In this document: in pieces, positions 1 through 64,000 of the stretch
Numbering within the stretch: the stretch's first letter is position 1
How the letters are laid out: each line of letters opens with the position of its first letter
Program-made: the position numbers and the translations under genes
Source: Serratia marcescens
GTDB lineage: Bacteria; Pseudomonadota; Gammaproteobacteria; Enterobacterales; Enterobacteriaceae
Direction of reading: 5' to 3'
Length of the DNA stretch: 64,000 nucleotides
Assembly: GCF_029846115.1 (NCBI RefSeq)
Contig: NZ_JARVZZ010000001.1
Span: 4,340,001-4,404,000, forward strand
Notes under the pieces: generated by a model
Seen by the model: only the letters and a program-made list of their open reading frames with translations
Database searches by the model: none
Told to the model about the DNA's origin: nothing

Positions 1-970
1 GGAACACGCCGTCGCGGCCCATCACGTACATCAGACGCGAAACGCCCGCGTGCGCCGCCATGCCAGACGCCAATACCGTCACGCAGGAGAATACCAGGAT
101 CACCGACTGGAAGAACTTGCCCGCCACGTACAGCATGATTTCAGGCTGCGATGCGTCAGGATCCTTGAAGCGCGAGATGTCCGGGAAGTACAGCTGCACG
201 AAGTAAGACACCACGATAAAGATGATGCCGCCGATCAGCGCCGTCAGGAAGATAGCTTTCGGGATCACTTTTTCCGCGTCTTTGGTCTCTTCAGACAGCG
301 AGCTGATGCCGTCGAAGCCCAGGAACGAGAAGCACAGGATGGTCGCGCCGGTAATCATCGGCACCACGTGAGCATTATCGGACCAGAACGGGCGGCTGCT
401 GACCAGCGTACCGGCGCCTTCGCCGTGGTAAATACCGTTGATCACCAGGCCGAGGAACACGATCATGATCGCCACCTGCACCACCACGATGATGGAGTTC
501 AGGTTAGCCACCAGCTTGATGCCGCGCAGGTTGAAAATCGTCATCAAGCCGACCAGCACCGCCACGAAGATCCAGGACGGGACGCCCGGGAAAATCGCTT
601 CCAGGTAAATCTTGGCCAGCAAAATGTTGATCATCGGCATGAACAGGTAGTCCAGCAGCGATGACCAGCCCACCATAAAGCCGACGTGCGGGCTGATGGC
701 TTTCTGGGCGTAAGTGTAGGCAGAACCGGCGGAAGGGAACTTCTTCACCAGCTTGCCGTAGCTCAGGGCGGTAAACAGGATCGCCAGCAGAGCGAAGGCG
801 TACGCGGTCGCGACGTGACCATCGGTCAGGCCGGATACGATGCCGAAGGTATCGAAGATGGTCATTGGCTGCAGGTAAGCCAGGCCCATCATCACTACCG
901 GAACCAAAGTCAGGGTTTTACGCAGCTGGGTGCGCTGAGCCGGAGCGGCGTTGAGGGTATTATCGGACAT
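1..970 (-). CDS. puuP: Putrescine importer PuuP (3' end outside window)
   Basis: This is a 12-helix-type amino acid/polyamine permease (APC family) that would bring putrescine across the inner membrane for the gamma-glutamyl pathway. About 323 codons are visible and the C-terminal part lies beyond base 1. The translation starts [10 protein letters not shown] and contains the family stretch [19 protein letters not shown] and the segment [15 protein letters not shown], which I recognise as close to E. coli PuuP. The start is at 970 because a G-rich Shine-Dalgarno run lies just upstream. puuA lies upstream on the same strand, but a terminator at 1304-1338 separates the two, so puuP probably has its own promoter in 971-1303. 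Confidence 0.9.
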
Positions 971-1504
971 TGTTCAGCCCCCCCTTACCTTGAGCCTTGC
1001 GGATGGCGGACACGCCAAGACTTAAGGTTGCGGGGAAACTTCGCAACGAGCGACTTAATTCTAAAAGAAGGGGATTGTAAGCTGGATAACGGGTCGAGGT
1101 AACCTCGGCTGCTCCATAGTCGCTGCGGCCACAGCGGAAACCGGCGGGCACCGGTGCTAAAGTGAAAAATTGCCCCATCTTTCTAATCCTCATGAGTCAC
1201 GACCATAAAGTTTTGTTTGATCGTGCACGAAACTATTTATCTATCCGGATCGGTGTCCGGCCTCGCTTGGTGTATGAAACGCTACGTTGGTAAAACTTAA
1301 TGCAAAAAAAATAACCGACGCTTTCAAAACGTCGGCTATCTGCATTTGAGATATTTTGCACCAGAATGCCTCCGGATGACAAGATCCGGAAACCCTCAAA
1401 TACAAATTCTTTTTGTCGATCGAACGGAAAACCAGCCCGGTAGGCGAATTAATCCGCTACCGGCAGGCCGGTTGCCCGCACGTACTTCTTACTTATACGC
1501 CCAT
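971..1504. other. Intergenic stretch between puuP and puuA
   Basis: This 534-bp stretch contains no credible gene. It holds the puuA terminator at 1304-1338 and, to its left, about 330 bp that must carry the leftward puuP promoter. I could not pick out a convincing -35/-10 pair or a PuuR box here. Confidence 0.6.
1304..1338 (-). terminator. Rho-independent terminator after puuA
   Basis: On the minus strand a 6-bp stem CCGACG/CGTCGG closes a 9-nt loop and is followed by TTATTTTTTTT. It lies about 170 bp beyond the puuA stop and would end puuA transcription before puuP. Confidence 0.8.
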
Positions 1505-2923
1505 TCAGGCATTTTTCAACATCCAGTCGATCTCGGTTTCCGTCACCCGCCGTTCAAACTGCAGCAGTTCGTCCGTCTTGCAGGCGTGATAAACCTGGGT
1601 GAAACGCTCGCCCAGATAATGGGTCAGTGCGTGCTGGTGTTCAAACTCGTACAGCGCGTCGCTCTGGCGGATCGGCAGCGGCAACCCCTCCTGCTCCAGC
1701 CCGTTGCCGGTCACCGGTTCAGGCAGCGGCAGCACGTTGTCCAGCCCGTACAGCATGCCGGCCAGGATCGCCGCCATCACCAGATAGGGATTGGCATCCG
1801 CGCCAGCCACGCGGTACTCCACCCGGTGGTTCTCCGGTTCGCCGCAGGGAATGCGCAGCGCCACGGTGCGATTGTTGTGGCCCCAGGCGGCCTGGATCGG
1901 CACATACATCCCCGGCTGGAAGCGCCGGTAGGCGTTGACGTTCGGCGCCAGCAGCGCCATCGACGCCGGCATCAGGGTGATCATCCCGGCCAACGCCTGT
2001 TTCAATAGCGGTGAATCCTCGCCTTCGGCGTCGGCGAACAGGTTGTTGCCCGCCCCGTCCTGCATGCTGACATGCACGTGCATGCCGCTGCCGGCGTAAT
2101 CCTCATAGGGTTTGGCCATAAAGGTGGCGTGCATGTCGTGGTTTTCGGCCACCAGCCGCACCAGCCGCTTCAGCGCCAGCGCGTGGTCGCAGGCCAGCAA
2201 GATATCGTCGGTATGACGCAGGTTGACCTCGAACTGCCCCGGCGATGCCTCCGCCACCGCACCGTCCGCCGGCAGCCCCTGCAGCTTCGCCAGTGCATCG
2301 ATGTCGTTCAGCACCTCGGCGAAATGGTTCAGGTTATCGACGGAGTACACCTGGCTTTGGGTGTTGCGCTCCTGGGTGCCGGGCGCACACGGCGGCTGGA
2401 GATCGCCTTCCGCGTCGCGCAGCCTATCGATGAGATAAAACTCCAGCTCTACCGCTGCCACCGGGAACAAGCCGCGCTGTCGCAGCGCCTGCCACACGCG
2501 GTTCAGCACATTACGGGGTTCAACGTCAAAGGGAGTGCCATCTTCATCCAGCATGGTCAGCAACACCTGGCCGATATGCTCCGGATCGGCGGCCGACGGC
2601 GTCAGCGAACCGGGCACCGGCAGGCATACGCGGTCCGGCTCGCCGAGATCTTGCCCAAGACCGGTCTCCTCCACCACGTTGCCGAGAATGTCCATGGCGA
2701 ACACCGACGCGGGGAAGTAGCTGCCTTTTTCCAGTTTTTTCAACCCTGAGACGGGTATGCGTTTGCCGCGGAAGGAACCATTGAGATCGGTGAGAAGGAT
2801 ATCGACATACTGCGTGGCGGGATGGCGTTCCAAATAATGAGCAACCTCATTTTGGAACGCGCTACTTCGCCTCTCTTCATGATGCTGTGCAAAATGTTCA
2901 ACTGCTGCGCTATTGGTTTGCAT
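1505..2923 (-). CDS. puuA: Gamma-glutamylputrescine synthetase
   Basis: The 472-residue protein is a glutamine-synthetase-fold ligase that joins glutamate to putrescine with ATP, the first cytosolic step of putrescine catabolism. The sequence is nearly co-linear with E. coli PuuA: N-terminal beta-grasp part with LLTDLNGSFRGKRIPVS, then the catalytic part with GSGMHVHVSMQ, WGHNNRTVALRIPCG and VEYRVAGADANPYLVMAA, ending IDWMLKNA. It is divergent from puuR, with 395 bp between them. The usual puuD, puuC, puuB and puuE are not next to it, so the pathway must be completed by genes elsewhere. Confidence 0.95.
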   Translation of the reverse strand: MQTNSAAVEHFAQHHEERRSSAFQNEVAHYLERHPATQYVDILLTDLNGSFRGKRIPVSGLKKLEKGSYFPASVFAMDILGNVVEETGLGQDLGEPDRVCLPVPGSLTPSAADPEHIGQVLLTMLDEDGTPFDVEPRNVLNRVWQALRQRGLFPVAAVELEFYLIDRLRDAEGDLQPPCAPGTQERNTQSQVYSVDNLNHFAEVLNDIDALAKLQGLPADGAVAEASPGQFEVNLRHTDDILLACDHALALKRLVRLVAENHDMHATFMAKPYEDYAGSGMHVHVSMQDGAGNNLFADAEGEDSPLLKQALAGMITLMPASMALLAPNVNAYRRFQPGMYVPIQAAWGHNNRTVALRIPCGEPENHRVEYRVAGADANPYLVMAAILAGMLYGLDNVLPLPEPVTGNGLEQEGLPLPIRQSDALYEFEHQHALTHYLGERFTQVYHACKTDELLQFERRVTETEIDWMLKNA

Positions 2924-3318
2924 ACGTCACCCGCCATTATGCTCTTAAGGCGCGTTAGCGCCCGTCCGCCGTTCGATTCAACACATGATTGGATTTCTCG
3001 CCAGGTCGCGCCGCTGCCGGGCGCTCAAAATAACATCCACACTATGAAACATAGTCTTAACAGAATGGGTTTGCAAATGTTACAATCCTGTTTGATTATT
3101 CATCACCGACTGCTAAATTGATAAAATATTGACCGAAAAGACCTTGCTGCCATTTTTACGTCAACTATTTCGTCCAACGCACCGAGAGTGAATATGGGCA
3201 ATATATTTTCCAAACCCACCCTAACTACCGATATCATGCAGCATCGTTATCGACCAGACAGGCACCCGATAGCGATCTTCATTTCTACCTGTCGCCCTTA
3301 CCAGAAGGAAGTACCGCT
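2924..3318. other. Divergent puuA/puuR control region
   Basis: This 395-bp gene-free region must carry the promoters of puuA (leftward) and puuR (rightward). It contains one PuuR-like box (3195-3209). No other sites were clear enough to name. Confidence 0.6.
3195..3209. promoter_or_regulatory. Candidate PuuR operator
   Basis: The sequence TGGGCAATATATTTT matches 12 of 15 positions of the reverse complement of the E. coli PuuR recognition sequence (AAAATATAATGAACA, from memory). It lies in the puuA-puuR intergenic region, as expected for autoregulation and for repression of puuA. Binding is inferred, not shown. Confidence 0.5.
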
Positions 3319-3876
3319 ATGAGCGAAGCCAGCTTGGCACCGGGCAAACGCCTGTCACAGATCCGTCAGCAATTGGGTTTGTCGCAGCGCCGGGTCGCCG
3401 AACTGTCCGGGTTAACCCACAGTGCGATCAGCACCATCGAACAGGATAAGGTCAGCCCGGCCATCAGCACGCTGCAAAAGCTGCTGAAGGTGTATGGCCT
3501 GTCGCTGTCTGAATTCTTTGCCGAACCGGAAGCCGCCGACGAACCGCGCGTGGTGATCGACGCGGAGGATCTGATTGAGATCGGCAGCCAGGGGGTGTCG
3601 ATGAAGCTGGTGCACAACGGCAGTCCGACGCGCAACCTGGCGATGATGCTGGAAACCTACCAGCCCGGCACCACCACCGGCGAAAAGATCAAGCACCAGG
3701 GCGAAGAGATCGGTACCCTGCTGGAGGGCGAGATCGTGCTGACCATCAACGGCCAAAGCTACTGCCTGACCGCCGGCCAGAGTTATGCCATCAACACCGG
3801 CATCCCGCACAGCTTCAGCAATACCTCGGCGCGCATCTGCCGCATCGTCAGCGCACACACCCCCACCACCTTCTGA
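3319..3876 (+). CDS. puuR: HTH/cupin repressor of putrescine catabolism PuuR
   Basis: The 185-residue regulator has an N-terminal XRE-type helix-turn-helix (about residues 10-65, including SGLTHSAISTIEQDKVSPAI) and a C-terminal cupin domain (about 105-180, with GEEIGTLLEGEIVLTINGQ and GIPHSFSNTS). In E. coli this protein represses the puu genes and is released by putrescine. The sequence is very close to E. coli PuuR and ends SAHTPTTF as that protein does. A Shine-Dalgarno AGAAGGAAG precedes the ATG. Confidence 0.95.
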   Translation: MSEASLAPGKRLSQIRQQLGLSQRRVAELSGLTHSAISTIEQDKVSPAISTLQKLLKVYGLSLSEFFAEPEAADEPRVVIDAEDLIEIGSQGVSMKLVHNGSPTRNLAMMLETYQPGTTTGEKIKHQGEEIGTLLEGEIVLTINGQSYCLTAGQSYAINTGIPHSFSNTSARICRIVSAHTPTTF

Positions 3877-3997
3877 CCGCTTCTCGCACCGGCGCAACCT
3901 GACGCGGGCTGCGCCCCAGCCTCCCCACGTTTTTCATCACCGTTATGCCATTTTGTTGGTTGCCAACGGCGCAATCTGTGTTACAACAGAGCAAAAC

Positions 3998-4021
3998 AGC
4001 CATCTAAACATCTAAACGGCC
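3998..4021 (+). promoter_or_regulatory. Candidate MetJ operator, three tandem met boxes
   Basis: Three contiguous octamers, AGCCATCT, AAACATCT and AAACGGCC, match the met-box consensus AGACGTCT at 6, 6 and 5 of 8 positions in perfect 8-bp phase. They end 10 bp before the ATG of the downstream ATPase gene. The phase and position fit MetJ repression, but the site is inferred from the consensus alone. Confidence 0.35.
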
Positions 4022-4031
4022 TTATTACGCA

Positions 4032-5539
<1,508 letters not shown>

Positions 5540-5543
<4 letters not shown>

Positions 5544-6535
5544 GTAAAGAATTAGCCCTGCGGCCTGCGCTGCCCTGGCGTCAACAGCTGTTCGATTTCC
5601 TCTACAAATGGGGCATGCTGCTGACCGTCGCGGCGCTGATCGCCCTGTTCGGCCTGGCGTCGGACAACTTCCTCGATGCCAACAACATCATCAATATCCT
5701 GCGTTCGATCGCCATCGTGACGGTGATCGCTATCGGCGTCTCTGTCTCGCTGTCGGTCGGCGGTTTCGATCTGTCGGTCGGCTCGACCGCCTCGCTGGCC
5801 AACGCGCTGGTGATTTCGCTGTTCGTCTGGCACGGTTTCGACACCACCGGCGCCATCGTGGTGACGCTGCTGCTGTGCACGCTGGTCGGTCTGTTCAACG
5901 CCCTGCTGATCGTGGTGCTAAAAATCCCCGATATGCTGGCGACGCTGGCCAGCCTGTTCGTGATCCAGGGCGTGGCGATGACCTACAGCTACGGCGGTTC
6001 CATCACCCAAAACATGGTGCTGCCGAATGGCGACATGGCGGAAGGCCTGATCACGGAAGTGTTTTCCGCCCTCGGCCAGGTGCCGGTGATCGTGCTGATT
6101 ATGCTGGCGGTCACCGTGACGGTGCAGCTGTTCCTGTCGTTGACCAAGCATGGCCGCCGCATGTATGCCATCGGCGGCAACCCTGAAGCGGCGCGCCTGT
6201 CGGGCATCCGCACCGTGCGTTACAGGGTTGCCGCTTACGTCATTTCTTCTTGGCTGGCAGCGCTTGGCGGCATTTTGCTGGCGTCACGTATCGGCTCTTC
6301 GCAGGTCAACGCCGGCGGCGGCTATCTGATGGATGCGGTGGCGGCGGCCTATATCGGCTTCTCGCTGGCCGGGGCCGGTAAACCCAATGCGCTCGGCACC
6401 CTGATCGGCGCGGTGATCCTCGGCGTGCTGCAAAACGGCCTGGTGATGCTGTCGGTGCCCTACTATGCCATGGACATTATCAAAGGTCTGGTGCTGGCAC
6501 TGGCGCTGGCCATCACCTACATCCAGAAACGCTGA
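5540..6535 (+). CDS. CUT2-type sugar ABC importer, permease
   Basis: The 331-residue, very hydrophobic protein is an RbsC-like inner-membrane permease. It carries the family stretches GGFDLSVGSTASLANAL and KHGRRMYAIGGNPEAARLSGI. The GTG at 5540 is chosen as start because it follows the Shine-Dalgarno ACCGGAGG and overlaps the ATPase stop in GTGA, the mark of translational coupling. A longer reading from 5432 would overlap the ATPase gene by 112 bp and is not needed. It should form the channel with the upstream ATPase. Confidence 0.85.
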
Positions 6536-6619
6536 TTATCCCCGGCGCACGCTCGCTGCGCCGCTTTTCCCTTTAATTCATCCGGTTACCCTTTCACGTC
6601 AGTAAAACCAGCATACAAA

Positions 6620-6634
6620 TGATATGAATTATCA
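6620..6634. promoter_or_regulatory. Fur box before the siderophore receptor gene
   Basis: TGATATGAATTATCA matches the 7-1-7 Fur consensus (TGATAAT-N-ATTATCA) at all but two positions. It lies about 150 bp upstream of the TonB-receptor start, implying iron repression of the receptor and binding-protein genes. Confidence 0.7.
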
Positions 6635-6779
6635 TTAGCGTTTACATTCAGTAAAAAATCCTTACAATACCCTCACGCAACGCTGACGAAGCGAAGTATT
6701 TCTCAGCGAACGATGAATAATTTCATTAGAAATTCAATTGGTTAATTACTTTCACTTCAATCCAGGAAAGGTTTACCTC

Positions 6780-8768
6780 ATGGAAACGCCACGTTACAGC
6801 AAGCTCGCCGCTCTGGTGATCGCCTCACTCAGCGCCACCGCCGCGCTGGCCGCGCCGCAGGACGACACCCAGGACACCATGGTCGTCACCGCCTCCGGTT
6901 TCCAGCAAAAAATTCAGGACTCCGCCGCTTCCATCTCGGTGATACCGCGCCAGCAGATCGAAGACAAGGCCTATCGCGACGTGACCGACGCACTGAAAGA
7001 CGTGCCGGGCGTGGTGGTCACCGGCGGCGCCAGCAGCAGTGACATCAGCATCCGCGGCATGTCTTCCAAGTACACGCTGATCCTGGTGGACGGCAAGCGC
7101 GTCGACACCCGCGGTACCCGTCCGAACAGCGACAACGCCGGCATCGAACAGGGCTGGTTGCCGCCGATGGAAGCCATCGAGCGCATCGAAGTGGTGCGCG
7201 GGCCGATGTCTTCGCTGTACGGTTCCGACGCCATGGGCGGCGTGATCAACGTCATCACCCGCAAGACTTCCCGCACCGAGTGGAAAGGCTCGCTGCACGG
7301 CGACGCCACCCTTCAGGAAAACCGCGATTCCGGCGATCTGTTCCAGACCAACGCCTACGCCTCCGGCCCGCTGATTGAAGGCCTGCTCGGCGTGCGGGTC
7401 AACGGCCTGCTGTCGCGCCGCGCGGAAGATAAAATCGTCAACGGTTACAACGAACAGCGCATGCGCAGCGGCACCGCGGTGTTCACCCTGACGCCGGACG
7501 AGAAAAACGAATTCGACTTCGAAATCGGCCGTTCGCTGCAGGATCGCAACAGCACGCCGGGCAAATCGGTGGTGGCGGAGCGCTGCAGCAAAGGCAAATG
7601 CTCGCCGACGTCCCGCAGCGAAAGCCTGTATACGCGCACCAACTACTCGCTGACCCACAACGGCTATTATGACTTCGGCAACTCCACCAGCTACGTGCAG
7701 CGCGAAGAAACCGGTAACCCGGGCCGTAACATGAAGGCCTACAACACCATCTTCAACACCCAGAACCAGTTCGAGCTGGGTTCCCACATGCTGAACCTCG
7801 GCGGCCAATACCGCTATGAAAAACTGGGCGACGGCGGCAACCAGCTTGAATCGGCTCAAGGTCTCAGCAAGCTGACGCGCTGGAGCTGGGCATTGTTCGC
7901 TGAAGACGAATGGGCGCTGACCAACGACTTCAGCCTGACCAGCGGCATCCGCATGGATCAGGATGAAAACTTCGGCAGCCACTGGACCCCGCGCATGTAC
8001 GGTGTCTGGCACCTGACCGAACAGTGGACGCTGAAAGGCGGCGTCTCCGCCGGTTACAAATCGCCGGATCTGCGCCAATCCTCCCCTAACTGGGGGCAGG
8101 TCACCGGCGGCGGCGTGCGTAAAGGCATCATCGTCGGTAACCCGGATTTGCAGCCAGAGAAGAGCCTGAGCGAAGAAATCGGCCTGATGTGGGATAGCCT
8201 GAAAGGCGTTAACGCCGGCGTGACGGTCTTCAACACCGACTTTAAAGACAAAATCACCGAAGTGCGCCGCTGCGAAGACACGCCGGATTGCACCATCGGC
8301 GGCACGTCCTACGACTTTATCAGCGATCGCGTCAACGTCGACAAAGCCAATATGCGCGGCGTAGAAGCCACCTTCGGCTGGCAGATCAACAAAGACTGGA
8401 AGTGGAACACCAACTACACCTACACCGCTTCCGAACAGAAGAGCGGCGAGTTCCAGGGCAAGGCGCTCAACCAGATGCCGAAGCACATGCTGAACACCGT
8501 GCTCGACTGGCGCGCCACGCAGGACCTCAGCCTGTGGTCGCGCGTTAACTTCCGCAGCCGTACCTCTGACTACCTGAGCCGCACCTCGATGGCCAAGAGC
8601 ACGCCGTCCTACACCTTCGTCGATGCGGGCCTGAGCTATCAGGCGGCGAAAAACCTGCAGCTGACCGGCGGGGTCTACAACATCCTCGACAAGACCGTGG
8701 ATTACGACCACTACAACACCACGCTGGACGGCCGCCGTTACACCGTCGGCATGACCTATAACTTCTGA
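6780..8768 (+). CDS. TonB-dependent siderophore receptor, catecholate type
   Basis: The 662-residue outer-membrane receptor would take up ferric siderophores with energy from TonB. A signal peptide (about residues 1-24) is followed by the TonB box DTMVVTA (about 32-38). The plug domain has ISIRGMSSKYTLILVDGKR and IERIEVVRGPMSSLYGSDAMGG, and a 22-strand-type barrel ends in aromatic YNF. It most resembles CirA-type receptors, also Yersinia YiuR. The start at 6780 is chosen for the Shine-Dalgarno AGGAAAGG; an ATG 42 bp upstream lacks one. A Fur box lies upstream, and the iron-binding lipoprotein gene follows. Confidence 0.9.
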   Translation: METPRYSKLAALVIASLSATAALAAPQDDTQDTMVVTASGFQQKIQDSAASISVIPRQQIEDKAYRDVTDALKDVPGVVVTGGASSSDISIRGMSSKYTLILVDGKRVDTRGTRPNSDNAGIEQGWLPPMEAIERIEVVRGPMSSLYGSDAMGGVINVITRKTSRTEWKGSLHGDATLQENRDSGDLFQTNAYASGPLIEGLLGVRVNGLLSRRAEDKIVNGYNEQRMRSGTAVFTLTPDEKNEFDFEIGRSLQDRNSTPGKSVVAERCSKGKCSPTSRSESLYTRTNYSLTHNGYYDFGNSTSYVQREETGNPGRNMKAYNTIFNTQNQFELGSHMLNLGGQYRYEKLGDGGNQLESAQGLSKLTRWSWALFAEDEWALTNDFSLTSGIRMDQDENFGSHWTPRMYGVWHLTEQWTLKGGVSAGYKSPDLRQSSPNWGQVTGGGVRKGIIVGNPDLQPEKSLSEEIGLMWDSLKGVNAGVTVFNTDFKDKITEVRRCEDTPDCTIGGTSYDFISDRVNVDKANMRGVEATFGWQINKDWKWNTNYTYTASEQKSGEFQGKALNQMPKHMLNTVLDWRATQDLSLWSRVNFRSRTSDYLSRTSMAKSTPSYTFVDAGLSYQAAKNLQLTGGVYNILDKTVDYDHYNTTLDGRRYTVGMTYNF

Positions 8769-8775
8769 TGCCCCC

Positions 8776-8798
8776 GGGCGCGCGCTGCGCGCCCTTTT
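8776..8798 (+). terminator. Terminator-like hairpin between receptor and binding-protein genes
   Basis: GGGCGCGC and GCGCGCCC form an 8-bp GC-rich stem around a 3-nt loop, followed by TTTT. It probably lowers expression of the downstream lipoprotein gene relative to the receptor, since no separate promoter is evident in the 55-bp gap. Confidence 0.6.
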
Positions 8799-8823
8799 CA
8801 TTCCATCTTCGTGAGGAAGCTTC

Positions 8824-9777
8824 ATGAAATTACGCCGCTCCCCCCTGATGATCGCCCTGCTGGCCGCGATGGCGCTGGCGGGTTGCCACAGCAAAACCGA
8901 TACGCCGGTAGCCGCTACCCCGGCCACCGTCAACGTCCAGCACCTGAACGGCAGCACCGAGGTGAAGAAGCACCCGCAGCGCATCGTGGTGCTGGATTAC
9001 GCCTCGCTGGAAACGCTGCAGCTCCTGGGCGTCGAGCCGCTGGCGCTGCCCGGCAACCGCAAGAACTTGCCGGATAGCCTGAAGCGCTATCAGGATGACA
9101 AATACCTCAATGCCGGCACCCTGTTCGAGCCGGATATGGCCGTGCTGCGCGCCGCCAAGCCGGATCTGATCCTGATCGCCGGCCGGGCGTCCAAAGCCTA
9201 TGACGAGCTGAACGCGCTGGCGCCAACGCTGAACATGTCCGTCGATCCGCAGGATCAGTTGGGCAGCCTGAAACAGCGCACGCTGCAGCTGGGCGAGCTG
9301 TTCGATAAGCAGCAGCAGGCGCAGGCGGCGATCGATAAGCTGGATGCGCAGATCGCGGCGGTCAAACCGCAGGCCGCTCAGGCCGGGCGCGGGCTGGTGG
9401 TGCTGTTCTCCGGCGGCAAGATCAGCGCTTATGCGCCCAAGAGCCGTTTCAGCTTCGTCTATGACGCTCTCGGCTTCTCGTCCGCGCTGCAGTCCGACGA
9501 AAAAGACGTACGCGGCAACAAGCTGACGCCTGAGCAGGTGGCCAAACTGAACCCGGACTGGCTGTTCGTTATCGACAGAGACGCCGCGACCGGACGGCCG
9601 AACGCGGTGGCACCGCAGAAGATCCTCACCGGCACCGCGCTGAAGAAAACCACGGCGGTGAAAAAAGGCCAGGTGGTTTACCTGCCGGCGGCCGAGGTTT
9701 ACCTGTCCGGCGGCATCGTCACCGCCCAGCACGTCGTCGAACGCGTGAGCGAGGCGCTGAATCACGCAGCACGATAA
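8824..9777 (+). CDS. Iron-siderophore ABC importer, lipoprotein substrate-binding protein
   Basis: The 317-residue protein is a class III (helical-backbone) binding protein of the FatB/CeuE/YclQ kind. It starts with a lipoprotein signal, lipobox LAGC with Cys21, so it should be anchored in the inner membrane facing the periplasm. The conserved HPQRIVVLDYASLETLQLLG and PDLILIAGRAS segments mark the N-terminal lobe. It sits 55 bp after the receptor. The partner permease and ATPase genes face it from the other strand, beyond the 766-bp repeat. Its own terminator appears to be cut in half just after the stop (AAGCCCGGC-GAT-GCCG at 9780-9796). Confidence 0.88.
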   Translation: MKLRRSPLMIALLAAMALAGCHSKTDTPVAATPATVNVQHLNGSTEVKKHPQRIVVLDYASLETLQLLGVEPLALPGNRKNLPDSLKRYQDDKYLNAGTLFEPDMAVLRAAKPDLILIAGRASKAYDELNALAPTLNMSVDPQDQLGSLKQRTLQLGELFDKQQQAQAAIDKLDAQIAAVKPQAAQAGRGLVVLFSGGKISAYAPKSRFSFVYDALGFSSALQSDEKDVRGNKLTPEQVAKLNPDWLFVIDRDAATGRPNAVAPQKILTGTALKKTTAVKKGQVVYLPAAEVYLSGGIVTAQHVVERVSEALNHAAR

Positions 9778-9796
9778 AGAAAGCCCGGCGATGCCG

Positions 9797-10562
9797 TAAT
9801 GCTGGTCAGTTAGCGTTTTTATGCAGGCTTTCGTGAAATTTTCGGTCGATAAAAGTGAGATGCCCCAGGTGGCTCACGCACCTCGACCGAGCCAGAGGCC
9901 GAAGGCGCGGCCCCTGGCAACCCGCGCCTTTGCCCTGTCAGACGGTTGGCTTTGCCAACGTTACTCAGCCCATCCCTGGGCCTCGCCCCTTCGGGGCCGC
10001 TGCAAGCAGCGTTCAAATCTGCTCCAGGCAGATTTGTCCTCTCTCCGCCATACCGCATTGAGGCCGGTTGCGACAGGCGTCCCTGCCTGTCTCACCTGAA
10101 ACCGCCGTCCATGGCGGTTTCGCCTAATGCGCTATGCCTGCGTTCGGCGTCTTCGAGGGCACCCAACACCGTGCTCATCTCCAACTTCTCTACCACAACC
10201 TCATAAGCGACAGATTTCCCGGTAGCTGCCCGCACGGGTGTTGACCTTTGGCGCGCATCACCGGCTGCCGAGCAAGACAGCGTTGTCAGGGGCAACCGGC
10301 CAGGGAAGGCCGGTTGAGGCGAGACTAACAGGGATGTTTGTCGCAGCCGACCCGCCCGACAATGCAGACGCGGCGAGGGTATCCGCACAGCGGACAGTCG
10401 GTGTTAAGCGAAGGCGCGGGTGGAGGGGCCGTGCCTTCGGCCCCTCCAATTGCCGTTCATTGTGGTAACAGAGAAATTCGGGGCATTTACGGCAATTCCC
10501 CTGCACAGAACGCCCAGAGGCTGGATAAAAAAATGCCACTCGGGCTTAAGTGAGCGGCATTA
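9797..10562. mobile_element. MIC-like 766-bp repeat element, copy 1
   Basis: This stretch is the same length as, and nearly identical over most of its interior to, 28144-28909. The left end reads TAATGCTGGTCAGTTAGC and the right end, read inward, TAATGCCGCTCACTTAAG. These are imperfect inverted repeats close to the ends of IS4/IS231-group elements (IS4 end from memory: TAATGCCGATCAGTTAAG). No transposase is encoded. The interior is rich in perfect hairpins, for example CAAATCTGC/GCAGATTTG, GAAACCGCC/GGCGGTTTC and CAACCGGCC/GGCCGGTTG. A 98-codon GTG-started frame on the minus strand (10092-10388) stays open in both copies, but I cannot show it is translated. No target duplication flanks this copy, unlike copy 2. 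Confidence 0.7.
10527..10561 (-). terminator. Terminator formed by the right end of repeat copy 1
   Basis: On the minus strand AATGCC-CTC pairs with GAG-GGCATT (one internal mismatch) and is followed by seven T's. It lies 26 bp beyond the stop of the leftward ATPase gene, so the element end doubles as that operon's terminator. The matching end of copy 2 folds the same way with G-U pairs. Confidence 0.65.
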
Positions 10563-10587
10563 TGTGAAAAAGAAACTTTTTCTTGGA

Positions 10588-11376
10588 TTAAATCGTCGGC
10601 TGGTTCACCAGACCGTCTATCAGCACCTGCGGCGTGCCCTGCGAGCAGCGTTCGATACGCCCGCGCACGCCGTAGACCCGCGCCAGGCTCTGTGGCGTAA
10701 TCACCTGATCCGGCGCACCGTCGGCGATCAGATCGCCATCCTGCAGCATCAGCACGTGGTCGCCGTGACGCAGCGCGATGTTGATGTCATGCACCACCAC
10801 CACCGTCACGATATTGCGCTTGCGGGTTTCGCGGCGCACCAAATCCATCACGTGGAACTGGTAGTTAAGATCGAGCGCGCTCAGCGGCTCATCCAGCAAC
10901 AGCAGCGAGGGCTGACGGATCAGCGACTGCGCCAATCCCACCAACTGTTTCTGGCCGCCGGACAGCTGATCGAGATAGCTCAGCGCCAGGTGGGCGATGC
11001 CCAGTTGCTCCAGCAAGGCCATCACTTCGGCTTCGCTGCCGGCGTTGCTGCGGCCGCCCGAGGCGCGCTGCGCCACGATGATCGACTCCAGCACGTGCAG
11101 ATGCACCCCGGCGGGCAGCGACTGCGGCAGGTACACCACTTTCTCCGCCCGACGGGCGAACGGCATCTGCATCAGATCGCCGTCGTCCAGCCACAGCTTG
11201 CCCTGCGCCGGGTTCAGCCCGGCCAGCGAGCGCAGCAGCGTCGATTTTCCGCTGCCGTTCGGCCCCAGCAGCACGGTGATTTGCCCGCGCGGCAGCATCG
11301 GCACCGAGAGATCGTCGATCACCTGGCGCTTCGGGTAGCCCGCCGAGAAGTGTTCTATTCGCAAGCCCTGACTCAT
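10588..11376 (-). CDS. Iron-siderophore ABC importer, ATPase
   Basis: The 262-residue FecE/FepC-type ATPase has Walker A GPNGSGKST (about residue 37), signature LSGGQKQLVGLAQSL, Walker B LLLLDEPLSALD and the switch histidine in VVHDINIA. It would energise ferric-siderophore import. Its start overlaps the stop of the permease gene by 4 bp (ATGA), so the two form one operon read leftward. It converges on the lipoprotein binding-protein gene, with repeat copy 1 between them. Confidence 0.9.
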   Translation of the reverse strand: MSQGLRIEHFSAGYPKRQVIDDLSVPMLPRGQITVLLGPNGSGKSTLLRSLAGLNPAQGKLWLDDGDLMQMPFARRAEKVVYLPQSLPAGVHLHVLESIIVAQRASGGRSNAGSEAEVMALLEQLGIAHLALSYLDQLSGGQKQLVGLAQSLIRQPSLLLLDEPLSALDLNYQFHVMDLVRRETRKRNIVTVVVVHDINIALRHGDHVLMLQDGDLIADGAPDQVITPQSLARVYGVRGRIERCSQGTPQVLIDGLVNQPTI

Positions 11377-12455
11377 ACGTTCCCCCGGTGGCGCAGAATA
11401 ATACTCAGGAAGAACGGCACCCCGACCAGCGACGTGACGATGCCCACCGGAATGATCACCCCAGGCACCAGATTTTTCGACGCCACCGAGGCCATCGACA
11501 GCACCAGCGCGCCAATCAGCGCGCTGGCCGGCAGATAGAAACGGTGATCTTCGCCGAAGATCATGCGCGCGATGTGCGGCGCCACCAGGCCGATAAAACC
11601 GATCGGCCCGACAAAGGCCACCGCCAGCGCCGAGAGAATGCTGATGCGCAGCAGCGTGGTCAGCCGCAGACGGCGCACGTCGATGCCGAAGCTCACCGCC
11701 CGGTCTTCACCCAGACGCAGCGCGGTCAGTTTCCACGAGCTCATCATCGACAGCGGCAGCAGCACGGCGAACACCCCGAACAAAATGCCCAACTTGTCCC
11801 ACGAGGCGCGCGCCAGGCTGCCCATGGTCCAGAACACCAGCCCCTGCAGCGTGTCCTCGCTGGCGATGAACTGCATCATCGATACCAGCGCGTTGAAGGT
11901 AAACACCAGCGCAATGCCGAACAGCACCACACCGGAGGTGGCGACCCGCGTCCAGCGCGTGATGCCGTCGAGCATCAGCGCGGCGAACAGCGCAAAGATA
12001 AAGGCGTTGGCGGAGATGAACCATTGATCGGGAATGCCCGGAATGCCGATGCCGAGCACGATCGCCAGCGCGGCGCCAAAGGCCGCGGCGGATGACACGC
12101 CGAGGGTGAAGGGGCTGGCCAGCGGGTTATTCAGGATGGTCTGCATTTCCGCCCCGGCCAGGCCGAGCGCAAAACCCACCACCACCGCCATCAGCGCGTA
12201 AGGCAAGCGGATGTCCCAGACGATGACCCGCGTGCCGGCATCGGCCGCGGCGGGGTCAAGCAGCGTTTGCCATAAGGACGACAGCGACAGCCCGGACGGC
12301 CCCATGGTGAAATCCAGCAGCAGCGAGCCCAGGATCGCCAGTGCCAACACGCCCATCATCAACAGGCGATGGCGAAGAATATGCTGATAACGCCCCATCA
12401 CGCCGGCGTTGGGTTGCCCCTTGGCGTCGGTCATGGGATCGGTGGATACGCTCAT
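11373..12455 (-). CDS. Iron-siderophore ABC importer, FecCD-family permease
   Basis: The 360-residue permease of the BtuC/FecCD family would form the inner-membrane channel for a ferric siderophore. Family marks are GFALGLAGAEMQTILNNPLASPFTLG and, near the C terminus, VGPIGFIGLVAPHIARMIFG. There is only one permease gene, so the channel is probably a homodimer. It heads the minus-strand operon with the ATPase gene. A Fur box lies about 110 bp upstream, which supports the link to the receptor locus. Confidence 0.9.
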   Translation of the reverse strand: MSVSTDPMTDAKGQPNAGVMGRYQHILRHRLLMMGVLALAILGSLLLDFTMGPSGLSLSSLWQTLLDPAAADAGTRVIVWDIRLPYALMAVVVGFALGLAGAEMQTILNNPLASPFTLGVSSAAAFGAALAIVLGIGIPGIPDQWFISANAFIFALFAALMLDGITRWTRVATSGVVLFGIALVFTFNALVSMMQFIASEDTLQGLVFWTMGSLARASWDKLGILFGVFAVLLPLSMMSSWKLTALRLGEDRAVSFGIDVRRLRLTTLLRISILSALAVAFVGPIGFIGLVAPHIARMIFGEDHRFYLPASALIGALVLSMASVASKNLVPGVIIPVGIVTSLVGVPFFLSIILRHRGNV

Positions 12456-12818
12456 TCGTTAAGATACCTGTTACAACCATCATGACAGCGGCGCGAAGGC
12501 GTCCGCCGTAAACCGGAAAGCGCGCGGCGACAGCCTGCGCGCAGCCGTCCACAATAAAGCAAACGATAATACTTATCAATCATATCAATAGGTGAAAACA
12601 GCGTTATAGAAATGTAACAATTTGTTTTTACACGCCATTTTTCAAAGCACCACGCTTACCCCCGCCAGCGGCCATAAGGTTCATTATTCTGAAAGTTATT
12701 CCTGATCCGACCAGACTCTGACAAATAACGACAAAACCACATAGAATCCAAACCACAGCACCGCGCGTGCAAAAAACCTTCAGGCCGCCGCAAGAGCGGC
12801 CTTATTGACGAGGCTGTA
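12456..12818. other. Divergent control region upstream of iron permease and GGDEF-like gene
   Basis: This 363-bp region has no credible gene. It contains the Fur box at 12564-12578. Close to the right-hand gene is a 7-bp hairpin (12782-12802, AGGCCGC/GCGGCCT) only a few bases before its Shine-Dalgarno, which could affect translation of the GGDEF-like gene. Nothing else is evident. Confidence 0.55.
12564..12578. promoter_or_regulatory. Fur box before the iron permease operon
   Basis: CGATAATACTTATCA matches 12 of 14 fixed positions of the 7-1-7 Fur consensus. It lies about 110 bp upstream of the leftward permease start, so both halves of the siderophore system appear iron-controlled. Confidence 0.65.
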
Positions 12819-13919
12819 ATGAGAAGTCCATCTCCGGCGGTAACGCCCAAACGCCCGGCGCTGCTGAACTGGCTGTTGCACAGCCCACTGCACGCCGACG
12901 ACGAGCCGTTTCAACGCCAGCTGCGGCTCACGCTGACGCCCTCTCCTCTCACTCCCTGGCTGAATGCCGTGGGGCCGGCGGCGCTGTTGGTAGGGTACGC
13001 CTGGCTGAACCAGCGGCTGGTCGGTATCGTTCTGCTGCTGCTGTTGCTGCTGTTGACCGCCGGGCGCGCCGGGTTGGCGCAGCGGCAACAATCCGCCTGG
13101 CCGAACGCCATGCTGGTGACGGTGTTGCTGTGGGCGCTGCTGGTTGGCGCCAGCGCCGCGCTGGCGATGCTGTCGGGCCGCTTCGTGCTGATCCTGTTCG
13201 CCGGTCTGACGATAACCGCCCTGGCCTGCTGGCTGATGCAGCGCCATGCCGCCGCGCCGCGCTTCGCGCTGCTTGAGGTGATCGCGCTGACGCTGCCCTA
13301 CCTGCTGGCGGCGCCGCTGTCGCGCGTGCAAAACCTGTTTGTCCTGGCGGACCTCGCGCCGCTGTGGCTGGTGCTGGCCCATGGCATGATCGCGCGCTAC
13401 CACCGTCAGCGGGTACAGCACGTCACGCTGGCCTGGGAGAAGCAGCAGGCGTCCCACCGCGATCGCCTGACCGGCTTCCTCAACCGCGCGGGCGGCGAGG
13501 TAGTGATGCGCAGCATCTGCCGCCCCGCAGCAGCACAGACGATCTCCCATCTGTTCATTCTTGAATTCGGCCCGCTGGCGGCGCTTTACCAAAGCCACGG
13601 CGTCCAGATCGGCGATGACGTGCTGCGCACCGTCGGTGAGCGCCTCAAGACGCTGCTCCGCCCCAGTGACTACGTCTGCCGCTACACCGGCGGCCTGTTT
13701 CTGATTCTGGTGCACGATCTGCCTTACGGCGCGGAAAGCGAGTTCCTGGCGCGCATCGTGCCGCCGCTGGAGGCGCCCTACGACTTTGGCGCGTTCGGCG
13801 AGGTGAACATGCAGCTCAACGCCGGTATTTTGGCGCTGACGCAGGATTATGCGACGGTGGAAGATTTGATGAGTTCGGCGCAGCAGGCGCTGGCGGAAGC
13901 CAAAGGCGGGAAAAAGTAA
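12819..13919 (+). CDS. Membrane protein with degenerate GGDEF domain
   Basis: The 366-residue protein has an N-terminal membrane region of five to six hydrophobic segments (about residues 45-200) and a C-terminal domain of diguanylate cyclase fold (about 215-365). The fold is suggested by HRDRLTGFLNRAGGE, GDDVLRTVGERLKTLLRPSDYVCRY and a closing ALAEAKGGKK. The catalytic loop reads RYTGGLF where active enzymes have R-[FY]-GGDEF, and the metal-binding Asp of the first strand is missing (ILEFGPL). It is therefore very unlikely to make c-di-GMP. It may instead be a GTP or c-di-GMP sensor, or a vestige. It is a single-gene unit, convergent with lysP. Confidence 0.75.
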   Translation: MRSPSPAVTPKRPALLNWLLHSPLHADDEPFQRQLRLTLTPSPLTPWLNAVGPAALLVGYAWLNQRLVGIVLLLLLLLLTAGRAGLAQRQQSAWPNAMLVTVLLWALLVGASAALAMLSGRFVLILFAGLTITALACWLMQRHAAAPRFALLEVIALTLPYLLAAPLSRVQNLFVLADLAPLWLVLAHGMIARYHRQRVQHVTLAWEKQQASHRDRLTGFLNRAGGEVVMRSICRPAAAQTISHLFILEFGPLAALYQSHGVQIGDDVLRTVGERLKTLLRPSDYVCRYTGGLFLILVHDLPYGAESEFLARIVPPLEAPYDFGAFGEVNMQLNAGILALTQDYATVEDLMSSAQQALAEAKGGKK

Positions 13920-13925
13920 ACCACA

Positions 13926-13948
13926 CGCGGCGGGAGCCCCCCGCCGCG
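13926..13948. terminator. Hairpin between convergent GGDEF-like gene and lysP
   Basis: CGCGGCGGG and CCCGCCGCG form a 9-bp perfect stem with a 5-nt loop between the two convergent stop codons. The T-run is poor, so termination efficiency is uncertain. Confidence 0.5.
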
Positions 13949-13964
13949 TCTCACTCTCCGAAAA

Positions 13965-15443
13965 TTACTTCACGTCCATCTTCGGGAATTCCATTTCGCT
14001 GTACTTCACGACGCGGGTGCCGCGCGACAGCTTGTAACCGAACCAAATCAGCAGGAACAGCGGAATGCCGATGTAGGTCGCGGTCACGCCGTACCAGTCG
14101 ATCTTGTCTTGCAGGAAGGCCTGGTAGTTCTGGCCCAGGGTAATGATCAGACACAGCACGAAGGCGAAGATCGGCCCCAGCGGGAAGAACCCGGAACGGT
14201 ACGGCAAATCGTTCAGATCGCGGCCCTGCAGCATGTAACCGCGGCGGAAACGGTAGTGGCTGATGGCGATGCCCAACCAGGCGATGAAACCGGTCATGCC
14301 CGAGGTATTCAACAGCCACAGATAAACCGACTGGTTGCCGAACATTGACGTCAGGAAGCACAGGCCGGCCACCACGCAGGTCGCATACAGCGCGTTACGC
14401 GGCACGCCGCCTTTCGACAGCTTGGCGAAAATGCGCGGCGCCTTGCCTTCCGAAGCCAGGGTGTACAACATGCGGGTCGATGCATACATGCCCGAGTTAC
14501 CGGCCGACAGCACCGCCGTCAGGATCACCGCGTTCATCACCGCCGCCGCCGACAGCAGGCCGGCATGCTGGAACACCAGGGTGAACGGGCTGACGCTGAT
14601 ATCTTTCACGTCGTTGCGCAGCAGGCTCGGATCGGTGTATGGAATGATCAGGCTGATGATCAGAATGGCGAAGATATAGAACAGCAGGATACGCCAGAAC
14701 ACCTGGCGCACCGCGCGCGGGATGTTTTTACCCGGATTCTCCGATTCGCCGGCCGCGATGCCGATGAGCTCGGTGCCCTGGAACGAGAAGCCGACGATCA
14801 TCGCCACGCCAATCATCGCCGAGAAGCCACCGGCGAACGGCGCGTCTCCTACCGTCCAGTTCTGCCAGCCGGCGTGCTCGCCGCCCTTCAGAATACCGAC
14901 GATCATCAGCACGCCGACGGCGATGAAGATAATCACGGTGCTGACCTTGATCAACGCGAACCAGTATTCTGCCTCGCCGAACCCTTTCACCGAAATGTAG
15001 TTCAGCAGGAACATCAGGCCGAGGAACAGTGCGCTCCAGATCCAGCCGGGGGTGTCCGGGAACCAGTAGTTCATCACCAACTGCGAGGCCACCAGGTCAA
15101 CGGCGATGGTCACCGCCCAGTTGTACCAGTAGTTCCAGCCCAGCGCGAAGCCGAAGCCTTCTTCTACGTATTTGGCGCCGTAAGTGGAGAATGAACCGGA
15201 GACCGGCATAAAAGCCGCCAGTTCGCCCAGGCTGGTCATCAGGAAGTACACCATCAAACCGATCAGAGCGTATGACAGCAGCGCCCCACCGGGGCCTGCC
15301 TGAGAAACCGTGGCGCCCGAGGCAACGAACAGGCCGGTGCCGATGGAGCCGCCGATGGCGATCATGGTCAAATGCCGGGCTTTCAGCTCACGGCGCAATC
15401 CGGGTGCTTGCTGCCCCGATGTTTTTATATCCTGCTGAGCCAT
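13965..15443 (-). CDS. lysP: Lysine-specific permease LysP
   Basis: The 492-residue APC-family permease is a proton-lysine symporter of the inner membrane, and in E. coli also a co-sensor of CadC. The sequence is almost superimposable on E. coli LysP: GLRRELKARHLTMIAIGGSI at the N terminus, LGWNYWYNWAVTIAVDLVAS and GFSFQGTELIGIAAGES in the middle, and YSEMEFPKMD near the end. The gene order lysP-yeiE-yeiH-nfo is the E. coli order. The 217-bp gap before yeiE holds its promoter; in E. coli ArgP activates it. Confidence 0.97.
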   Translation of the reverse strand: MAQQDIKTSGQQAPGLRRELKARHLTMIAIGGSIGTGLFVASGATVSQAGPGGALLSYALIGLMVYFLMTSLGELAAFMPVSGSFSTYGAKYVEEGFGFALGWNYWYNWAVTIAVDLVASQLVMNYWFPDTPGWIWSALFLGLMFLLNYISVKGFGEAEYWFALIKVSTVIIFIAVGVLMIVGILKGGEHAGWQNWTVGDAPFAGGFSAMIGVAMIVGFSFQGTELIGIAAGESENPGKNIPRAVRQVFWRILLFYIFAILIISLIIPYTDPSLLRNDVKDISVSPFTLVFQHAGLLSAAAVMNAVILTAVLSAGNSGMYASTRMLYTLASEGKAPRIFAKLSKGGVPRNALYATCVVAGLCFLTSMFGNQSVYLWLLNTSGMTGFIAWLGIAISHYRFRRGYMLQGRDLNDLPYRSGFFPLGPIFAFVLCLIITLGQNYQAFLQDKIDWYGVTATYIGIPLFLLIWFGYKLSRGTRVVKYSEMEFPKMDVK

Positions 15444-15660
15444 TCGTACCCTATCTGCTCTTTAAAAAATGAGGGCGGATTGTAACAAATACCCGCCGGT
15501 GAACTAGCAACATTGCACTGATATAAGATAGCTTCATAATTCAGAGGCAATTATTAGCCGCGGCCCTTATGGCCTTACTTACTCTCATTAATGTGAGCGC
15601 GCGCAGGTTTTTATGCTTTTTCCTGCCTGCGCGGCAGCAGAGGACGTGACGCGCTGTCGA

Positions 15661-16527
15661 TTACAACGCGCAATAGCTGAGAAAACGCTGCAACGCGTTG
15701 GAAATGTGCTTTTGCCGATGGCGGATCAGGTACAGGGTGCGCCGCAGCGGCGGCAGCGGCACCGCCAGTTCCACCAGCGCGCCGCTGGCCAACTGTTCCG
15801 CCACCACCCGCCGCGACAGGCAGCTGATGCCGATACCATGCCGCACCGCGTGCTTGATCGCCTCCGAGTTGCCGAGCTCCATCACCAGTTGGAAGTGCGG
15901 CAGGTGCGCCAACAGCAGATGATCCAGCACCTCGCGGGTGCCCGAACCGCGCTCACGCAGGATCCACGGCGCATTGGCCAGCGCCTCCAGCGTTGGCGGC
16001 TCGCGGGTCAGCGGGTTGTCCGGCGCGGCGAACACCACCAGCTCGTCCTCCAGCCACGGCTGAGTCACCAGCTCCGGCATATGGCAAGGCCCTTCGATCA
16101 GCCCCAGATCGACGCGAAAATCCGCCACCGCCACGATCACGTCCTGGCTGTTGCCGACGTTCAGCTCCAGCGGCGTAGCCGGAAAATCCCGGCGGTAACG
16201 GGCGATCATCTCCGGCAGCATGTAGTTGCCGATGGTGCTGCTGGCGGCGATGCGCAGCGCCCCGCCGTCATGACGAAACAGCTGCTCGATCTCCCCCGCC
16301 TGCTCCAGCAGCGCCAGCGCCTTGGGATACAGCAACCGGCCGTGCTCGTTGATCACCAGCCGTTTGCCGACACGATCGAACAGCTGCACGCCCAGCTGCC
16401 CTTCCAGATCCGCCAGCGCCGCACTGACCGCCGACTGCGACAGCGCCAGTACCACCGAGGCCTGAGTGGTCGAACCGCTTTTCAGCACTTCGGTGAAGAC
16501 TTCCAGTTGACGCAACGTGATATGCAT
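15661..16527 (-). CDS. yeiE: LysR-type regulator YeiE
   Basis: The 288-residue regulator has an N-terminal winged helix-turn-helix (about residues 3-60, [20 protein letters not shown]) and a periplasmic-binding-like effector domain (about 90-285). It matches YeiE, which in E. coli lies between lysP and yeiH. From its neighbours it may control yeiH, lysP or both; the effector cannot be read from sequence. In Salmonella YeiE has been linked to sulfite tolerance (family knowledge). Confidence 0.88.
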
Positions 16528-16624
16528 AGCTGTCCCGGTATTGAAAGACGGTTCTGCCAGAGAACCGCAACATATGTGGTGGGTAGCCCGGCGAGGCTAC
16601 CTCGTTTACGGCCAATTCAGCGCG

Positions 16625-16822
16625 CTACTTGCCCAAGGCGATCAGCTGCGCCGCCTCAGCCAGCGCCGCCTCGCGCGGCGTGCCGGTTTCGTCCCGCTGT
16701 ATTAATTGCAGCATCGCCACCAGGTGGTCGCGATCGACCACCTTGTTTTCTTCAATCAAACGCCGCACCGCGCGCCCCACTTCCTGGTCTATCTGCTCTC
16801 TGCGTTGATCGTCGGTATCCAT
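16625..16822 (-). CDS. Small conserved-type protein of unknown function
   Basis: The 65-residue, charged, soluble protein starts MDTDDQRREQ and is predicted mostly helical, without cysteines or membrane segments. A good Shine-Dalgarno (CAGGAGCAGGCG) precedes the ATG at 16822. It lies about 100 bp upstream of yeiE on the same strand and is divergent from yeiH. Length and charge pattern loosely recall the small FumD/YdhZ-type proteins, but I would not assign it. Confidence 0.6.
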   Translation of the reverse strand: MDTDDQRREQIDQEVGRAVRRLIEENKVVDRDHLVAMLQLIQRDETGTPREAALAEAAQLIALGK

Positions 16823-17015
16823 CGCCTGCTCCTGTTCAGTTGGAAAGTTGACGGCGGCTCGCCGCTCCTCCTCACCCTAGCCGCAATGCGGCTGTATGCC
16901 AATGCCTGACTCAATACCACTTATTCAGATAGGTTATAAATATATAATCAATTTCTCTTTTATTCAGCCCAAACGTACTCTTAGCAGCAAGAAACAGACT
17001 GAAGGACTGACTTTT

Positions 17016-18089
17016 ATGGCGACTGATACCACTCACACTTATCCCGAGCGACGCTTTCCGCTGTTCGGCCTGCCGCGGCTGGTGCCGGGGCTGGCGCTGA
17101 CCGGCGCGCTCACCGCGCTGGCCGTCTGGGCCGGCGATATTCCCTGGGTGGCGGAGCTGGGCCTGGGGGCGCTGACGCTGGCGATCCTGTTCGGCATTCT
17201 GGTGGGCAACACGCTGTATCCCCGCTGGCAAACCGTTTGTCACGGCGGCGTACAGCTGGCCAAACAACGCCTGCTGCGTCTGGGCATTATCCTTTACGGC
17301 TTCCGCCTGACCTTTCAGCAGATCGCCGACGTGGGCGCCAGCGGCATCATTATCGATGCGCTGACCCTGACCACCACCTTCCTGCTGGCCTGTTGGCTCG
17401 GCAAGAAGGTGTTCGGCATCGACAGCCAGACCGCGATGCTGATCGGCGCCGGCAGCAGCATTTGCGGCGCGGCGGCGGTGATGGCCACCGAGCCGGTGCT
17501 GAAGGCCGACTCCAGCAAAGTGGCGGTGGCGGTCTCGACCGTGGTGGTGTTCGGCACCCTGGCAATCTTCGCCTACCCGTGGCTGTACCAGTTGAATGAA
17601 CACTTCCAATGGCTGCCGTTCAGCCAGGAAACTTTCGGCATCTACGCCGGCTCCACCATCCACGAAGTGGCTCAGGTGGTCGCTGCCGGGCATGCCATCG
17701 GGCCGGACGCCGAAAATGCGGCGGTGATCGCCAAGATGATCCGCGTGATGATGCTGGCGCCGTTCCTGCTGCTGCTGTCGGGCTACATCAGCCGCGGCAG
17801 CGCAGGCAAGGCGGAAAAATCCGCGATTACCATTCCGTGGTTTGCCGTGCTGTTTATCGCCGTCGCCGGGCTGAACTCCTTCAACCTGCTGCCGGCCACG
17901 CTGGTGCGCCACCTGATCACCGCCGACACCTGGATGCTGGCGATGGCGATGGCGGCATTGGGGTTGACCACCCACATCAGCGCCGTGCGCCAGGCCGGGG
18001 TGAAACCGATTCTGCTGGCCACGCTGCTGTTCGTCTGGCTACTGGTCGGCGGCGGCGCGATCAACCAGCTGGTGCAACACTGGCTCTAA
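17016..18089 (+). CDS. yeiH: YeiH, UPF0324 family inner-membrane protein
   Basis: The 357-residue membrane protein of the UPF0324 (Cons_hypoth698) family has about ten hydrophobic segments and the family core [20 protein letters not shown], followed by [23 protein letters not shown]. It is a putative anion (sulfonate or sulfite-type) transporter by family guess only. The start at 17016 is preferred to an upstream ATG because of the Shine-Dalgarno GAAGGA 8 bp before it. It is divergent from the small gene and yeiE, with a 193-bp gap. Confidence 0.9.
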
Positions 18090-18100
18090 TCATTCCCTTC

Positions 18101-18130
18101 TGCGGCCCGCTTCGGCGGGCCGCATTTATT
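18101..18130 (+). terminator. Rho-independent terminator after yeiH
   Basis: TGCGGCCCGC and GCGGGCCGCA form a 10-bp perfect stem with a TTCG loop, followed by TTTATT, just after the yeiH stop. Confidence 0.85.
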
Positions 18131-18179
18131 CCGCCCGCCATCAATGCCATAATGTCACCGATAACACAGGAGAATGAAG

Positions 18180-19019
18180 ATGAAGTTTGTCGGTGCACAT
18201 GTCAGCGCGTCAGGCGGCGTGGATCAGGCGGTTATCCGCGCGCACGAATTGGAGGCGACCGCGTTCGCCCTGTTCACCAAAAATCAGCGTCAATGGAAGG
18301 CCGCGCCGCTGGCTGCCGACGTGATCGATAAGTTCAAGAGCGCCTGCGCCCAGTACGGCTTCGGGCCGGGGCAGATCCTGCCGCACGACAGCTACCTGAT
18401 CAACCTGGGCCACCCGGTGGCCGAGGCGTTGGAAAAATCGCGCGAGGCGTTCATCGACGAGCTACAGCGCTGCGAACAGCTGGGGCTGACGCTGTTGAAC
18501 TTCCACCCCGGCAGCCACCTGCTGCAAATCGATGAAGACAAGTGCCTGGCGCGCATCGCCGAATCGATCAACATCGCGCTGGATAAAACCGCCGGTGTGA
18601 CGGCGGTGATCGAAAACACCGCCGGCCAGGGCAGCAACCTGGGCTTCAAGTTCGAGCACCTGGCGGCGATCATCGACGGAGTGGAAGACAAAAGCCGCGT
18701 CGGCGTTTGCATCGACACCTGCCACGCCTTCGCCGCCGGCTACGATCTGCGTACCGAAGAAGAGTGCGAGCGTACTTTTAAGCAGCTTGGCGACATCGTC
18801 GGTTTCAACTACCTGCGCGGCATGCACCTGAACGATGCCAAGAGCGAGTTCAACAGCCGCGTCGACCGTCACCACAGCCTGGGGGAAGGCAACATCGGCA
18901 AAACGGTGTTCAGCTACATCATGCGCGATCCGCGTTTCGACAATATCCCGCTGATTTTGGAGACGGTAAACCCGGATATCTGGGCGGAAGAGATTGCCTG
19001 GCTGAAGGCGCAGCAGTAA
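18180..19019 (+). CDS. nfo: Endonuclease IV
   Basis: The 279-residue AP endonuclease is a TIM-barrel enzyme with a trinuclear zinc site that incises DNA at abasic sites in base excision repair. Family motifs are visible: [59 protein letters not shown] and [10 protein letters not shown]. Two ATGs are possible; the one at 18180 is preferred because AGGAG lies at 7-bp spacing and the protein then starts [10 protein letters not shown] like the E. coli enzyme. Confidence 0.96.
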
Positions 19020-19030
19020 CTCTTCCCTGG

Positions 19031-19056
19031 CCGCTCGCCTAAGCGCGAGCGGTTTC
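19031..19056. terminator. Hairpin between convergent nfo and DJ-1-like gene
   Basis: CCGCTCGC and GCGAGCGG form an 8-bp stem with a 6-nt loop and a short T-run on the plus strand. The last codons of the minus-strand gene lie within it. Confidence 0.6.
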
Positions 19057-19632
19057 CCCCACCGCGTGCTCCGCCGCCAGCATGGCGCTGAACTGGCGCA
19101 GCGTTTCTTCATCCAAACCCGCAGCCCTGAACACACCGGCGGTAAAACTGACCGGCGCCGATCCCGGTGCCGTAATGACACGGTCATCCACGACGGCGGT
19201 GGCGCTCGCAACGAAATGGCGCTGGCCGGTGTAGCCCTCAGCATGGCGCGTCAAAAACCCGGCATCGTTGGAAGTATGCGCCCTGCCGTTCAACAGGCCG
19301 GCCCGCGCCAACGCCAGCGTTCCACCGCAAATGCCCGCCAGGGTTGCGCCGCGTTGAAACTGCTCGTTGAGCAACGCGCTGATGTCCGGCGCCCGTTCGG
19401 TTTCCCACAGGGTGCCGCCGACCACCACCAGCACCTCGGGGCGCCAATCCGCCAATTCGGCCACGCTTTTTTCAACCTCTACCGTCAGCCCGCCCTGTGA
19501 ACGAAGCTTTCCGGCCTGCGGCGCAAAAAACGCCACCTCCAGCCCATAAAACGGGCCGCCAACGCCGGCAATCAGCGCGTATTCCCAATCGGCAAAACCG
19601 GATGTCAGTACGATCGCCACTTTTTTAGCCAC
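19039..19632 (-). CDS. DJ-1/PfpI superfamily protein
   Basis: The 197-residue protein has the DJ-1/PfpI flavodoxin-like fold, with VAIVLTSGFADWEYALIAG at the start and the nucleophile elbow LAGICGGTLALA, reactive Cys about residue 102. Such proteins act as glyoxalases, deglycases, chaperones or amidase-like enzymes; the substrate cannot be told. A GTG start at 19632 is chosen because AAGGAG lies 8 bp upstream and the fold begins directly after it; a longer frame to 19683 only adds non-conserved residues. It is a single-gene unit between nfo and fruA. Confidence 0.82.
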   Translation of the reverse strand: MAKKVAIVLTSGFADWEYALIAGVGGPFYGLEVAFFAPQAGKLRSQGGLTVEVEKSVAELADWRPEVLVVVGGTLWETERAPDISALLNEQFQRGATLAGICGGTLALARAGLLNGRAHTSNDAGFLTRHAEGYTGQRHFVASATAVVDDRVITAPGSAPVSFTAGVFRAAGLDEETLRQFSAMLAAEHAVGETARA

Positions 19633-19747
19633 GGATGAATCTCCTTGAGTCATTGCTTGCTCGCAGGAACAAGGTCGCGCCATCAGCTTAGAAAGCGCTG
19701 TGATTTTTGGCCAGGGGTAAATCGTGCTGACTGCCTAAGGCACAAAC

Positions 19748-19777
19748 AAAAACGCGCAGCTCGGGGCTGCGCGTTTT
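19748..19777 (-). terminator. Terminator of the fru operon
   Basis: On the minus strand a 10-bp perfect stem AACGCGCAGC/GCTGCGCGTT is followed by a T-rich run, about 15 bp after the fruA stop. Confidence 0.85.
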
Positions 19778-19793
19778 GCGGTATCGACGAGGC

Positions 19794-21479
19794 TTACGCC
19801 GCGGCGGTAACCGGCACTTCAGCACGTTTCAGCAGGGCATAAGCCACACCCGCCAACAGCGTACCGGCGGCGATCGCCACCAGGTACAGCAACACCGGCG
19901 AAATCGCGCCCGGGATCAGCAGCACGAACAGCCCGCCGTGCGGCGCCATCAGCTTGGCGCCGAAGGCCATCGACAGCGCGCCGGTCAGCGCCCCGCCGGC
20001 AATGCAGCACGGCAACACGCGCATCGGGTCGCGGGCGGCGAACGGAATCGCCCCTTCGGTGATGAAGCACAGCCCCAGCACCAGCGCTGCCTTGCCGCCT
20101 TCCTGTTCGGATTTCGGGAACTTGCGGCGCGCCAGCAGCGTCGCCAGCCCCATCGCCAACGGGGGCACCATGCCCGCCGCCATGATCGCCGCCATCGGCG
20201 CATACACCGAGGAACTGAGCAGCGCGACGCCGAAGGCGTAGGCCGCTTTGTTCACCGGGCCGCCCATGTCGGTACACATCATGCCGCCCAGGATAGCCCC
20301 CAGCAGTACGGCATTGGCGGTGCCCAGCGATTGCAGCCAATGCGTCAGACCTTCCATGATTTTCGCTACCGGCGTGCCGACCACGTAAATCATGATGAGG
20401 CCGGTGATCAGGCTGGCCACCAGCGGAATGATCAAGATTGGCTTCAGCGCTTCCATACTCTGCGGCAGGCGCAGTTTGCTGCTGATCGCCCTGGCGACGT
20501 AACCCGCCAGGAAGCCGGCGATGATGCCGCCGAGGAACCCGGCGCCGGTGCTCACCGCCAGCATGCCGCCGATCAGGCCCGGCGTCAGGCCCGGACGATC
20601 CGCGATGGAGAAGGCGATGAAACCGGCCAATACCGGCACCATCAGCGCAAAGGCGGAGCCGCCGCCGATCTGCATCAGCGCCGCCGCCAACGTGCCTTTG
20701 ACTTCAAACGCCTTGATGCCGAACACGAACGACAGCGCGATGCACAGGCCGCCGGCCACCACCATCGGCAGCATGTAGGACACGCCGGTCAGCAGGTGGC
20801 GATACGGGCCTGTGCCCTCTTTCTTTTTCGCCGCCGGCGCTGCGCCGCCGCGCTGCTGCGGCTGGAACACCTCCGCTTCGGCCAGCGCCTTGTCCAGTTC
20901 CTGGGCGGTTTTCTTCAGCGCCAGCCCGGTGGAAGTGCGGTACATCGGCTTACCGGCAAACTTGTCCAGATCCACTTCGATGTCCGCCGCAACGATCACC
21001 AGATCCGCCGCCGCCACCTCTTCCGGGGTGATGGCGTTGCCGGCACCGACGGAGCCGCGCGTTTCCACCTTCACCCACCAGCCGCGTTTTTTCGCTTCAC
21101 TTTCAATGGCTTCGGCCGCCATAAAGGTGTGCGCCACGCCGGTTGGGCAAGCGGTGATCGCCACGATGCGTTTTTGCCCATCGGCTTTCACCGGCGCCGC
21201 CACCTGCGGCGCCTGATAGGATTCAGCTTCGGTCTTGGCGCGCGCCAGAAAAGCGTCCGGTTCCCGCACCGCCTGTTCTACGTCGCCCACATACACCAAT
21301 TTGCCGTTCAGCCCGGCGTCAGCGGGGGCAGACTGCCCCGCCACCGCCACCAGTTCGGCGTCCTGCACCGACTCGACCAGCGTCAGGCCGGCTTTGGCCG
21401 CGGCGGCCTCCAGCATGCGTTTCGCCAGGTGGCCACGGGCCTGCCCCAACGAACTGTCTACCATCAGCAGCGTTTTCAT
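19794..21479 (-). CDS. fruA: PTS fructose-specific EIIBC component
   Basis: The 561-residue membrane enzyme imports fructose and phosphorylates it to fructose 1-phosphate. Layout: a degenerate IIB' module (about residues 1-90), an active IIB module with phospho-Cys111 in AITACPTGVAHTF, and a IIC membrane module (about 225-555, with LLTGVSYMLPMVVAGGLCIA). It is the last gene of fruB-fruK-fruA, 11 bp after fruK. Confidence 0.97.
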   Translation of the reverse strand: MKTLLMVDSSLGQARGHLAKRMLEAAAAKAGLTLVESVQDAELVAVAGQSAPADAGLNGKLVYVGDVEQAVREPDAFLARAKTEAESYQAPQVAAPVKADGQKRIVAITACPTGVAHTFMAAEAIESEAKKRGWWVKVETRGSVGAGNAITPEEVAAADLVIVAADIEVDLDKFAGKPMYRTSTGLALKKTAQELDKALAEAEVFQPQQRGGAAPAAKKKEGTGPYRHLLTGVSYMLPMVVAGGLCIALSFVFGIKAFEVKGTLAAALMQIGGGSAFALMVPVLAGFIAFSIADRPGLTPGLIGGMLAVSTGAGFLGGIIAGFLAGYVARAISSKLRLPQSMEALKPILIIPLVASLITGLIMIYVVGTPVAKIMEGLTHWLQSLGTANAVLLGAILGGMMCTDMGGPVNKAAYAFGVALLSSSVYAPMAAIMAAGMVPPLAMGLATLLARRKFPKSEQEGGKAALVLGLCFITEGAIPFAARDPMRVLPCCIAGGALTGALSMAFGAKLMAPHGGLFVLLIPGAISPVLLYLVAIAAGTLLAGVAYALLKRAEVPVTAAA

Positions 21480-21490
21480 TCTGCCTCCTG

Positions 21491-22432
21491 CTATTGATTG
21501 AAAGGTTTCAGATCGACGCGCGCCATCATCGCGGCCAACTGGGGACGATCGGTCACGCCGACGTTGCTCTGGCTGACCGCCAGCGCCGCTACCGCCGTGG
21601 CCAGACGCAGAGTGTGCTCGCTGGATTCGCGCATCAGCAGGCCGTAAATCAGGCCGCCGACCATCGAATCGCCGGCGCCCACGGTGCTGACCACCTCACA
21701 GGACGGCGGTTTGGCGATCCAGGCGCCCGAGGCGTTAACCCACAGCGCGCCTTCCGCGCCGAGGGAGATCACCACGTGGGCGATGCCCTGTTCGCGCAGC
21801 GCATGCGCGGCCTCGACCACGTCCGCCAGCGTCGGCAGCGGACGGCCGGCCCAGATTTCCAGCTCGCGGCGGTTCGGTTTCACCAGCCACGGCGAGGCCT
21901 TCAGCCCGGCGACCAGCGCTTCGCGGCTGCTGTCGAAAATGATGCACGGGCACTTGGCGCGCAGCTGGGTCATCCAGTCGGTAAAGGCTTCGGGATCGAC
22001 GCCGGCCGGCAGGCTGCCGCTCACCGCCACCATGTCGAACTGGCCCAGCCAGCTCAGCGAGTCGCTGACGAAGCGATCCCAGTCCTGCGGCGTCACTTCA
22101 AAACCGGAGAAGTTGAAGTCGGTCACTTCACCGTCTTTTTCCGTCAGCTTGACGTTGATGCGGGTGCGGCCCGGCACCACTTGGAAGCGGTTGGCGATCC
22201 CCAGATCGCTGAACAGCAGCTGGAAACCGTCCTGATTGTCTTTACCCAGGAAACCGCCGACGGTGACGTCGATGCCCAAATCCTTCAACACTTTGGCGAC
22301 GTTGATGCCCTTGCCGGCGGCGTGCAGGCCGGCGGTTTTTACCCGGTTGACTTCCCCGCGCTCGATCTGCGGGCAGAAGCCCACCAGATCGTACGCCGGG
22401 TTCAGGGTGATCGTTGCTACTCTTCTGCTCAT
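21491..22432 (-). CDS. fruK: 1-phosphofructokinase
   Basis: The 313-residue PfkB-family kinase converts fructose 1-phosphate to fructose 1,6-bisphosphate. It has the N-terminal TITLNPAYD, the [11 protein letters not shown] substrate-binding segment and the PfkB signature [17 protein letters not shown] with the catalytic Asp. Its start overlaps the fruB stop in ATGA, so translation is coupled. Confidence 0.97.
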
Positions 22433-23562
22433 GCTGCGCCCTCGCCCAGTCCTTCATTAATCGCTTCGCCGATCGCCTTCAGCGCGGCTTCAGCATCTTC
22501 TCCATTGGCGGTAAAGCGCAGGTGATGCCCTTTTTTCACCCCCAGCGCCACCACCTTCATCAGGCTGCGCCCGTTGGCCGGCTTACCGCTGCCGTCCAGG
22601 TTGGTGACGGTGATGTCACTGTTGAAACTTTTGATCACGTTGACCAGCGCCGTGCCCGGCCGTGCGTGCAGGCCGTGCTCGTTGCGGATCACGAATTCGG
22701 CGCTCAGCACGCTGCTCTCCTCGGCCACTTCGCTGGTCAGCAGCGCCAGCACCCCGGCGGCATCCGCCTTCAGCAGGCGTTCAGCTTTGTTGGCCAGCAG
22801 CAGATCGCTGAGGTAGTTGAGCACCGCCAGCGGCTGCGCATCGGCGACCGACACCGTCAGCAGCAGCGCCACCGGCTCGCCGTCTTCCACGAAAGCCTGC
22901 GCCGGGCGGCTGACGGTGGCCGCGCTGGCCAGGTTGCCTTCGACGCTGTCGCTCAGCCAGATGCCCTGCCCCAGGTTCAGCGGCTTGCGGGTGATGGCAT
23001 CGCTGACGAACTGCGCGTTGACTGCGCCAACCTTTTGCAGCCGGCCGGCGTTCAGCGCCTGCAGCGTCATCAGGCTGTCGGCCGCGACGTCGAGCGCAAT
23101 CAGCGAAACGTCGAACTGGAATTCGGCGCTCTGCTGTTCGCCCATCAGCAGGCCGCGCAGCTCTTCCGCGGAGGTGGTTTTCGCCAGCCGTTCCGCCACG
23201 CCGTCATCGCTCAGCACGTGAGTGAGCTGGCGCAGCAGCGCCAAATGCTCGTCGGAGCGGGCGGCGATACCGATCGCCACATAGGCGGTCTGGCCTTCGC
23301 CCCAGGCGATGCCCTGCGGGAACTGGAACACCTGCACGCCGGTTTTCAGCACCAGATCGCGGGTATCGGTGGTGCCGTGCGGAATGGCAATGCCGTTGCC
23401 CAGGTAGGTGGACGTCTGCAGTTCGCGCTGCAGCATGCCGTCCACGTAACCGGCGCTGACGCAGCCGGCTTCGGTCAGGGCGGCAGCCACCTGGCGGATG
23501 GCCTCTTGCTTACCGTCGGCAGCGGCGCCCAGATGAATGTCTTGCGGTGACAACTGGAACAT
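22429..23562 (-). CDS. fruB: PTS fructose EIIA-HPr fusion (FPr)
   Basis: The 377-residue soluble protein carries phosphoryl groups from EI to FruA. An EIIA domain at the N terminus has its phospho-His at about residue 62 in [14 protein letters not shown] central linker follows, then a C-terminal HPr-like domain with the HGLHARPG phospho-His loop (about residues 290-377). It is the promoter-proximal gene of the fru operon; two Cra boxes lie just upstream. Confidence 0.97.
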
Positions 23563-23583
23563 GATTCTCCTCTCCTGCTGAAT

Positions 23584-23595
23584 TGAATCGTTTCA
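23584..23595. promoter_or_regulatory. Cra (FruR) operator, proximal
   Basis: TGAATCGTTTCA matches the Cra consensus TGAAACGTTTCA at 11 of 12 positions and lies 22 bp upstream of the fruB start. Two sites upstream of fruBKA is the E. coli arrangement. Confidence 0.8.
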
Positions 23596-23649
23596 GCTTC
23601 ATTGAGAAAAAGGAGCGTGACCCGTTCGCCACAAGCGGTCGGATAACGC

Positions 23650-23661
23650 TGAAACGTTTCA
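23650..23661. promoter_or_regulatory. Cra (FruR) operator, distal
   Basis: TGAAACGTTTCA is a perfect palindromic Cra consensus, 66 bp upstream of the first box. It may also affect the divergent Nudix gene. Confidence 0.85.
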
Positions 23662-23810
23662 AGGAGTGTGTAAGCAGCGCAAGTCGAAAGCAAGCTTTCT
23701 CCCTTTTGCCATTACAGATTTTTGAGCTTACGCACACTTTCGCCGGCGTATTGGCCCACACCGGGGGCAAAATGACATACTGTGCTGAAACTTTGCTGAC
23801 GGAGAAAAGC

Positions 23811-24233
23811 ATGAACGTAGTGACGGGCGTCGGGGTGATCATCGTCAACCCGCAGGGCGAGATTTTGTTGGGCAAACGCTGCGGTCCGCACGCACCCTTT
23901 TGGTCGATCCCCGGCGGGCATCTGGAGGCCGGTGAAACCTTCGAGCAGTGCGCCCAGCGCGAAATCGCCGAAGAGACCGGGTTGCTCATCGCTCCGCCGC
24001 GCTTCGTGGGCGTCAGCAACAATCTGCAAACCTGGCGCGCCGAAGGCAAACACACGGTGTCTGTCTGCCTGCAGGTGGATCATCCCGGCGGCGACGCCGA
24101 GCTGAAAGAACCTGAAAAGTGCGCCGAATGGCGCTGGTGCGCGCCAGACGCCCTGCCGGAACCGCATTTCGAAGCCAGCCGCACCGCGATCCGCCTGTGG
24201 CTGAGCGGCCAAGCCTATTTGCCCACGGCCTGA
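23811..24233 (+). CDS. Nudix hydrolase
   Basis: The 140-residue cytosolic protein has a complete Nudix box at about residues 36-58, GGHLEAGETFEQCAQREIAE followed by ETGLLI, with the metal-binding REIAEE core. It would hydrolyse a nucleoside diphosphate linked to another group; the substrate is not evident. The ATG at 23811 has GGAG upstream, and the domain begins immediately. A longer frame upstream runs through the Cra boxes and is not used. It is divergent from fruB and absent at this place in E. coli, so it is a lineage-specific insertion. Confidence 0.85.
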   Translation: MNVVTGVGVIIVNPQGEILLGKRCGPHAPFWSIPGGHLEAGETFEQCAQREIAEETGLLIAPPRFVGVSNNLQTWRAEGKHTVSVCLQVDHPGGDAELKEPEKCAEWRWCAPDALPEPHFEASRTAIRLWLSGQAYLPTA

Positions 24234-24239
24234 CCCATC

Positions 24240-24262
24240 GCGAGCGCGTGTTGCGCTCGCTT
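24240..24262 (+). terminator. Hairpin after the Nudix gene
   Basis: GCGAGCGC and GCGCTCGC form an 8-bp perfect stem with a 5-nt loop right after the stop, followed by TT and then CCCC. It is probably a weak terminator. Confidence 0.55.
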
Positions 24263-24466
24263 CCCCTGCCGCACAACCCCATCGCTATATAAATTAGAAT
24301 ATAACGCTATTTTTTGCGATATATGCCCTTTTTTTGACTACGGATAACCCTATGGGGTTAACCCTCTTCTATTATTACCCCTGCAATCGACGTGGCATTC
24401 TGACCTCCGGTCGGCGGCCTTTTGGCAAGATTTTATTTTAAATTCATAATTATAAGCGGGTTTACC

Positions 24467-25627
24467 ATGAGCAAAAAACTGACTGGCTTTGAAAAAAAGC
24501 GCCGGTGGGGATGGCTATGGCTTTTGCTGCTGGGGATTATCCTCGGCGCGGCGCTGTTGGCCGGGACCGCCACCGTATTCCATAAAACCAGCGATACCGC
24601 CTTCTGCGTTTCCTGCCATACCATGCAACAGCCGCTGGCCGAATATCAGGGCAGCGTCCACTTCCAGAACACCAAGGGCATCCGCGCCGAGTGCGCCGAC
24701 TGCCACGTGCCGCATCAACCGATCGATTACCTGTGGACCAAAATCCGCGCGGTAAAAGACATTTACGGCGAGATGGTCGGCACCATCGATACGCCGGAAA
24801 AATACGAAGCGCACAAGCTGGCGATGGCGCAGTCGGTCTGGAAAACGCTGAAAGAGAACGACTCGGCCACCTGCCGCTCCTGCCACAGCTACGACGCCAT
24901 GGACATCACCGCCCAGCGCCCTGAGGCGCGCCTGCAGCACCCGGTGGCGATCAAACAGGGCGAGACCTGCATCGACTGCCATAAGGGCGTAGCCCACATC
25001 CTGCCGGACATGAGCGGCGAAACCCAGGCCGGCGCCGCCGAGCTGGCGAAGGCCGCGGCGCTGACCGCGCCCGACGCCACCACTCTCTACACCATCGCCA
25101 CTGAACCGTTCTTCCTCAGCGCGGACGACAGCCATAACGCCGGCAACCTGATGCCGTCCACCGAAGTGCAGGTGGTGAAGCAGGATGGCGACAAGGTGCT
25201 GGCCACCGTGAGCGGCTGGCAGCAGGACGGGGTCAGCGAAGTGTTCTACGCCGCGCAGGGCAAACGTATCCTCAGCGTGCTGCTGGGTGAAGACGCGCGC
25301 CAACAGCTGAAGACCGCGGCCACCCAGACCGATGCGGAAACCGGCCTGGTCTGGCATCAGGTCTCTTTGCAGGTGTGGCTGCCGCGTAAACAATTGATCG
25401 ACGATCAGCAAAAAATCTGGCGCTACGCCGCGGACATGATGTCGGCCAACTGCACCGGCTGCCACGGGCTGACCGCGCTCGATCGCTTCAACGCCAACCA
25501 ATGGATCGGCGTCATCAAAGGCATGGCGCCGCGCACCTCGCTGACGCAGGAACAACTGCGCGTGCTGACGCAATACGTACAAAAACACGCCAGCGACATG
25601 CCACCTGCCGCACCGGCCAAGCTTTAA
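24467..25627 (+). CDS. torC: Pentaheme c-type cytochrome of TorC/TorY family
   Basis: The 386-residue membrane-anchored cytochrome would pass electrons from menaquinol to the periplasmic reductase encoded next to it. One N-terminal membrane helix (about residues 13-35) is followed by a NapC/NirT domain with four haem sites (CVSCH, CADCH, CRSCH, CIDCH) and a C-terminal domain with a fifth (CTGCH). This is exactly the five-haem layout of TorC and TorY. The start at 24467 gives the usual short cytoplasmic N terminus. The reductase gene follows after 13 bp. No TorR or FNR box was found in the 200-bp upstream region. Confidence 0.92.
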   Translation: MSKKLTGFEKKRRWGWLWLLLLGIILGAALLAGTATVFHKTSDTAFCVSCHTMQQPLAEYQGSVHFQNTKGIRAECADCHVPHQPIDYLWTKIRAVKDIYGEMVGTIDTPEKYEAHKLAMAQSVWKTLKENDSATCRSCHSYDAMDITAQRPEARLQHPVAIKQGETCIDCHKGVAHILPDMSGETQAGAAELAKAAALTAPDATTLYTIATEPFFLSADDSHNAGNLMPSTEVQVVKQDGDKVLATVSGWQQDGVSEVFYAAQGKRILSVLLGEDARQQLKTAATQTDAETGLVWHQVSLQVWLPRKQLIDDQQKIWRYAADMMSANCTGCHGLTALDRFNANQWIGVIKGMAPRTSLTQEQLRVLTQYVQKHASDMPPAAPAKL

Positions 25628-25640
25628 AGGGAGAAGCGCA

Positions 25641-28115
25641 ATGAGCAACCAACAACCGTTAACAATGAGCCGCCGCCGCTTCCTGACCGGCGCCGCCGCG
25701 CTGGCCGCTGCCCCGCTGCTGGCAGGCTTATGGCCCAAAGCGGCGCTGGCGCAGGCCATCAGCGAAGCGCTGCCGCAGTTCATCGCCTTGCGTCAGGCGC
25801 AAAAAGGCATCCTGACCGGCGCCCACTGGGGCGCGTTCGAGGCCATCGTGCAGGACGGCAAGATGGTCGGCGTGCAGCCGGTGCAGGACGATCCGTACCC
25901 CAATGAGCTGATCACCATGGCGCCTTATCAGGTGCACGCCGAGAACCGCATCAAATACCCGATGGTGCGTAAAAGCTGGCTGGAGGGCGGCCCCGGCAGC
26001 CGCACCGAGCTGCGCGGCCGCGACGAGTGGGTGCGCGTCAGCTGGGACAAAGCGACCGAGCTGGTGTGCAATGAGATCGTTCGCCTGCAAAAAGATCACG
26101 GGCCGCAGTCGATCTACGCCGGTTCCTACGGCTGGAAAAGCGTCGGCATGCTGCACAACAGCCGCACGCTCCTGCAGCGCCTGATGAACCTGACCGGCGG
26201 TTTCCTCGGCTACGCCGGCGACTACTCCACCGGCGCGGCGCAGGTGATCATGTCGCACGTGGTCGGTTCGATGGAGGTCTACGAACAGCAGACCGCCTGG
26301 CCAAACGTGATCGAGAACAGCGAGCTGGTGATCCTGTGGGGCTGCAACCCGATGGTCACGCTGAAAAACAGCTGGAACGTGCCGGATCACGTCGGCCAGA
26401 CCGGCTTTGAGGCGTTGAAGAAGAAAGGCACCCGGGTGATCAGCATCGATCCGGTGCACAGCGACAGCGCCAAGTTCGTCAATGCGCAGTGGATCGCCCC
26501 GCGTCCTTATACCGACGGCGCCATGCTGATCGGCATCGCCCATACGCTGCTGACCGAGAAGCTGCATAACCCGGACTTCCTGAAAACCTACACCGTCGGC
26601 TTCGACAAGTTCCAGGCCTACCTGCTGGGCGAGCGCGACGGCGTGGCGAAAACCGCCGAATGGGCGGCCGACATCAGCGGCGTCGATGCCGACACGCTGC
26701 GCGCACTGGCGCGCGAGATGGCGAAGCATCGCACCATGATCATGGGCGGCTGGGGCATTCAGCGCCAGCACCACGGCGAACAGCAGCACTGGCTGCTGGT
26801 GACGGTGGCGGCGATGCTCGGCCAGATCGGCCTGCCGGGCGGCGGCTTCGGCTTCAGCTACCACTATTCCTCCGGCGGCAGCCCGACCGCCAAGGGCGGC
26901 ATCATCGCCGGCATCTCCGCCGGCAACGCGCCGAAGAACTCGCCGGCGCCGATCCCGGTGGCGCGCATCGCCGAATGCCTGAGCAACCCGGGAAAAACCA
27001 TCGACTTCAACGGCGCCAAGGTCACCTACCCCGAGGTGAAAATGGTGTATGTGGCGGGCGGCAACACCTTCCACCAGCATCAGGACACCAATAACCTGGT
27101 CAAAGCCTGGCAGCGGCCGGACACCATCGTGGTCAACGAGCCTTACTGGACTGCCACCGCCAAGCATGCCGATATCGTGCTGCCGGCCACCACCAGCTAC
27201 GAGCGCAACGATCTGGAAATGGGCGGCGACTATTCGCAGCTCTACGTGTTCCCGATGCACCAATGCGTGCCGCCGCAGCACGAGTCGCGCAGCGACTTCG
27301 ACATCTTCTCGGCGATGGCGGCCAGACTGGGCGTGCAGGAAGCCTTTACCGAAGGCAAGGACGAAACCCAGTGGCTGAAAGGCATGTACGACGACATGAA
27401 GAACCAGGCGCGCGCGGCCCGGGTGGCGCTGCCGCCGTTCGACATGTTCTGGCAATCCAACAACTACGTGCGCTTCCCGGTGCCGGAGGCCAACAAGCAG
27501 TGGGTGCGCTTCGCCGACTATCGCGACAACCCGCTGCTGAACCCGCTGGGCACGCCGTCGGGCAAGATCGAGATCTACTCCGACGCCATCGCCAAAATGC
27601 ATTATGAGGATTGCCCCGGCATCCCGACCTGGATGCCACCGCACGAGTGGTATCGCGGGCCGGAAGCGGCCAAATATCCGCTGTCGCTCAATACCGCGCA
27701 CCCGACCAACCGGCTGCACTCCCAGCTCGACAACACGCCGCTGCGCGAGAAATACGCGGTGGCGGATCGTGAAGCGATCCTGATCCACCCGCAGGACGCG
27801 CAGCCGCGCGGCATCAGCGGCGGCGATCTGGTGCGGGCGTTCAACGATCGTGGCCAGATCCTGGTGGGCGCGGTGGTCAGCGAAGACGTGCGGCCCGGCG
27901 TGGTGCGCATCAGCGAAGGCGCCTGGTTCGATCCGGCCGATCCGGCGCAGCCCGGCTCGCTGTGCAAGAACGGCAACGTCAACTGCCTGACCTTCGACAT
28001 CGGCTCTTCCAGCCTGGCGCAGGGCAACTGCGGGCAGATGGCGCAGTTGCAGATCGAGAAGTATCGGGGGCCGGTATTGAAAAATACCGCGCACACGGTG
28101 CCGCAAGGCGCCTGA
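25641..28115 (+). CDS. torA: Molybdopterin TMAO/S-oxide reductase, TorA/TorZ type
   Basis: The 824-residue periplasmic enzyme would reduce trimethylamine N-oxide or related N- and S-oxides as a terminal acceptor. The N terminus is a Tat signal (MSRRRFLTG, about residues 9-17). The molybdenum-ligand serine lies in GDYSTGAAQVI, as in the DMSO/TMAO reductase family. Segments such as AGSYGWKSVGMLHNSRTLLQ and KYAVADREAILIHPQDA look closer to E. coli TorZ than to TorA (from memory), so substrate range may be broad. The partner cytochrome gene lies 13 bp upstream. No torD chaperone gene follows; the repeat element begins 28 bp after the stop. Confidence 0.92.
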   Translation: MSNQQPLTMSRRRFLTGAAALAAAPLLAGLWPKAALAQAISEALPQFIALRQAQKGILTGAHWGAFEAIVQDGKMVGVQPVQDDPYPNELITMAPYQVHAENRIKYPMVRKSWLEGGPGSRTELRGRDEWVRVSWDKATELVCNEIVRLQKDHGPQSIYAGSYGWKSVGMLHNSRTLLQRLMNLTGGFLGYAGDYSTGAAQVIMSHVVGSMEVYEQQTAWPNVIENSELVILWGCNPMVTLKNSWNVPDHVGQTGFEALKKKGTRVISIDPVHSDSAKFVNAQWIAPRPYTDGAMLIGIAHTLLTEKLHNPDFLKTYTVGFDKFQAYLLGERDGVAKTAEWAADISGVDADTLRALAREMAKHRTMIMGGWGIQRQHHGEQQHWLLVTVAAMLGQIGLPGGGFGFSYHYSSGGSPTAKGGIIAGISAGNAPKNSPAPIPVARIAECLSNPGKTIDFNGAKVTYPEVKMVYVAGGNTFHQHQDTNNLVKAWQRPDTIVVNEPYWTATAKHADIVLPATTSYERNDLEMGGDYSQLYVFPMHQCVPPQHESRSDFDIFSAMAARLGVQEAFTEGKDETQWLKGMYDDMKNQARAARVALPPFDMFWQSNNYVRFPVPEANKQWVRFADYRDNPLLNPLGTPSGKIEIYSDAIAKMHYEDCPGIPTWMPPHEWYRGPEAAKYPLSLNTAHPTNRLHSQLDNTPLREKYAVADREAILIHPQDAQPRGISGGDLVRAFNDRGQILVGAVVSEDVRPGVVRISEGAWFDPADPAQPGSLCKNGNVNCLTFDIGSSSLAQGNCGQMAQLQIEKYRGPVLKNTAHTVPQGA

Positions 28116-28132
28116 TTTACCCGCAAGCAAGG

Positions 28133-28143
28133 GGCGTAACGCG
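28133..28143. repeat. Left target-site duplication of repeat copy 2
   Basis: GGCGTAACGCG directly abuts the left end of copy 2 and recurs with one mismatch directly after its right end. An 11-bp duplication is in the range known for IS4-group transposition. Confidence 0.65.
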
Positions 28144-28909
28144 TAATGCTGGTCAGTTAGCGTTTTTCTGAACGTATTTGTGCAGTTTTCGGTCGATAAA
28201 GGTGAGATGCGCCATGAGGCTCATACGCCTCGACCGAGCCAGGGGCCGAAGGCGCGGCCCCTGGCAACCCGCGCCTTTGCCCTATCAGACGGTTGGCTTT
28301 GCCAACGTTACTCAGCCCATCCCTGGGCCTCGCCCCTTCGGGGCCGCTGCAAGCAGCGTTCAAATCTGCTCCAGGCAGATTTGTCCTCTCTCCGCCATAC
28401 CGCATTGAGGCCGGTTGCGACAGGCGTCCCTGCCTGTCTCACCTGAAACCGCCGTCCATGGCGGTTTCTCCTAATGCGCTATGCCTGCGTTCGGCGTCTT
28501 CAAGGGCGTCCAACCCTGTGTTCATCTCCGACTTCTCTGCCATAACGTCATAAAGAACAGGTTGCCCGGTAGCTGCCAGCACGGGTGTTGACCTTTGGCG
28601 CGCATCACCGGCTGCCGAGCAAGACGGCGTTGTCAGGGGCAACCGGCCAGGGAAGGCCGGTTGAGGCGAGACTAACAGGGACGTTTGTCGCAGCCGACCC
28701 GCCCGACAATGCAGACGCGGCGAGGGTATCCGCACAGCGGACAGACGGTGTTAAGCGAAGGCGCGGGTGGAGGGGCCGCGCCTTCGGCCCCTCCAATTGC
28801 CGTTCATTGTAGTAACAGAGAAATTCTGGGCATTTAGGGCAATTCATCCTGCACGACACGTAAAGAGACTGGATAAAAAATACCAGTCAGGTTCAAGTGA
28901 CCAGCATTA
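28144..28909. mobile_element. MIC-like 766-bp repeat element, copy 2
   Basis: This is the second copy of the repeat at 9797-10562, same orientation and same length. The ends are near-perfect inverted repeats: TAATGCTGGTCAGTT on the left and, read inward, TAATGCTGGTCACTT on the right (14 of 15). It is bounded by the 11-bp duplication GGCG(T/C)AACGCG. Removing the element and one duplicate restores GGGGCG-TAACG-CGCCCC-TTTTTT, a good terminator for the upstream reductase gene. The interior carries the same hairpins as copy 1, plus a perfect 10-bp stem CCAGGGGCCG/CGGCCCCTGG. It has no transposase; the minus-strand 98-codon frame (28439-28735) is intact here too. Confidence 0.78.
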
Positions 28910-28920
28910 GGCGCAACGCG
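28910..28920. repeat. Right target-site duplication of repeat copy 2
   Basis: GGCGCAACGCG matches the left flank at 10 of 11 bases. It is followed by CCCCTTTTTT, the second half of the interrupted terminator. Confidence 0.65.
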
Positions 28921-28979
28921 CCCCTTTTTTCTCGTCGCCGTGCGACATATCCGTTTACCCTTCGCCGCAAGGGAGCGGT

Positions 28980-29007
28980 TTGCGTTTCATTTCAACGGGC
29001 GTATGAT
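28980..29007 (+). promoter_or_regulatory. Candidate setB promoter
   Basis: TTGCGT and TATGAT are separated by 16 bp, about 40 bp upstream of the setB start, the only good hexamer pair in this gap. Confidence 0.5.
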
Positions 29008-29045
29008 GCGCGCGACCTTCCTTTTTCGACGAATTCTCAACCACC

Positions 29046-30221
29046 ATGCCGACTTCATCCGCAGTAACGCGACGCACGCCCGATCTCACTTCGCTGGCCT
29101 TTTTGGCGGTGGCGTTCCTGACCGGCATCGCCGGCGCCCTGCAAACCCCGACGCTGAGCCTGTTTCTGGAAACCGAGGTCAAGGTACGGCCGGCGCTGGT
29201 CGGGCTGTTCTTTACCGGCAGCGCGGTGATTGGCATTCTGGTCAGCCAGTTTCTCGCCGGCCGTTCGGATAAACAAGGCGACCGCAAGTCACTTATTTTC
29301 CTCTGCTGCATGCTGGGTGCGCTGGGGTTCACGCTGTTCGCCTGGAACCGCGACTATTACCTGCTGCTGATCGTCGGCGTGGTGCTCACCAGCTTCGGCT
29401 CCACCGCCAACCCGCAGATGTTTGCGCTGGCGCGTGAGCATGCCGACCGTACCGGCCGCGAGGCGGTGATGTTCACCTCCATCATGCGCGCCCAGGTCTC
29501 CCTGGCCTGGGTCATTGGCCCGCCGATCGCCTTCGCGCTGGCGCTGGGCTTCGGCTTTAAGGTCATGTATCTGGCGGGCGCGGCGGCCTTTGTGCTGTGC
29601 GGCCTGCTGGTGTGGAAACGGCTGCCCTCGATGCCGAAAACCGCGGCGACGAACGCGCCCCTGGCCGCACCGCGGCAGCACCGCCGCGATTCGCTGCTGC
29701 TGTTCGTCGCCTGCACCCTGATGTGGACCGCCAACAGCATGTACCTGATCAACATGCCGCTGTATGTGGTGCACGAGCTGCGGCTGCCGGAGCGGCTGGC
29801 CGGGATATTGATGGGCGCCGCCGCCGGGCTGGAGATCCCGATCATGCTGCTCGCCGGCCTGGCGGCGAAGCGCTGCGGCAAACGCCGCCTGATGCGCGGG
29901 GCAGTGGTCGCCGGCGTGCTGTTCTACTGCGGCCTGCTGTTTATCACCGGCAGCTGGCAGCTCATCGCCCTGCAGCTGCTGAATGCGGCGTTTATCGGCG
30001 TGCTGGCGGGGATCGGCATGCTCTACTTCCAGGATTTGATGCCCGGCCAGGCCGGCGCGGCCACCACGCTGTTCACCAACACCACCCGGGTGGGCTGGAT
30101 CATCGCCGGCTCGATCGCCGGTGCGGTAGCGGAAATCTGGAACTACCATGCGGTGTTTTACGCCGCGCTCGCGATGACGGTGGGAGCCACGCTGTGCCTG
30201 TGGCGGTTGAAAGACGCTTAG
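29046..30221 (+). CDS. setB: Sugar efflux transporter SetB
   Basis: The 391-residue, 12-helix MFS exporter belongs to the SET family, which expels sugars such as lactose and glucose analogues. It is close to E. coli SetB throughout: [55 protein letters not shown] and [20 protein letters not shown]. In E. coli setB also sits next to fruBKA and yeiW; here the Nudix gene, the tor pair and repeat copy 2 have come between. There is no clear Shine-Dalgarno; the start follows the alignment. Confidence 0.93.
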
Positions 30222-30472
30222 GGCGCGGTGTCCGCTTCCAGCCTGGCGAGATAAATCAGCGCCTGATCGCGGTGATCGTGGCACATGTCGCGGCTCGGCT
30301 GCAGGCTGCCGCACACTTTCGGCCGCAGCGGCGAATGAAACAGGCCGCAGCGCAGCTGTTCATCCAGGTGAATGCAGCGGGTATTGGCGGGCTTGCCGTT
30401 CGGCATACCGGGGATCGGGCTGGATATTGACGGCGCGATACAGCAGGCGCCGCAGTCACTGCGACAGTCCAT
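30218..30472 (-). CDS. yeiW: YeiW, cysteine-cluster (YkgJ/UPF0153) protein
   Basis: The 84-residue protein has the CxxxCGACC-type cysteine cluster (CRSDCGACC), a further CGLF and a CGSL motif, likely to bind a zinc ion or Fe-S cluster. The phrase [19 protein letters not shown] is typical of the family. The start at 30472 is chosen for the AGGAG 8 bp upstream. It converges on setB with a 4-bp overlap of the two stop ends, the same neighbour as in E. coli. Confidence 0.85.
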
Positions 30473-30690
30473 CAGCGCTACTCCTGGTGGGCTGGGGGAA
30501 AAGAAGCGCGACAATAGCAGCCGCGCGCGGCGGCCGCCAGCAGAATCCCTGCGCCCCGGCGATCTTTACACTCATCGCCCTGCGCCGGCCGGCGTCATCC
30601 TATGGCGAATAAACGCCCAATAAACCTTTATTTAAAGATAAAAACGCGTGAAACGTGCAACTCCCCCGCTTTACATGCGCCATGCGCCCA

Positions 30691-30710
30691 TGTACCATTG
30701 AGCTAGTACA
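30691..30710. promoter_or_regulatory. Candidate TrpR operator before mtr
   Basis: TGTACCATTGAGCTAGTACA has the outer TGTAC/GTACA dyad and an inner CTAG half-site, and resembles the E. coli mtr operator (TGTACTCGTGTACTGGTACA, from memory). It lies 27 bp upstream of the mtr start, where it would block transcription when tryptophan is plentiful. Confidence 0.6.
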
Positions 30711-30737
30711 AAAGAACCTCTTCCACCAGGAGCACGC

Positions 30738-31982
30738 ATGTCTACGGACACCATCCAGAAGCTGGCCCGCCCTTCGATCCTCGGCGGCGCGATGATCATT
30801 GCCGGAACCGCCGTTGGCGCCGGTATGTTTTCCATTCCGATCGTCACTTCCGGTGTCTGGTTCAGCGGTTCCGTCGCGCTGCTGGTGTATACCTGGGCCT
30901 GCATGCTGCTTTCCGGCCTGATGATCCTCGAAGCCACGCTGCACTACCCGAGCGGCGCCAGCTTCAACACCATGGTCAAGGATCTGCTGGGTAAAGGCTG
31001 GAACGCCGTGAACGGCCTGTCGGTGGCGTTCGTGCTGTATATCCTGACCTACGCCTATATCTCCGCCGGCGGCTCGATCATCGCCCACACACTGGAAGGC
31101 ATCGTCGGCGTCGGCCAGACCACCGCCGGCCTGGTGTTCGCGCTGGTCGTGGCGTTTATCGTCTGGCTCTCCACCCGCGCGGTCGATCGCCTGAGCACCA
31201 TTCTGATCGGCGGTATGGTGATCACCTTCGTGATGTCGGTGGGCGACATGTTCACCCACGTGCAACCCGCGGTGCTGTTCAACACCGGCGATGACCAGGC
31301 CAGCTATTTGCCTTACGCCCTGGCGGCGTTGCCTTACCTGCTGACCTCGTTCGGCTACCACGGCAACATTCCCGGGCTGGTGAAGTACTACCACAAGGAC
31401 AGCGGCTCCGTGGTGCGCAGCCTGGTGTACGGCACCCTGCTGGCATTGGCTATCTATATCCTGTGGCAGTATGTGATTCAGGGCAATATCGCGCGCGACG
31501 CTTTTAAGCAGGTGATCGCCGAAGGCGGCAATATCGGCAGCCTGCTCAAGCAAATGGGCAACGTCTCCAGCAGCCAGACCGTTAGCCAACTGCTGAACGC
31601 CTTCTCCTATATGGCGCTGGCCAGCTCGTTCCTCGGCGTATCGCTGGGCCTGTTCGACTACCTGGCGGACTTCTGCAAGTTCAAGGACGACGGCATCGGG
31701 CGCAGCAAGACCGCGCTGGTGACCTTTGTGCCGCCGACCCTGGCCGCGCTGCTGTTCCCGAACGGTTTCCTGTACGCCATCGGCTTCGCCGGGCTGGCGG
31801 CCACCATCTGGGCAGTGATCGTGCCGGCGCTGATGGCGCGCGCCAGCCGCCGCCGCTATCCGCAGGCGGGATACCGCGCACCGGGCGGCAACGGCGTGAT
31901 CCTGTTCGTCATCCTGTTCGGCTTGATCAACGCCGCCGCGCATATTCTGTCGCTGTTCGGTCTGCTGCCGGTCTTCCACTAA
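30738..31982 (+). CDS. mtr: Tryptophan-specific permease Mtr
   Basis: The 414-residue transporter belongs to the hydroxy/aromatic amino acid permease family, with 11 membrane helices, and brings tryptophan in with protons. Close matches to E. coli Mtr, which is also 414 residues, include GLMILEATLHY, LLGKGWNAVNGLSVAFVLYILTYAYISA (positions 94-121) and FPNGFLYAIGFAGLAATIWA. Its position beside yeiW is not the E. coli position, so it is an insertion into the backbone. An AGGAGCACGC Shine-Dalgarno precedes the ATG. Confidence 0.93.
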   Translation: MSTDTIQKLARPSILGGAMIIAGTAVGAGMFSIPIVTSGVWFSGSVALLVYTWACMLLSGLMILEATLHYPSGASFNTMVKDLLGKGWNAVNGLSVAFVLYILTYAYISAGGSIIAHTLEGIVGVGQTTAGLVFALVVAFIVWLSTRAVDRLSTILIGGMVITFVMSVGDMFTHVQPAVLFNTGDDQASYLPYALAALPYLLTSFGYHGNIPGLVKYYHKDSGSVVRSLVYGTLLALAIYILWQYVIQGNIARDAFKQVIAEGGNIGSLLKQMGNVSSSQTVSQLLNAFSYMALASSFLGVSLGLFDYLADFCKFKDDGIGRSKTALVTFVPPTLAALLFPNGFLYAIGFAGLAATIWAVIVPALMARASRRRYPQAGYRAPGGNGVILFVILFGLINAAAHILSLFGLLPVFH

Positions 31983-31990
31983 TCCTCGAA

Positions 31991-32016
31991 GGGAGAGCGC
32001 CTGCTCTCCCCTTCTC
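31991..32016 (+). terminator. Terminator after mtr
   Basis: GGGAGAGC and GCTCTCCC form an 8-bp stem with a 4-nt loop, 8 bp after the stop, followed by a pyrimidine-rich run. Confidence 0.65.
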
Positions 32017-32108
32017 ACACTGTTTTTACGCCGGGCTATTGCCTGAAATCGGCGGCGCGAGTACCTTGTCGCAACTTCTCTCATACTCCTCATTGCGGAT
32101 AAATTGAA

Positions 32109-32681
32109 ATGGCAAGAGCTAACGAAATTAAGCGCGGCATGGCGATCAGCTACAACGGCAAGCTGCTGCTGGTAAAAGATATCGACGTGCAGAGCCCGAG
32201 CGCCCGCGGCGCCAGCACCCTGTACAAAATGCGCTTCTCCGACGTGCGTACCGGCCTGAAAGTGGAAGAACGCTTCAAGGGCGACGATATCCTGGACACC
32301 ATTTCCCTGTCGCGCCGCAAGGTGAACTTCTCCTATATCGACGGCGAAGAATACGTGTTCATGGATGATGAGGATTATACCCCGTACATCTTCAAGAAAG
32401 ACCAGATCGAAGACGAGCTGCTGTTCATTCCGGAAGGCGGCCTGCCGGGCATGCAGGTGCTGACGCTGGATGGCCAGGTGCTGGCGCTGGAGCTGCCGCA
32501 GACCGTGGATATGGAAATCGTCGAGACCGCGCCGGGCATCAAAGGCGCTTCCGCCAGCGCCCGCAACAAACCGGCCACCATGGCGACCGGCCTGGTGATC
32601 CACGTGCCGGAATACCTCAGCGCCGGCGACAAGATCCGCATTCATATCGCCGAACGCCGCTACATGAGCCGCGCCGACTAG
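32109..32681 (+). CDS. efpL: Elongation factor P-like protein EfpL (YeiP)
   Basis: The 190-residue protein has the three-domain EF-P fold (KOW-like N-terminal domain, then two OB folds) and helps ribosomes stalled at difficult nascent-chain motifs. The tip loop of domain I reads [11 protein letters not shown], with an arginine in place of the modified lysine of true EF-P, which marks the EfpL/YeiP subgroup. The C terminus [15 protein letters not shown] is typical. Confidence 0.95.
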
Positions 32682-32690
32682 TCGCGCCAG

Positions 32691-32720
32691 CGGGGCCGAG
32701 TCTCGGCCCCGTTTCATTTT
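32691..32720. terminator. Terminator between convergent efpL and uxuA
   Basis: CGGGGCCG and CGGCCCCG form an 8-bp stem around AGTCT, followed on the plus strand by TTTCATTTT, just after the efpL stop. Confidence 0.8.
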
Positions 32721-32723
32721 CCT

Positions 32724-33914
32724 CTATGGCAGTTCCGGGAAAAAACGCCGCTTGAGCGCCAGCTCGACGCCACGCAGCTCCGCCAGCCCTTTCAACCGCC
32801 CGATGGCCGAATAGCCCGGATTGGTTTTCTTTTTCAAATCATCCAGCATCTGATGCCCATGATCGGGGCGCATCGGAATCGGCCGCCGATCGCCCGCTCG
32901 TTGCCGACGCAGCTCTTCGGCCAGGATCGCTTCGATCACCGCCACCATGTCCACATCGCCCTGCAGGTGCGCCCCTTCGTGGAAGCTTTTCGGGTTCTCC
33001 TCGCGGCAGGTGGCACGCAGGTGGGTAAAGTGAATGCGATCGCCGAAGGTTTCAATCATCCGCACCAGATCGTTATCGGCACGCACGCCGTATGAACCGG
33101 TGCACATGGTGAAACCGTTATGAATGCTGTCAACGGTCTGTTTCAGCCACTGCATGTCTTCAATCGTGGAGACGATGCGCGGCAGGCCGAGGATCGGCCG
33201 CGGCGGATCGTCGGGGTGCACCGCCAGCCGGATGCCGGCCTCTTCCGCCACCGGCACGATGGCGCGCAAAAAGACCGCCATGTTTTCGCGCAGCCGCGCC
33301 TTGTCGATACCGTCGTATTCCGCCAACCGGCGGCGGAACTGTTCCAGCGTGTAGCCCTCTTCCGCCCCCGGCAGCCCGGCGATGATGTTGCCGGTCAGCC
33401 GGTTTTTTTCTTCCTCGCTCATGGCGGCGAAACGGGCTGCCGCCTGGCTGCGTTCCTGCGGCGTATAGTCCGCCTCGGCGCCGGCGCGCTGCAGGATATG
33501 CAGCTCGAACGCGGCGAAGGCGATTTGATCGAAACGCAGCGCTTTGGAACCGTCCGGCAGCGGATAGGCCAGATCGGTGCGCGTCCAGTCGAGGATCGGC
33601 ATGAAGTTGTAGCAGACGGTGTCGATGCCGCAGGCCGCCAGGTTGCGCAGCGACTGCTGGTAATTGGCGATGTACCGCCGCCAGTCGCCGCTGTGGGTTT
33701 TGATCTCCTCATGTACCGGCACGCTCTCCACCACCGACCACACCAGCCCCTTTTCCGCCAACAGCGCCTGCCGCGCGCGGATTTCGTCGATCGGCCAGAC
33801 GTCACCGTTCGCGATATGGTGCAGCGCCGTCACCACCCCGGTCGCCCCGGCCTGACGCACATCGTCCAAAGAAACCGGATCGTTCGGGCCATACCAACGC
33901 CATGTTTGTTCCAT
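32724..33914 (-). CDS. uxuA: Mannonate dehydratase
   Basis: The 396-residue TIM-barrel enzyme dehydrates D-mannonate to 2-keto-3-deoxygluconate in the hexuronate pathway. It starts [20 protein letters not shown] and has the family segments [40 protein letters not shown] and [13 protein letters not shown], with metal-binding His/Cys residues in them. It is divergent from yeiQ, whose product belongs to the mannonate oxidoreductase family, so the two probably act on consecutive intermediates. In E. coli uxuA lies far away with uxuB. Confidence 0.95.
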
Positions 33915-34207
33915 GTTTTATCCTTATGCCTGTCTCGCACTGCGATGCTGTTATACCAGTTTAATTTAGATGTCAGTTATCTTTAACTTACTCTTTCGCC
34001 CTGCGCTGTCAAAACCGAACCCCTCATTGGTTGATCCACTTCACGATTCTGGCTTATTTTGGACTGACCAATTCCTTTAACTGGCCGACATCCCTACACT
34101 GGTCGCAGTTTTTTATCACCGGCGCCACCCTGCCTATGCGGCGGAAAACTGGTCTGCTAACTTGGCGCAAGTGGCCCGCCAGCTGTCTTACACGCTTTGG
34201 AGATAAG
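33915..34207. promoter_or_regulatory. Divergent uxuA/yeiQ control region
   Basis: This 293-bp region must hold both promoters. It has two sequences resembling ExuR/UxuR half-sites (consensus AAATTGGT-N2-ACCAATTT, from memory): CATTGGTTGATCCA at 34025-34038 and GACCAATT at 34066-34073. Neither is a complete palindrome. Confidence 0.35.
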
Positions 34208-35680
34208 ATGAAAACGATCGCCAACACCCCGCTACCGGGCGCCGTCCGGCAGCCGGGCTATGACCGCCGGGCCCTGCGCAGCCGCATCGTGCACCTTGGC
34301 TTCGGCGCGTTCCACCGCGCGCACCAGGCGCTGCTGACCGATCGGGTGCTGAACGCCCACGGCGGCGACTGGGGCATTTGCGAAATCAGCCTTTCCGGCG
34401 GCGTGCCGCTGTTTGAGGCGCTGCGGCAACAGGATCATCTGTACAGCGTGCTGGAGAAAGGCGCGGACGGTCATCAGGCCATCGTGGTCGGTGCGGTGCA
34501 TGAGAGCCTGCACCGCAAGCTGGAGGGCATCGCCGCGGTGCTGGAGAAGCTGGCCGAGCCACAGGTGGCGATCGTTTCGATGACCATCACCGAAAAAGGC
34601 TACTGCATCGAGCCCGGCAGCGGGCGGCTGGATCGACAGCATCCGGGGATCGTCGCCGATCTGGCGTGGCCGCATCAGCCGCAGACCGTGCCCGGCATTT
34701 TGGTGGAAGCGCTGCGGCTGCGGCGCGAACGCGGCCTGCCCGCCTTCTCCCTGCTCTCCTGCGACAATATTCCGGAGAACGGCCACGTGCTGCGCCGGGC
34801 GGTGCTCGATCTGGCGCAGGCGCGGGATCCGTCGCTCGCCGATTGGATCGCCACCGCCGCCACCTTCCCCTGCACCATGGTGGATCGCATCGTGCCGGCC
34901 GCCACGCCGGCCACGCTGGATGAGATTGCCGCCGCGCTGGGCGGCGTGCGCGACGAATGCGCCATCGCCTGCGAGCCCTTCATTCAATGGGTGGTGGAAG
35001 ACAACTTCGCCGCCGGACGCCCGGCGTGGGAGCTGGCCGGCGCCCAACTGGTCAGCGATGTGCTGCCGTTTGAACACATGAAGCTGCGCATGCTGAACGG
35101 CAGTCACTCGTTCCTGGCTTATCTCGGCTACCTGGGCGGCTACCGCTATATCAACGAGTGCATGGCGGATGAACACTACCGCCGCGCCGCCCTGCGGTTG
35201 ATGCTGGACGAACAGGCCCCGACGCTGAGCGTCACCGGCATCAGTCTGGCCGACTACGCCGCACAGTTAATCGCGCGCTTCAGCAATCCGGCGCTGCAAC
35301 ACCTCACCTGGCAGATCGCCATGGACGGTTCGCAGAAGCTGCCGCAACGTCTGCTGGACGCGGTACGCTGGCATCTGCGGCACGGCGGCGACTATAGCGG
35401 GCTGGCGCTGGGCGTGGCGGGCTGGATGCGTTACGTCGGCGGCGTCGATGACGCCGGTCAGCCGATCGACATTCGCGATCCGCTGGCAGACGTGCTGCAA
35501 CAGACGATCGCCGCCACAACGGACGATCGGCGGCGCGTGACGGCGCTGTTGGCGCTGAAAGCGGTGTTCGGCGAAACGCTGGCGACGCATGCGGCGTTTA
35601 CCGACGCGGTGACGCAAGCCTATTTGTCGCTGCGCGATCGCGGTGCGCGTGAAACGGTGAAGGAGTGGGTGATGCGGTGA
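34208..35680 (+). CDS. yeiQ: Mannitol dehydrogenase-family oxidoreductase YeiQ
   Basis: The 490-residue NAD-dependent enzyme belongs to the polyol/fructuronate reductase family (UxuB, MtlD, YeiQ). The Rossmann-type N-terminal part has IVHLGFGAFHRAHQALLTD. The catalytic part has AITEKG-like MTITEKGYCI, DNIPENGHVLR, CEPFIQWVVED and the C-terminal domain motif KLRMLNGSHSFLAYLGYL with the catalytic Lys. By gene order (efpL-yeiQ-yeiR) it is the YeiQ orthologue; next to uxuA it may serve as the fructuronate reductase. The ATG at 34208 follows TTTGGAGATAAG; upstream in-frame ATGs would extend into the promoter. Confidence 0.88.
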   Translation: MKTIANTPLPGAVRQPGYDRRALRSRIVHLGFGAFHRAHQALLTDRVLNAHGGDWGICEISLSGGVPLFEALRQQDHLYSVLEKGADGHQAIVVGAVHESLHRKLEGIAAVLEKLAEPQVAIVSMTITEKGYCIEPGSGRLDRQHPGIVADLAWPHQPQTVPGILVEALRLRRERGLPAFSLLSCDNIPENGHVLRRAVLDLAQARDPSLADWIATAATFPCTMVDRIVPAATPATLDEIAAALGGVRDECAIACEPFIQWVVEDNFAAGRPAWELAGAQLVSDVLPFEHMKLRMLNGSHSFLAYLGYLGGYRYINECMADEHYRRAALRLMLDEQAPTLSVTGISLADYAAQLIARFSNPALQHLTWQIAMDGSQKLPQRLLDAVRWHLRHGGDYSGLALGVAGWMRYVGGVDDAGQPIDIRDPLADVLQQTIAATTDDRRRVTALLALKAVFGETLATHAAFTDAVTQAYLSLRDRGARETVKEWVMR

Positions 35681-35703
35681 GAAGCCTGCAAGGCCGAGAA
35701 TAA

Positions 35704-35733
35704 CCATGCCGGCGTAACGTTACGCCGGCATGG
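35704..35733. terminator. 30-bp perfect palindrome between yeiQ and pilin-like gene
   Basis: Two 15-base arms, CCATGCCGGCGTAAC and its exact reverse complement, abut with no spacer. The site lies between the two convergent stop codons. It can act as a bidirectional terminator hairpin, but there is no T-run on either side. Confidence 0.55.
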
Positions 35734-35742
35734 CGGAACGAC

Positions 35743-36051
35743 TTAACGATAAACGACCGTCATAACAGCGAGTTTCTTCTGTTGGTCCACCCACTTCATT
35801 TCGGTTGTGCCTAGATTTAGCGGAAGTTCTTTGCGTGTAGCATCAAAACCTGACAACGCTTGCTGGGCCTGATAATGCTGGCCGTTGCGGTAACATTGCG
35901 TATTCGCCTTAGAATCTGCAATCTTGACCGTGCAAGGACTTTCAACAATAGAACCGACGAAGCGAATTACCCCGCCGGCCACGCCTGCATGACTCACTGC
36001 CGTCCATGAAAACAACATTCCTACGATCAAAAATAACCGAAAGGTATTCAT
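35743..36051 (-). CDS. Small solitary pilin-like secreted protein
   Basis: The 102-residue protein has a Sec signal peptide (about residues 1-22, cleavage after SHA). The mature chain starts like a type 1 pilin: GVIRFVGSIVESPCTVKI, with the expected first cysteine and a second one at QCYR. It ends LAVMTVVYR, like the last pilin strand. Full pilins are about 180 residues, so the middle is missing. No usher or chaperone gene is nearby. The gene has a GAGG Shine-Dalgarno, is AT-richer than its neighbours, and breaks the conserved yeiQ-yeiR order, all suggesting later acquisition. Function is unknown. Confidence 0.7.
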   Translation of the reverse strand: MNTFRLFLIVGMLFSWTAVSHAGVAGGVIRFVGSIVESPCTVKIADSKANTQCYRNGQHYQAQQALSGFDATRKELPLNLGTTEMKWVDQQKKLAVMTVVYR

Positions 36052-36369
36052 GGCAACCTCATTTTTAGTTAAGCCAATTTAACCATAGAGGATCTTGTTA
36101 GGAATAATCGCAAGGAAAGGGACGAGATTTGATCGTTAATCGCGTCATTAACAATGTAAAAACAAGCTACTAACAAAAGTTAACCGCATCTAATACAGGG
36201 TTTTATCTAAGAATTTTCTTGCAAAGAAAGGTGGATTTTACCGGTTGAAAAGCGCAGGGTGACGTGCAAAATTTGCGAGATAGAGCACAAATTAAATCGC
36301 GGCCGTTTCACCGATACGACTGCGTAACTCATTTATTAAGCAGGTTAATTTTTGCGCCAGGAATTATTA
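36052..36369. other. AT-rich intergenic region between pilin-like gene and yeiR
   Basis: This 318-bp stretch is clearly AT-richer than its surroundings and contains several TTAAC repeats. It must hold the promoters of both flanking divergent genes. I found no recognisable operator, including no Zur-type box before yeiR. Confidence 0.5.
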
Positions 36370-37344
36370 ATGACCAAAACCAATTTGATTACCGGTTTCC
36401 TCGGCAGCGGTAAAACCACCACTATCCGCCATTTGCTGGCTCATAAGCCCGAACATGAACGCTGGGCGGTATTGGTCAATGAATTCGGCGAGATCGGCAT
36501 CGACGGCGCGCTGCTGGCGGACAGTGGCGCGGTGCTCAAAGAGATCCCCGGCGGTTGCATGTGCTGCGTCAACGGTCTGCCGATGCAGGTAGGCCTGAAT
36601 ATGCTGTTGCAGCAGGCCAAACCGGACCGGCTGCTGATCGAGCCGACCGGGCTCGGGCATCCGAAACAAATCCTGTCGCTGCTGACCCAGGAAAGCTATG
36701 CCGGCTGGATCGACCTGCAGGCCACCCTGTGCCTGTTGGATGCCCGCCAGCTCAGCCAGCCGCGCTACCGCGACAACGAAAACTTCCGCGATCAGCTGGC
36801 CGCGGCCGACGTTATTTTGGCCAGCAAAAGCGACACCTATCAGCCGGAAGACAGGCGGGCGCTGGCGGCCTGGAAGACGCAAGATGCGCTGCAGCGGCCC
36901 TGCTACGCCATCGCGCAAGGCGAAGCGGATGTCGCGCTGTTGTCACTTCCGCGCACGAATCGTACAGAATTGCCGGACGCACAGCATCATCATGGTCAGG
37001 CGAAAAAGCAGGGGCTGGCGGCGCTGCGGCTGCCGGAGCACGCCCGCTGGCGGCGAGCGTTGAATGAAGGCCAAGGCTTCACCAGCTGCGGCTGGATTTT
37101 TGACGGCGACACCCGGTTCGATACCGTCGGCTTTATGGAATGGGTACGGCTGGCACCGGTCGAACGCGCCAAAGGCGTGGTACGCATTCCCGAAGGCACG
37201 TTACTGATCAACCGTCAGGGGCAGGATCTTAACATCGAAACCCGCCCGGTCGCGCCGCTCGACAGCCGAATTGAGCTTATCCACAGCGAAAATGCCGATT
37301 GGAACGCCCTGCAATCCGCCTTGTTTAAGATTCGTTTAAGTTAA
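36370..37344 (+). CDS. yeiR: Zinc-binding GTPase YeiR (COG0523)
   Basis: The 324-residue G3E-family GTPase has the P-loop GFLGSGKTTT (about residues 9-18), the metal-binding CxCC motif GGCMCCVNG, NEFGEIGID and a base-recognition SKSD. A CobW C-terminal domain follows (about 225-320), with a His-rich HHHGQ linker before it. E. coli YeiR is a zinc-binding GTPase, thought to serve as a metallochaperone. The start at 36370 gives the usual MTKTNLITGFLGSGK beginning. Confidence 0.92.
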   Translation: MTKTNLITGFLGSGKTTTIRHLLAHKPEHERWAVLVNEFGEIGIDGALLADSGAVLKEIPGGCMCCVNGLPMQVGLNMLLQQAKPDRLLIEPTGLGHPKQILSLLTQESYAGWIDLQATLCLLDARQLSQPRYRDNENFRDQLAAADVILASKSDTYQPEDRRALAAWKTQDALQRPCYAIAQGEADVALLSLPRTNRTELPDAQHHHGQAKKQGLAALRLPEHARWRRALNEGQGFTSCGWIFDGDTRFDTVGFMEWVRLAPVERAKGVVRIPEGTLLINRQGQDLNIETRPVAPLDSRIELIHSENADWNALQSALFKIRLS

Positions 37345-37361
37345 ACCCCGTACCGTTGCCC

Positions 37362-37390
37362 CCCGGTTGCCGCAGGGCGGCCGGGTTTTA
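37362..37390 (+). terminator. Hairpin between yeiR and lpxT
   Basis: CCCGG pairs with CCGGG across a GC-rich loop and is followed by TTTTATTTC, 18 bp after the yeiR stop. It is a probable intrinsic terminator or attenuator. Confidence 0.55.
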
Positions 37391-37422
37391 TTTCGTTTTC
37401 ATTTTTCCAACAGGTTTATGTC

Positions 37423-38133
37423 ATGACACGCCGCAATTTACCCTTCATTCTCTTCTTCAACTTACTGGGCGTTGCGCTGTTCCTGTCCTGGTTCCTGCCG
37501 GCCAATCACGGCGGCTGGTTTACTCTGGATTCGGCGATTTTCTTCTTCTTTAACCGCCATCTGGCCACCGACCCGGCGTTTTTGCACCTGGTCGCCATCA
37601 CCAATAACCGTGCGTTTGATGTCATTTCGCTGCTCGCCATGGGGCTGCTGTATCTGTACTTCTACCTGAAGCAGGACGCCGCCGGCCGCCGCCGCCTGGT
37701 GATCACCGGCGTGGTGATGCTGCTGACTGCCGTGGTGCTGAACCAGCTTGGCCATCTGCTGCCGGTGAAACATCCGAGCCCCACCCTGACCTTCGACAAT
37801 ATCCATCGTGTCAGCGAGCTGACCGGCATCCCCACCAAGGACGCTTCCGGCGACAGTTTCCCCGGCGACCACGGCATGATGCTGATTATTTTTTCCTGCT
37901 TTATGCTGCGCTATTTCGGCCGCGGCGCCTTCGCCATCGCCCTGCTGATTACGCTGGTCTTCTCATTGCCACGCGTGATGATTGGCGCCCACTGGTTTAC
38001 CGATATCGCCGTCGGCTCACTGTCCGTGGTGCTGGTTGGCGCCAGCTGGGTACTGATGACGCCTTGCAGCGACTGGATCGTCGATCGGTTGAACCGCCTG
38101 TTGCCCGGCAAGCACCGCCCCGGCCAACCATAA
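37423..38133 (+). CDS. lpxT: Lipid A 1-diphosphate synthase LpxT
   Basis: The 236-residue PAP2-family membrane protein transfers a phosphate from undecaprenyl pyrophosphate to lipid A at the periplasmic face of the inner membrane. About six hydrophobic helices are seen. The phosphatase motifs are SFPGDHGMM (central) and RVMIGAHWFTDIAVG (C-terminal), with KHPSPTLT upstream of them. It matches E. coli YeiU/LpxT in length and position, between yeiR and mepS. Confidence 0.92.
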   Translation: MTRRNLPFILFFNLLGVALFLSWFLPANHGGWFTLDSAIFFFFNRHLATDPAFLHLVAITNNRAFDVISLLAMGLLYLYFYLKQDAAGRRRLVITGVVMLLTAVVLNQLGHLLPVKHPSPTLTFDNIHRVSELTGIPTKDASGDSFPGDHGMMLIIFSCFMLRYFGRGAFAIALLITLVFSLPRVMIGAHWFTDIAVGSLSVVLVGASWVLMTPCSDWIVDRLNRLLPGKHRPGQP

Positions 38134-38151
38134 CTTGCGTCTATGACTCAT

Positions 38152-38182
38152 GCCGGGAGGCGTCCGCCTCCCGGCCTTTATC
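38152..38182 (+). terminator. Terminator after lpxT
   Basis: GCCGGGAGGCG and CGCCTCCCGGC form an 11-bp perfect stem with a TC loop, followed by CTTTAT. Confidence 0.8.
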
Positions 38183-38544
38183 CCTTCACCGAACGCAAAA
38201 TATCGCCGCCCCGTCGTTAACGCTTTTGCAACCTGATTTCACACCAGATTCATACATCGGACAATTGGCGTTTTTTATATGAAGATTTACATTATGTTAC
38301 ATCACAAATTCATATAAAAAAGACGGGAAAAAGGCTCGCAATCCCCTATTTGTTCCGGTAATCTCAAATGCGTTTGTGCCTGGTTTAAGTCGAATCAGTA
38401 TGGAATCCGATAAAAATGTGCGTTCTCGCACGTTTTCAACGGTAACTGGTTGTCGATGCAACAGGTGCGGACTAGGCTCGTTCCGTTTGGCATTTTTCAG
38501 GTAGCGACTTTCGTCGTTAAGGACTTCAAGGGAAAACAACAACA
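38183..38544. other. Long upstream region of mepS
   Basis: This 362-bp stretch carries no credible gene. It contains the 13-bp inverted repeat at 38271-38321 and probably the mepS promoter and a long leader. A small hairpin GTGCG-TTCT-CGCAC lies at about 38418-38431. Confidence 0.5.
38271..38321. repeat. 13-bp perfect inverted repeat upstream of mepS
   Basis: TTTTTTATATGAA and TTCATATAAAAAA are exact reverse complements separated by 25 bp. The interior is AT-rich with GTTACATCACA. It could be an operator or a bidirectional terminator (T-run on either strand); no known factor is implied. Confidence 0.6.
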
Positions 38545-39120
38545 ATGGTCAAATCTCAACCGTTTCTGAGATATTTTTTGCGGGTAGTCCCTGCAATTGC
38601 CGCTGCGGTTATGCTGTCAGCGTGCAGCTCGACTCACACTTCGAACTTGAATAACGCACAAACTGAGATGCGTGCAGTTAATGACAAAGACGGTCTTTTA
38701 CTGCAAGCCTCTCAGGATGAATTCGAAGCGATGGTCCGCAACGTTGACGTCAAGTCAAAGATTATGGATCAGTACGCGGACTGGAAAGGCGTTCGCTACC
38801 GCTTAGGCGGTGACACCAAGCGCGGCATCGATTGCTCGGCGTTTGTACAGCGCACCTTCCGCGAACAGTTCGGCATGGATTTACCGCGCTCTACCTATGA
38901 ACAGGAAGATCTCGGTAAGAAAATCCAGCGCACCAAGCTGCGCGCCGGCGATTTGGTGCTGTTCCGCGCCGGTTCTACCGGGCGCCATGTCGGCATCTAT
39001 TTGGGTAACGATCAGTTCGTTCACGCCTCCACCAGCAGTGGGGTCATGATTTCCAAGCTGACCGATAACTATTGGAATAAACGTTATCGAGAGGCGCGCA
39101 GGGTGCTGACCAACGGTTAA
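38545..39120 (+). CDS. mepS: Murein DD-endopeptidase MepS (Spr)
   Basis: The 191-residue lipoprotein cuts D-Ala-meso-DAP cross-links so that new peptidoglycan can be inserted. The lipobox LSAC ends at Cys27. The NlpC/P60 domain has catalytic Cys97 in GIDCSAFVQ, His148 in GRHVGIYLG and His160 in FVHAST, the same spacing as the E. coli enzyme. It sits between lpxT and pdeN as in E. coli. Confidence 0.96.
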
Positions 39121-39163
39121 CGACGCAACGCCCTGAAGACCCTGAATACCAAACGAGCGATAA

Positions 39164-39190
39164 GCGCCGCCTACGGGTGGCGTTTTTTTT
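39164..39190 (+). terminator. Terminator after mepS
   Basis: A CGCC/GGCG stem with a GC-rich loop is followed by eight T's, about 45 bp after the mepS stop. Confidence 0.75.
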
Positions 39191-39455
39191 GGCTGTCGAA
39201 CGGGTATCATCAAGATTGATCCCGGCCTTATCGCCCCCTTTCCCCGCTTTACGCCGCCGCACGCCATTATTTTGATAAACTGTCGGCAGGAAATCGCACC
39301 GTCGAGGAAAAACTCGCCTATTATCGTCAAATGACGACAACGACGCCCCGGCGTTATTTAAAACGTTTCCGCTTAAAATAGGCGCATTATATTTCTGTCG
39401 GCGACGCCGCATATTTAAACGGCGCCGCCGGTTGGTACGGGATAAAAAGGCAAAA
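39191..39455. other. Gap between mepS terminator and pdeN leader frame
   Basis: This 265-bp stretch, with the leader frame behind it, makes a 412-bp gap between mepS and pdeN. It presumably carries the pdeN promoter; no clear operator was found. Confidence 0.4.
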
Positions 39456-39542
39456 ATGAAAAAAAAGCCGTTGGCACAATCCATTGACTGGCTGCGCGAC
39501 ACCCCTGACGCCCTGTTGCAGAGGACTCGGTTATGGGCTTGA
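39456..39542 (+). CDS. 28-codon leader frame overlapping the pdeN start
   Basis: A short frame, MKKKPLAQSIDWLRDTPDAL and eight more residues, begins at an ATG preceded by AAGG and ends at TGA 39540-39542, overlapping the pdeN ATG at 39533 by 10 bp. The arrangement suggests translational coupling or a regulatory leader peptide. Nothing in the peptide identifies a function, and it could be chance. Confidence 0.35.
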   Translation: MKKKPLAQSIDWLRDTPDALLQRTRLWA

Positions 39543-41119
39543 AAAGAGCTTTCGCCCGCAGCGTGTCTCACCGACAGCGCAGCCTGGCTAAAAGCGGCGT
39601 CGCCGCCCTGGTATTTTTTACGCTCTTCACTGCGGTCACGCTTTCTTTGATCAACCACCAGCGCACGCAATACCAACATAAAGTCGAAGCGCGCACGCAA
39701 AAGTTCACGCTGGGTTATATCTCGCACCTGACGGCGGTGATGCAGCAAATGATGCCGCTGCTGGACAAGCCTTGCCTCTCCAGCCAGTCGGACATTACCT
39801 ACCAGGCGGCCTTTACCAGCGGCGTGCGCACCTTCCTGTTGGTCAAGGACGGCTACGCCTATTGCTCCTCCGCCACGGGCGACATGATGTTGCCGATGAA
39901 AAATCTCTACCAGGACATCGACTGGGATCTGCCTCTGGATCTCAAGCTGCAGCAGGGCACGCCGATCGTACCGAACAAACCGGCGGTTGCGGTTTGGCTG
40001 CGGCATCCCAGCGAAACGGCCACCGGCATCCTCGCTACGCTGGACATCGATCTGATGCCCTACCTGCTGTTCACCTCGCACGACGAACAGGCGCCGGGCA
40101 TCGCCATCGTGATGGGCAACCGCGCGCTGACCACTTTCAGCCCGAACCTGATGCCGGTCGATCAGCTGCCGAAGGGCAAGGCGGATACCCTGACGCTGCC
40201 CAATCTGCCGCTGACCATCCTGTTCTACAACGAGAAACTGACCCCCAACGACATTCGCCTGACGCTGCTGGGCAGCCTGGTGCTGTCATTGATGATCGGC
40301 GTACTCTGCTACTACATGCTGCTGCTGCGGCAAAGCCCGGAACGCGCGCTGTTGCGTGGCATCAAGCGCAACGAGTTCTTTATCGAATACCAGCCGGTGT
40401 TCCATACCGACAGCAACAGCATCGGCGGGCTGGAAGCGCTGATTCGCTGGCAGCATCCGATCGAGGGCCGCATTCCACCCGATGTCTTTATCCCCTATGC
40501 CGAAAGCAACGGGCTGATCGTGCCGCTTACCCGCCACCTGTTCAGGCTGATCGCCGAAGATGTGCCGCAGCTCGCCAAAGCGCTGCCACGCGGAGGCAAG
40601 GTCGGCCTCAACATCTCCCCCGCCCATCTTAGCGCACCGTCTTTCCACCAGGACGTGTATGAACTGTTGACGCAGCTGCCGGGCGATTACTTTACGCTGG
40701 TGTTTGAAATCACCGAACGCGGCATGGTGGAAGAAGAGAGCGCGCTGGCGGAATTTGACTGGCTGCACAAGCAGGGCATCGAGATCGCGGTGGACGATTT
40801 TGGCACCGGGCACAGCGCGTTGATCTATCTTGAGCGCTTCACCATGGATTATCTGAAGATTGATCGTGGCTTCGTCAACACCATCGGCCAGGACACGGTC
40901 ACCGCGCCGGTGCTGGATGCGGTGATCTCGCTGGCGAAAAAGCTGAAAATGCTGACGGTGGCCGAAGGCGTGGAAACTGCCGAGCAGATGCAGTTCTTGC
41001 AAGAACACGGCGTCAACTTCATGCAGGGGTACTACTTCAGCAAACCGCTGAGTATCGACAATTTCGTCGCTTACTGCAATGCTCATCAGGTCTTTGATTA
41101 TCAGGAAAAAAATAGTTAG
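39533..41119 (+). CDS. pdeN: c-di-GMP phosphodiesterase PdeN (Rtn), CSS-EAL type
   Basis: The 528-residue inner-membrane enzyme should degrade c-di-GMP. A first helix (about residues 20-40), a periplasmic CSS domain with the CSS motif in YCSSATG (about 113), a second helix (about 245-265) and a cytoplasmic EAL domain (about 275-525) are visible. Catalytic motifs are intact: EALIRWQHP, NISPAHL, FEITERG, DDFGTGHSAL, LKIDRGFV and EGVET. In CSS proteins DsbA/DsbB disulfide formation controls activity (family knowledge). E. coli order mepS-rtn-yejA is kept. Confidence 0.93.
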   Translation: MGLKRAFARSVSHRQRSLAKSGVAALVFFTLFTAVTLSLINHQRTQYQHKVEARTQKFTLGYISHLTAVMQQMMPLLDKPCLSSQSDITYQAAFTSGVRTFLLVKDGYAYCSSATGDMMLPMKNLYQDIDWDLPLDLKLQQGTPIVPNKPAVAVWLRHPSETATGILATLDIDLMPYLLFTSHDEQAPGIAIVMGNRALTTFSPNLMPVDQLPKGKADTLTLPNLPLTILFYNEKLTPNDIRLTLLGSLVLSLMIGVLCYYMLLLRQSPERALLRGIKRNEFFIEYQPVFHTDSNSIGGLEALIRWQHPIEGRIPPDVFIPYAESNGLIVPLTRHLFRLIAEDVPQLAKALPRGGKVGLNISPAHLSAPSFHQDVYELLTQLPGDYFTLVFEITERGMVEEESALAEFDWLHKQGIEIAVDDFGTGHSALIYLERFTMDYLKIDRGFVNTIGQDTVTAPVLDAVISLAKKLKMLTVAEGVETAEQMQFLQEHGVNFMQGYYFSKPLSIDNFVAYCNAHQVFDYQEKNS

Positions 41120-41136
41120 TCTTTAAGCATCTTTAC

Positions 41137-41173
41137 CCTGCGCCCGCCCGAAGAATGTTATGCTGGGCGCAGG
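41137..41173 (+). terminator. Hairpin between pdeN and yejA
   Basis: CCTGCGCCC and GGGCGCAGG form a 9-bp perfect stem around a 19-nt loop, followed by TTGTACCTTATTT. The poor T-run makes it a possible attenuator rather than a strong terminator. Confidence 0.5.
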
Positions 41174-41208
41174 TTGTACCTTATTTCACAGCAGGAGCTT
41201 ACCGTCTG

Positions 41209-43017
41209 ATGTCCGTGCGCATTTTCGCTGCTCTGGTGCTCTCGGCACTGAGCTTCGGTCTGCAGGCCGAAGCCCTTAACGAAAGCTACGCTTTCGCCCT
41301 TCTCGGTGAACCGAAATACGCCACCGACTTCAGCCATTTCGACTACGTCAACCCGGCGGCGCCCAAGGGCGGCGACGTGCGGCTGGCGGCCATCGGCACC
41401 TACGACAACTTCAACCGCTTCGCCACCCGCGGCGTGCCCGGCGAACGTACGATGGAACTGTACGATACGCTGTTCACCAACTCCGACGACGAACCCGGCA
41501 GCTATTACCCGCTGATTGCCGAATCGGCCCGTTTCCCGGCCGACATGCGCTGGATGGAGTTGGATATCAACGCCCGCGCCCGCTTCCAGGACGGCAGCCC
41601 GATCACCGCCCCCGATGTGGCCTTTACCTTCAATAAATTCATGACCGAAGGCGTACCGCAGTTTCGCTCCTATTACAAAGGCGTCACGGTCAAGGCCATT
41701 TCCCGGCTGACGGTGCGCATCGAGCTGCCTAAAGCCAACCGTGAGCAAATCCTCAGCCTGCTCAGCCTGCGCGTATTGCCGGAAAGCTTCTGGAAAAACC
41801 ATAAGCTCAACGAACCCCTCAGTACCCCGCCGCTCGCCAGCGGTCCGTATAAAATCGGCGATTACCGCCTCGGCCAGTACATCACCTACCGGCGAGTGCG
41901 CGACTACTGGGCCGCCAACCTGCCGGTGAACCGCGGCCGCTACAACTTCGACAGCATTCGCTACGATTATTATCTGGACGATAAAGTATCGCTGGAAGCC
42001 TTCAAGGCCGGCGCTTACGATTTCCGCATCGAGCCATCGCCCAAAAGCTGGGCCACCCAGTATCAGGGCGGCAACTTCGCGCGCAACTACATCATCAAGC
42101 AGGACGAGACCAACCAGGCGGCGCAGAATACCCGCTGGCTGGCGTTCAACCTGCAAAAACCGCTGTTTGCCGATCGCCGGGTACGGGAAGCAATCGGCCT
42201 GGCTTTCGATTTTAACTGGATGAACAAGGCGCTGTATTACAACGCCTATCAGCGCGCCGACAGCTATTTCCAAAACACCGCCTACGCCGCCCGCGGCTAC
42301 CCGGACGCCGCTGAATTGGCCTTGCTGGCGCCGCTCAAAGGCCAGATACCGCCGGAGGTGTTTACCAGCATCTATCAGCCGCCCTCCTCCGACGGCAGCG
42401 GCAACGATCGGCAAAACCTGCTGAAAGCGACCCAACTGCTGAAAGAAGCCGGTTGGGTGGTCAAGAATCAAAAGCTGGTCAACGCCAAAACCGGCCAGCC
42501 GTTCACCTTCGAACTGATGCTGCTGAGCGGCAGCAACTTCCAGTACGTATTACCATTCCGCCACAACCTGCAGCGGCTGGGCATCGAGATGCAAATTCGC
42601 GAGGTCGACGCCTCGCAGTACACCCGTCGCATGCGCGAGCGCGATTTCGACATGATGTCGACGGTGTACATGGCGATGCCGTTCCCCAGCGCCGATCTGC
42701 AAATCCTGTGGGATTCACAGTACATCGATTCCAGCTACAACACGGCCGGCGTCAAAGATCCGGCGGTCGACAGCCTGGTCAGGCAGATCGCCGCCCATCA
42801 GGGCGACGAAAAAGCCCTGCTGCCGCTCGGCCGCGCGCTGGACCGGGTGCTGACCTGGAACAACTACATGCTGCCGATGTGGTACTCCAACCACGATCGC
42901 TACGCCTATTGGGACAAGTTCTCCACGCCGCCGATCCGCCCGGCCTATGCGATCGGCTTCGACAACTGGTGGTACGACGTCAACAAGGCGGCGCGTTTAC
43001 CGGCTCAACGGCAATAA
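41209..43017 (+). CDS. yejA: Peptide ABC importer, substrate-binding protein YejA
   Basis: The 602-residue periplasmic binding protein (SBP_bac_5 family) is the binding component of the YejABEF system, which imports short peptides and, in E. coli, microcin C. A signal peptide of about 20 residues ends at LQAEA. Conserved parts include SYAFALLGEPKYATDFSHFD, FDYVNPAAPKGGDVRLAA and LPMWYSNHDRYAYWDKF. The start at 41209 gives the normal signal peptide; an in-frame upstream ATG would run into the hairpin region. Confidence 0.95.
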   Translation: MSVRIFAALVLSALSFGLQAEALNESYAFALLGEPKYATDFSHFDYVNPAAPKGGDVRLAAIGTYDNFNRFATRGVPGERTMELYDTLFTNSDDEPGSYYPLIAESARFPADMRWMELDINARARFQDGSPITAPDVAFTFNKFMTEGVPQFRSYYKGVTVKAISRLTVRIELPKANREQILSLLSLRVLPESFWKNHKLNEPLSTPPLASGPYKIGDYRLGQYITYRRVRDYWAANLPVNRGRYNFDSIRYDYYLDDKVSLEAFKAGAYDFRIEPSPKSWATQYQGGNFARNYIIKQDETNQAAQNTRWLAFNLQKPLFADRRVREAIGLAFDFNWMNKALYYNAYQRADSYFQNTAYAARGYPDAAELALLAPLKGQIPPEVFTSIYQPPSSDGSGNDRQNLLKATQLLKEAGWVVKNQKLVNAKTGQPFTFELMLLSGSNFQYVLPFRHNLQRLGIEMQIREVDASQYTRRMRERDFDMMSTVYMAMPFPSADLQILWDSQYIDSSYNTAGVKDPAVDSLVRQIAAHQGDEKALLPLGRALDRVLTWNNYMLPMWYSNHDRYAYWDKFSTPPIRPAYAIGFDNWWYDVNKAARLPAQRQ

Positions 43018-43026
43018 GGAGTCGGA

Positions 43027-44118
43027 ATGGCGGCCTATCTGATACGCAGACTGTTATTGGTGATCCCCACGCTGTGGGCGATCATCACCATCAACTTTTT
43101 TATCGTGCAAATTGCGCCCGGCGGCCCGGTCGATCAGGCCATCGCCGCCATTGAGCTGGGGCATGGCAGCGGTTTTGGCAGCGGTGGCACAGGTGAAGGC
43201 CTGGGCCATGCCCGGGCAGGCATCGCGGCTGGCGACGGCCAATACCGCGGTTCGCGAGGCCTGGATCCGGAGGTGATCGCCGAGATCACCCAACGTTACG
43301 GCTTCGACAAACCGCTGCACGAACGCTACTTCACCATGTTGTGGAACTATATGCGCTTCGACTTCGGCGACAGCCTGTTTCGCGGCGCCTCGGTGATGCA
43401 GCTGATCGGCCAGAGCCTGCCGGTCTCCATCACGCTGGGCCTTTGGAGCACGCTGATCATTTACCTGGTGTCGATCCCGCTCGGCATCCGCAAGGCCGTC
43501 CACAACGGCAGCGCGTTCGATACCTGGAGCAGCACGCTGATCATCATCGGCTACGCCATTCCGGCTTTCCTGTTCGCCATCCTGATGATCGTGCTGTTCG
43601 CCGGCGGCAGCTACCTCGACTGGTTCCCGCTGCGCGGCCTGGTGTCCAGCAACTTCGACACCCTCTCGTGGCCGGCGAAGATCGCCGACTACCTGTGGCA
43701 CATCACGTTGCCGGTGCTGGCGACGGTGATCGGCGGCTTCGCCACCCTGACCATGCTGACCAAAAACTCATTCCTCGACGAGATCCGCAAGCAGTACGTC
43801 ACCACCGCCCGTGCCAAAGGGCTGGATGAGAAAAAAATCCTCTACCGCCACGTGTTCCGCAACGCCATGCTGCTGGTGATCGCCGGTTTTCCGGCCACCT
43901 TTATCAGCATGTTCTTCACCGGCTCGCTGCTGATAGAAGTCATGTTCTCGCTCAACGGCCTGGGGCTGCTCGGCTACGACGCCACGCTGCAGCGCGACTA
44001 CCCGGTGATGTTCGGCACGCTGTATATCTTCACCCTGATCGGCCTGCTGTTGAATATCCTCAGCGATATCACCTACACCCTGGTCGATCCGCGCATTGAC
44101 TTCGAGGCCCGCCAATGA
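43027..44118 (+). CDS. yejB: Peptide ABC importer, permease YejB
   Basis: The 363-residue DppB-type permease has six helices and the EAA loop [22 protein letters not shown] glycine-rich stretch after [12 protein letters not shown] is the usual insertion in YejB. It follows yejA after 9 bp and overlaps yejE by 4 bp. Confidence 0.95.
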
Positions 44119-45140
44119 GCCGCCTTAGCCCGATCAACCAGGCGCGCTGGGCGCGTTTTCGTCGCAACCGCCGCGGCTACTGGTCGCTGTGGATTTTTTT
44201 GGTGTTGTTCACCCTGAGCCTGGCCGCCGATCTGATCGCCAACGACAAACCGCTGTTGGTGCGTTATGAAGGCCGGCTGTACCTGCCCTTTATGATTAAC
44301 TACAGCGAAACCGCCTTTGGCGGCGAGCTGAACACCGAAGCCGACTATCAGGATCCGTTCGTACAGCGACAGATCGAACGACACGGCTGGGCGCTTTGGG
44401 CGCCGATCCGCTTCAGTTACGACACCATCAACTTCGCCACCGAGGTGCCCTTCCCCTCGCCGCCTTCGCGTCACAACCTGCTGGGCACCGACAGCAACGG
44501 CGGCGACGTGCTCGCTCGTGTTCTGTACGGCTTTCGCATCTCGATGCTGTTCGGCCTGGCGCTGACGCTGTTTTCCAGCCTGATCGGCGTGTGCGTCGGC
44601 GCGACGCAAGGGTATTACGGCGGGCGTTTCGATCTGTGGGGGCAGCGCTTTATCGAAGTGTGGTCGGGCATGCCGACGCTGTTTCTGATCATTCTGCTGT
44701 CGAGCATCGTCCAGCCCAATTTCTGGTGGCTGCTCGGCATTACCATCCTGTTCGGCTGGATGAGCCTGGTGGGCGTGGTGCGCGCCGAATTCCTGCGCAC
44801 CCGCAATTTTGACTACATCCGTGCCGCACGCGCCATGGGCGTGCCGGATCGGGTGATTATGTCCCGCCATATGCTGCCCAACGCCATGGTGGCGACGCTG
44901 ACCTTCCTGCCGTTTATCCTTTGCGGCTCGATCACCACCCTGACGTCGCTCGATTTCCTCGGTTTCGGTCTGCCGATAGGCTCGCCATCGCTCGGCGAAT
45001 TGCTGCTGCAAGGCAAAAACAATCTGCAGGCGCCGTGGCTCGGCATCACCGCCTTCCTGGTCTTGGCGGTGCTGCTGTCGTTATTAATCTTTATCGGCGA
45101 AGCGGTGCGCGACGCCTTTGACCCCAGCAAGGCGCATTGA
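44115..45140 (+). CDS. yejE: Peptide ABC importer, permease YejE
   Basis: The 341-residue DppC-type permease has an N-terminal helix, a periplasmic insert (about residues 55-110) and the EAA loop [20 protein letters not shown]. It overlaps yejB in ATGA and leads directly into yejF. Confidence 0.95.
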
Positions 45141-45141
45141 T

Positions 45142-46752
45142 ATGGCCACTCCTTTGCTCGCTATTCAGGATCTCAGCATTGCCTTCCGTCAGGGCGACAC
45201 CGTCACGCCGGTGGTCAACGAACTCTCGCTGCAAATCGCGCCGGCGGAAACGCTGGCGCTGGTAGGGGAATCCGGCTCCGGCAAAAGCGTCACCGCCCTG
45301 TCGATACTGCGCCTGCTGCCCGCGCCGCCGGTGGTTTACCCTGCCGGCGATATCCTGTTCAACGGCGACTCGTTGCTGCATGCGCCGGAAGCGGCGCTGC
45401 GCAAGGTGCGCGGCAATCAGATCGCGATGATCTTTCAGGAACCGATGGTGTCGCTTAACCCGCTGCACACCATCGAAAAACAGCTCGCAGAAGTGCTGAT
45501 GCTGCACCGCGGCCTGCGGCGCGAAGCCGCGCGTGCAGAGATCGTCGAATGCCTGGAGCGCGTCGGCATCCGTCAGGCCAAAAGCCGGCTGCAGGATTAC
45601 CCGCATCAGCTGTCCGGCGGCGAACGCCAGCGGGTAATGATCGCCATGGCGGTGTTGACCCGTCCGAAACTGCTGATCGCCGACGAGCCCACCACCGCGC
45701 TCGATGTCACTATCCAGGCGCAGATCCTGACGCTGCTGCAAGAATTGAAACAAGAGATGGACATGGGTCTGTTGTTCATCACCCATAACCTGAATATCGT
45801 GCGCCGCCTGGCGGACAACGTGGCGGTGATGCGCCAAGGGCGCTGCGTGGAGCAAAACGGCCGCGCGCAGCTGTTCAGCCGGCCGCAGCATCCCTACACG
45901 CAGCAGTTGCTGGCCGCCGAGGACGTCGGTGAACCGCTGCCGCTGCCTGCCGCCGCCAACGAGCGCCCCGGCGACGAGCGGCCGCTGCTCAAGGTGGAGA
46001 ATCTGCAGGTGCGCTTCCCCATTCGCCGCGGCCTGCTGCGCCGCACGGTGGATTATCACTATGCATTGAAATCATTGAGTTTCGAGCTGCGCGCCGGGGA
46101 AAGCGTGGGGCTGGTGGGGGAATCCGGCTCGGGAAAAAGCACCACCGGGCTGGCGCTGCTGCGCCTGTTGGCCTCACAAGGCGCCATCTGGTTCGACGGC
46201 GAACCGCTGCACCCGCTCACAATGAAGCAGATGCTGCCCTACCGCAGCCGGATGCAAATCGTCTTCCAGGATCCCTATTCCGCCCTGAACCCGCGCCTGA
46301 ACGTGCAGCAGATCATCGCCGAGGGGCTGGAAGTGCACCAGCGGCTTAGCGCCGAGCAGCGGGAACAGCGCGTGATCGAGGTATTGCAGGAAGTCGGCCT
46401 GGATCCGCAACTGCGCCATCGCTACCCCACCGAATTTTCCGGCGGGCAGCGCCAGCGTATCGCCATCGCGCGCGCGCTGATCCTGCAGCCGCAGCTGCTG
46501 ATCCTCGACGAGCCGACCTCTTCGCTGGATAAATCGGTGCAGGCGCAGATCCTGACGCTGCTGAAATCGCTGCAGCAACGTCACCGGTTGGCTTATCTGT
46601 TCATCAGCCATGACCTGCAGGTGGTGCGTTCGCTATGCCACCAGGTCATCGTGTTGCGACAGGGAGAAGTGGTTGAACAGGGAGACTGCCGGGCGATTTT
46701 CGCGGCGCCCGCCGCCGACTATACCCGTCAACTGCTGCAGTTGGCGGATTAG
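45142..46752 (+). CDS. yejF: Peptide ABC importer, duplicated ATPase YejF
   Basis: The 536-residue ATPase contains two DppD/DppF-like halves. Half 1 has Walker [11 protein letters not shown] and signature [15 protein letters not shown]; half 2 has [11 protein letters not shown] and [15 protein letters not shown]. Each has an intact Walker B ([12 protein letters not shown] and [12 protein letters not shown]). The start at 45142 directly follows the yejE stop and is preferred to an upstream in-frame ATG inside yejE. Confidence 0.95.
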
Positions 46753-46760
46753 CGGCGAAT

Positions 46761-47105
46761 TCAGAAAGGGTATTGTGCGCTCAGCGGTTCGGCGATCGCG
46801 GCGCCGACGTTTTTCAGGCGGCACATGGTGGCGCTCTCGTCGCTGCGCTGCACGAACAGGCAAGGCTCGCCTTCCCATTCGACGATCGCGCAGTCGACCT
46901 GAATCTCCTGCAGCGACAGATTGAGCTGTTGCATTACCTGCCAGGCCTCGGCCCCTTCATGGCTGAGTAACTTCAGCCCAATCAGGTTGTTATCTTCGTC
47001 TATTCCGTTAAACGGAATCGGTTCGACCTTCACGCCGGTGAAACCGGATAGCCAACGATAACTTTGCGGCAAGCGATGCACTACCGAAAGTTGGATACTC
47101 TCCAC
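46761..47105 (-). CDS. yejG: YejG family protein
   Basis: The 114-residue cytosolic protein of unknown function starts [19 protein letters not shown] and is close to E. coli YejG. It converges on yejF with 8 bp between stops. Its upstream region is the long 594-bp gap, so any regulation of yejG would be there. Confidence 0.9.
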
Positions 47106-47454
47106 ATGAAATCCCTAGTTTGAAAAGGTGAAACACTTTTACCTGACAGGGTTACTAAGTTATAGCCGTTGACTCCCGACTCTGCCGCGCACAAATGTTA
47201 TTTAAATGTAAATTTTGCCGCTAGCCATTAACCAGACCCCGTGCTTGCCGATGCCGTGCCATTTTTTGGCGCGCCGTGCGGTGTTATTTCACGGCATTTT
47301 GCGACTCAGCTCGCATTTTTGCGTTATATGTAACCCTTTCCTGCAGCGATCTCAACTCTTTTTTCTTGCAATGCAACTACTTTTCCGTCGCCATATTTTT
47401 ACATTGAAGAAACATTTCACCCGCCGCGTTAGCGCCGATTTCCCTGCTAATGCC

Positions 47455-47468
47455 TTGATTTACATCAA
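47455..47468. promoter_or_regulatory. Perfect FNR-type palindrome
   Basis: TTGATTTACATCAA matches the FNR consensus TTGAT-N4-ATCAA at every fixed position. It is 350 bp upstream of yejG, the only gene it could precede directly on the minus strand, and precedes a hairpin with a T-run on the plus strand. Confidence 0.5.
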
Positions 47469-47665
47469 CCCTAACACAAACCACCCGCTGCGCTCAGCCG
47501 GCAGAACGCCGCGCCTCCCGGGGAATATTGGGCGGTGCGGCGGCGGGATTTTTTAACAAAAAGCACACAGAGGGGAAAACGGCCAATTAATTAGCTTGCG
47601 TGTATTTAGCAACAAAATTTCCATTGCCAGTTGCACCCTGAAATGGCAGGGCGCAACCCCATGAC

Positions 47666-47690
47666 GATGCGGGGTGACACGCCCCGCATC
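47666..47690 (-). terminator. Hairpin after bcr
   Basis: GATGCGGGG and CCCCGCATC form a perfect 9-bp stem with a 7-nt loop, 10 bp beyond the bcr stop. There is no T-run on the bcr strand, so its role as terminator is uncertain. Confidence 0.45.
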
Positions 47691-47699
47691 GGGAGTACG

Positions 47700-48896
47700 T
47701 CAGGCTGCGCGATCGCGCGGCCGGCTGGCGTAAACATAGAACAGCACCGCCACGATGCTGCACAGCGCCATCGAGGTGACCATTGGCCAGGCGCTTTTGC
47801 CCGGTGCCATCGACAGTACCGCCCCCACCAGCGCGCCGATGCTGAAGCGCAACGTGCCGGCCAGAGAAGATGCGGTGCCCGCCATATGCGGGAAGTCATC
47901 CAGGATCACCGCCATGGCGTTGGAAGAGATCATCGCGATGCACCCCAGATAGACCGCAACGCCGATCACCAGCGCCCAGAAGCCCAAGCCGACGGCGCTC
48001 ACCGCCACCAGCCACAACCCCATCGCCAGCTGTACCAACAGCCCCAGCTTGAACATCTTGACCGCGCCGAACCGCCGCACGTTGCGGCTGTTGATCAGCG
48101 TCGTCAGGAACAGGAAGACGATGTTCAGCGCAAAATAGTAGCCGAAATGCTGCGGCGAAACGTGGTTCAGTTCGATGTAGACGAACGGCCCGGCGCTGAG
48201 GAACGAGAACATGCCCGCAAACGAGAAGGCGCTGGCCAGCATGTAGCTCAGCACCCGTTTGTGGCGGAACAGCGAACCGAAGTTGCCCAGCGTGGTGCGC
48301 AGGTGGAACCGTTGTCGCCGCTCTTTCGGCAGCGTCTCCTTGATGAACAGGGCCACCAGCAGTGAACCGATCAGCGCCGCGGCGCCCATGGTCCAGAAGA
48401 TGGCGTGCCAGCTGAACCACAGCAACAGCGCACCGCCGATCATCGGCGCCAGCAGCGGCGCAATGGTCATCACCAGAATGACGAACGACATCATGCGCGA
48501 GAACTCATCCTTGGTGAACATATCGCGCATCAGGGCGTTGATCACCACGCTGGCGGCGGCGGCGGCCAAACCGTGCAGGAAACGCAGCCCGATCAGCTGA
48601 TCGATCGACTGCGCCATGGCACAGGCGCAGCCGGCGATGGCGAAGATCAGCGTACCCCACAGGATCACCGGCTTGCGGCCGATGCTGTCCGACATCGGCC
48701 CATAGAACAGTTGCCCGAAGGCAAAGCCGAGCATATAGGCGCTGAGCGTCATCTGCACGCTGCCGGACTCGACCCCAAACTGGGCGGCGATCACCGGCAT
48801 ACTGGGCAGGTACATGTCGATGGCCAACGGCATCAACATGGACAACAGGCCCAGAATGAAAATCAAACCGAGATGAGAGGTTCGGTTCTGTTGCAC
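47700..48896 (-). CDS. bcr: Bcr-family multidrug efflux MFS transporter
   Basis: The 398-residue, 12-helix exporter of the Bcr/CflA family would pump out bicyclomycin and other drugs. Family marks are [40 protein letters not shown] and [24 protein letters not shown] at 48896 is preferred as start: AAGGAG lies 9 bp upstream and the protein then aligns with E. coli Bcr from its first residue. A reading from the ATG at 48923 would include the Shine-Dalgarno within the gene. Confidence 0.9.
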
Positions 48897-48937
48897 GTTC
48901 CACGACTCCTTAATCGGCCGCAATCGATGATCGGTTA

Positions 48938-49651
48938 TCAGTCCTGCAGGTGCGGCGCGCCCACGCTGGCGATCTCTTCTTCGGTCAGTGGGCGGTATTC
49001 GCCCGGCGCCAGATCGTCATCCAGCACGATGGCGCCGATGCGCTCGCGGTGCAACTCGATCACCCGGTTGCCGACGGCAGCGAACATCCGCTTCACCTGG
49101 TGGTAGCGCCCTTCGCTGAGAGTCAGGCGCACCACGTGCTCGTCGACCTGTTCCAGCGTCGCCGGCCGCGTCAGGTCTTTCTCGTTGTGCAGTTGCACCC
49201 CTTCGGCGAAACGCTGCGCGGTGTCTTCCGCCAGCGGGTGCTCCAGCGTCACCAGATAGGTTTTCTCGCAGTGGTGGCGCGGCGACGTGACGCGGTGCGA
49301 CCACTGGCCGTCGTCGGTCATCAACACCAGCCCGGTGGTGTCGATATCCAGCCGCCCGGCGGCGTGCAGCTTGTACGCGACCGGCTCATCGAGAAAATAC
49401 AGCACCGTCGGATGATCGGGATCGTCGGTGGAGCAGACGTAACCCTGAGGTTTATTGAGCATGAAATAGCGCGGGCCGTTCTGCTGCTGCAGCGGATTGC
49501 CGTCGAACGCTACTTCTTGCTCCGGGGTCAGTTTGATCGCCCCGCTCTTCACTACCTCACCGTCCACGGTGACGCGTTTAGCCCGAAGTTCGCGCGCGAC
49601 CAGCGCACGGCTGATGCCTAACTGCTGAGATAAAAACTTGTCCAATCGCAT
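48938..49651 (-). CDS. rsuA: 16S rRNA pseudouridine-516 synthase RsuA
   Basis: The 237-residue enzyme isomerises U516 of 16S rRNA. An S4-like RNA-binding domain (about residues 1-55, [20 protein letters not shown]) precedes the catalytic domain, which has the RsuA/RluB signature [19 protein letters not shown] with the catalytic Asp, and later [14 protein letters not shown]. The start at 49651 is chosen by family alignment; an in-frame ATG 81 bp upstream adds unrelated residues. It lies 41 bp downstream-oriented before bcr on the same strand. Confidence 0.95.
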
Positions 49652-49969
49652 GGGATCTGCTTTGCCTGTCGTTGTTATGATCGCATTGATCGTATTGCCA
49701 AAATATGACGCCCGCCGTTGCACCGGGTGCAAATGGCAGGCTCAGGGGGGAAATCGCGTGGGGGCACAGCGATTGCTGTCACACGAGTATAGCGGCACAA
49801 CGCGTTGCCCGACAGGGGTAATTTTCACGCTTCTCGCACCGCGCGCGCGCAGAAGGCATAATAATAGAAATTTTTCGGCCGCCCGGCGCGTAAAATGTCA
49901 CGGTTTCTGTGGGAACAGCGGTGACAAAACCGCGTCCCGACGGCCCATCTCAACCCACGGCGTTCATTT
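49652..49969. other. Divergent rsuA/radD control region
   Basis: This 318-bp gap has no credible gene. It must carry both promoters. An AT-rich CATAATAATAG near 49857-49867 could be a -10 region for radD; no regulator site is evident. Confidence 0.45.
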
Positions 49970-51727
49970 ATGGCCTTTATCCTACGCCCCTACCAACTGG
50001 AAGCGGTCGAAGCCACCATCAATCATTTCCGGCGGCATCCCGAACCGGCGCTGATCGTGCTGCCGACCGGCGCCGGCAAAAGCCTGGTGATCGCCGAGCT
50101 GGCGAAGCGCGCCCGCGGGCGGGTGCTGGTACTGGCGCACGTCAAGGAACTGGTGGCGCAAAACCACGCCAAATACTGCGCCTACGGCCTGGAAGCGGAT
50201 ATCTTCGCCGCCGGCCTGCAACAAAAAGAGAGCGCCGGTAAGGTGGTGTTCGGCAGCGTGCAGTCGGTGGCGCGCAACCTGCCGCTGTTCGACGGCGCTT
50301 TCTCGCTGTTGATCGTCGATGAATGCCACCGCATCAGCGACGACGACGACAGCCAGTACCAGCAAATCATCCAGCATTTGCAGAAAACCAACCCGCAGCT
50401 GCGGCTGCTGGGGCTGACCGCCACGCCCTATCGCCTGGGCAAGGGTTGGATTTACCAGTATCACTACCACGGCTTCACCCGCGGCGACGGCACCAGCCTG
50501 TTTCGCGACTGCATCTACGAGCTGCCGCTGCGCTATATGATTAAGAACGGCTTCCTGGTACCGCCGGAGCGGCTGGATATGCCGATCGTGCAGTACGATT
50601 TCAGCCGGCTGGAAGCCAGAAGCAACGGCCTGTTCAGCGAAGCGGATCTGAACCGCGAACTGAAGCGGCAAAACCGCGTCACGCCGCACATCATCAGCCA
50701 GATTGTGGAGTACGCCGAAGACCGCAAAGGGGTGATGATCTTCGCCGCCACCGTCGAGCATGCCCGCGAGATCCACGGCCTGCTGCCGAACGGCGAGGCC
50801 GCGCTGGTCAGCGCCGAAACGCCGCCCGCCGAGCGCGATGCGCTGATCGAGGCGTTCAAACAGCAGCAGCTGCGCTATCTGGTCAACGTCGCGGTGTTGA
50901 CCACCGGCTTCGACGCGCCGCACGTCGATCTGATCGCGATCCTGCGCCCGACCGAGTCCGTCAGCCTGTATCAGCAGATCGTCGGCCGCGGGCTACGGCT
51001 GGCACCCGGCAAGGAGGATTGCCTGATCCTCGACTACGCCGGCAACCCGCACGACTTGTTCACGCCGGAGGTCGGCGTCAGCAAGCCGCACGGCGACAGC
51101 CAACCGGTGCAGGTGTTCTGCCCAGCCTGCGGCTTCGCCAACCTGTTCTGGGGCAAGTGCACCGAGACTGGCGACATCATCGAGCACTACGGCCGCCGCT
51201 GTCAGGGCTGGCTGGAGGACGACGACGGCCACCGCGAGCAGTGCGACTACCGCTTCCGGTTCAAGAGCTGCCCGCACTGCGGCGCGGAGAACGATATCGC
51301 CGCGCGCCGCTGCCATCAGTGCCAGGAAGTGCTGGTCGATCCCGACGACATGCTGAAGGCGGCGCTGAAGCTGAAAGACGCGCTGGTGCTGCGCTGCGGC
51401 GGCATGGAACTGCAGAGCGGGCGCGACGACAAGGGCGAATGGCTGAAGGCCACTTATTACGACGAGGACGGCACCAGCACCAGCGAGCGTTTCCGCCTGC
51501 AGACGCCGGCGCAGCGCAAAGCGTTCGAAATGCTGTTCCTGCGCCCGCATCAGCGCGCGCCGGGCGTGCCGTTCGCCTGGCACACCGCCGCCGACGTGCT
51601 GGCGCAGCAGCAGGCGCTGCGCCATCCGGATTTCGTGGTGGCGCGCAAACGCGGGCAGTTCTGGCAGGTGCGCGAGAAAGTGTTCGATTATCAAGGCCGT
51701 TTCCGCCGCGCCAATCAATTGGCCTGA
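49970..51727 (+). CDS. radD: DNA repair ATPase RadD (YejH)
   Basis: The 585-residue superfamily 2 helicase-like ATPase takes part in double-strand-break repair with RecA in E. coli. The N-terminal RecA domain has a Q-motif-like [11 protein letters not shown], Walker [10 protein letters not shown] (about residue 32) and the DEAH-type box VDECHRI; motif [13 protein letters not shown] follows. The second domain has [14 protein letters not shown] and [15 protein letters not shown] cysteine-rich C-terminal part with CPACG, CPHCG and CHQCQ pairs should bind zinc. Confidence 0.93.
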
Positions 51728-51758
51728 GCGAACTGTCCCCAACCTGGGCAGGTTTTCG

Positions 51759-51787
51759 TTGCCCTGCGGGCGGCTTTCCGTTAAAAT
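51759..51787 (+). promoter_or_regulatory. Probable rplY promoter
   Basis: TTGCCC and TAAAAT are separated by 17 bp, giving a start near 51794 and a leader of about 95 nt before rplY. Confidence 0.65.
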
Positions 51788-51793
51788 ACCGCG

Positions 51794-51889
51794 CGCTTTA
51801 CCTGGGCCTGCCCAGCGTTAAAGCGGGTTTCCGAACTTGCTACTTGGGTCGCCTGTAGCAGGGTAAATTTTCTTTTAAGAGAAAAAACA
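51794..51889 (+). promoter_or_regulatory. rplY leader, candidate L25 autoregulation site
   Basis: The leader contains a TGCTAC/GTAGCA hairpin (51839-51860) just before an AT-rich start region with no strong Shine-Dalgarno. In E. coli and relatives L25 represses its own translation through the rplY leader (family knowledge), so the same is expected here. Confidence 0.45.
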
Positions 51890-52174
51890 ATGTTCACTAT
51901 CAATGTAGAAGTACGTAAAGACCAGGGTAAAGGTGCGAGCCGCCGCCTGCGTGCAGCAAACAAATTCCCAGCTATCGTTTACGGTGGCAAAGAAGCTGCA
52001 GTTTCCATCGAATTGGACCATGATTCTGTTAAGAACATGGAAGCTAAACCAGAATTCTACAGCGAAGCAGTAACTCTGGTTATCGACGGTAAAGAAACCA
52101 AAGTTAAGGTTCAGGCTGTACAGCGTCACCCGTTCAAGCCAAAACTGGCTCACATCGACTTCGTTCGCGTTTAA
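51890..52174 (+). CDS. rplY: 50S ribosomal protein L25
   Basis: The 94-residue protein binds 5S rRNA loop E in the large subunit. It is the short enterobacterial form without the CTC extension: [20 protein letters not shown] at the start and [16 protein letters not shown] at the end. Codon use (AAA, GTA, GCT, CGT) is that of a highly expressed gene, unlike its GC3-rich neighbours. Confidence 0.98.
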
Positions 52175-52213
52175 TCGCTACGATTTCGAACCTTTCGGGA
52201 CGCCGAAATAAAG

Positions 52214-52240
52214 AACGCCGCAATTGCGGCGTTTTTTATT
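52214..52240. terminator. Terminator after rplY
   Basis: AACGCCGCAA and TTGCGGCGTT form a perfect 20-bp palindrome followed by TTTTATT; on the other strand an A-rich start gives a shorter T-run for the convergent yejK. Confidence 0.85.
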
Positions 52241-52258
52241 GTCTGCGATTCGGTACGC

Positions 52259-53266
52259 TTACTTGCCGCTGCCGGTCCGGCGCTGCAGCTGATCGCGCAG
52301 GTTCGGCGGCGTGCCTCTGATGGTCAGCGTGTCGGTGGCCGCATCCCAGAAAATACGCTCGCCCAGCAGCATGGCGTCAAAGTTCAGGCTGATGCCGCCG
52401 CCGCTGCCGGCAAATTTGGTTAGCTGGCGCAGCGTGCCGCGATCCGCCGGGAAGCTGTCTTCCAGCTCATACCCTTGCTCGCTGGAGAATTGCATGAAGT
52501 CTTTCTCGCCGACCGGCGACAACTCCTGCGACAGAGCCTGCAGTTCAATCTCTTCGCCCGCCTGCAGCTGTTCGTTGCAGTAGCTGTACACCTGCTGGCG
52601 CACCGACTGGCGTTCGTTCTTGTCCAGCTGCGCATCAGCGCAATAGTCGTCTACCGCCTGCAGCAGCCCGCGGTTTTGCGCCTTGGTGTCCAACCCTTCG
52701 GACGCCGCCAGGAAGTCCATGAAGAAGTCGGCGACCTTGCGGCCCACGCGCCCGCGCAGGAAGGTCAGGTAGCGGGTCGATTCCGGGTTGGTTTCCCATT
52801 CGGTCAGATCGATGCGCGCGACGATATCGGCGTTGTTGATGTCCAGATAGTGCGTGGTGTTGATATCCAGCTCTTCGTTGACGCGCATGCTGTTACGGCT
52901 GTTCAGCACCGCGATCAGCAGATACTCCACCGCCAGATAACGGTATTGACCAAACAGCACCACGCCGCCTTCAGCGAACGGATACTTCGCCAGTTCGTCG
53001 CGCAGGCGGCCGGTCGCCGCGCGGCTAAAGGCCAGAAAGTCCTTATCGTCCTTGCGGCAGGTGCGCAGCGCTTCCGCCAGCTCGCTGCCTTCGTTGAACA
53101 GGCCCAAGGCCTTGCTCTTGGCACTGTAGACGCGATGCAGTTCCGTCATCATTTCTTCCACCGCCGCGTTGGTGGGAAGCAAGGAATCGCGCAGCACCAC
53201 GTCCAGCGTTTGCTCGTCGCGTTTCACCAACTGGTGCAGAGCGATCTGGTCGATATCCAGACTCAT
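52259..53266 (-). CDS. yejK: Nucleoid-associated protein YejK (NdpA)
   Basis: The 335-residue nucleoid-associated protein of the NdpA family starts [20 protein letters not shown]. It contains the family segments [22 protein letters not shown] and [20 protein letters not shown]. It is found on the nucleoid in E. coli and influences topoisomerase activity (family knowledge). It converges on rplY and is divergent from yejL. Confidence 0.95.
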
Positions 53267-53477
53267 GGTAAATCCTCCTGTTCTTTAGGCGCGTATTCAA
53301 ACACTGAAGGCCCCGCCCTGCAATACTAAAAAACCGCGGCAAACCGGAAAGGCGCAGCGAGGGCCCGCCCCGGCGCGGGCGAACAATTTCCCGAATGACA
53401 GGAAGTGATAAAAGAGCGGAAAATCACTGTCCTATACGGTAAGATAGGGCACTTTGCAGATTACTAAGCGCAATTTT

Positions 53478-53705
53478 ATGCCACAATCATCCCGTTACAG
53501 TGACGAACACGTTGAACAACTGCTCTCAGAGCTGGTCAATGTTCTGGAAAAACACCATACCCCCACCGATCTTTCCCTGATGGTGCTGGGCAACATGGTC
53601 ACTAATTTGATCAACACCAGCGTTGCTCCCGCGCAGCGGAAAACCCTGGCGAGATCGTTCGCGGAAGCCCTGCAGGCTTCTGTCCGTGAAGATAAAGCAC
53701 ATTAA
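53478..53705 (+). CDS. yejL: UPF0352 protein YejL
   Basis: The 75-residue helical protein of unknown function is nearly identical in pattern to E. coli Yej[21 protein letters not shown] and [19 protein letters not shown]. It lies 9 bp upstream of yejM and is probably co-transcribed. The start at 53478 follows the family; an in-frame ATG 24 bp earlier is possible. Confidence 0.92.
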
Positions 53706-53714
53706 TATTGACTT

Positions 53715-55496
53715 ATGGTGACAAACCGTCAGCGTTATCGTGAAAAAGTCTCCCAGATGATCAGCTGGGGGCACTGGTTCGCCTTATTCAACATTCTGCT
53801 CGCCCTTGGGTTGGGCAGCCGCTACCTGTTTGTCACCGACTGGCCCGCATCCCTGCTGGGCCGGGTCTATGCCTTTGTCAGCCTGCTGGGGCATTTCAGC
53901 TTTATCGTGTTCGCTGGCTATTTGCTGGTGATCTTCCCGCTCACCTTCGTGGTGATGTCGCAGCGGCTGTTGCGATTTATTTCCGCCGCGCTGGCCACCA
54001 TCGGGCTCACGCTGTTGCTGGTCGACAGCGAAGTGTTCTCCCATTTCCACCTGCACCTCAATCCGGTGGTGTGGGATCTGGTGGTCAACCCGGACCAAAG
54101 CGAGCTTTCGCGCGACTGGCAGCTGATGTTTATCTGCGTGCCGGTGATCTTCCTGGTGGAGATGCTGTTCGGCACCTGGAGCTGGCAGAAGCTGCGCAGC
54201 CTGAATCGCCGCCGTTTCGGCAAACCGCTGGCGACGCTGTTTATCAGCGCCTTTTTCGCGTCACACCTGATTTATATCTGGGCCGACGCCAACTTCTATC
54301 GCCCGATCACCATGCAGCGGGCCAACCTGCCGCTCTCGTACCCGATGACCGCGCGCAAGTTCCTCGAAAAACACGGCCTGCTCGATCAGCAAGCGTATGA
54401 GCGCCGCCTGATGCAACAGGGCAATCCGGAAGCGGTGGCAGTGGAGTATCCGCTCAGCGATCTCAGCTACGGCGAGAAAGGCAGCAGCTATAACCTGCTG
54501 ATGATCGTGGTGGACGGCATTCGCGCAAAAGACATGGCGCAGGACATGCCGGCGCTAACGCGCTTCGCCCAGGAAAACGTGCGTTTCAGCGATCACTACA
54601 GTTCGGGCAACCATGCCGATACTGGGCTGTTCGGCCTGTTCTACGGCATTTCCCCGACCTATCTGGACAGCGTGCTCGCCGGCCGCAAGCCGTCGGCGCT
54701 GATCACTGCGCTCGGCGATCGGGGCTACCAGCTGGGGCTGTTCTCCTCCGATGGCTTCAATGCCAGCCTGTACCGCCAGGCCCTGTTGACCGACTTCTCG
54801 CTGCCGACGCCGGCGCCGCAAAGCGATGCGCAAACCACGCAGCAATGGCAGCGTTGGCTGACGGATCAGGGCAGCAAAGAGCCGTGGTTCTCCTATATCA
54901 ACTTCAGCGGCGCCGAGCCGGCCGAAGGCGACAAAACCCCGACTCCGGCCGACTTTATTCGGCGCTATCGCACCGGTGCGCAAGACGTGGATACCCAGAT
55001 AGCCCAGGTGCTGGACACTCTGAAACAGCGCGGCCTGTTGGATAAAACCGTGGTGGTGATCACCGCCGAGCACGGCGTCGAGTTCAACGACAGCGGCAAA
55101 GGCCAATGGGGCGCCGGCTCCGCCTTCAACCAGGCGCAGCTGCAGGTGCCATTGGTGATCCACTGGCCGGGCACCCCGGCGCAGACCATCAGCAAGCTGA
55201 CCGGCCATAACGACGTGATGCGCACCTTGATGCAACGATTGCTGCACGTGAAGACCGCGCCGAAAGACTATTCGCAGGGCGAAGATCTGTTCACCGCCCA
55301 GCGCCGCAACGACTGGATCGCCACCGGCGATGGCAATCAGCTGGTGATCACCACGCCGACGCAGACGCTGATGCTGGACAACAGCGGCAACTATCGCGTC
55401 TACGATCAGAACGGCGAAGAAATAAAAGACGAGAAACCGCAGCTTGCTCTGCTGCTGCAGGTGCTGACCGATGTAAAACGCTTTATCGCCAACTAA
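53715..55496 (+). CDS. yejM: Inner-membrane LPS regulator YejM (PbgA/LapC)
   Basis: The 593-residue essential-type protein has five N-terminal membrane helices (about residues 15-190) and a periplasmic domain of the sulfatase/alkaline phosphatase fold (about 250-590). In E. coli it senses periplasmic LPS and restrains LapB-FtsH turnover of LpxC. Typical parts are NLLMIVVDGIRAKDM, SGNHADTGLFGLFYGI and VVITAEHGVEFNDSG. It ends the yej block next to the proline tRNA, as in E. coli. Confidence 0.95.
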   Translation: MVTNRQRYREKVSQMISWGHWFALFNILLALGLGSRYLFVTDWPASLLGRVYAFVSLLGHFSFIVFAGYLLVIFPLTFVVMSQRLLRFISAALATIGLTLLLVDSEVFSHFHLHLNPVVWDLVVNPDQSELSRDWQLMFICVPVIFLVEMLFGTWSWQKLRSLNRRRFGKPLATLFISAFFASHLIYIWADANFYRPITMQRANLPLSYPMTARKFLEKHGLLDQQAYERRLMQQGNPEAVAVEYPLSDLSYGEKGSSYNLLMIVVDGIRAKDMAQDMPALTRFAQENVRFSDHYSSGNHADTGLFGLFYGISPTYLDSVLAGRKPSALITALGDRGYQLGLFSSDGFNASLYRQALLTDFSLPTPAPQSDAQTTQQWQRWLTDQGSKEPWFSYINFSGAEPAEGDKTPTPADFIRRYRTGAQDVDTQIAQVLDTLKQRGLLDKTVVVITAEHGVEFNDSGKGQWGAGSAFNQAQLQVPLVIHWPGTPAQTISKLTGHNDVMRTLMQRLLHVKTAPKDYSQGEDLFTAQRRNDWIATGDGNQLVITTPTQTLMLDNSGNYRVYDQNGEEIKDEKPQLALLLQVLTDVKRFIAN

Positions 55497-55531
55497 CTGC
55501 TTAAAACTAAAGCAATCAAGTAGCGAGGTGC

Positions 55532-55559
55532 TTGCATTAACATCGGGAATCGGTAGTAT
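55532..55559 (+). promoter_or_regulatory. Candidate promoter of tRNA-Pro
   Basis: TTGCAT and TAGTAT are 16 bp apart and end 15 bp before the tRNA; the start point would lie just before the tRNA 5' end. Confidence 0.5.
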
Positions 55560-55574
55560 GATTTTTCATAGCGT

Positions 55575-55651
55575 CGGCATGTAGCGCAGCCTGGTAGCGC
55601 ACCGTCATGGGGTGTCGGGGGTCGGAGGTTCGAATCCTCTCATGCCGACCA
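55575..55651 (+). tRNA. proL: tRNA-Pro (anticodon GGG)
   Basis: A 77-nt cloverleaf with encoded CCA matches the E. coli proL tRNA almost exactly: D arm GCGCAGCCTGGTAGCGC, anticodon loop ATGGGGT, T arm GGAGGTTCGAATCCTC. The pairing acceptor ends are CGGCATG and CATGCCG. Confidence 0.97.
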
Positions 55652-55694
55652 AATTCAAGAAAACCTGCTGTAACAGCAGGTTTTTTTTCGTCTG
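55633..55694 (+). repeat. 62-bp direct repeat, unit 1 (tRNA-Pro 3' end and terminator)
   Basis: The last 19 bases of the tRNA plus the terminator and six more bases (AATCCTCTCATGCCGACCAA at the start) recur at 55797-55858 with a single mismatch. Confidence 0.85.
55662..55688 (+). terminator. Terminator after tRNA-Pro
   Basis: AACCTGCTG and CAGCAGGTT form a 9-bp stem with a TAA loop and are followed by six more T's. Confidence 0.9.
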
Positions 55695-55858
55695 CACACT
55701 GAGAGAATGAGAATCTCCGAAGGAGGTTTGAGCCGAACGTAGTGAGACCACGTTGCTTTAGCAACGGCCCGCAGGGCAAGCATCGAAGATGCGCATAATC
55801 CTCTCATGCCGACCAAATTCAAGAAAACCTGCTGTTACAGCAGGTTTTTTTTCGTCTG
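55695..55858 (+). ncRNA. RtT-like repeat behind tRNA-Pro
   Basis: A 164-bp unit follows the tRNA and ends with a copy of the tRNA 3' end and its terminator, as do the RtT repeats of the E. coli tyrT operon (family knowledge). Its interior has three adjacent perfect hairpins: CGTTGC-TTTA-GCAACG, GCCC-GCA-GGGC and GCATC-GAA-GATGC. Read-through of the first terminator would give a stable RNA released by tRNA processing. Function is unknown. Confidence 0.55.
55797..55858 (+). repeat. 62-bp direct repeat, unit 2
   Basis: This is the second copy of the tRNA 3' end and terminator, 61 of 62 bases identical to 55633-55694, with a 164-bp period. The loop TAA has become TTA. Confidence 0.85.
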
Positions 55859-55862
55859 TCGT

Positions 55863-58800
55863 TTACGCGGAGAGTTTGACGATCGCCGCCGGAATGCCCT
55901 GACGCACCGCCGCACCGGTCACCCAATCCAGCCAAGTGTTCGGTACTTCGCGCGTCGGATCGGCAAAGCCCAAATCGTTGAGGTTGATGCCGGCAGCGAT
56001 GCGCTCATCCATCGCCAGTGGCTCGCCGTCCAGGTAGTGCTGGCTGGCCCCCATCTCCCGGTGGCCGTAGCCGTGCTCAACCGCGATCACGCCGGGCATC
56101 ACCCCCGCCAGCAAACTGATCTGCGCCTCCCGGCTACCGCCCGGCGTACTGATGCTCACCCAATCACCGTGTTGAATGCCGAAACGCACCCCGTCCGCCG
56201 GGTTCAGGGCCACCAGGTTCACCGGCTTCACGTCGTGCAGGCGCCGGATCACTGCGGTGGAGCTGCTCATCACATTGGATTTGAAGGACATCAGCCGCAG
56301 CGGCCACTGCCGCTCAGGGTAGAGCTCTTCCACCGCGCGGCCGTCCGACAAACGCGCCGGGTAGCAGGTGGGGCAGCCGCTGAAACGCTCGCCGGTAATC
56401 GCATGCCTGTGCTTCGCCACTTCCGCATTCCAGATCTGCAGAGGCTTCTCCCAGCGGTTGCCCACGCTGCCGTCGCGACGGCCGCTGTCATGCTCGGCAA
56501 ACCGGCCGCCGCGGCTGTAGATAAACGCCACGCGGTCGACTTCATCGGCGCGCAGCGTCTGCGCAAGCTGCGGCAACAAGCGATCGACGCCGGTCAGCGC
56601 CAGCTCTTCCGCTTGCACGCCCGGCACCGGCGCTTTGCCGGCAAACGCCACGTTGGCGGCGGCGCGCAGATAATAATCCTCGGCGCGGTTGAGCGGCAGC
56701 AGCCCGCCCTGGCCGTCGCCGATTGCGCGGTAGCCAAACCCCGGCAGCGCCAGGCGTTTGGCTACCGCGATGCAAAACGCCTCCATGGAGATCGGCTGCC
56801 CTTGCGCCGTTTTCGCGGTCGCCGGCGTCACTATCGGCCAGCGTGCAGTGGTGGCCTTGCTGGCGACACCCCCCCAGGGGGCGCTGAACCCCCAGCTCTC
56901 AAAGTTATGGGTATCCGGGACGATATAGTCGGCCAGCGCCGTCGTTTCGTTGATAAACGCATCGATGGCGATAAACAGCGGCAAACGCGCCGGATCTTTC
57001 AGCCGCTCTTCCGCCACGCCGCGCAACCCGGCGATACCGTACAAGGGATTAGTCATGTTCGAGATCCAGGCTTTCAGCCCGTACGGATACCCCGCCAGCG
57101 CCGACGTCAGCAGCTCGGTCAACTGCCCGGCGACGAACGGATACCAGGGCGCCCTGGCAGGCCAGGGTGAAACACCCGCCGCCACTTTTTCCCGGTATTC
57201 GTCGGAGGTTTCATAAGCGGCCTTGCTGCGCGCGATATTCAATCCCTTCGGTTTTACCAGGCCGGGAAACTCGACCAGGTTATAGCGCGGCCCCTCGGCG
57301 AAGCCGTTGAATTTTCCGCCGCCGACAAACACCCCGCCCGCCAGGCTCAGGTTACCGATCAACACGTTGAGCATCATCACCGACCAGGTATTGTAAAACC
57401 CGTTTGCCGCCATCATCCCGCCATGGGCGATCACCGCCGCCTTGCGCCCGTGGGCGGTAAAGGCTTCGGCCAGCGCCGCGATACGCGCCACCGGCACGCC
57501 GCATTCCCGGCTGTACGCCTCCGGCGACAGTTTGTCGGCGGCCTCTTTCAGACACTGGAAACCGCTTTTCACCGCCACCTGCGCGCCGTCGTGCAGCGTC
57601 ACCGTGCGGGTTACCCACAGTTCGGCGCGGTCGCACGCCTCGGCCGGCACCAGTTCCCCCGCGCCGTTGACTACCAGCGGCGACGCCGACTCGGCGCCGT
57701 TCAGATGAGCGAGCGTCAGATGCTGCCCCGCCAGCGGGTGCCCGCTCTCGGCGATCACCAGATGCGTGGCGTTGGTCCAGCTCTTCTCGCCGGCGCGTTG
57801 CATGGCGGCCTCCGACGGGATGGCGAGATAGCCGGCCTGATAACGCCGGTTGTCGAGGATCCAACGGATCATCGCCATCGCCAGCGCCGAGTCGGTGCCC
57901 GGCAGCACCGGGATCCAATGGCCATGATCGTCCGCCAGCGTGGTGGTCAGCGGCAGCGCCGGCGCCACTACCGCATAGCGGAACTCGCTGCGCAATCTGG
58001 CGCTGGCCAACTGCCGGGCCTGGCGCTTGAACGGGTTGCCGGACTGCGCCGGCGAGGTGCCCATAAACAGCGCGAATTCGACCTGTTCCCAATCCGGTTT
58101 CACGTGCGGGTTCTTGTCCAGATCGTTCATCAACGCGCCGGAACCGGCACGGTAGGCCAGCCCGCAGTATGCGCCGTGCGCGCCGAAGTTTTTGCTGCCG
58201 AAACTGTTCTGAGCGAAGCGCCGCAGGAAGCTGTCGCGCCCGTCGTCACCGGCGTTGGTCACCAGCAGCTGGTTGGCTTTCGGCCCCAGCCCCGGCCGCC
58301 GAGCGTCGATCGGCGTTTCCAGATCGCGGATCGCCCGCAGGCCGTCCACATGCCCCTCGCCGAACAGATCGCCGCCCTCTACCACTTCAGCGATCAACTG
58401 TTCGAAGCTGATGCGTTGCCACTTGCCCTCGCCGCGCTTGCCGACGCGCTTCATCGGCTCCAGTACGCGCAGCGGGCTGTAAAGCCCCTCCAGTAGCGTG
58501 GCGCCGCGCGCGCAGGCGGTCGAACGGGCATCGAGGCCGCTTTCGCCGCCCAGCTGCGCCAACGCGTCCTGCAGCGGCAAGGCAGAGTCGACGTGCCGTT
58601 CCTGAGACAGCGGATGATAAGGGTTGCCGGCGATACGCAGTACCCGGTCGGTCTGCCTGTCCACCCGTACCCGCACGCCGCATTGCGTCCAGCAACCGAA
58701 ACACTGGGTCATCGAGATGGCCTGCTGCGAATTGCCTTGCCATTCCGGCACCGCCCGCCCTTCGGGCGGCAGAGAGTTGCCGTTGATGCGATCCAACGTC

Positions 58801-58934
58801 ACCCGCCCTGAGGTGCCGTGAATCAAACCGTCGATCGCCCGTTTGGCGACTTCCCGGTAACTCAGGCCGAAAGCGGACAATCCGCCGAAGGCCAGGCCCA
58901 CTTTCAACCACTGACGCCGGGTGAGTTTAGCCAT
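55863..58934 (-). CDS. ttrA: Tetrathionate reductase catalytic subunit TtrA
   Basis: The 1023-residue periplasmic molybdopterin enzyme reduces tetrathionate to thiosulfate as a terminal acceptor. The N terminus is a Tat signal (TRRQWLKVGLAFGG). A 4Fe-4S site is formed by CFGCWTQC and a later Cys in RSTACARGA. Further down are GAYCGLAYRAGSGAL, with the likely molybdenum-ligand Cys, and PDTHNFESWGFSAPWGG. The start at 58934 has GGAG at 8 bp and overlaps the ttrC stop by 8 bp. It is the last gene of ttrBCA; its stop lies only 4 bp from the RtT-like repeat. Confidence 0.95.
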   Translation of the reverse strand: MAKLTRRQWLKVGLAFGGLSAFGLSYREVAKRAIDGLIHGTSGRVTLDRINGNSLPPEGRAVPEWQGNSQQAISMTQCFGCWTQCGVRVRVDRQTDRVLRIAGNPYHPLSQERHVDSALPLQDALAQLGGESGLDARSTACARGATLLEGLYSPLRVLEPMKRVGKRGEGKWQRISFEQLIAEVVEGGDLFGEGHVDGLRAIRDLETPIDARRPGLGPKANQLLVTNAGDDGRDSFLRRFAQNSFGSKNFGAHGAYCGLAYRAGSGALMNDLDKNPHVKPDWEQVEFALFMGTSPAQSGNPFKRQARQLASARLRSEFRYAVVAPALPLTTTLADDHGHWIPVLPGTDSALAMAMIRWILDNRRYQAGYLAIPSEAAMQRAGEKSWTNATHLVIAESGHPLAGQHLTLAHLNGAESASPLVVNGAGELVPAEACDRAELWVTRTVTLHDGAQVAVKSGFQCLKEAADKLSPEAYSRECGVPVARIAALAEAFTAHGRKAAVIAHGGMMAANGFYNTWSVMMLNVLIGNLSLAGGVFVGGGKFNGFAEGPRYNLVEFPGLVKPKGLNIARSKAAYETSDEYREKVAAGVSPWPARAPWYPFVAGQLTELLTSALAGYPYGLKAWISNMTNPLYGIAGLRGVAEERLKDPARLPLFIAIDAFINETTALADYIVPDTHNFESWGFSAPWGGVASKATTARWPIVTPATAKTAQGQPISMEAFCIAVAKRLALPGFGYRAIGDGQGGLLPLNRAEDYYLRAAANVAFAGKAPVPGVQAEELALTGVDRLLPQLAQTLRADEVDRVAFIYSRGGRFAEHDSGRRDGSVGNRWEKPLQIWNAEVAKHRHAITGERFSGCPTCYPARLSDGRAVEELYPERQWPLRLMSFKSNVMSSSTAVIRRLHDVKPVNLVALNPADGVRFGIQHGDWVSISTPGGSREAQISLLAGVMPGVIAVEHGYGHREMGASQHYLDGEPLAMDERIAAGINLNDLGFADPTREVPNTWLDWVTGAAVRQGIPAAIVKLSA

Positions 58935-59952
58935 GTTGTTTTCTCCGCAGTAAAAACGCCTGTGCTTCACGCACCATGATCATTAACGCCAGCCACAGCC
59001 CGAAAGTGCCGACGATCGCCAGCAAGCCATCGGTACCAAGCGGCAGGCTATAGGGGGAATAAGACGCGTTGTATTTCGGGATGGTTTGCACCTCGATCAA
59101 CAGCGTCCAGCGCATCAGCCAGCTCAGCCCCAGCGCGCCTGCCACCAGCAGCGGCGCGCCGCCGCGCGGTAAACGTCGATAGGCAGCCCAAGCGGCGCAC
59201 GCCAGCGCCAGCCCCCACAGTGCGATCCATCCCGCGGCATACCGGCGCGCCGTCGCCTGCGTCTGCAGCCAGTGGCGTACCGCCGAGCCGGATAACGTAT
59301 CGCCGCACACCCACAGCAGGATCGCCCCGCCAAGCAGCAGCAACGTCAACAGCATCCCGCGCGCCAGTGGCGCTTGCAGGCCGGGCCGTTCGCGCAATGT
59401 CAGCAGCAGCAAGGCCAAGAGCGCCTGCAGCGCGCTGAGGAACATCACGATCGGAAATGCGTAGCTGAACCAGATTGGGCGGGCGCGCACGACGGAAACC
59501 TCACGCCCGGTGTACAACAGCAGGCCGATAGCCACCAGCGCGCAGGCAGGCGCGATCCCACGCAGCAGCGCCACTCGCCTGCCCGTCAGCCGTGTAAATT
59601 CGATCGCGAGAAACCACAGGCCGATCAGCAGGGTAAACAGCGGCAAGAACAGCGCACCCCACGGCATCCACGACCAGGGCGTCGGGTAGGCGTAGAAATG
59701 CCAAAAGCGAGCGGTTTGATGCAGGTCGGCGGTCAGCGCCAGCGGCGCGGTGATGGCGCACGTCAGCCCGATAAACAGCGCCGTGCGCTCCAAATGTGCG
59801 GCGTTGTCTCCACCGCGCCAGCGCCACACGCAGGCCAGCAGCGCGGCGCAGGCGGCAATGCCGATAAAGAAGAAATATTGTACGGCCCACGGCAGCCAGC
59901 TCACCGCCTGCGGCTGGCTCAGAACTTCTGCGATCATCAGTTGGCGGCTCAT
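58927..59952 (-). CDS. ttrC: Tetrathionate reductase membrane subunit TtrC
   Basis: The 341-residue NrfD-family membrane protein has about nine helices and would oxidise menaquinol and pass electrons to TtrB. It begins MSRQLMIAEVLSQPQAVSWL and contains LTADLHQTARFWHFYAYPTP. The start overlaps the ttrB stop in ATGA, with GGGAGG upstream inside ttrB. Confidence 0.93.
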   Translation of the reverse strand: MSRQLMIAEVLSQPQAVSWLPWAVQYFFFIGIAACAALLACVWRWRGGDNAAHLERTALFIGLTCAITAPLALTADLHQTARFWHFYAYPTPWSWMPWGALFLPLFTLLIGLWFLAIEFTRLTGRRVALLRGIAPACALVAIGLLLYTGREVSVVRARPIWFSYAFPIVMFLSALQALLALLLLTLRERPGLQAPLARGMLLTLLLLGGAILLWVCGDTLSGSAVRHWLQTQATARRYAAGWIALWGLALACAAWAAYRRLPRGGAPLLVAGALGLSWLMRWTLLIEVQTIPKYNASYSPYSLPLGTDGLLAIVGTFGLWLALMIMVREAQAFLLRRKQHG

Positions 59953-60686
59953 CGTCCCTCCCCCCATAAAGCGACCTGCGCCCGCCCCGGCAGCGGCGTG
60001 ACGAAGGCGTCATCCAGCCCCAGATAAAACACATGGGGCGCAGTTTGGTTCTCCGGCTTGAGGACTTTGATCTCGGCCTCGTGGCGCCGCAGCAGCTTGC
60101 TCAACGTACTGTGCGGATCGCGCATATCGCCGATGATCCGCGCCCCGCCCACGCACGACTCCACGCACGCCGGCAACAGTCCCGCCTCCAGCCGGTGCAC
60201 GCAGAAGGTACATTTGTCCGCCGTTTGGGTAGCGTGATTGATAAAACGGGCATCGTACGGACAGGCCTGCACGCAATAGGCGCACCCCACGCAGCGTTTG
60301 TTGTCGATCACCACGATCCCGTCCTCGCGCTGGAAGGTGGCCTGTACCGGGCATACCGGCACGCAGGGCGGGTTGTCGCAGTGGTTGCACAGCCTGGGCA
60401 GCAGCACGTTGGTCGCCACCTCTTCGCCTTCGAGGCTGACCTGGTACTGGTTTACCGTCGTGCGGAACTCGCCGTGCGGCGTCTGGTTTTCAATGGCGCA
60501 GCTCACGGTACAGGCCTGGCACCCGACGCAGCGCCGCAGATCGATCAGCATCGCGTAACGGCGGCTCGCATCTCCCTCGCGCCGCGTCGGTGCTAACGTC
60601 AGCCCGGCCTCCGCCACGGGGATCAGCGAAGCCCCCGCCGTCAACACGCCCAGCCGCTGCAAAAACTGCCGTTTACCGAAATCCAT
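59949..60686 (-). CDS. ttrB: Tetrathionate reductase iron-sulfur subunit TtrB
   Basis: The 245-residue electron-transfer subunit has four ferredoxin-type cysteine groups (CVGCQACTVSC, CNHCDNPPCVPVC, CVGCAYCVQAC, CTFC...CVESC) for four 4Fe-4S clusters. The N terminus FGKRQFLQRLGVLTAGASL is a Tat-like export signal with only one of the twin arginines strictly kept, as in Salmonella TtrB. The start at 60686 has GGGAGAGG upstream. It heads the ttrBCA operon, divergent from ttrS. Confidence 0.95.
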   Translation of the reverse strand: MDFGKRQFLQRLGVLTAGASLIPVAEAGLTLAPTRREGDASRRYAMLIDLRRCVGCQACTVSCAIENQTPHGEFRTTVNQYQVSLEGEEVATNVLLPRLCNHCDNPPCVPVCPVQATFQREDGIVVIDNKRCVGCAYCVQACPYDARFINHATQTADKCTFCVHRLEAGLLPACVESCVGGARIIGDMRDPHSTLSKLLRRHEAEIKVLKPENQTAPHVFYLGLDDAFVTPLPGRAQVALWGEGR

Positions 60687-60761
60687 GCGCCTCTCCCACG
60701 TCCTGGGCATCACCCCGATCACGCTATTGATGCCCGTTAGATGAATAAACAATGTCGATGA

Positions 60762-60774
60762 TTTACAGTGTAAA
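60762..60774. promoter_or_regulatory. 13-bp palindrome in the ttrB/ttrS control region
   Basis: TTTACAGTGTAAA is a perfect dyad about 80 bp upstream of ttrB. It is a candidate binding site for TtrR or another regulator; the factor is unknown. Confidence 0.4.
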
Positions 60775-60797
60775 AATGACATTGGGCTCAGCTCTAT

Positions 60798-60811
60798 TGT
60801 GGTTAACCACA
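60798..60811. promoter_or_regulatory. 14-bp palindrome in the ttrB/ttrS control region
   Basis: TGTGGTTAACCACA is a perfect dyad midway between the two divergent genes, another candidate TtrR site. Confidence 0.4.
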
Positions 60812-60825
60812 TACCGAACCTAACG

Positions 60826-60839
60826 TTGATCTAAAACAA
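60826..60839. promoter_or_regulatory. FNR-like box in the ttrB/ttrS control region
   Basis: TTGATCTAAAACAA matches the FNR consensus TTGAT-N4-ATCAA at 9 of 10 fixed positions. Salmonella ttrBCA needs FNR for anaerobic expression, so the site is plausible, although it lies nearer to ttrS. Confidence 0.5.
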
Positions 60840-60873
60840 GTGACGGCAGGCAGATTGCCCATCAGGAGGGGCC

Positions 60874-62631
60874 GTGAAGGTCGTGTTATTACTGTTCAGT
60901 CTCGGCTGGGGGATGGCGGCACAGGCGGGCGAGTGGTCGGTCGGCGTGCTGGCGATGCGCGGCGATGCGGCGACCGCGCGTGACTGGCAGCCGCTGATCG
61001 ACAGTCTCAACGGCAGCGTCGGCAGTGAACGCTTCCGCCTGCAGCCGCTCGATCTGGCGCAGATGCGCGAAGCGGTCAATCGGGGCAGCGTGCAGTTCGT
61101 GGTCACTAATCCGGCGCAGTTCGTGCAGTTGAACAGCCACTATCATCTGCGCTGGCTGGCGTCGTTGCGCGCCGCCAACGGCGATCGGGCAACGGGCAAC
61201 ATCATCGGCAGCGTGATTTTGGTGCGGCGCGACAGCGGCATTACGACGCCGCAGGCGCTGATGGGCAAAACGGTGGGCGCCATCGATCCGCAGGCCTTCG
61301 GCGGCTATCTGACCGGTTATAAGGCGCTCAGCGACGCCGGCATACGGCCCGAGCGCGATTTTCACCTGCGCTTTACCGGCTTCCCTGCCGACGCCCTGAT
61401 CTATCTGTTGCGCGAACGCGCCATTCAGGCCGCCATCGTCCCGGTCTGCCTGCTGGAGAAAATGGATAAGGAAGGCCTGATCAATCCGGCGGATTTTCGC
61501 CCGCTGTTGCAACAGGCCACGTCGGTTCCCTGCGTCACCAGCACGCCGCTTTACCCCAACTGGTCGTTCGCCGCCCTGCCCGGTCTGGATAACTCACTGG
61601 TGGATGCGGTGGCAAGAGCCTTGCTGACCGCACCGCCGCAGTCTCCCTTTCAGTGGGGCGCACCGGCCTCGACCAGCGAGGTGGAAGCGCTGCTGCGCGC
61701 CGTCAATCGACACCCGGAACAGCGGCGGCTATGGCTGGATATCAAGAGCTGGCTGATCCAGCATCAGACGGCCGTCGGACTGTCGCTGGCGGTGCTGTCG
61801 CTGTTGATCGTCAACCATATCTGGATCGCGCTGCTGGTACGCCGGCGCGGGCGGCAACTGCTCCATGCCGGAGAGCAACTGCGGCGACAGGAGCAGGCGC
61901 TGGAGAATGCCAGGCAGCTGAACGTGCTGGGGGAAATGGCCTCCGGCTTCGCACACGAGCTCAATCAACCGCTGGCGGCTATTCGCCACTATGCGCAGGG
62001 ATGCCTGATCCAACTGCGTAAAACGGACACCGGGCATCCGCTGCTGGGGCCGCTGGAAAATATCGACCGGCAGGCGCAGCGCGGCGGCGAGACGATTCAT
62101 AACCTGCGCCAGTGGGTGCGGCCCACCGATGAGGCGATAGATCAAACGAGCTGGCGGCCCACTGCGGTAAGCGAAACCGCCGAGCGGGTGTGGATACTGC
62201 TGCGCCTGACGCAGCGCTATCCCGACCTGACGTTGTTCAACAATGTGGTACCTTCGCTGACGCTAACCCTGCCGCCGGCGCTGCTGGAACAGCTGCTGGT
62301 GAACCTGCTGCTGAATGCGGCGCAGGCCGGGGCCAATGCCGTCTGGCTTTCCGCCGCCGCGGGCGAACGGGCGATCGAGTTGCATCTGCAGGACAACGCG
62401 GGAGGCATGACAACGGCCGGGCTGGAACAGGCTTTTCACCCCTTCAACACCACCAAAGCCGGCGGCATGGGGTTGGGGTTAGCCATTTGCCGGCGCCTGG
62501 CCCGCTATGGCGGCGGCGAAATCCGCCTGGCTAATCGCCCGGCCCCCGACAGCCGCAATGGGCTGTGCGTAACGCTGCATTTCATATTGAACGATGAGGA
62601 AAACCATGTCGCTAATTCATCTGGTGGATGA
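60874..62631 (+). CDS. ttrS: Tetrathionate sensor kinase TtrS
   Basis: The 585-residue histidine kinase has a signal sequence, a periplasmic PhnD-like sensor domain (about residues 20-275) and one membrane helix (about 305-325). A HisKA domain follows with the phospho-His in GEMASGFAHELNQPLAAIRH, and an HATPase domain with NLLLNAAQAGAN, DNAGGM and GGMGLGLAICRRL. It senses tetrathionate and phosphorylates TtrR. A GTG start at 60874 is preceded by AGGAGGGG. It overlaps ttrR by 26 bp. Confidence 0.93.
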   Translation: MKVVLLLFSLGWGMAAQAGEWSVGVLAMRGDAATARDWQPLIDSLNGSVGSERFRLQPLDLAQMREAVNRGSVQFVVTNPAQFVQLNSHYHLRWLASLRAANGDRATGNIIGSVILVRRDSGITTPQALMGKTVGAIDPQAFGGYLTGYKALSDAGIRPERDFHLRFTGFPADALIYLLRERAIQAAIVPVCLLEKMDKEGLINPADFRPLLQQATSVPCVTSTPLYPNWSFAALPGLDNSLVDAVARALLTAPPQSPFQWGAPASTSEVEALLRAVNRHPEQRRLWLDIKSWLIQHQTAVGLSLAVLSLLIVNHIWIALLVRRRGRQLLHAGEQLRRQEQALENARQLNVLGEMASGFAHELNQPLAAIRHYAQGCLIQLRKTDTGHPLLGPLENIDRQAQRGGETIHNLRQWVRPTDEAIDQTSWRPTAVSETAERVWILLRLTQRYPDLTLFNNVVPSLTLTLPPALLEQLLVNLLLNAAQAGANAVWLSAAAGERAIELHLQDNAGGMTTAGLEQAFHPFNTTKAGGMGLGLAICRRLARYGGGEIRLANRPAPDSRNGLCVTLHFILNDEENHVANSSGG

Positions 62632-63205
62632 TGACGTCGCCGTCACCGACGCCTGCCATTTTTTGCTGAGCAGCCTCGGCCACAACGTGCACTGCTGGAA
62701 TGACAGCGCCGGCTTTTTGGCGCAGGCCGACCTGTTTCAGACCGGGATCGTCTTGCTGGACATGCGGATGCCGAAGTTCGATGGCCACCAGGTTTACGGG
62801 GAACTGCGCCGCCAGGGCAGCACACTGGCGGTGGTGTTCCTGTCCGGCCATGGCGACGTGCCGATGGCGGTGGAACAGATGAAGCACGGCGCGGTGGATT
62901 TCCTGCAAAAACCGATCGCCGCTGAACCGCTGATCGCCGCCCTCGAACGGGCGCAGCAGGCCTCCGCCGAGGCCTGGCAATGCCATGAAACTTGCGGCCG
63001 CTACCGCACGCTCACGCCGAAAGAACGCGACATCGCGCATCTGGTGGTGCGAGGCATGATGAACAGGGAAATGGCGGAACGGCTGAATATCGCCCTGCGC
63101 ACCGTGGAGGTTCACCGGGCGAAAGTGATGGAGAAAATGCAGGCCGCCAGCCTGGCGGAATTGGTGATTCAGCTGCAGGCTTTACCGCACGCCGCGCACG
63201 AATGA
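62606..63205 (+). CDS. ttrR: Tetrathionate response regulator TtrR
   Basis: The 199-residue response regulator has a receiver domain (about 1-120) with acidic pocket VDDD and phospho-Asp52 in LLDMRMPKFDG, and a LuxR-type helix-turn-helix (about 135-195, LTPKERDIAHLVVRGMMNRE). It activates ttrBCA. The start at 62606 is chosen for GATGAGGA upstream and the canonical SLIHLVDDD beginning. Confidence 0.93.
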   Translation: MSLIHLVDDDVAVTDACHFLLSSLGHNVHCWNDSAGFLAQADLFQTGIVLLDMRMPKFDGHQVYGELRRQGSTLAVVFLSGHGDVPMAVEQMKHGAVDFLQKPIAAEPLIAALERAQQASAEAWQCHETCGRYRTLTPKERDIAHLVVRGMMNREMAERLNIALRTVEVHRAKVMEKMQAASLAELVIQLQALPHAAHE

Positions 63206-63264
63206 ACGCATCGTGCAAAATTCCGCGCCCCCTCTTGCCAACCGACCTTCCTCAGGCCAGAATA

Positions 63265-63280
63265 CTGTACATTAAATCAG
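63265..63280. promoter_or_regulatory. LexA (SOS) box before the dinI-like gene
   Basis: CTGTACATTAAATCAG fits CTGT-N8-ACAG at seven of eight fixed bases and is set in a TACTGTA...CAGTA context. It ends 16 bp before the start codon, so LexA would block transcription until DNA damage. Confidence 0.75.
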
Positions 63281-63296
63281 TATTTACAGGTGAGTC

Positions 63297-63539
63297 ATGT
63301 TTGTAGAATTGGTGTACGACAAACGCAACGTCGCTGGGCTGCCCAACGCCGCCGAGATTATTCGCAACGAGCTGGAAAAACGCGTGCATGCGCTGTTCCC
63401 GGGAGCGGACGTGCGCGTGAAGCCGATGCAGGCCAACGGCCTGAACTCCGACGCCAGCAAAAGCGATCGTGAGAAGTTGAACCGAATGTTGGAAGAGATG
63501 TTCGAAGAAGCGGATCAGTGGCTGGTCACTGAGATTTGA
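63297..63539 (+). CDS. dinI: DinI-family SOS protein
   Basis: The 80-residue acidic protein of the DinI family interacts with RecA filaments and tunes the SOS response. It has the usual beginning MFVELVYDKRNV, the segment NELEKRVHALFPGADVRVKP and the acidic C-terminal helix NRMLEEMFEEADQWL. A LexA box overlaps its promoter. Whether it is the dinI orthologue or a paralogue (TumB/ImpC-like) cannot be told here. Confidence 0.85.
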   Translation: MFVELVYDKRNVAGLPNAAEIIRNELEKRVHALFPGADVRVKPMQANGLNSDASKSDREKLNRMLEEMFEEADQWLVTEI

Positions 63540-63549
63540 ACCCTACCTG

Positions 63550-63579
63550 ATAGCCGGCTCATCCTCCGGCTATATTTCT
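63550..63579 (+). terminator. Terminator after dinI-like gene
   Basis: ATAGCCGG and CCGGCTAT form an 8-bp stem with an 8-nt loop and are followed by ATTTCT. Confidence 0.65.
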
Positions 63580-63697
63580 GCCAGAATAAGCCATCGGCTC
63601 CTTCCCCTCCGTGATGAATGTCCAAGCTCCATGCGGCAGATGAAAGCCCGCCTAATAGGTTAATTTGATCCTCCGGTGTCAGCATGCAGCGCATAAC

Positions 63698-63725
63698 AAA
63701 AAGCCCCAGCATCTCTGCTGGGGCC
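63698..63725 (-). terminator. Terminator of the minus-strand tRNA pair
   Basis: On the minus strand GCCCCAGCA and TGCTGGGGC form a 9-bp stem with a 4-nt loop followed by TTTTTG, just after tRNA-Thr. Confidence 0.85.
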
Positions 63726-63732
63726 TCTGTCA

Positions 63733-63808
<76 letters not shown>

Positions 63809-63814
63809 TGAATT

Positions 63815-63902
63815 TGGCGGAAGGACAGAGATTCGAACTCTGGGAGCTGTTACACTCGACGGTTTTCAAGACCGTTGCCTTAAACCACTCGGCCATCCTT
63901 CC
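63815..63902 (-). tRNA. tRNA-Ser (anticodon TGA)
   Basis: An 88-nt class II cloverleaf with a long variable arm and encoded CCA begins GGAAGGATGGCCGAGTGGTT on the minus strand; anticodon loop CTTGAAA. It lies 6 bp upstream of tRNA-Thr and is surely co-transcribed with it. Confidence 0.95.
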
Positions 63903-64000
63903 AATGGGCGCTGATATTAGCGATACCGTTATGAAATGTCTATCGTTTTCATGCAAAAAAATGGGATTGGCGGCGCAGTTGCCTAAACTTCAGGCCTTAA

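Follow-up and report, generated by a model that had tools for sequence, protein, structure and literature searches.

A terminator-targeting, non-autonomous IS4-subgroup element of Serratia with palindromic hairpin cargo and putative CsrA-binding loops

The element and its locus

The window (the whole stretch of 64,000 nucleotides analysed, from contig NZ_JARVZZ010000001.1 of Serratia marcescens) contains a 766-bp insertion located between a molybdopterin S/N-oxide reductase gene and a gene of the sugar efflux transporter family (Table 1). A preliminary description had considered this insertion as a non-autonomous IS4/IS231-like cassette present in two copies, and its account of the termini is borne out: the 15-bp ends are near-perfect inverted repeats, the 11-bp flanks GGCGTAACGCG and GGCGCAACGCG are identical at 10 bases out of 11, and the deletion of the element together with one flank rebuilds a GC hairpin followed by TTTTTT. 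The termini TAATG...CATTA display the -AATR bases at both ends. The absence of a transposase is likewise confirmed. The element contains seven open reading frames (75-98 aa) with no Pfam match below an E-value of 0.07 and no PHROG match below 0.02, and a protein-coding cargo was rejected for this lack of any family match of note.

Table 1. Position of the features of the element, of its neighbourhood and of the second copy in the window.
Feature	Position	Strand	Remarks
Upstream gene with the split terminator: molybdopterin S/N-oxide reductase (TorA/BisC type)	25641..28115	+	stop 28 bp before the element
Left target duplication	28133..28143	+	
Non-autonomous IS4-subgroup-type element, 766 bp	28144..28909	+	ends, duplication, empty sites, copies
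Left terminal inverted repeat	28144..28158	+	14 of 15 bases agree with the right end
Left GC-rich hairpin	28241..28280	.	inverted copy of 28755-28792; 38-40 bp, 90%
Optional 79-bp four-hairpin module, AaHKsRNA22-like	28307..28385	-	GGA in first and last loop; 37.5 bits, cut-off 39.8
Left double hairpin, loops AUGGAC and AGGGAC	28409..28481	-	pointing outward
Right double hairpin, loops AGGGAA and AGGGAC	28628..28699	+	pointing outward
Right GC-rich hairpin	28755..28792	.	inverted-copy partner of 28241-28280
Right terminal inverted repeat	28895..28909	-	last ~38 bp match autonomous IS4-type right ends
Right target duplication	28910..28920	+	
Remainder of the split terminator: 3' stem CCCC, then TTTTTT	28921..28930	+	unbroken in relatives
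Downstream gene: sugar efflux transporter family	29046..30221	+	below the SetB model cut-off
Second copy, 766 bp	9797..10562	+	92% identical to the 28144 copy; right duplication lost
Left double hairpin of the second copy	10062..10134	-	
Right double hairpin of the second copy	10281..10352	+	

Both 766-bp copies of the window are real, but the genome holds six copies in all, of which three have 766 bp, two (692 and 696 bp) are devoid of the 79-bp internal module and one is a 235-bp remnant without the core; a lone 79-bp module was found once, outside the element copies. The target duplication that had been claimed stands for the copy at 28144, but not for the right side of the copy at 9797. 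To the right of this second copy (10563-10600), an A/T-rich hairpin (GAAAAAG AAA CTTTTTC) replaces the expected 3' half of the terminator; unlike the 9797 copy, the orthologous copies in the genomes G011 and G029 retain a GC terminator. Elsewhere in the window, a tRNA gene followed by an RtT RNA with a 62-nt direct repeat (55575-55858) represents an ordinary feature, and two 129-nt direct repeats with 71% identity (45613-45741 and 46438-46566) are 825 bp apart.

Mobility, target sites and IS4-subgroup relatives

Mobility was studied with a set of 61 copies from 14 Serratia genomes, at 43 distinct sites, for which all the ends were read (60 fetched copies were chosen among the matches listed, and five of 66 copies were dropped for a missing arm). 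Most of these copies have the termini YAATG...CATTR, and a minority in distant genomes is degraded. Duplications of 10-13 bp are present in 40 of the 61 copies and at 29 of the 43 distinct sites, versus 75 of about 5000 mismatched flank pairs that pass the same test as a chance control; 14 sites have no clear duplication. A query made of the joined flanks of the 28144 copy runs contiguously through 20 of 30 genomes of the genus, in which the locus is empty, and the hairpin is uninterrupted in all 11 empty-site junctions that were read directly. Eight groups of copies occupy sites common to several genomes, as a fixed, non-mobile repeat would; such a repeat is scarcely credible beside the duplications and the IS4 ends, and the contiguous empty sites contradict it. 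Core-less remnants also persist, with their ends and in some cases with their duplications; they hold a left-type or a right-type GC hairpin and look like the result of repeated deletions. The element thus combines inverted ends and the lack of a transposase with several copies and empty sites, as is characteristic of a MITE or a mobile insertion cassette, and the mobile-element part of our reading is firm.

At 30 of the 43 sites, reconstruction of the target gives a GC hairpin next to a T or A tract, and 126 out of 3000 random 50-mers drawn from these loci have this structure; when the T tract alone is considered, the values are 21 of 43 sites and 16 of 3000 random 50-mers. The tract is what counts here, because hairpins of any kind are frequent in these flanks (1113 of 3000 random 50-mers). 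In the sites read, the element is inserted where the loop meets the 3' stem, and the duplication covers inner stem, loop and inner stem. The terminator test failed at 13 of the 43 sites, several of which are degraded copies in the genomes G004, G006 and G023. Concerning the gene context, a simple ORF rule (whose distances of 0-2 bp are artefacts) places 26 of the 61 copies between convergent genes, 28 between genes in the same direction and seven between divergent genes.

According to PMC2266710, the IS4 subgroup is characterized by -AATR ends and repeats of 10-13 bp, and IS231 by CAT ends and repeats of 10-12 bp. The affiliation proposed in the preliminary description can be kept for IS4, on the basis of both the ends and the duplication lengths, but not for IS231. 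In a sample of 394 genomes of the order (a scan that scored two candidates per genome and could miss weak core matches), 34 genomes match the element, two of them being Serratia. The non-Serratia matches are confined to positions 651-692, the last 42 bp of the query, in 31 cases out of 32, and to positions 88-133 in the other. Seven of these right ends sit on completely readable insertion sequences of 1391-1435 bp, with the left end TAATGCCGATCAGTTAAG and open frames of 424-466 codons; PF13006 and PF01609 were found in the one autonomous element tested. From 16 autonomous elements, nine originating from the genus member G025 and seven from the order, 15 are flanked by duplications and 14 passed the terminator test. 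Across the whole element family, insertion usually occurs in terminators. Some members of the IS4 subgroup are credited in PMC2266710 with a "spectacular apparent insertion specificity", and the word terminator is absent from the main text of this paper. In the open-licence literature, we recognised no paper naming the element or the insertion of IS4 elements into terminators. We offer here a simple landing rule for the IS4-subgroup elements, namely inside intrinsic terminators.

The cassette had been supposed to be mobilised in trans by an IS4-family transposase, and the right end that it has in common with full-length IS4-type elements agrees with this; however, the left ends differ, and no exact autonomous parent was detected among the IS4-type elements of G025, G002, G020 and the order sample. 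As direct parents, we rejected G025, which has an IS4-type transposase but the left end TAATGCCGATCAG, G002, which also has one but with AACACCGATCGG-type ends, and G020, in which the transposase is decayed and the right end is AGTGACTGGCATTA. Matches to IS4-type transposases are present in five of the 30 genomes of the genus, three of them with fragments only. Because neither PF01609 nor an IS4-type transposase gives any match in the host genome, mobilisation in trans is a step that we infer, and the element may now be stranded in this host. The exact left-end pattern was found in Serratia contigs only (8 stretches).

The hairpin cargo

The core of the element is an imperfect palindrome, each half of which contains two hairpins (about 73 nt in all) on the strand reading outward. 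In the 43 full copies, the double hairpins are among the most conserved parts, with a mean agreement of 0.95-1.00; the GC hairpins (0.93-0.98) and the adjacent parts of the core are about as conserved, and the arms and the centre are more variable. With a model of the hairpin pair, 15 of 30 Serratia genomes gave 101 matches in total; the host genome accounts for 10 of them, one for each half of its five full copies. Among the 101 matches, 88 form 44 neighbour pairs, all oriented outward (44/44), and 13 are single.

Pairing was analysed with 36 of the 37 distinct double-hairpin sequences, taken from both halves. Paired cells represent 97.2% of the total, and this value falls to 16-47% when the partner is slid by 1-3 columns. 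Changes on both sides were observed in 78 cells versus 30 in shuffles, with a covariation score of 0.282 versus 0.117. Neither the pairs with both-side changes (5 versus 4.2) nor the pair types (9 versus 11.4) are more numerous than in shuffles. Four of the five both-side changes reflect a single ancient divergence of the left halves from the right ones, and the fifth (C-G 26, U-A 9) varies among the left halves too. In these 36 sequences, loop 1 has the consensus A-N-GGA, where N is T, G or A and the other positions are invariant, and loop 2 is AGGGA with two exceptions. Local folds present GGA in both loops in 34 cases out of 37. When the whole strand is folded, the two halves pair with each other and only 0-2 ANGGA loops remain on each strand, a weak excess over shuffles (mean 0.03-0.27, maximum 1-2). 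Hairpins acting at the DNA level, like the REP/BIME units that bind gyrase, IHF or the REP-associated transposase, would also be palindromic, intergenic and repeated, and covariation is expected for them too. We regard this explanation as very unlikely, given that the conservation of the loops is strand-specific (GGA, and not its complement, in both halves). The reading of the core as a probable hairpin cassette is well supported by conservation.

The 79-bp module folds into four hairpins. GGA is present in the 5' loop of 21 of 22 module copies; the 3' loop has the form CA-N-GGA in 15 copies and a modified form in three, and the search pattern did not locate it in the other four. Of the 25 modules carried by the 43 full elements, 17 lie in the left half and eight, inverted, in the right half, and the orientation is outward in 25 cases out of 25; three elements carry two modules, one per half. 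The element as query recovered 174 plasmids, 171 of which are from Salmonella, as well as 633 of 5426 E. coli genomes. Among the matches listed (20 of the 174 plasmids, 20 of the 633 E. coli genomes and 6 of 6 phages), all cover the module region, and none covers another part of the element. On one Salmonella plasmid (locus L256, 3001-3087), the module is localized between ybtA and ybtP.

Both hairpin units display similarities with Rfam families. In Rfam, the right half matches TwoAYGGAY (RF01731) best, and this family ranks second for the left part of the element, with scores of 34.1 and 29.2 bits for the two halves, below the cut-off of 43; the module is also below the cut-off of AaHKsRNA22 (RF02902; Table 1). 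The 18 Serratia matches to TwoAYGGAY are all inside element copies, and none in the 30 genomes exceeds the cut-off. In the order, TwoAYGGAY was detected in 85 of 295 genomes (65 above the cut-off), often in several copies (nine candidates were scored per genome), and AaHKsRNA22 in 35 of 295 (16 above the cut-off). Four further genomes from the same family contain nine neighbouring TwoAYGGAY pairs, eight of which are outward. Since both Rfam families match across many genomes of the order, both hairpin units look older and wider than the Serratia IS4 vehicle. A search by pattern at 20 loci revealed no IS4 ends of the Serratia type around the TwoAYGGAY repeats of other genera.

At L257-L272 and L273-L300, TwoAYGGAY is a multi-copy repeat of many genomes of the order, often in outward pairs. 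At L266 (1936-2150, the same site as L251), the inverted stretches GCCGTCAGGGGCA and TGCCCCTGATGGC, with TTAA flanks, enclose one TwoAYGGAY hairpin pair, and this locus looks like a different miniature element. At L278 (genome G267), a short stretch with the IS4-type ends TAATGCCGATCAGTTAAG ... CTTAACTGACAAGCATTA is found near a TwoAYGGAY match.

Proposed function and comparison with known systems

The motif A-N-GGA in a hairpin loop, with a free N, is a CsrA site. A conserved A-N-GGA in hairpin loops is what we observe here, in the sequences and in the local folds, and CsrA is encoded in the host genome. We propose a mobile CsrA-binding cassette because the ANGGA hairpin loops are CsrA-type sites. 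The reading that we prefer, with a probability of roughly 0.6, is that of a non-autonomous IS4-subgroup element which targets terminators and whose palindromic hairpin cargo would be transcribed and would bind CsrA. The CsrA part of this proposal is specific and, judged from sequence, of moderate probability. An IS4-subgroup transposase would have recognised the ends and moved the cassette in trans into terminators. Transcription of the hairpins would then come either from the upstream gene, by read-through past its split terminator, or from a start located within the element or at its centre, and the hairpin loops would bind CsrA or a CsrA-like protein. Because each half points outward, either orientation of insertion would provide the read-through transcript with one sense pair. 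Each copy could act as a small CsrA sponge, or could turn the 3' end of the host mRNA into a CsrA target.

Several observations weigh against this reading: no sigma-70-like promoter was found by consensus in 28000-29100, the halves pair with each other in the whole-strand folds, some remnants retain their ends (and duplications in some cases) without the core, the Rfam scores are below the cut-offs, and comparable conservation is found in other parts of the element. The first three of these also favour a purely selfish miniature element, unrelated to CsrA, in which the hairpins would serve the element itself, for instance as an insulation from passing transcription. This explanation is possible but doubtful, considering that two unrelated hairpin units both have conserved loops in which N is free, and that repeats of other genera, devoid of the Serratia IS4 ends, show the same outward arrangement. 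It is unlikely that an RNA cassette exposes its GGA loops to a partner other than CsrA, or pairs them with another RNA. The conservation of loops and stems would fit equally and GGA also resembles a ribosome-binding site, but a hairpin loop A-N-GGA with a free N is the type recognised by CsrA. PMC4333381 argues, from motif matches, for the binding of CsrA by TwoAYGGAY.

A broader version of the CsrA proposal is put forward tentatively. The hairpin units would be the cargo of dispersed intergenic elements in Enterobacterales, as mobile CsrA-binding RNA cassettes, with an IS4-driven and terminator-seeking vehicle in Serratia; transposition could then spread CsrA sites via 3' ends and alter the global supply of CsrA. 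We suggest that the families TwoAYGGAY and AaHKsRNA22 are largely parts of dispersed repeats. A non-coding cargo is thereby named for bacterial miniature elements, and the titration of a global regulator such as CsrA by mobile repeats becomes directly testable. The view of an IS4 cassette given in the preliminary description is right in outline; the terminator rule and the divergent, conserved hairpin cargo were absent from it.

The MIC231 of Bacillus are mobile insertion cassettes of the IS231 subgroup with a gene cargo between IS231 ends. The Serratia element, previously presented as their enterobacterial equivalent, is similar to them by its IS4-family ends, by the lack of a transposase and by the presence of foreign DNA between the ends; it differs by belonging to the IS4 subgroup and by its non-coding, palindromic hairpin cargo instead of a gene. 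The MIC231 cassettes are cited in the reference list of PMC2266710. With the IS4 subgroup as defined in the same publication, the element has in common the AATG ends, the duplications of 10-13 bp and a right end as in the elements with a 442-aa transposase, whereas it contains no transposase and carries an internal hairpin cargo.

With TwoAYGGAY, as described in PMC2864571 and PMC4333381, the Serratia units share two adjacent hairpins with GGA loops. They differ from it by the absence of the outer 168-nt structure, by the second loop AGGGA, which is unlike AYGGAY, and by their arrangement in outward pairs within an IS4-ended element. The module has the four-hairpin order of AaHKsRNA22 with the GAACG link; the loops shown in the consensus of this family are not GGA, whereas those of the enterobacterial module copies are. 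Finally, PMC1525189 describes insertion sequences that target REP palindromes, one of which (ISRm22) belongs to the IS4 family. Their target is also a hairpin-forming intergenic DNA, but it consists of REP sequences, whereas the target of the Serratia element consists of intrinsic terminators of many unrelated sequences.
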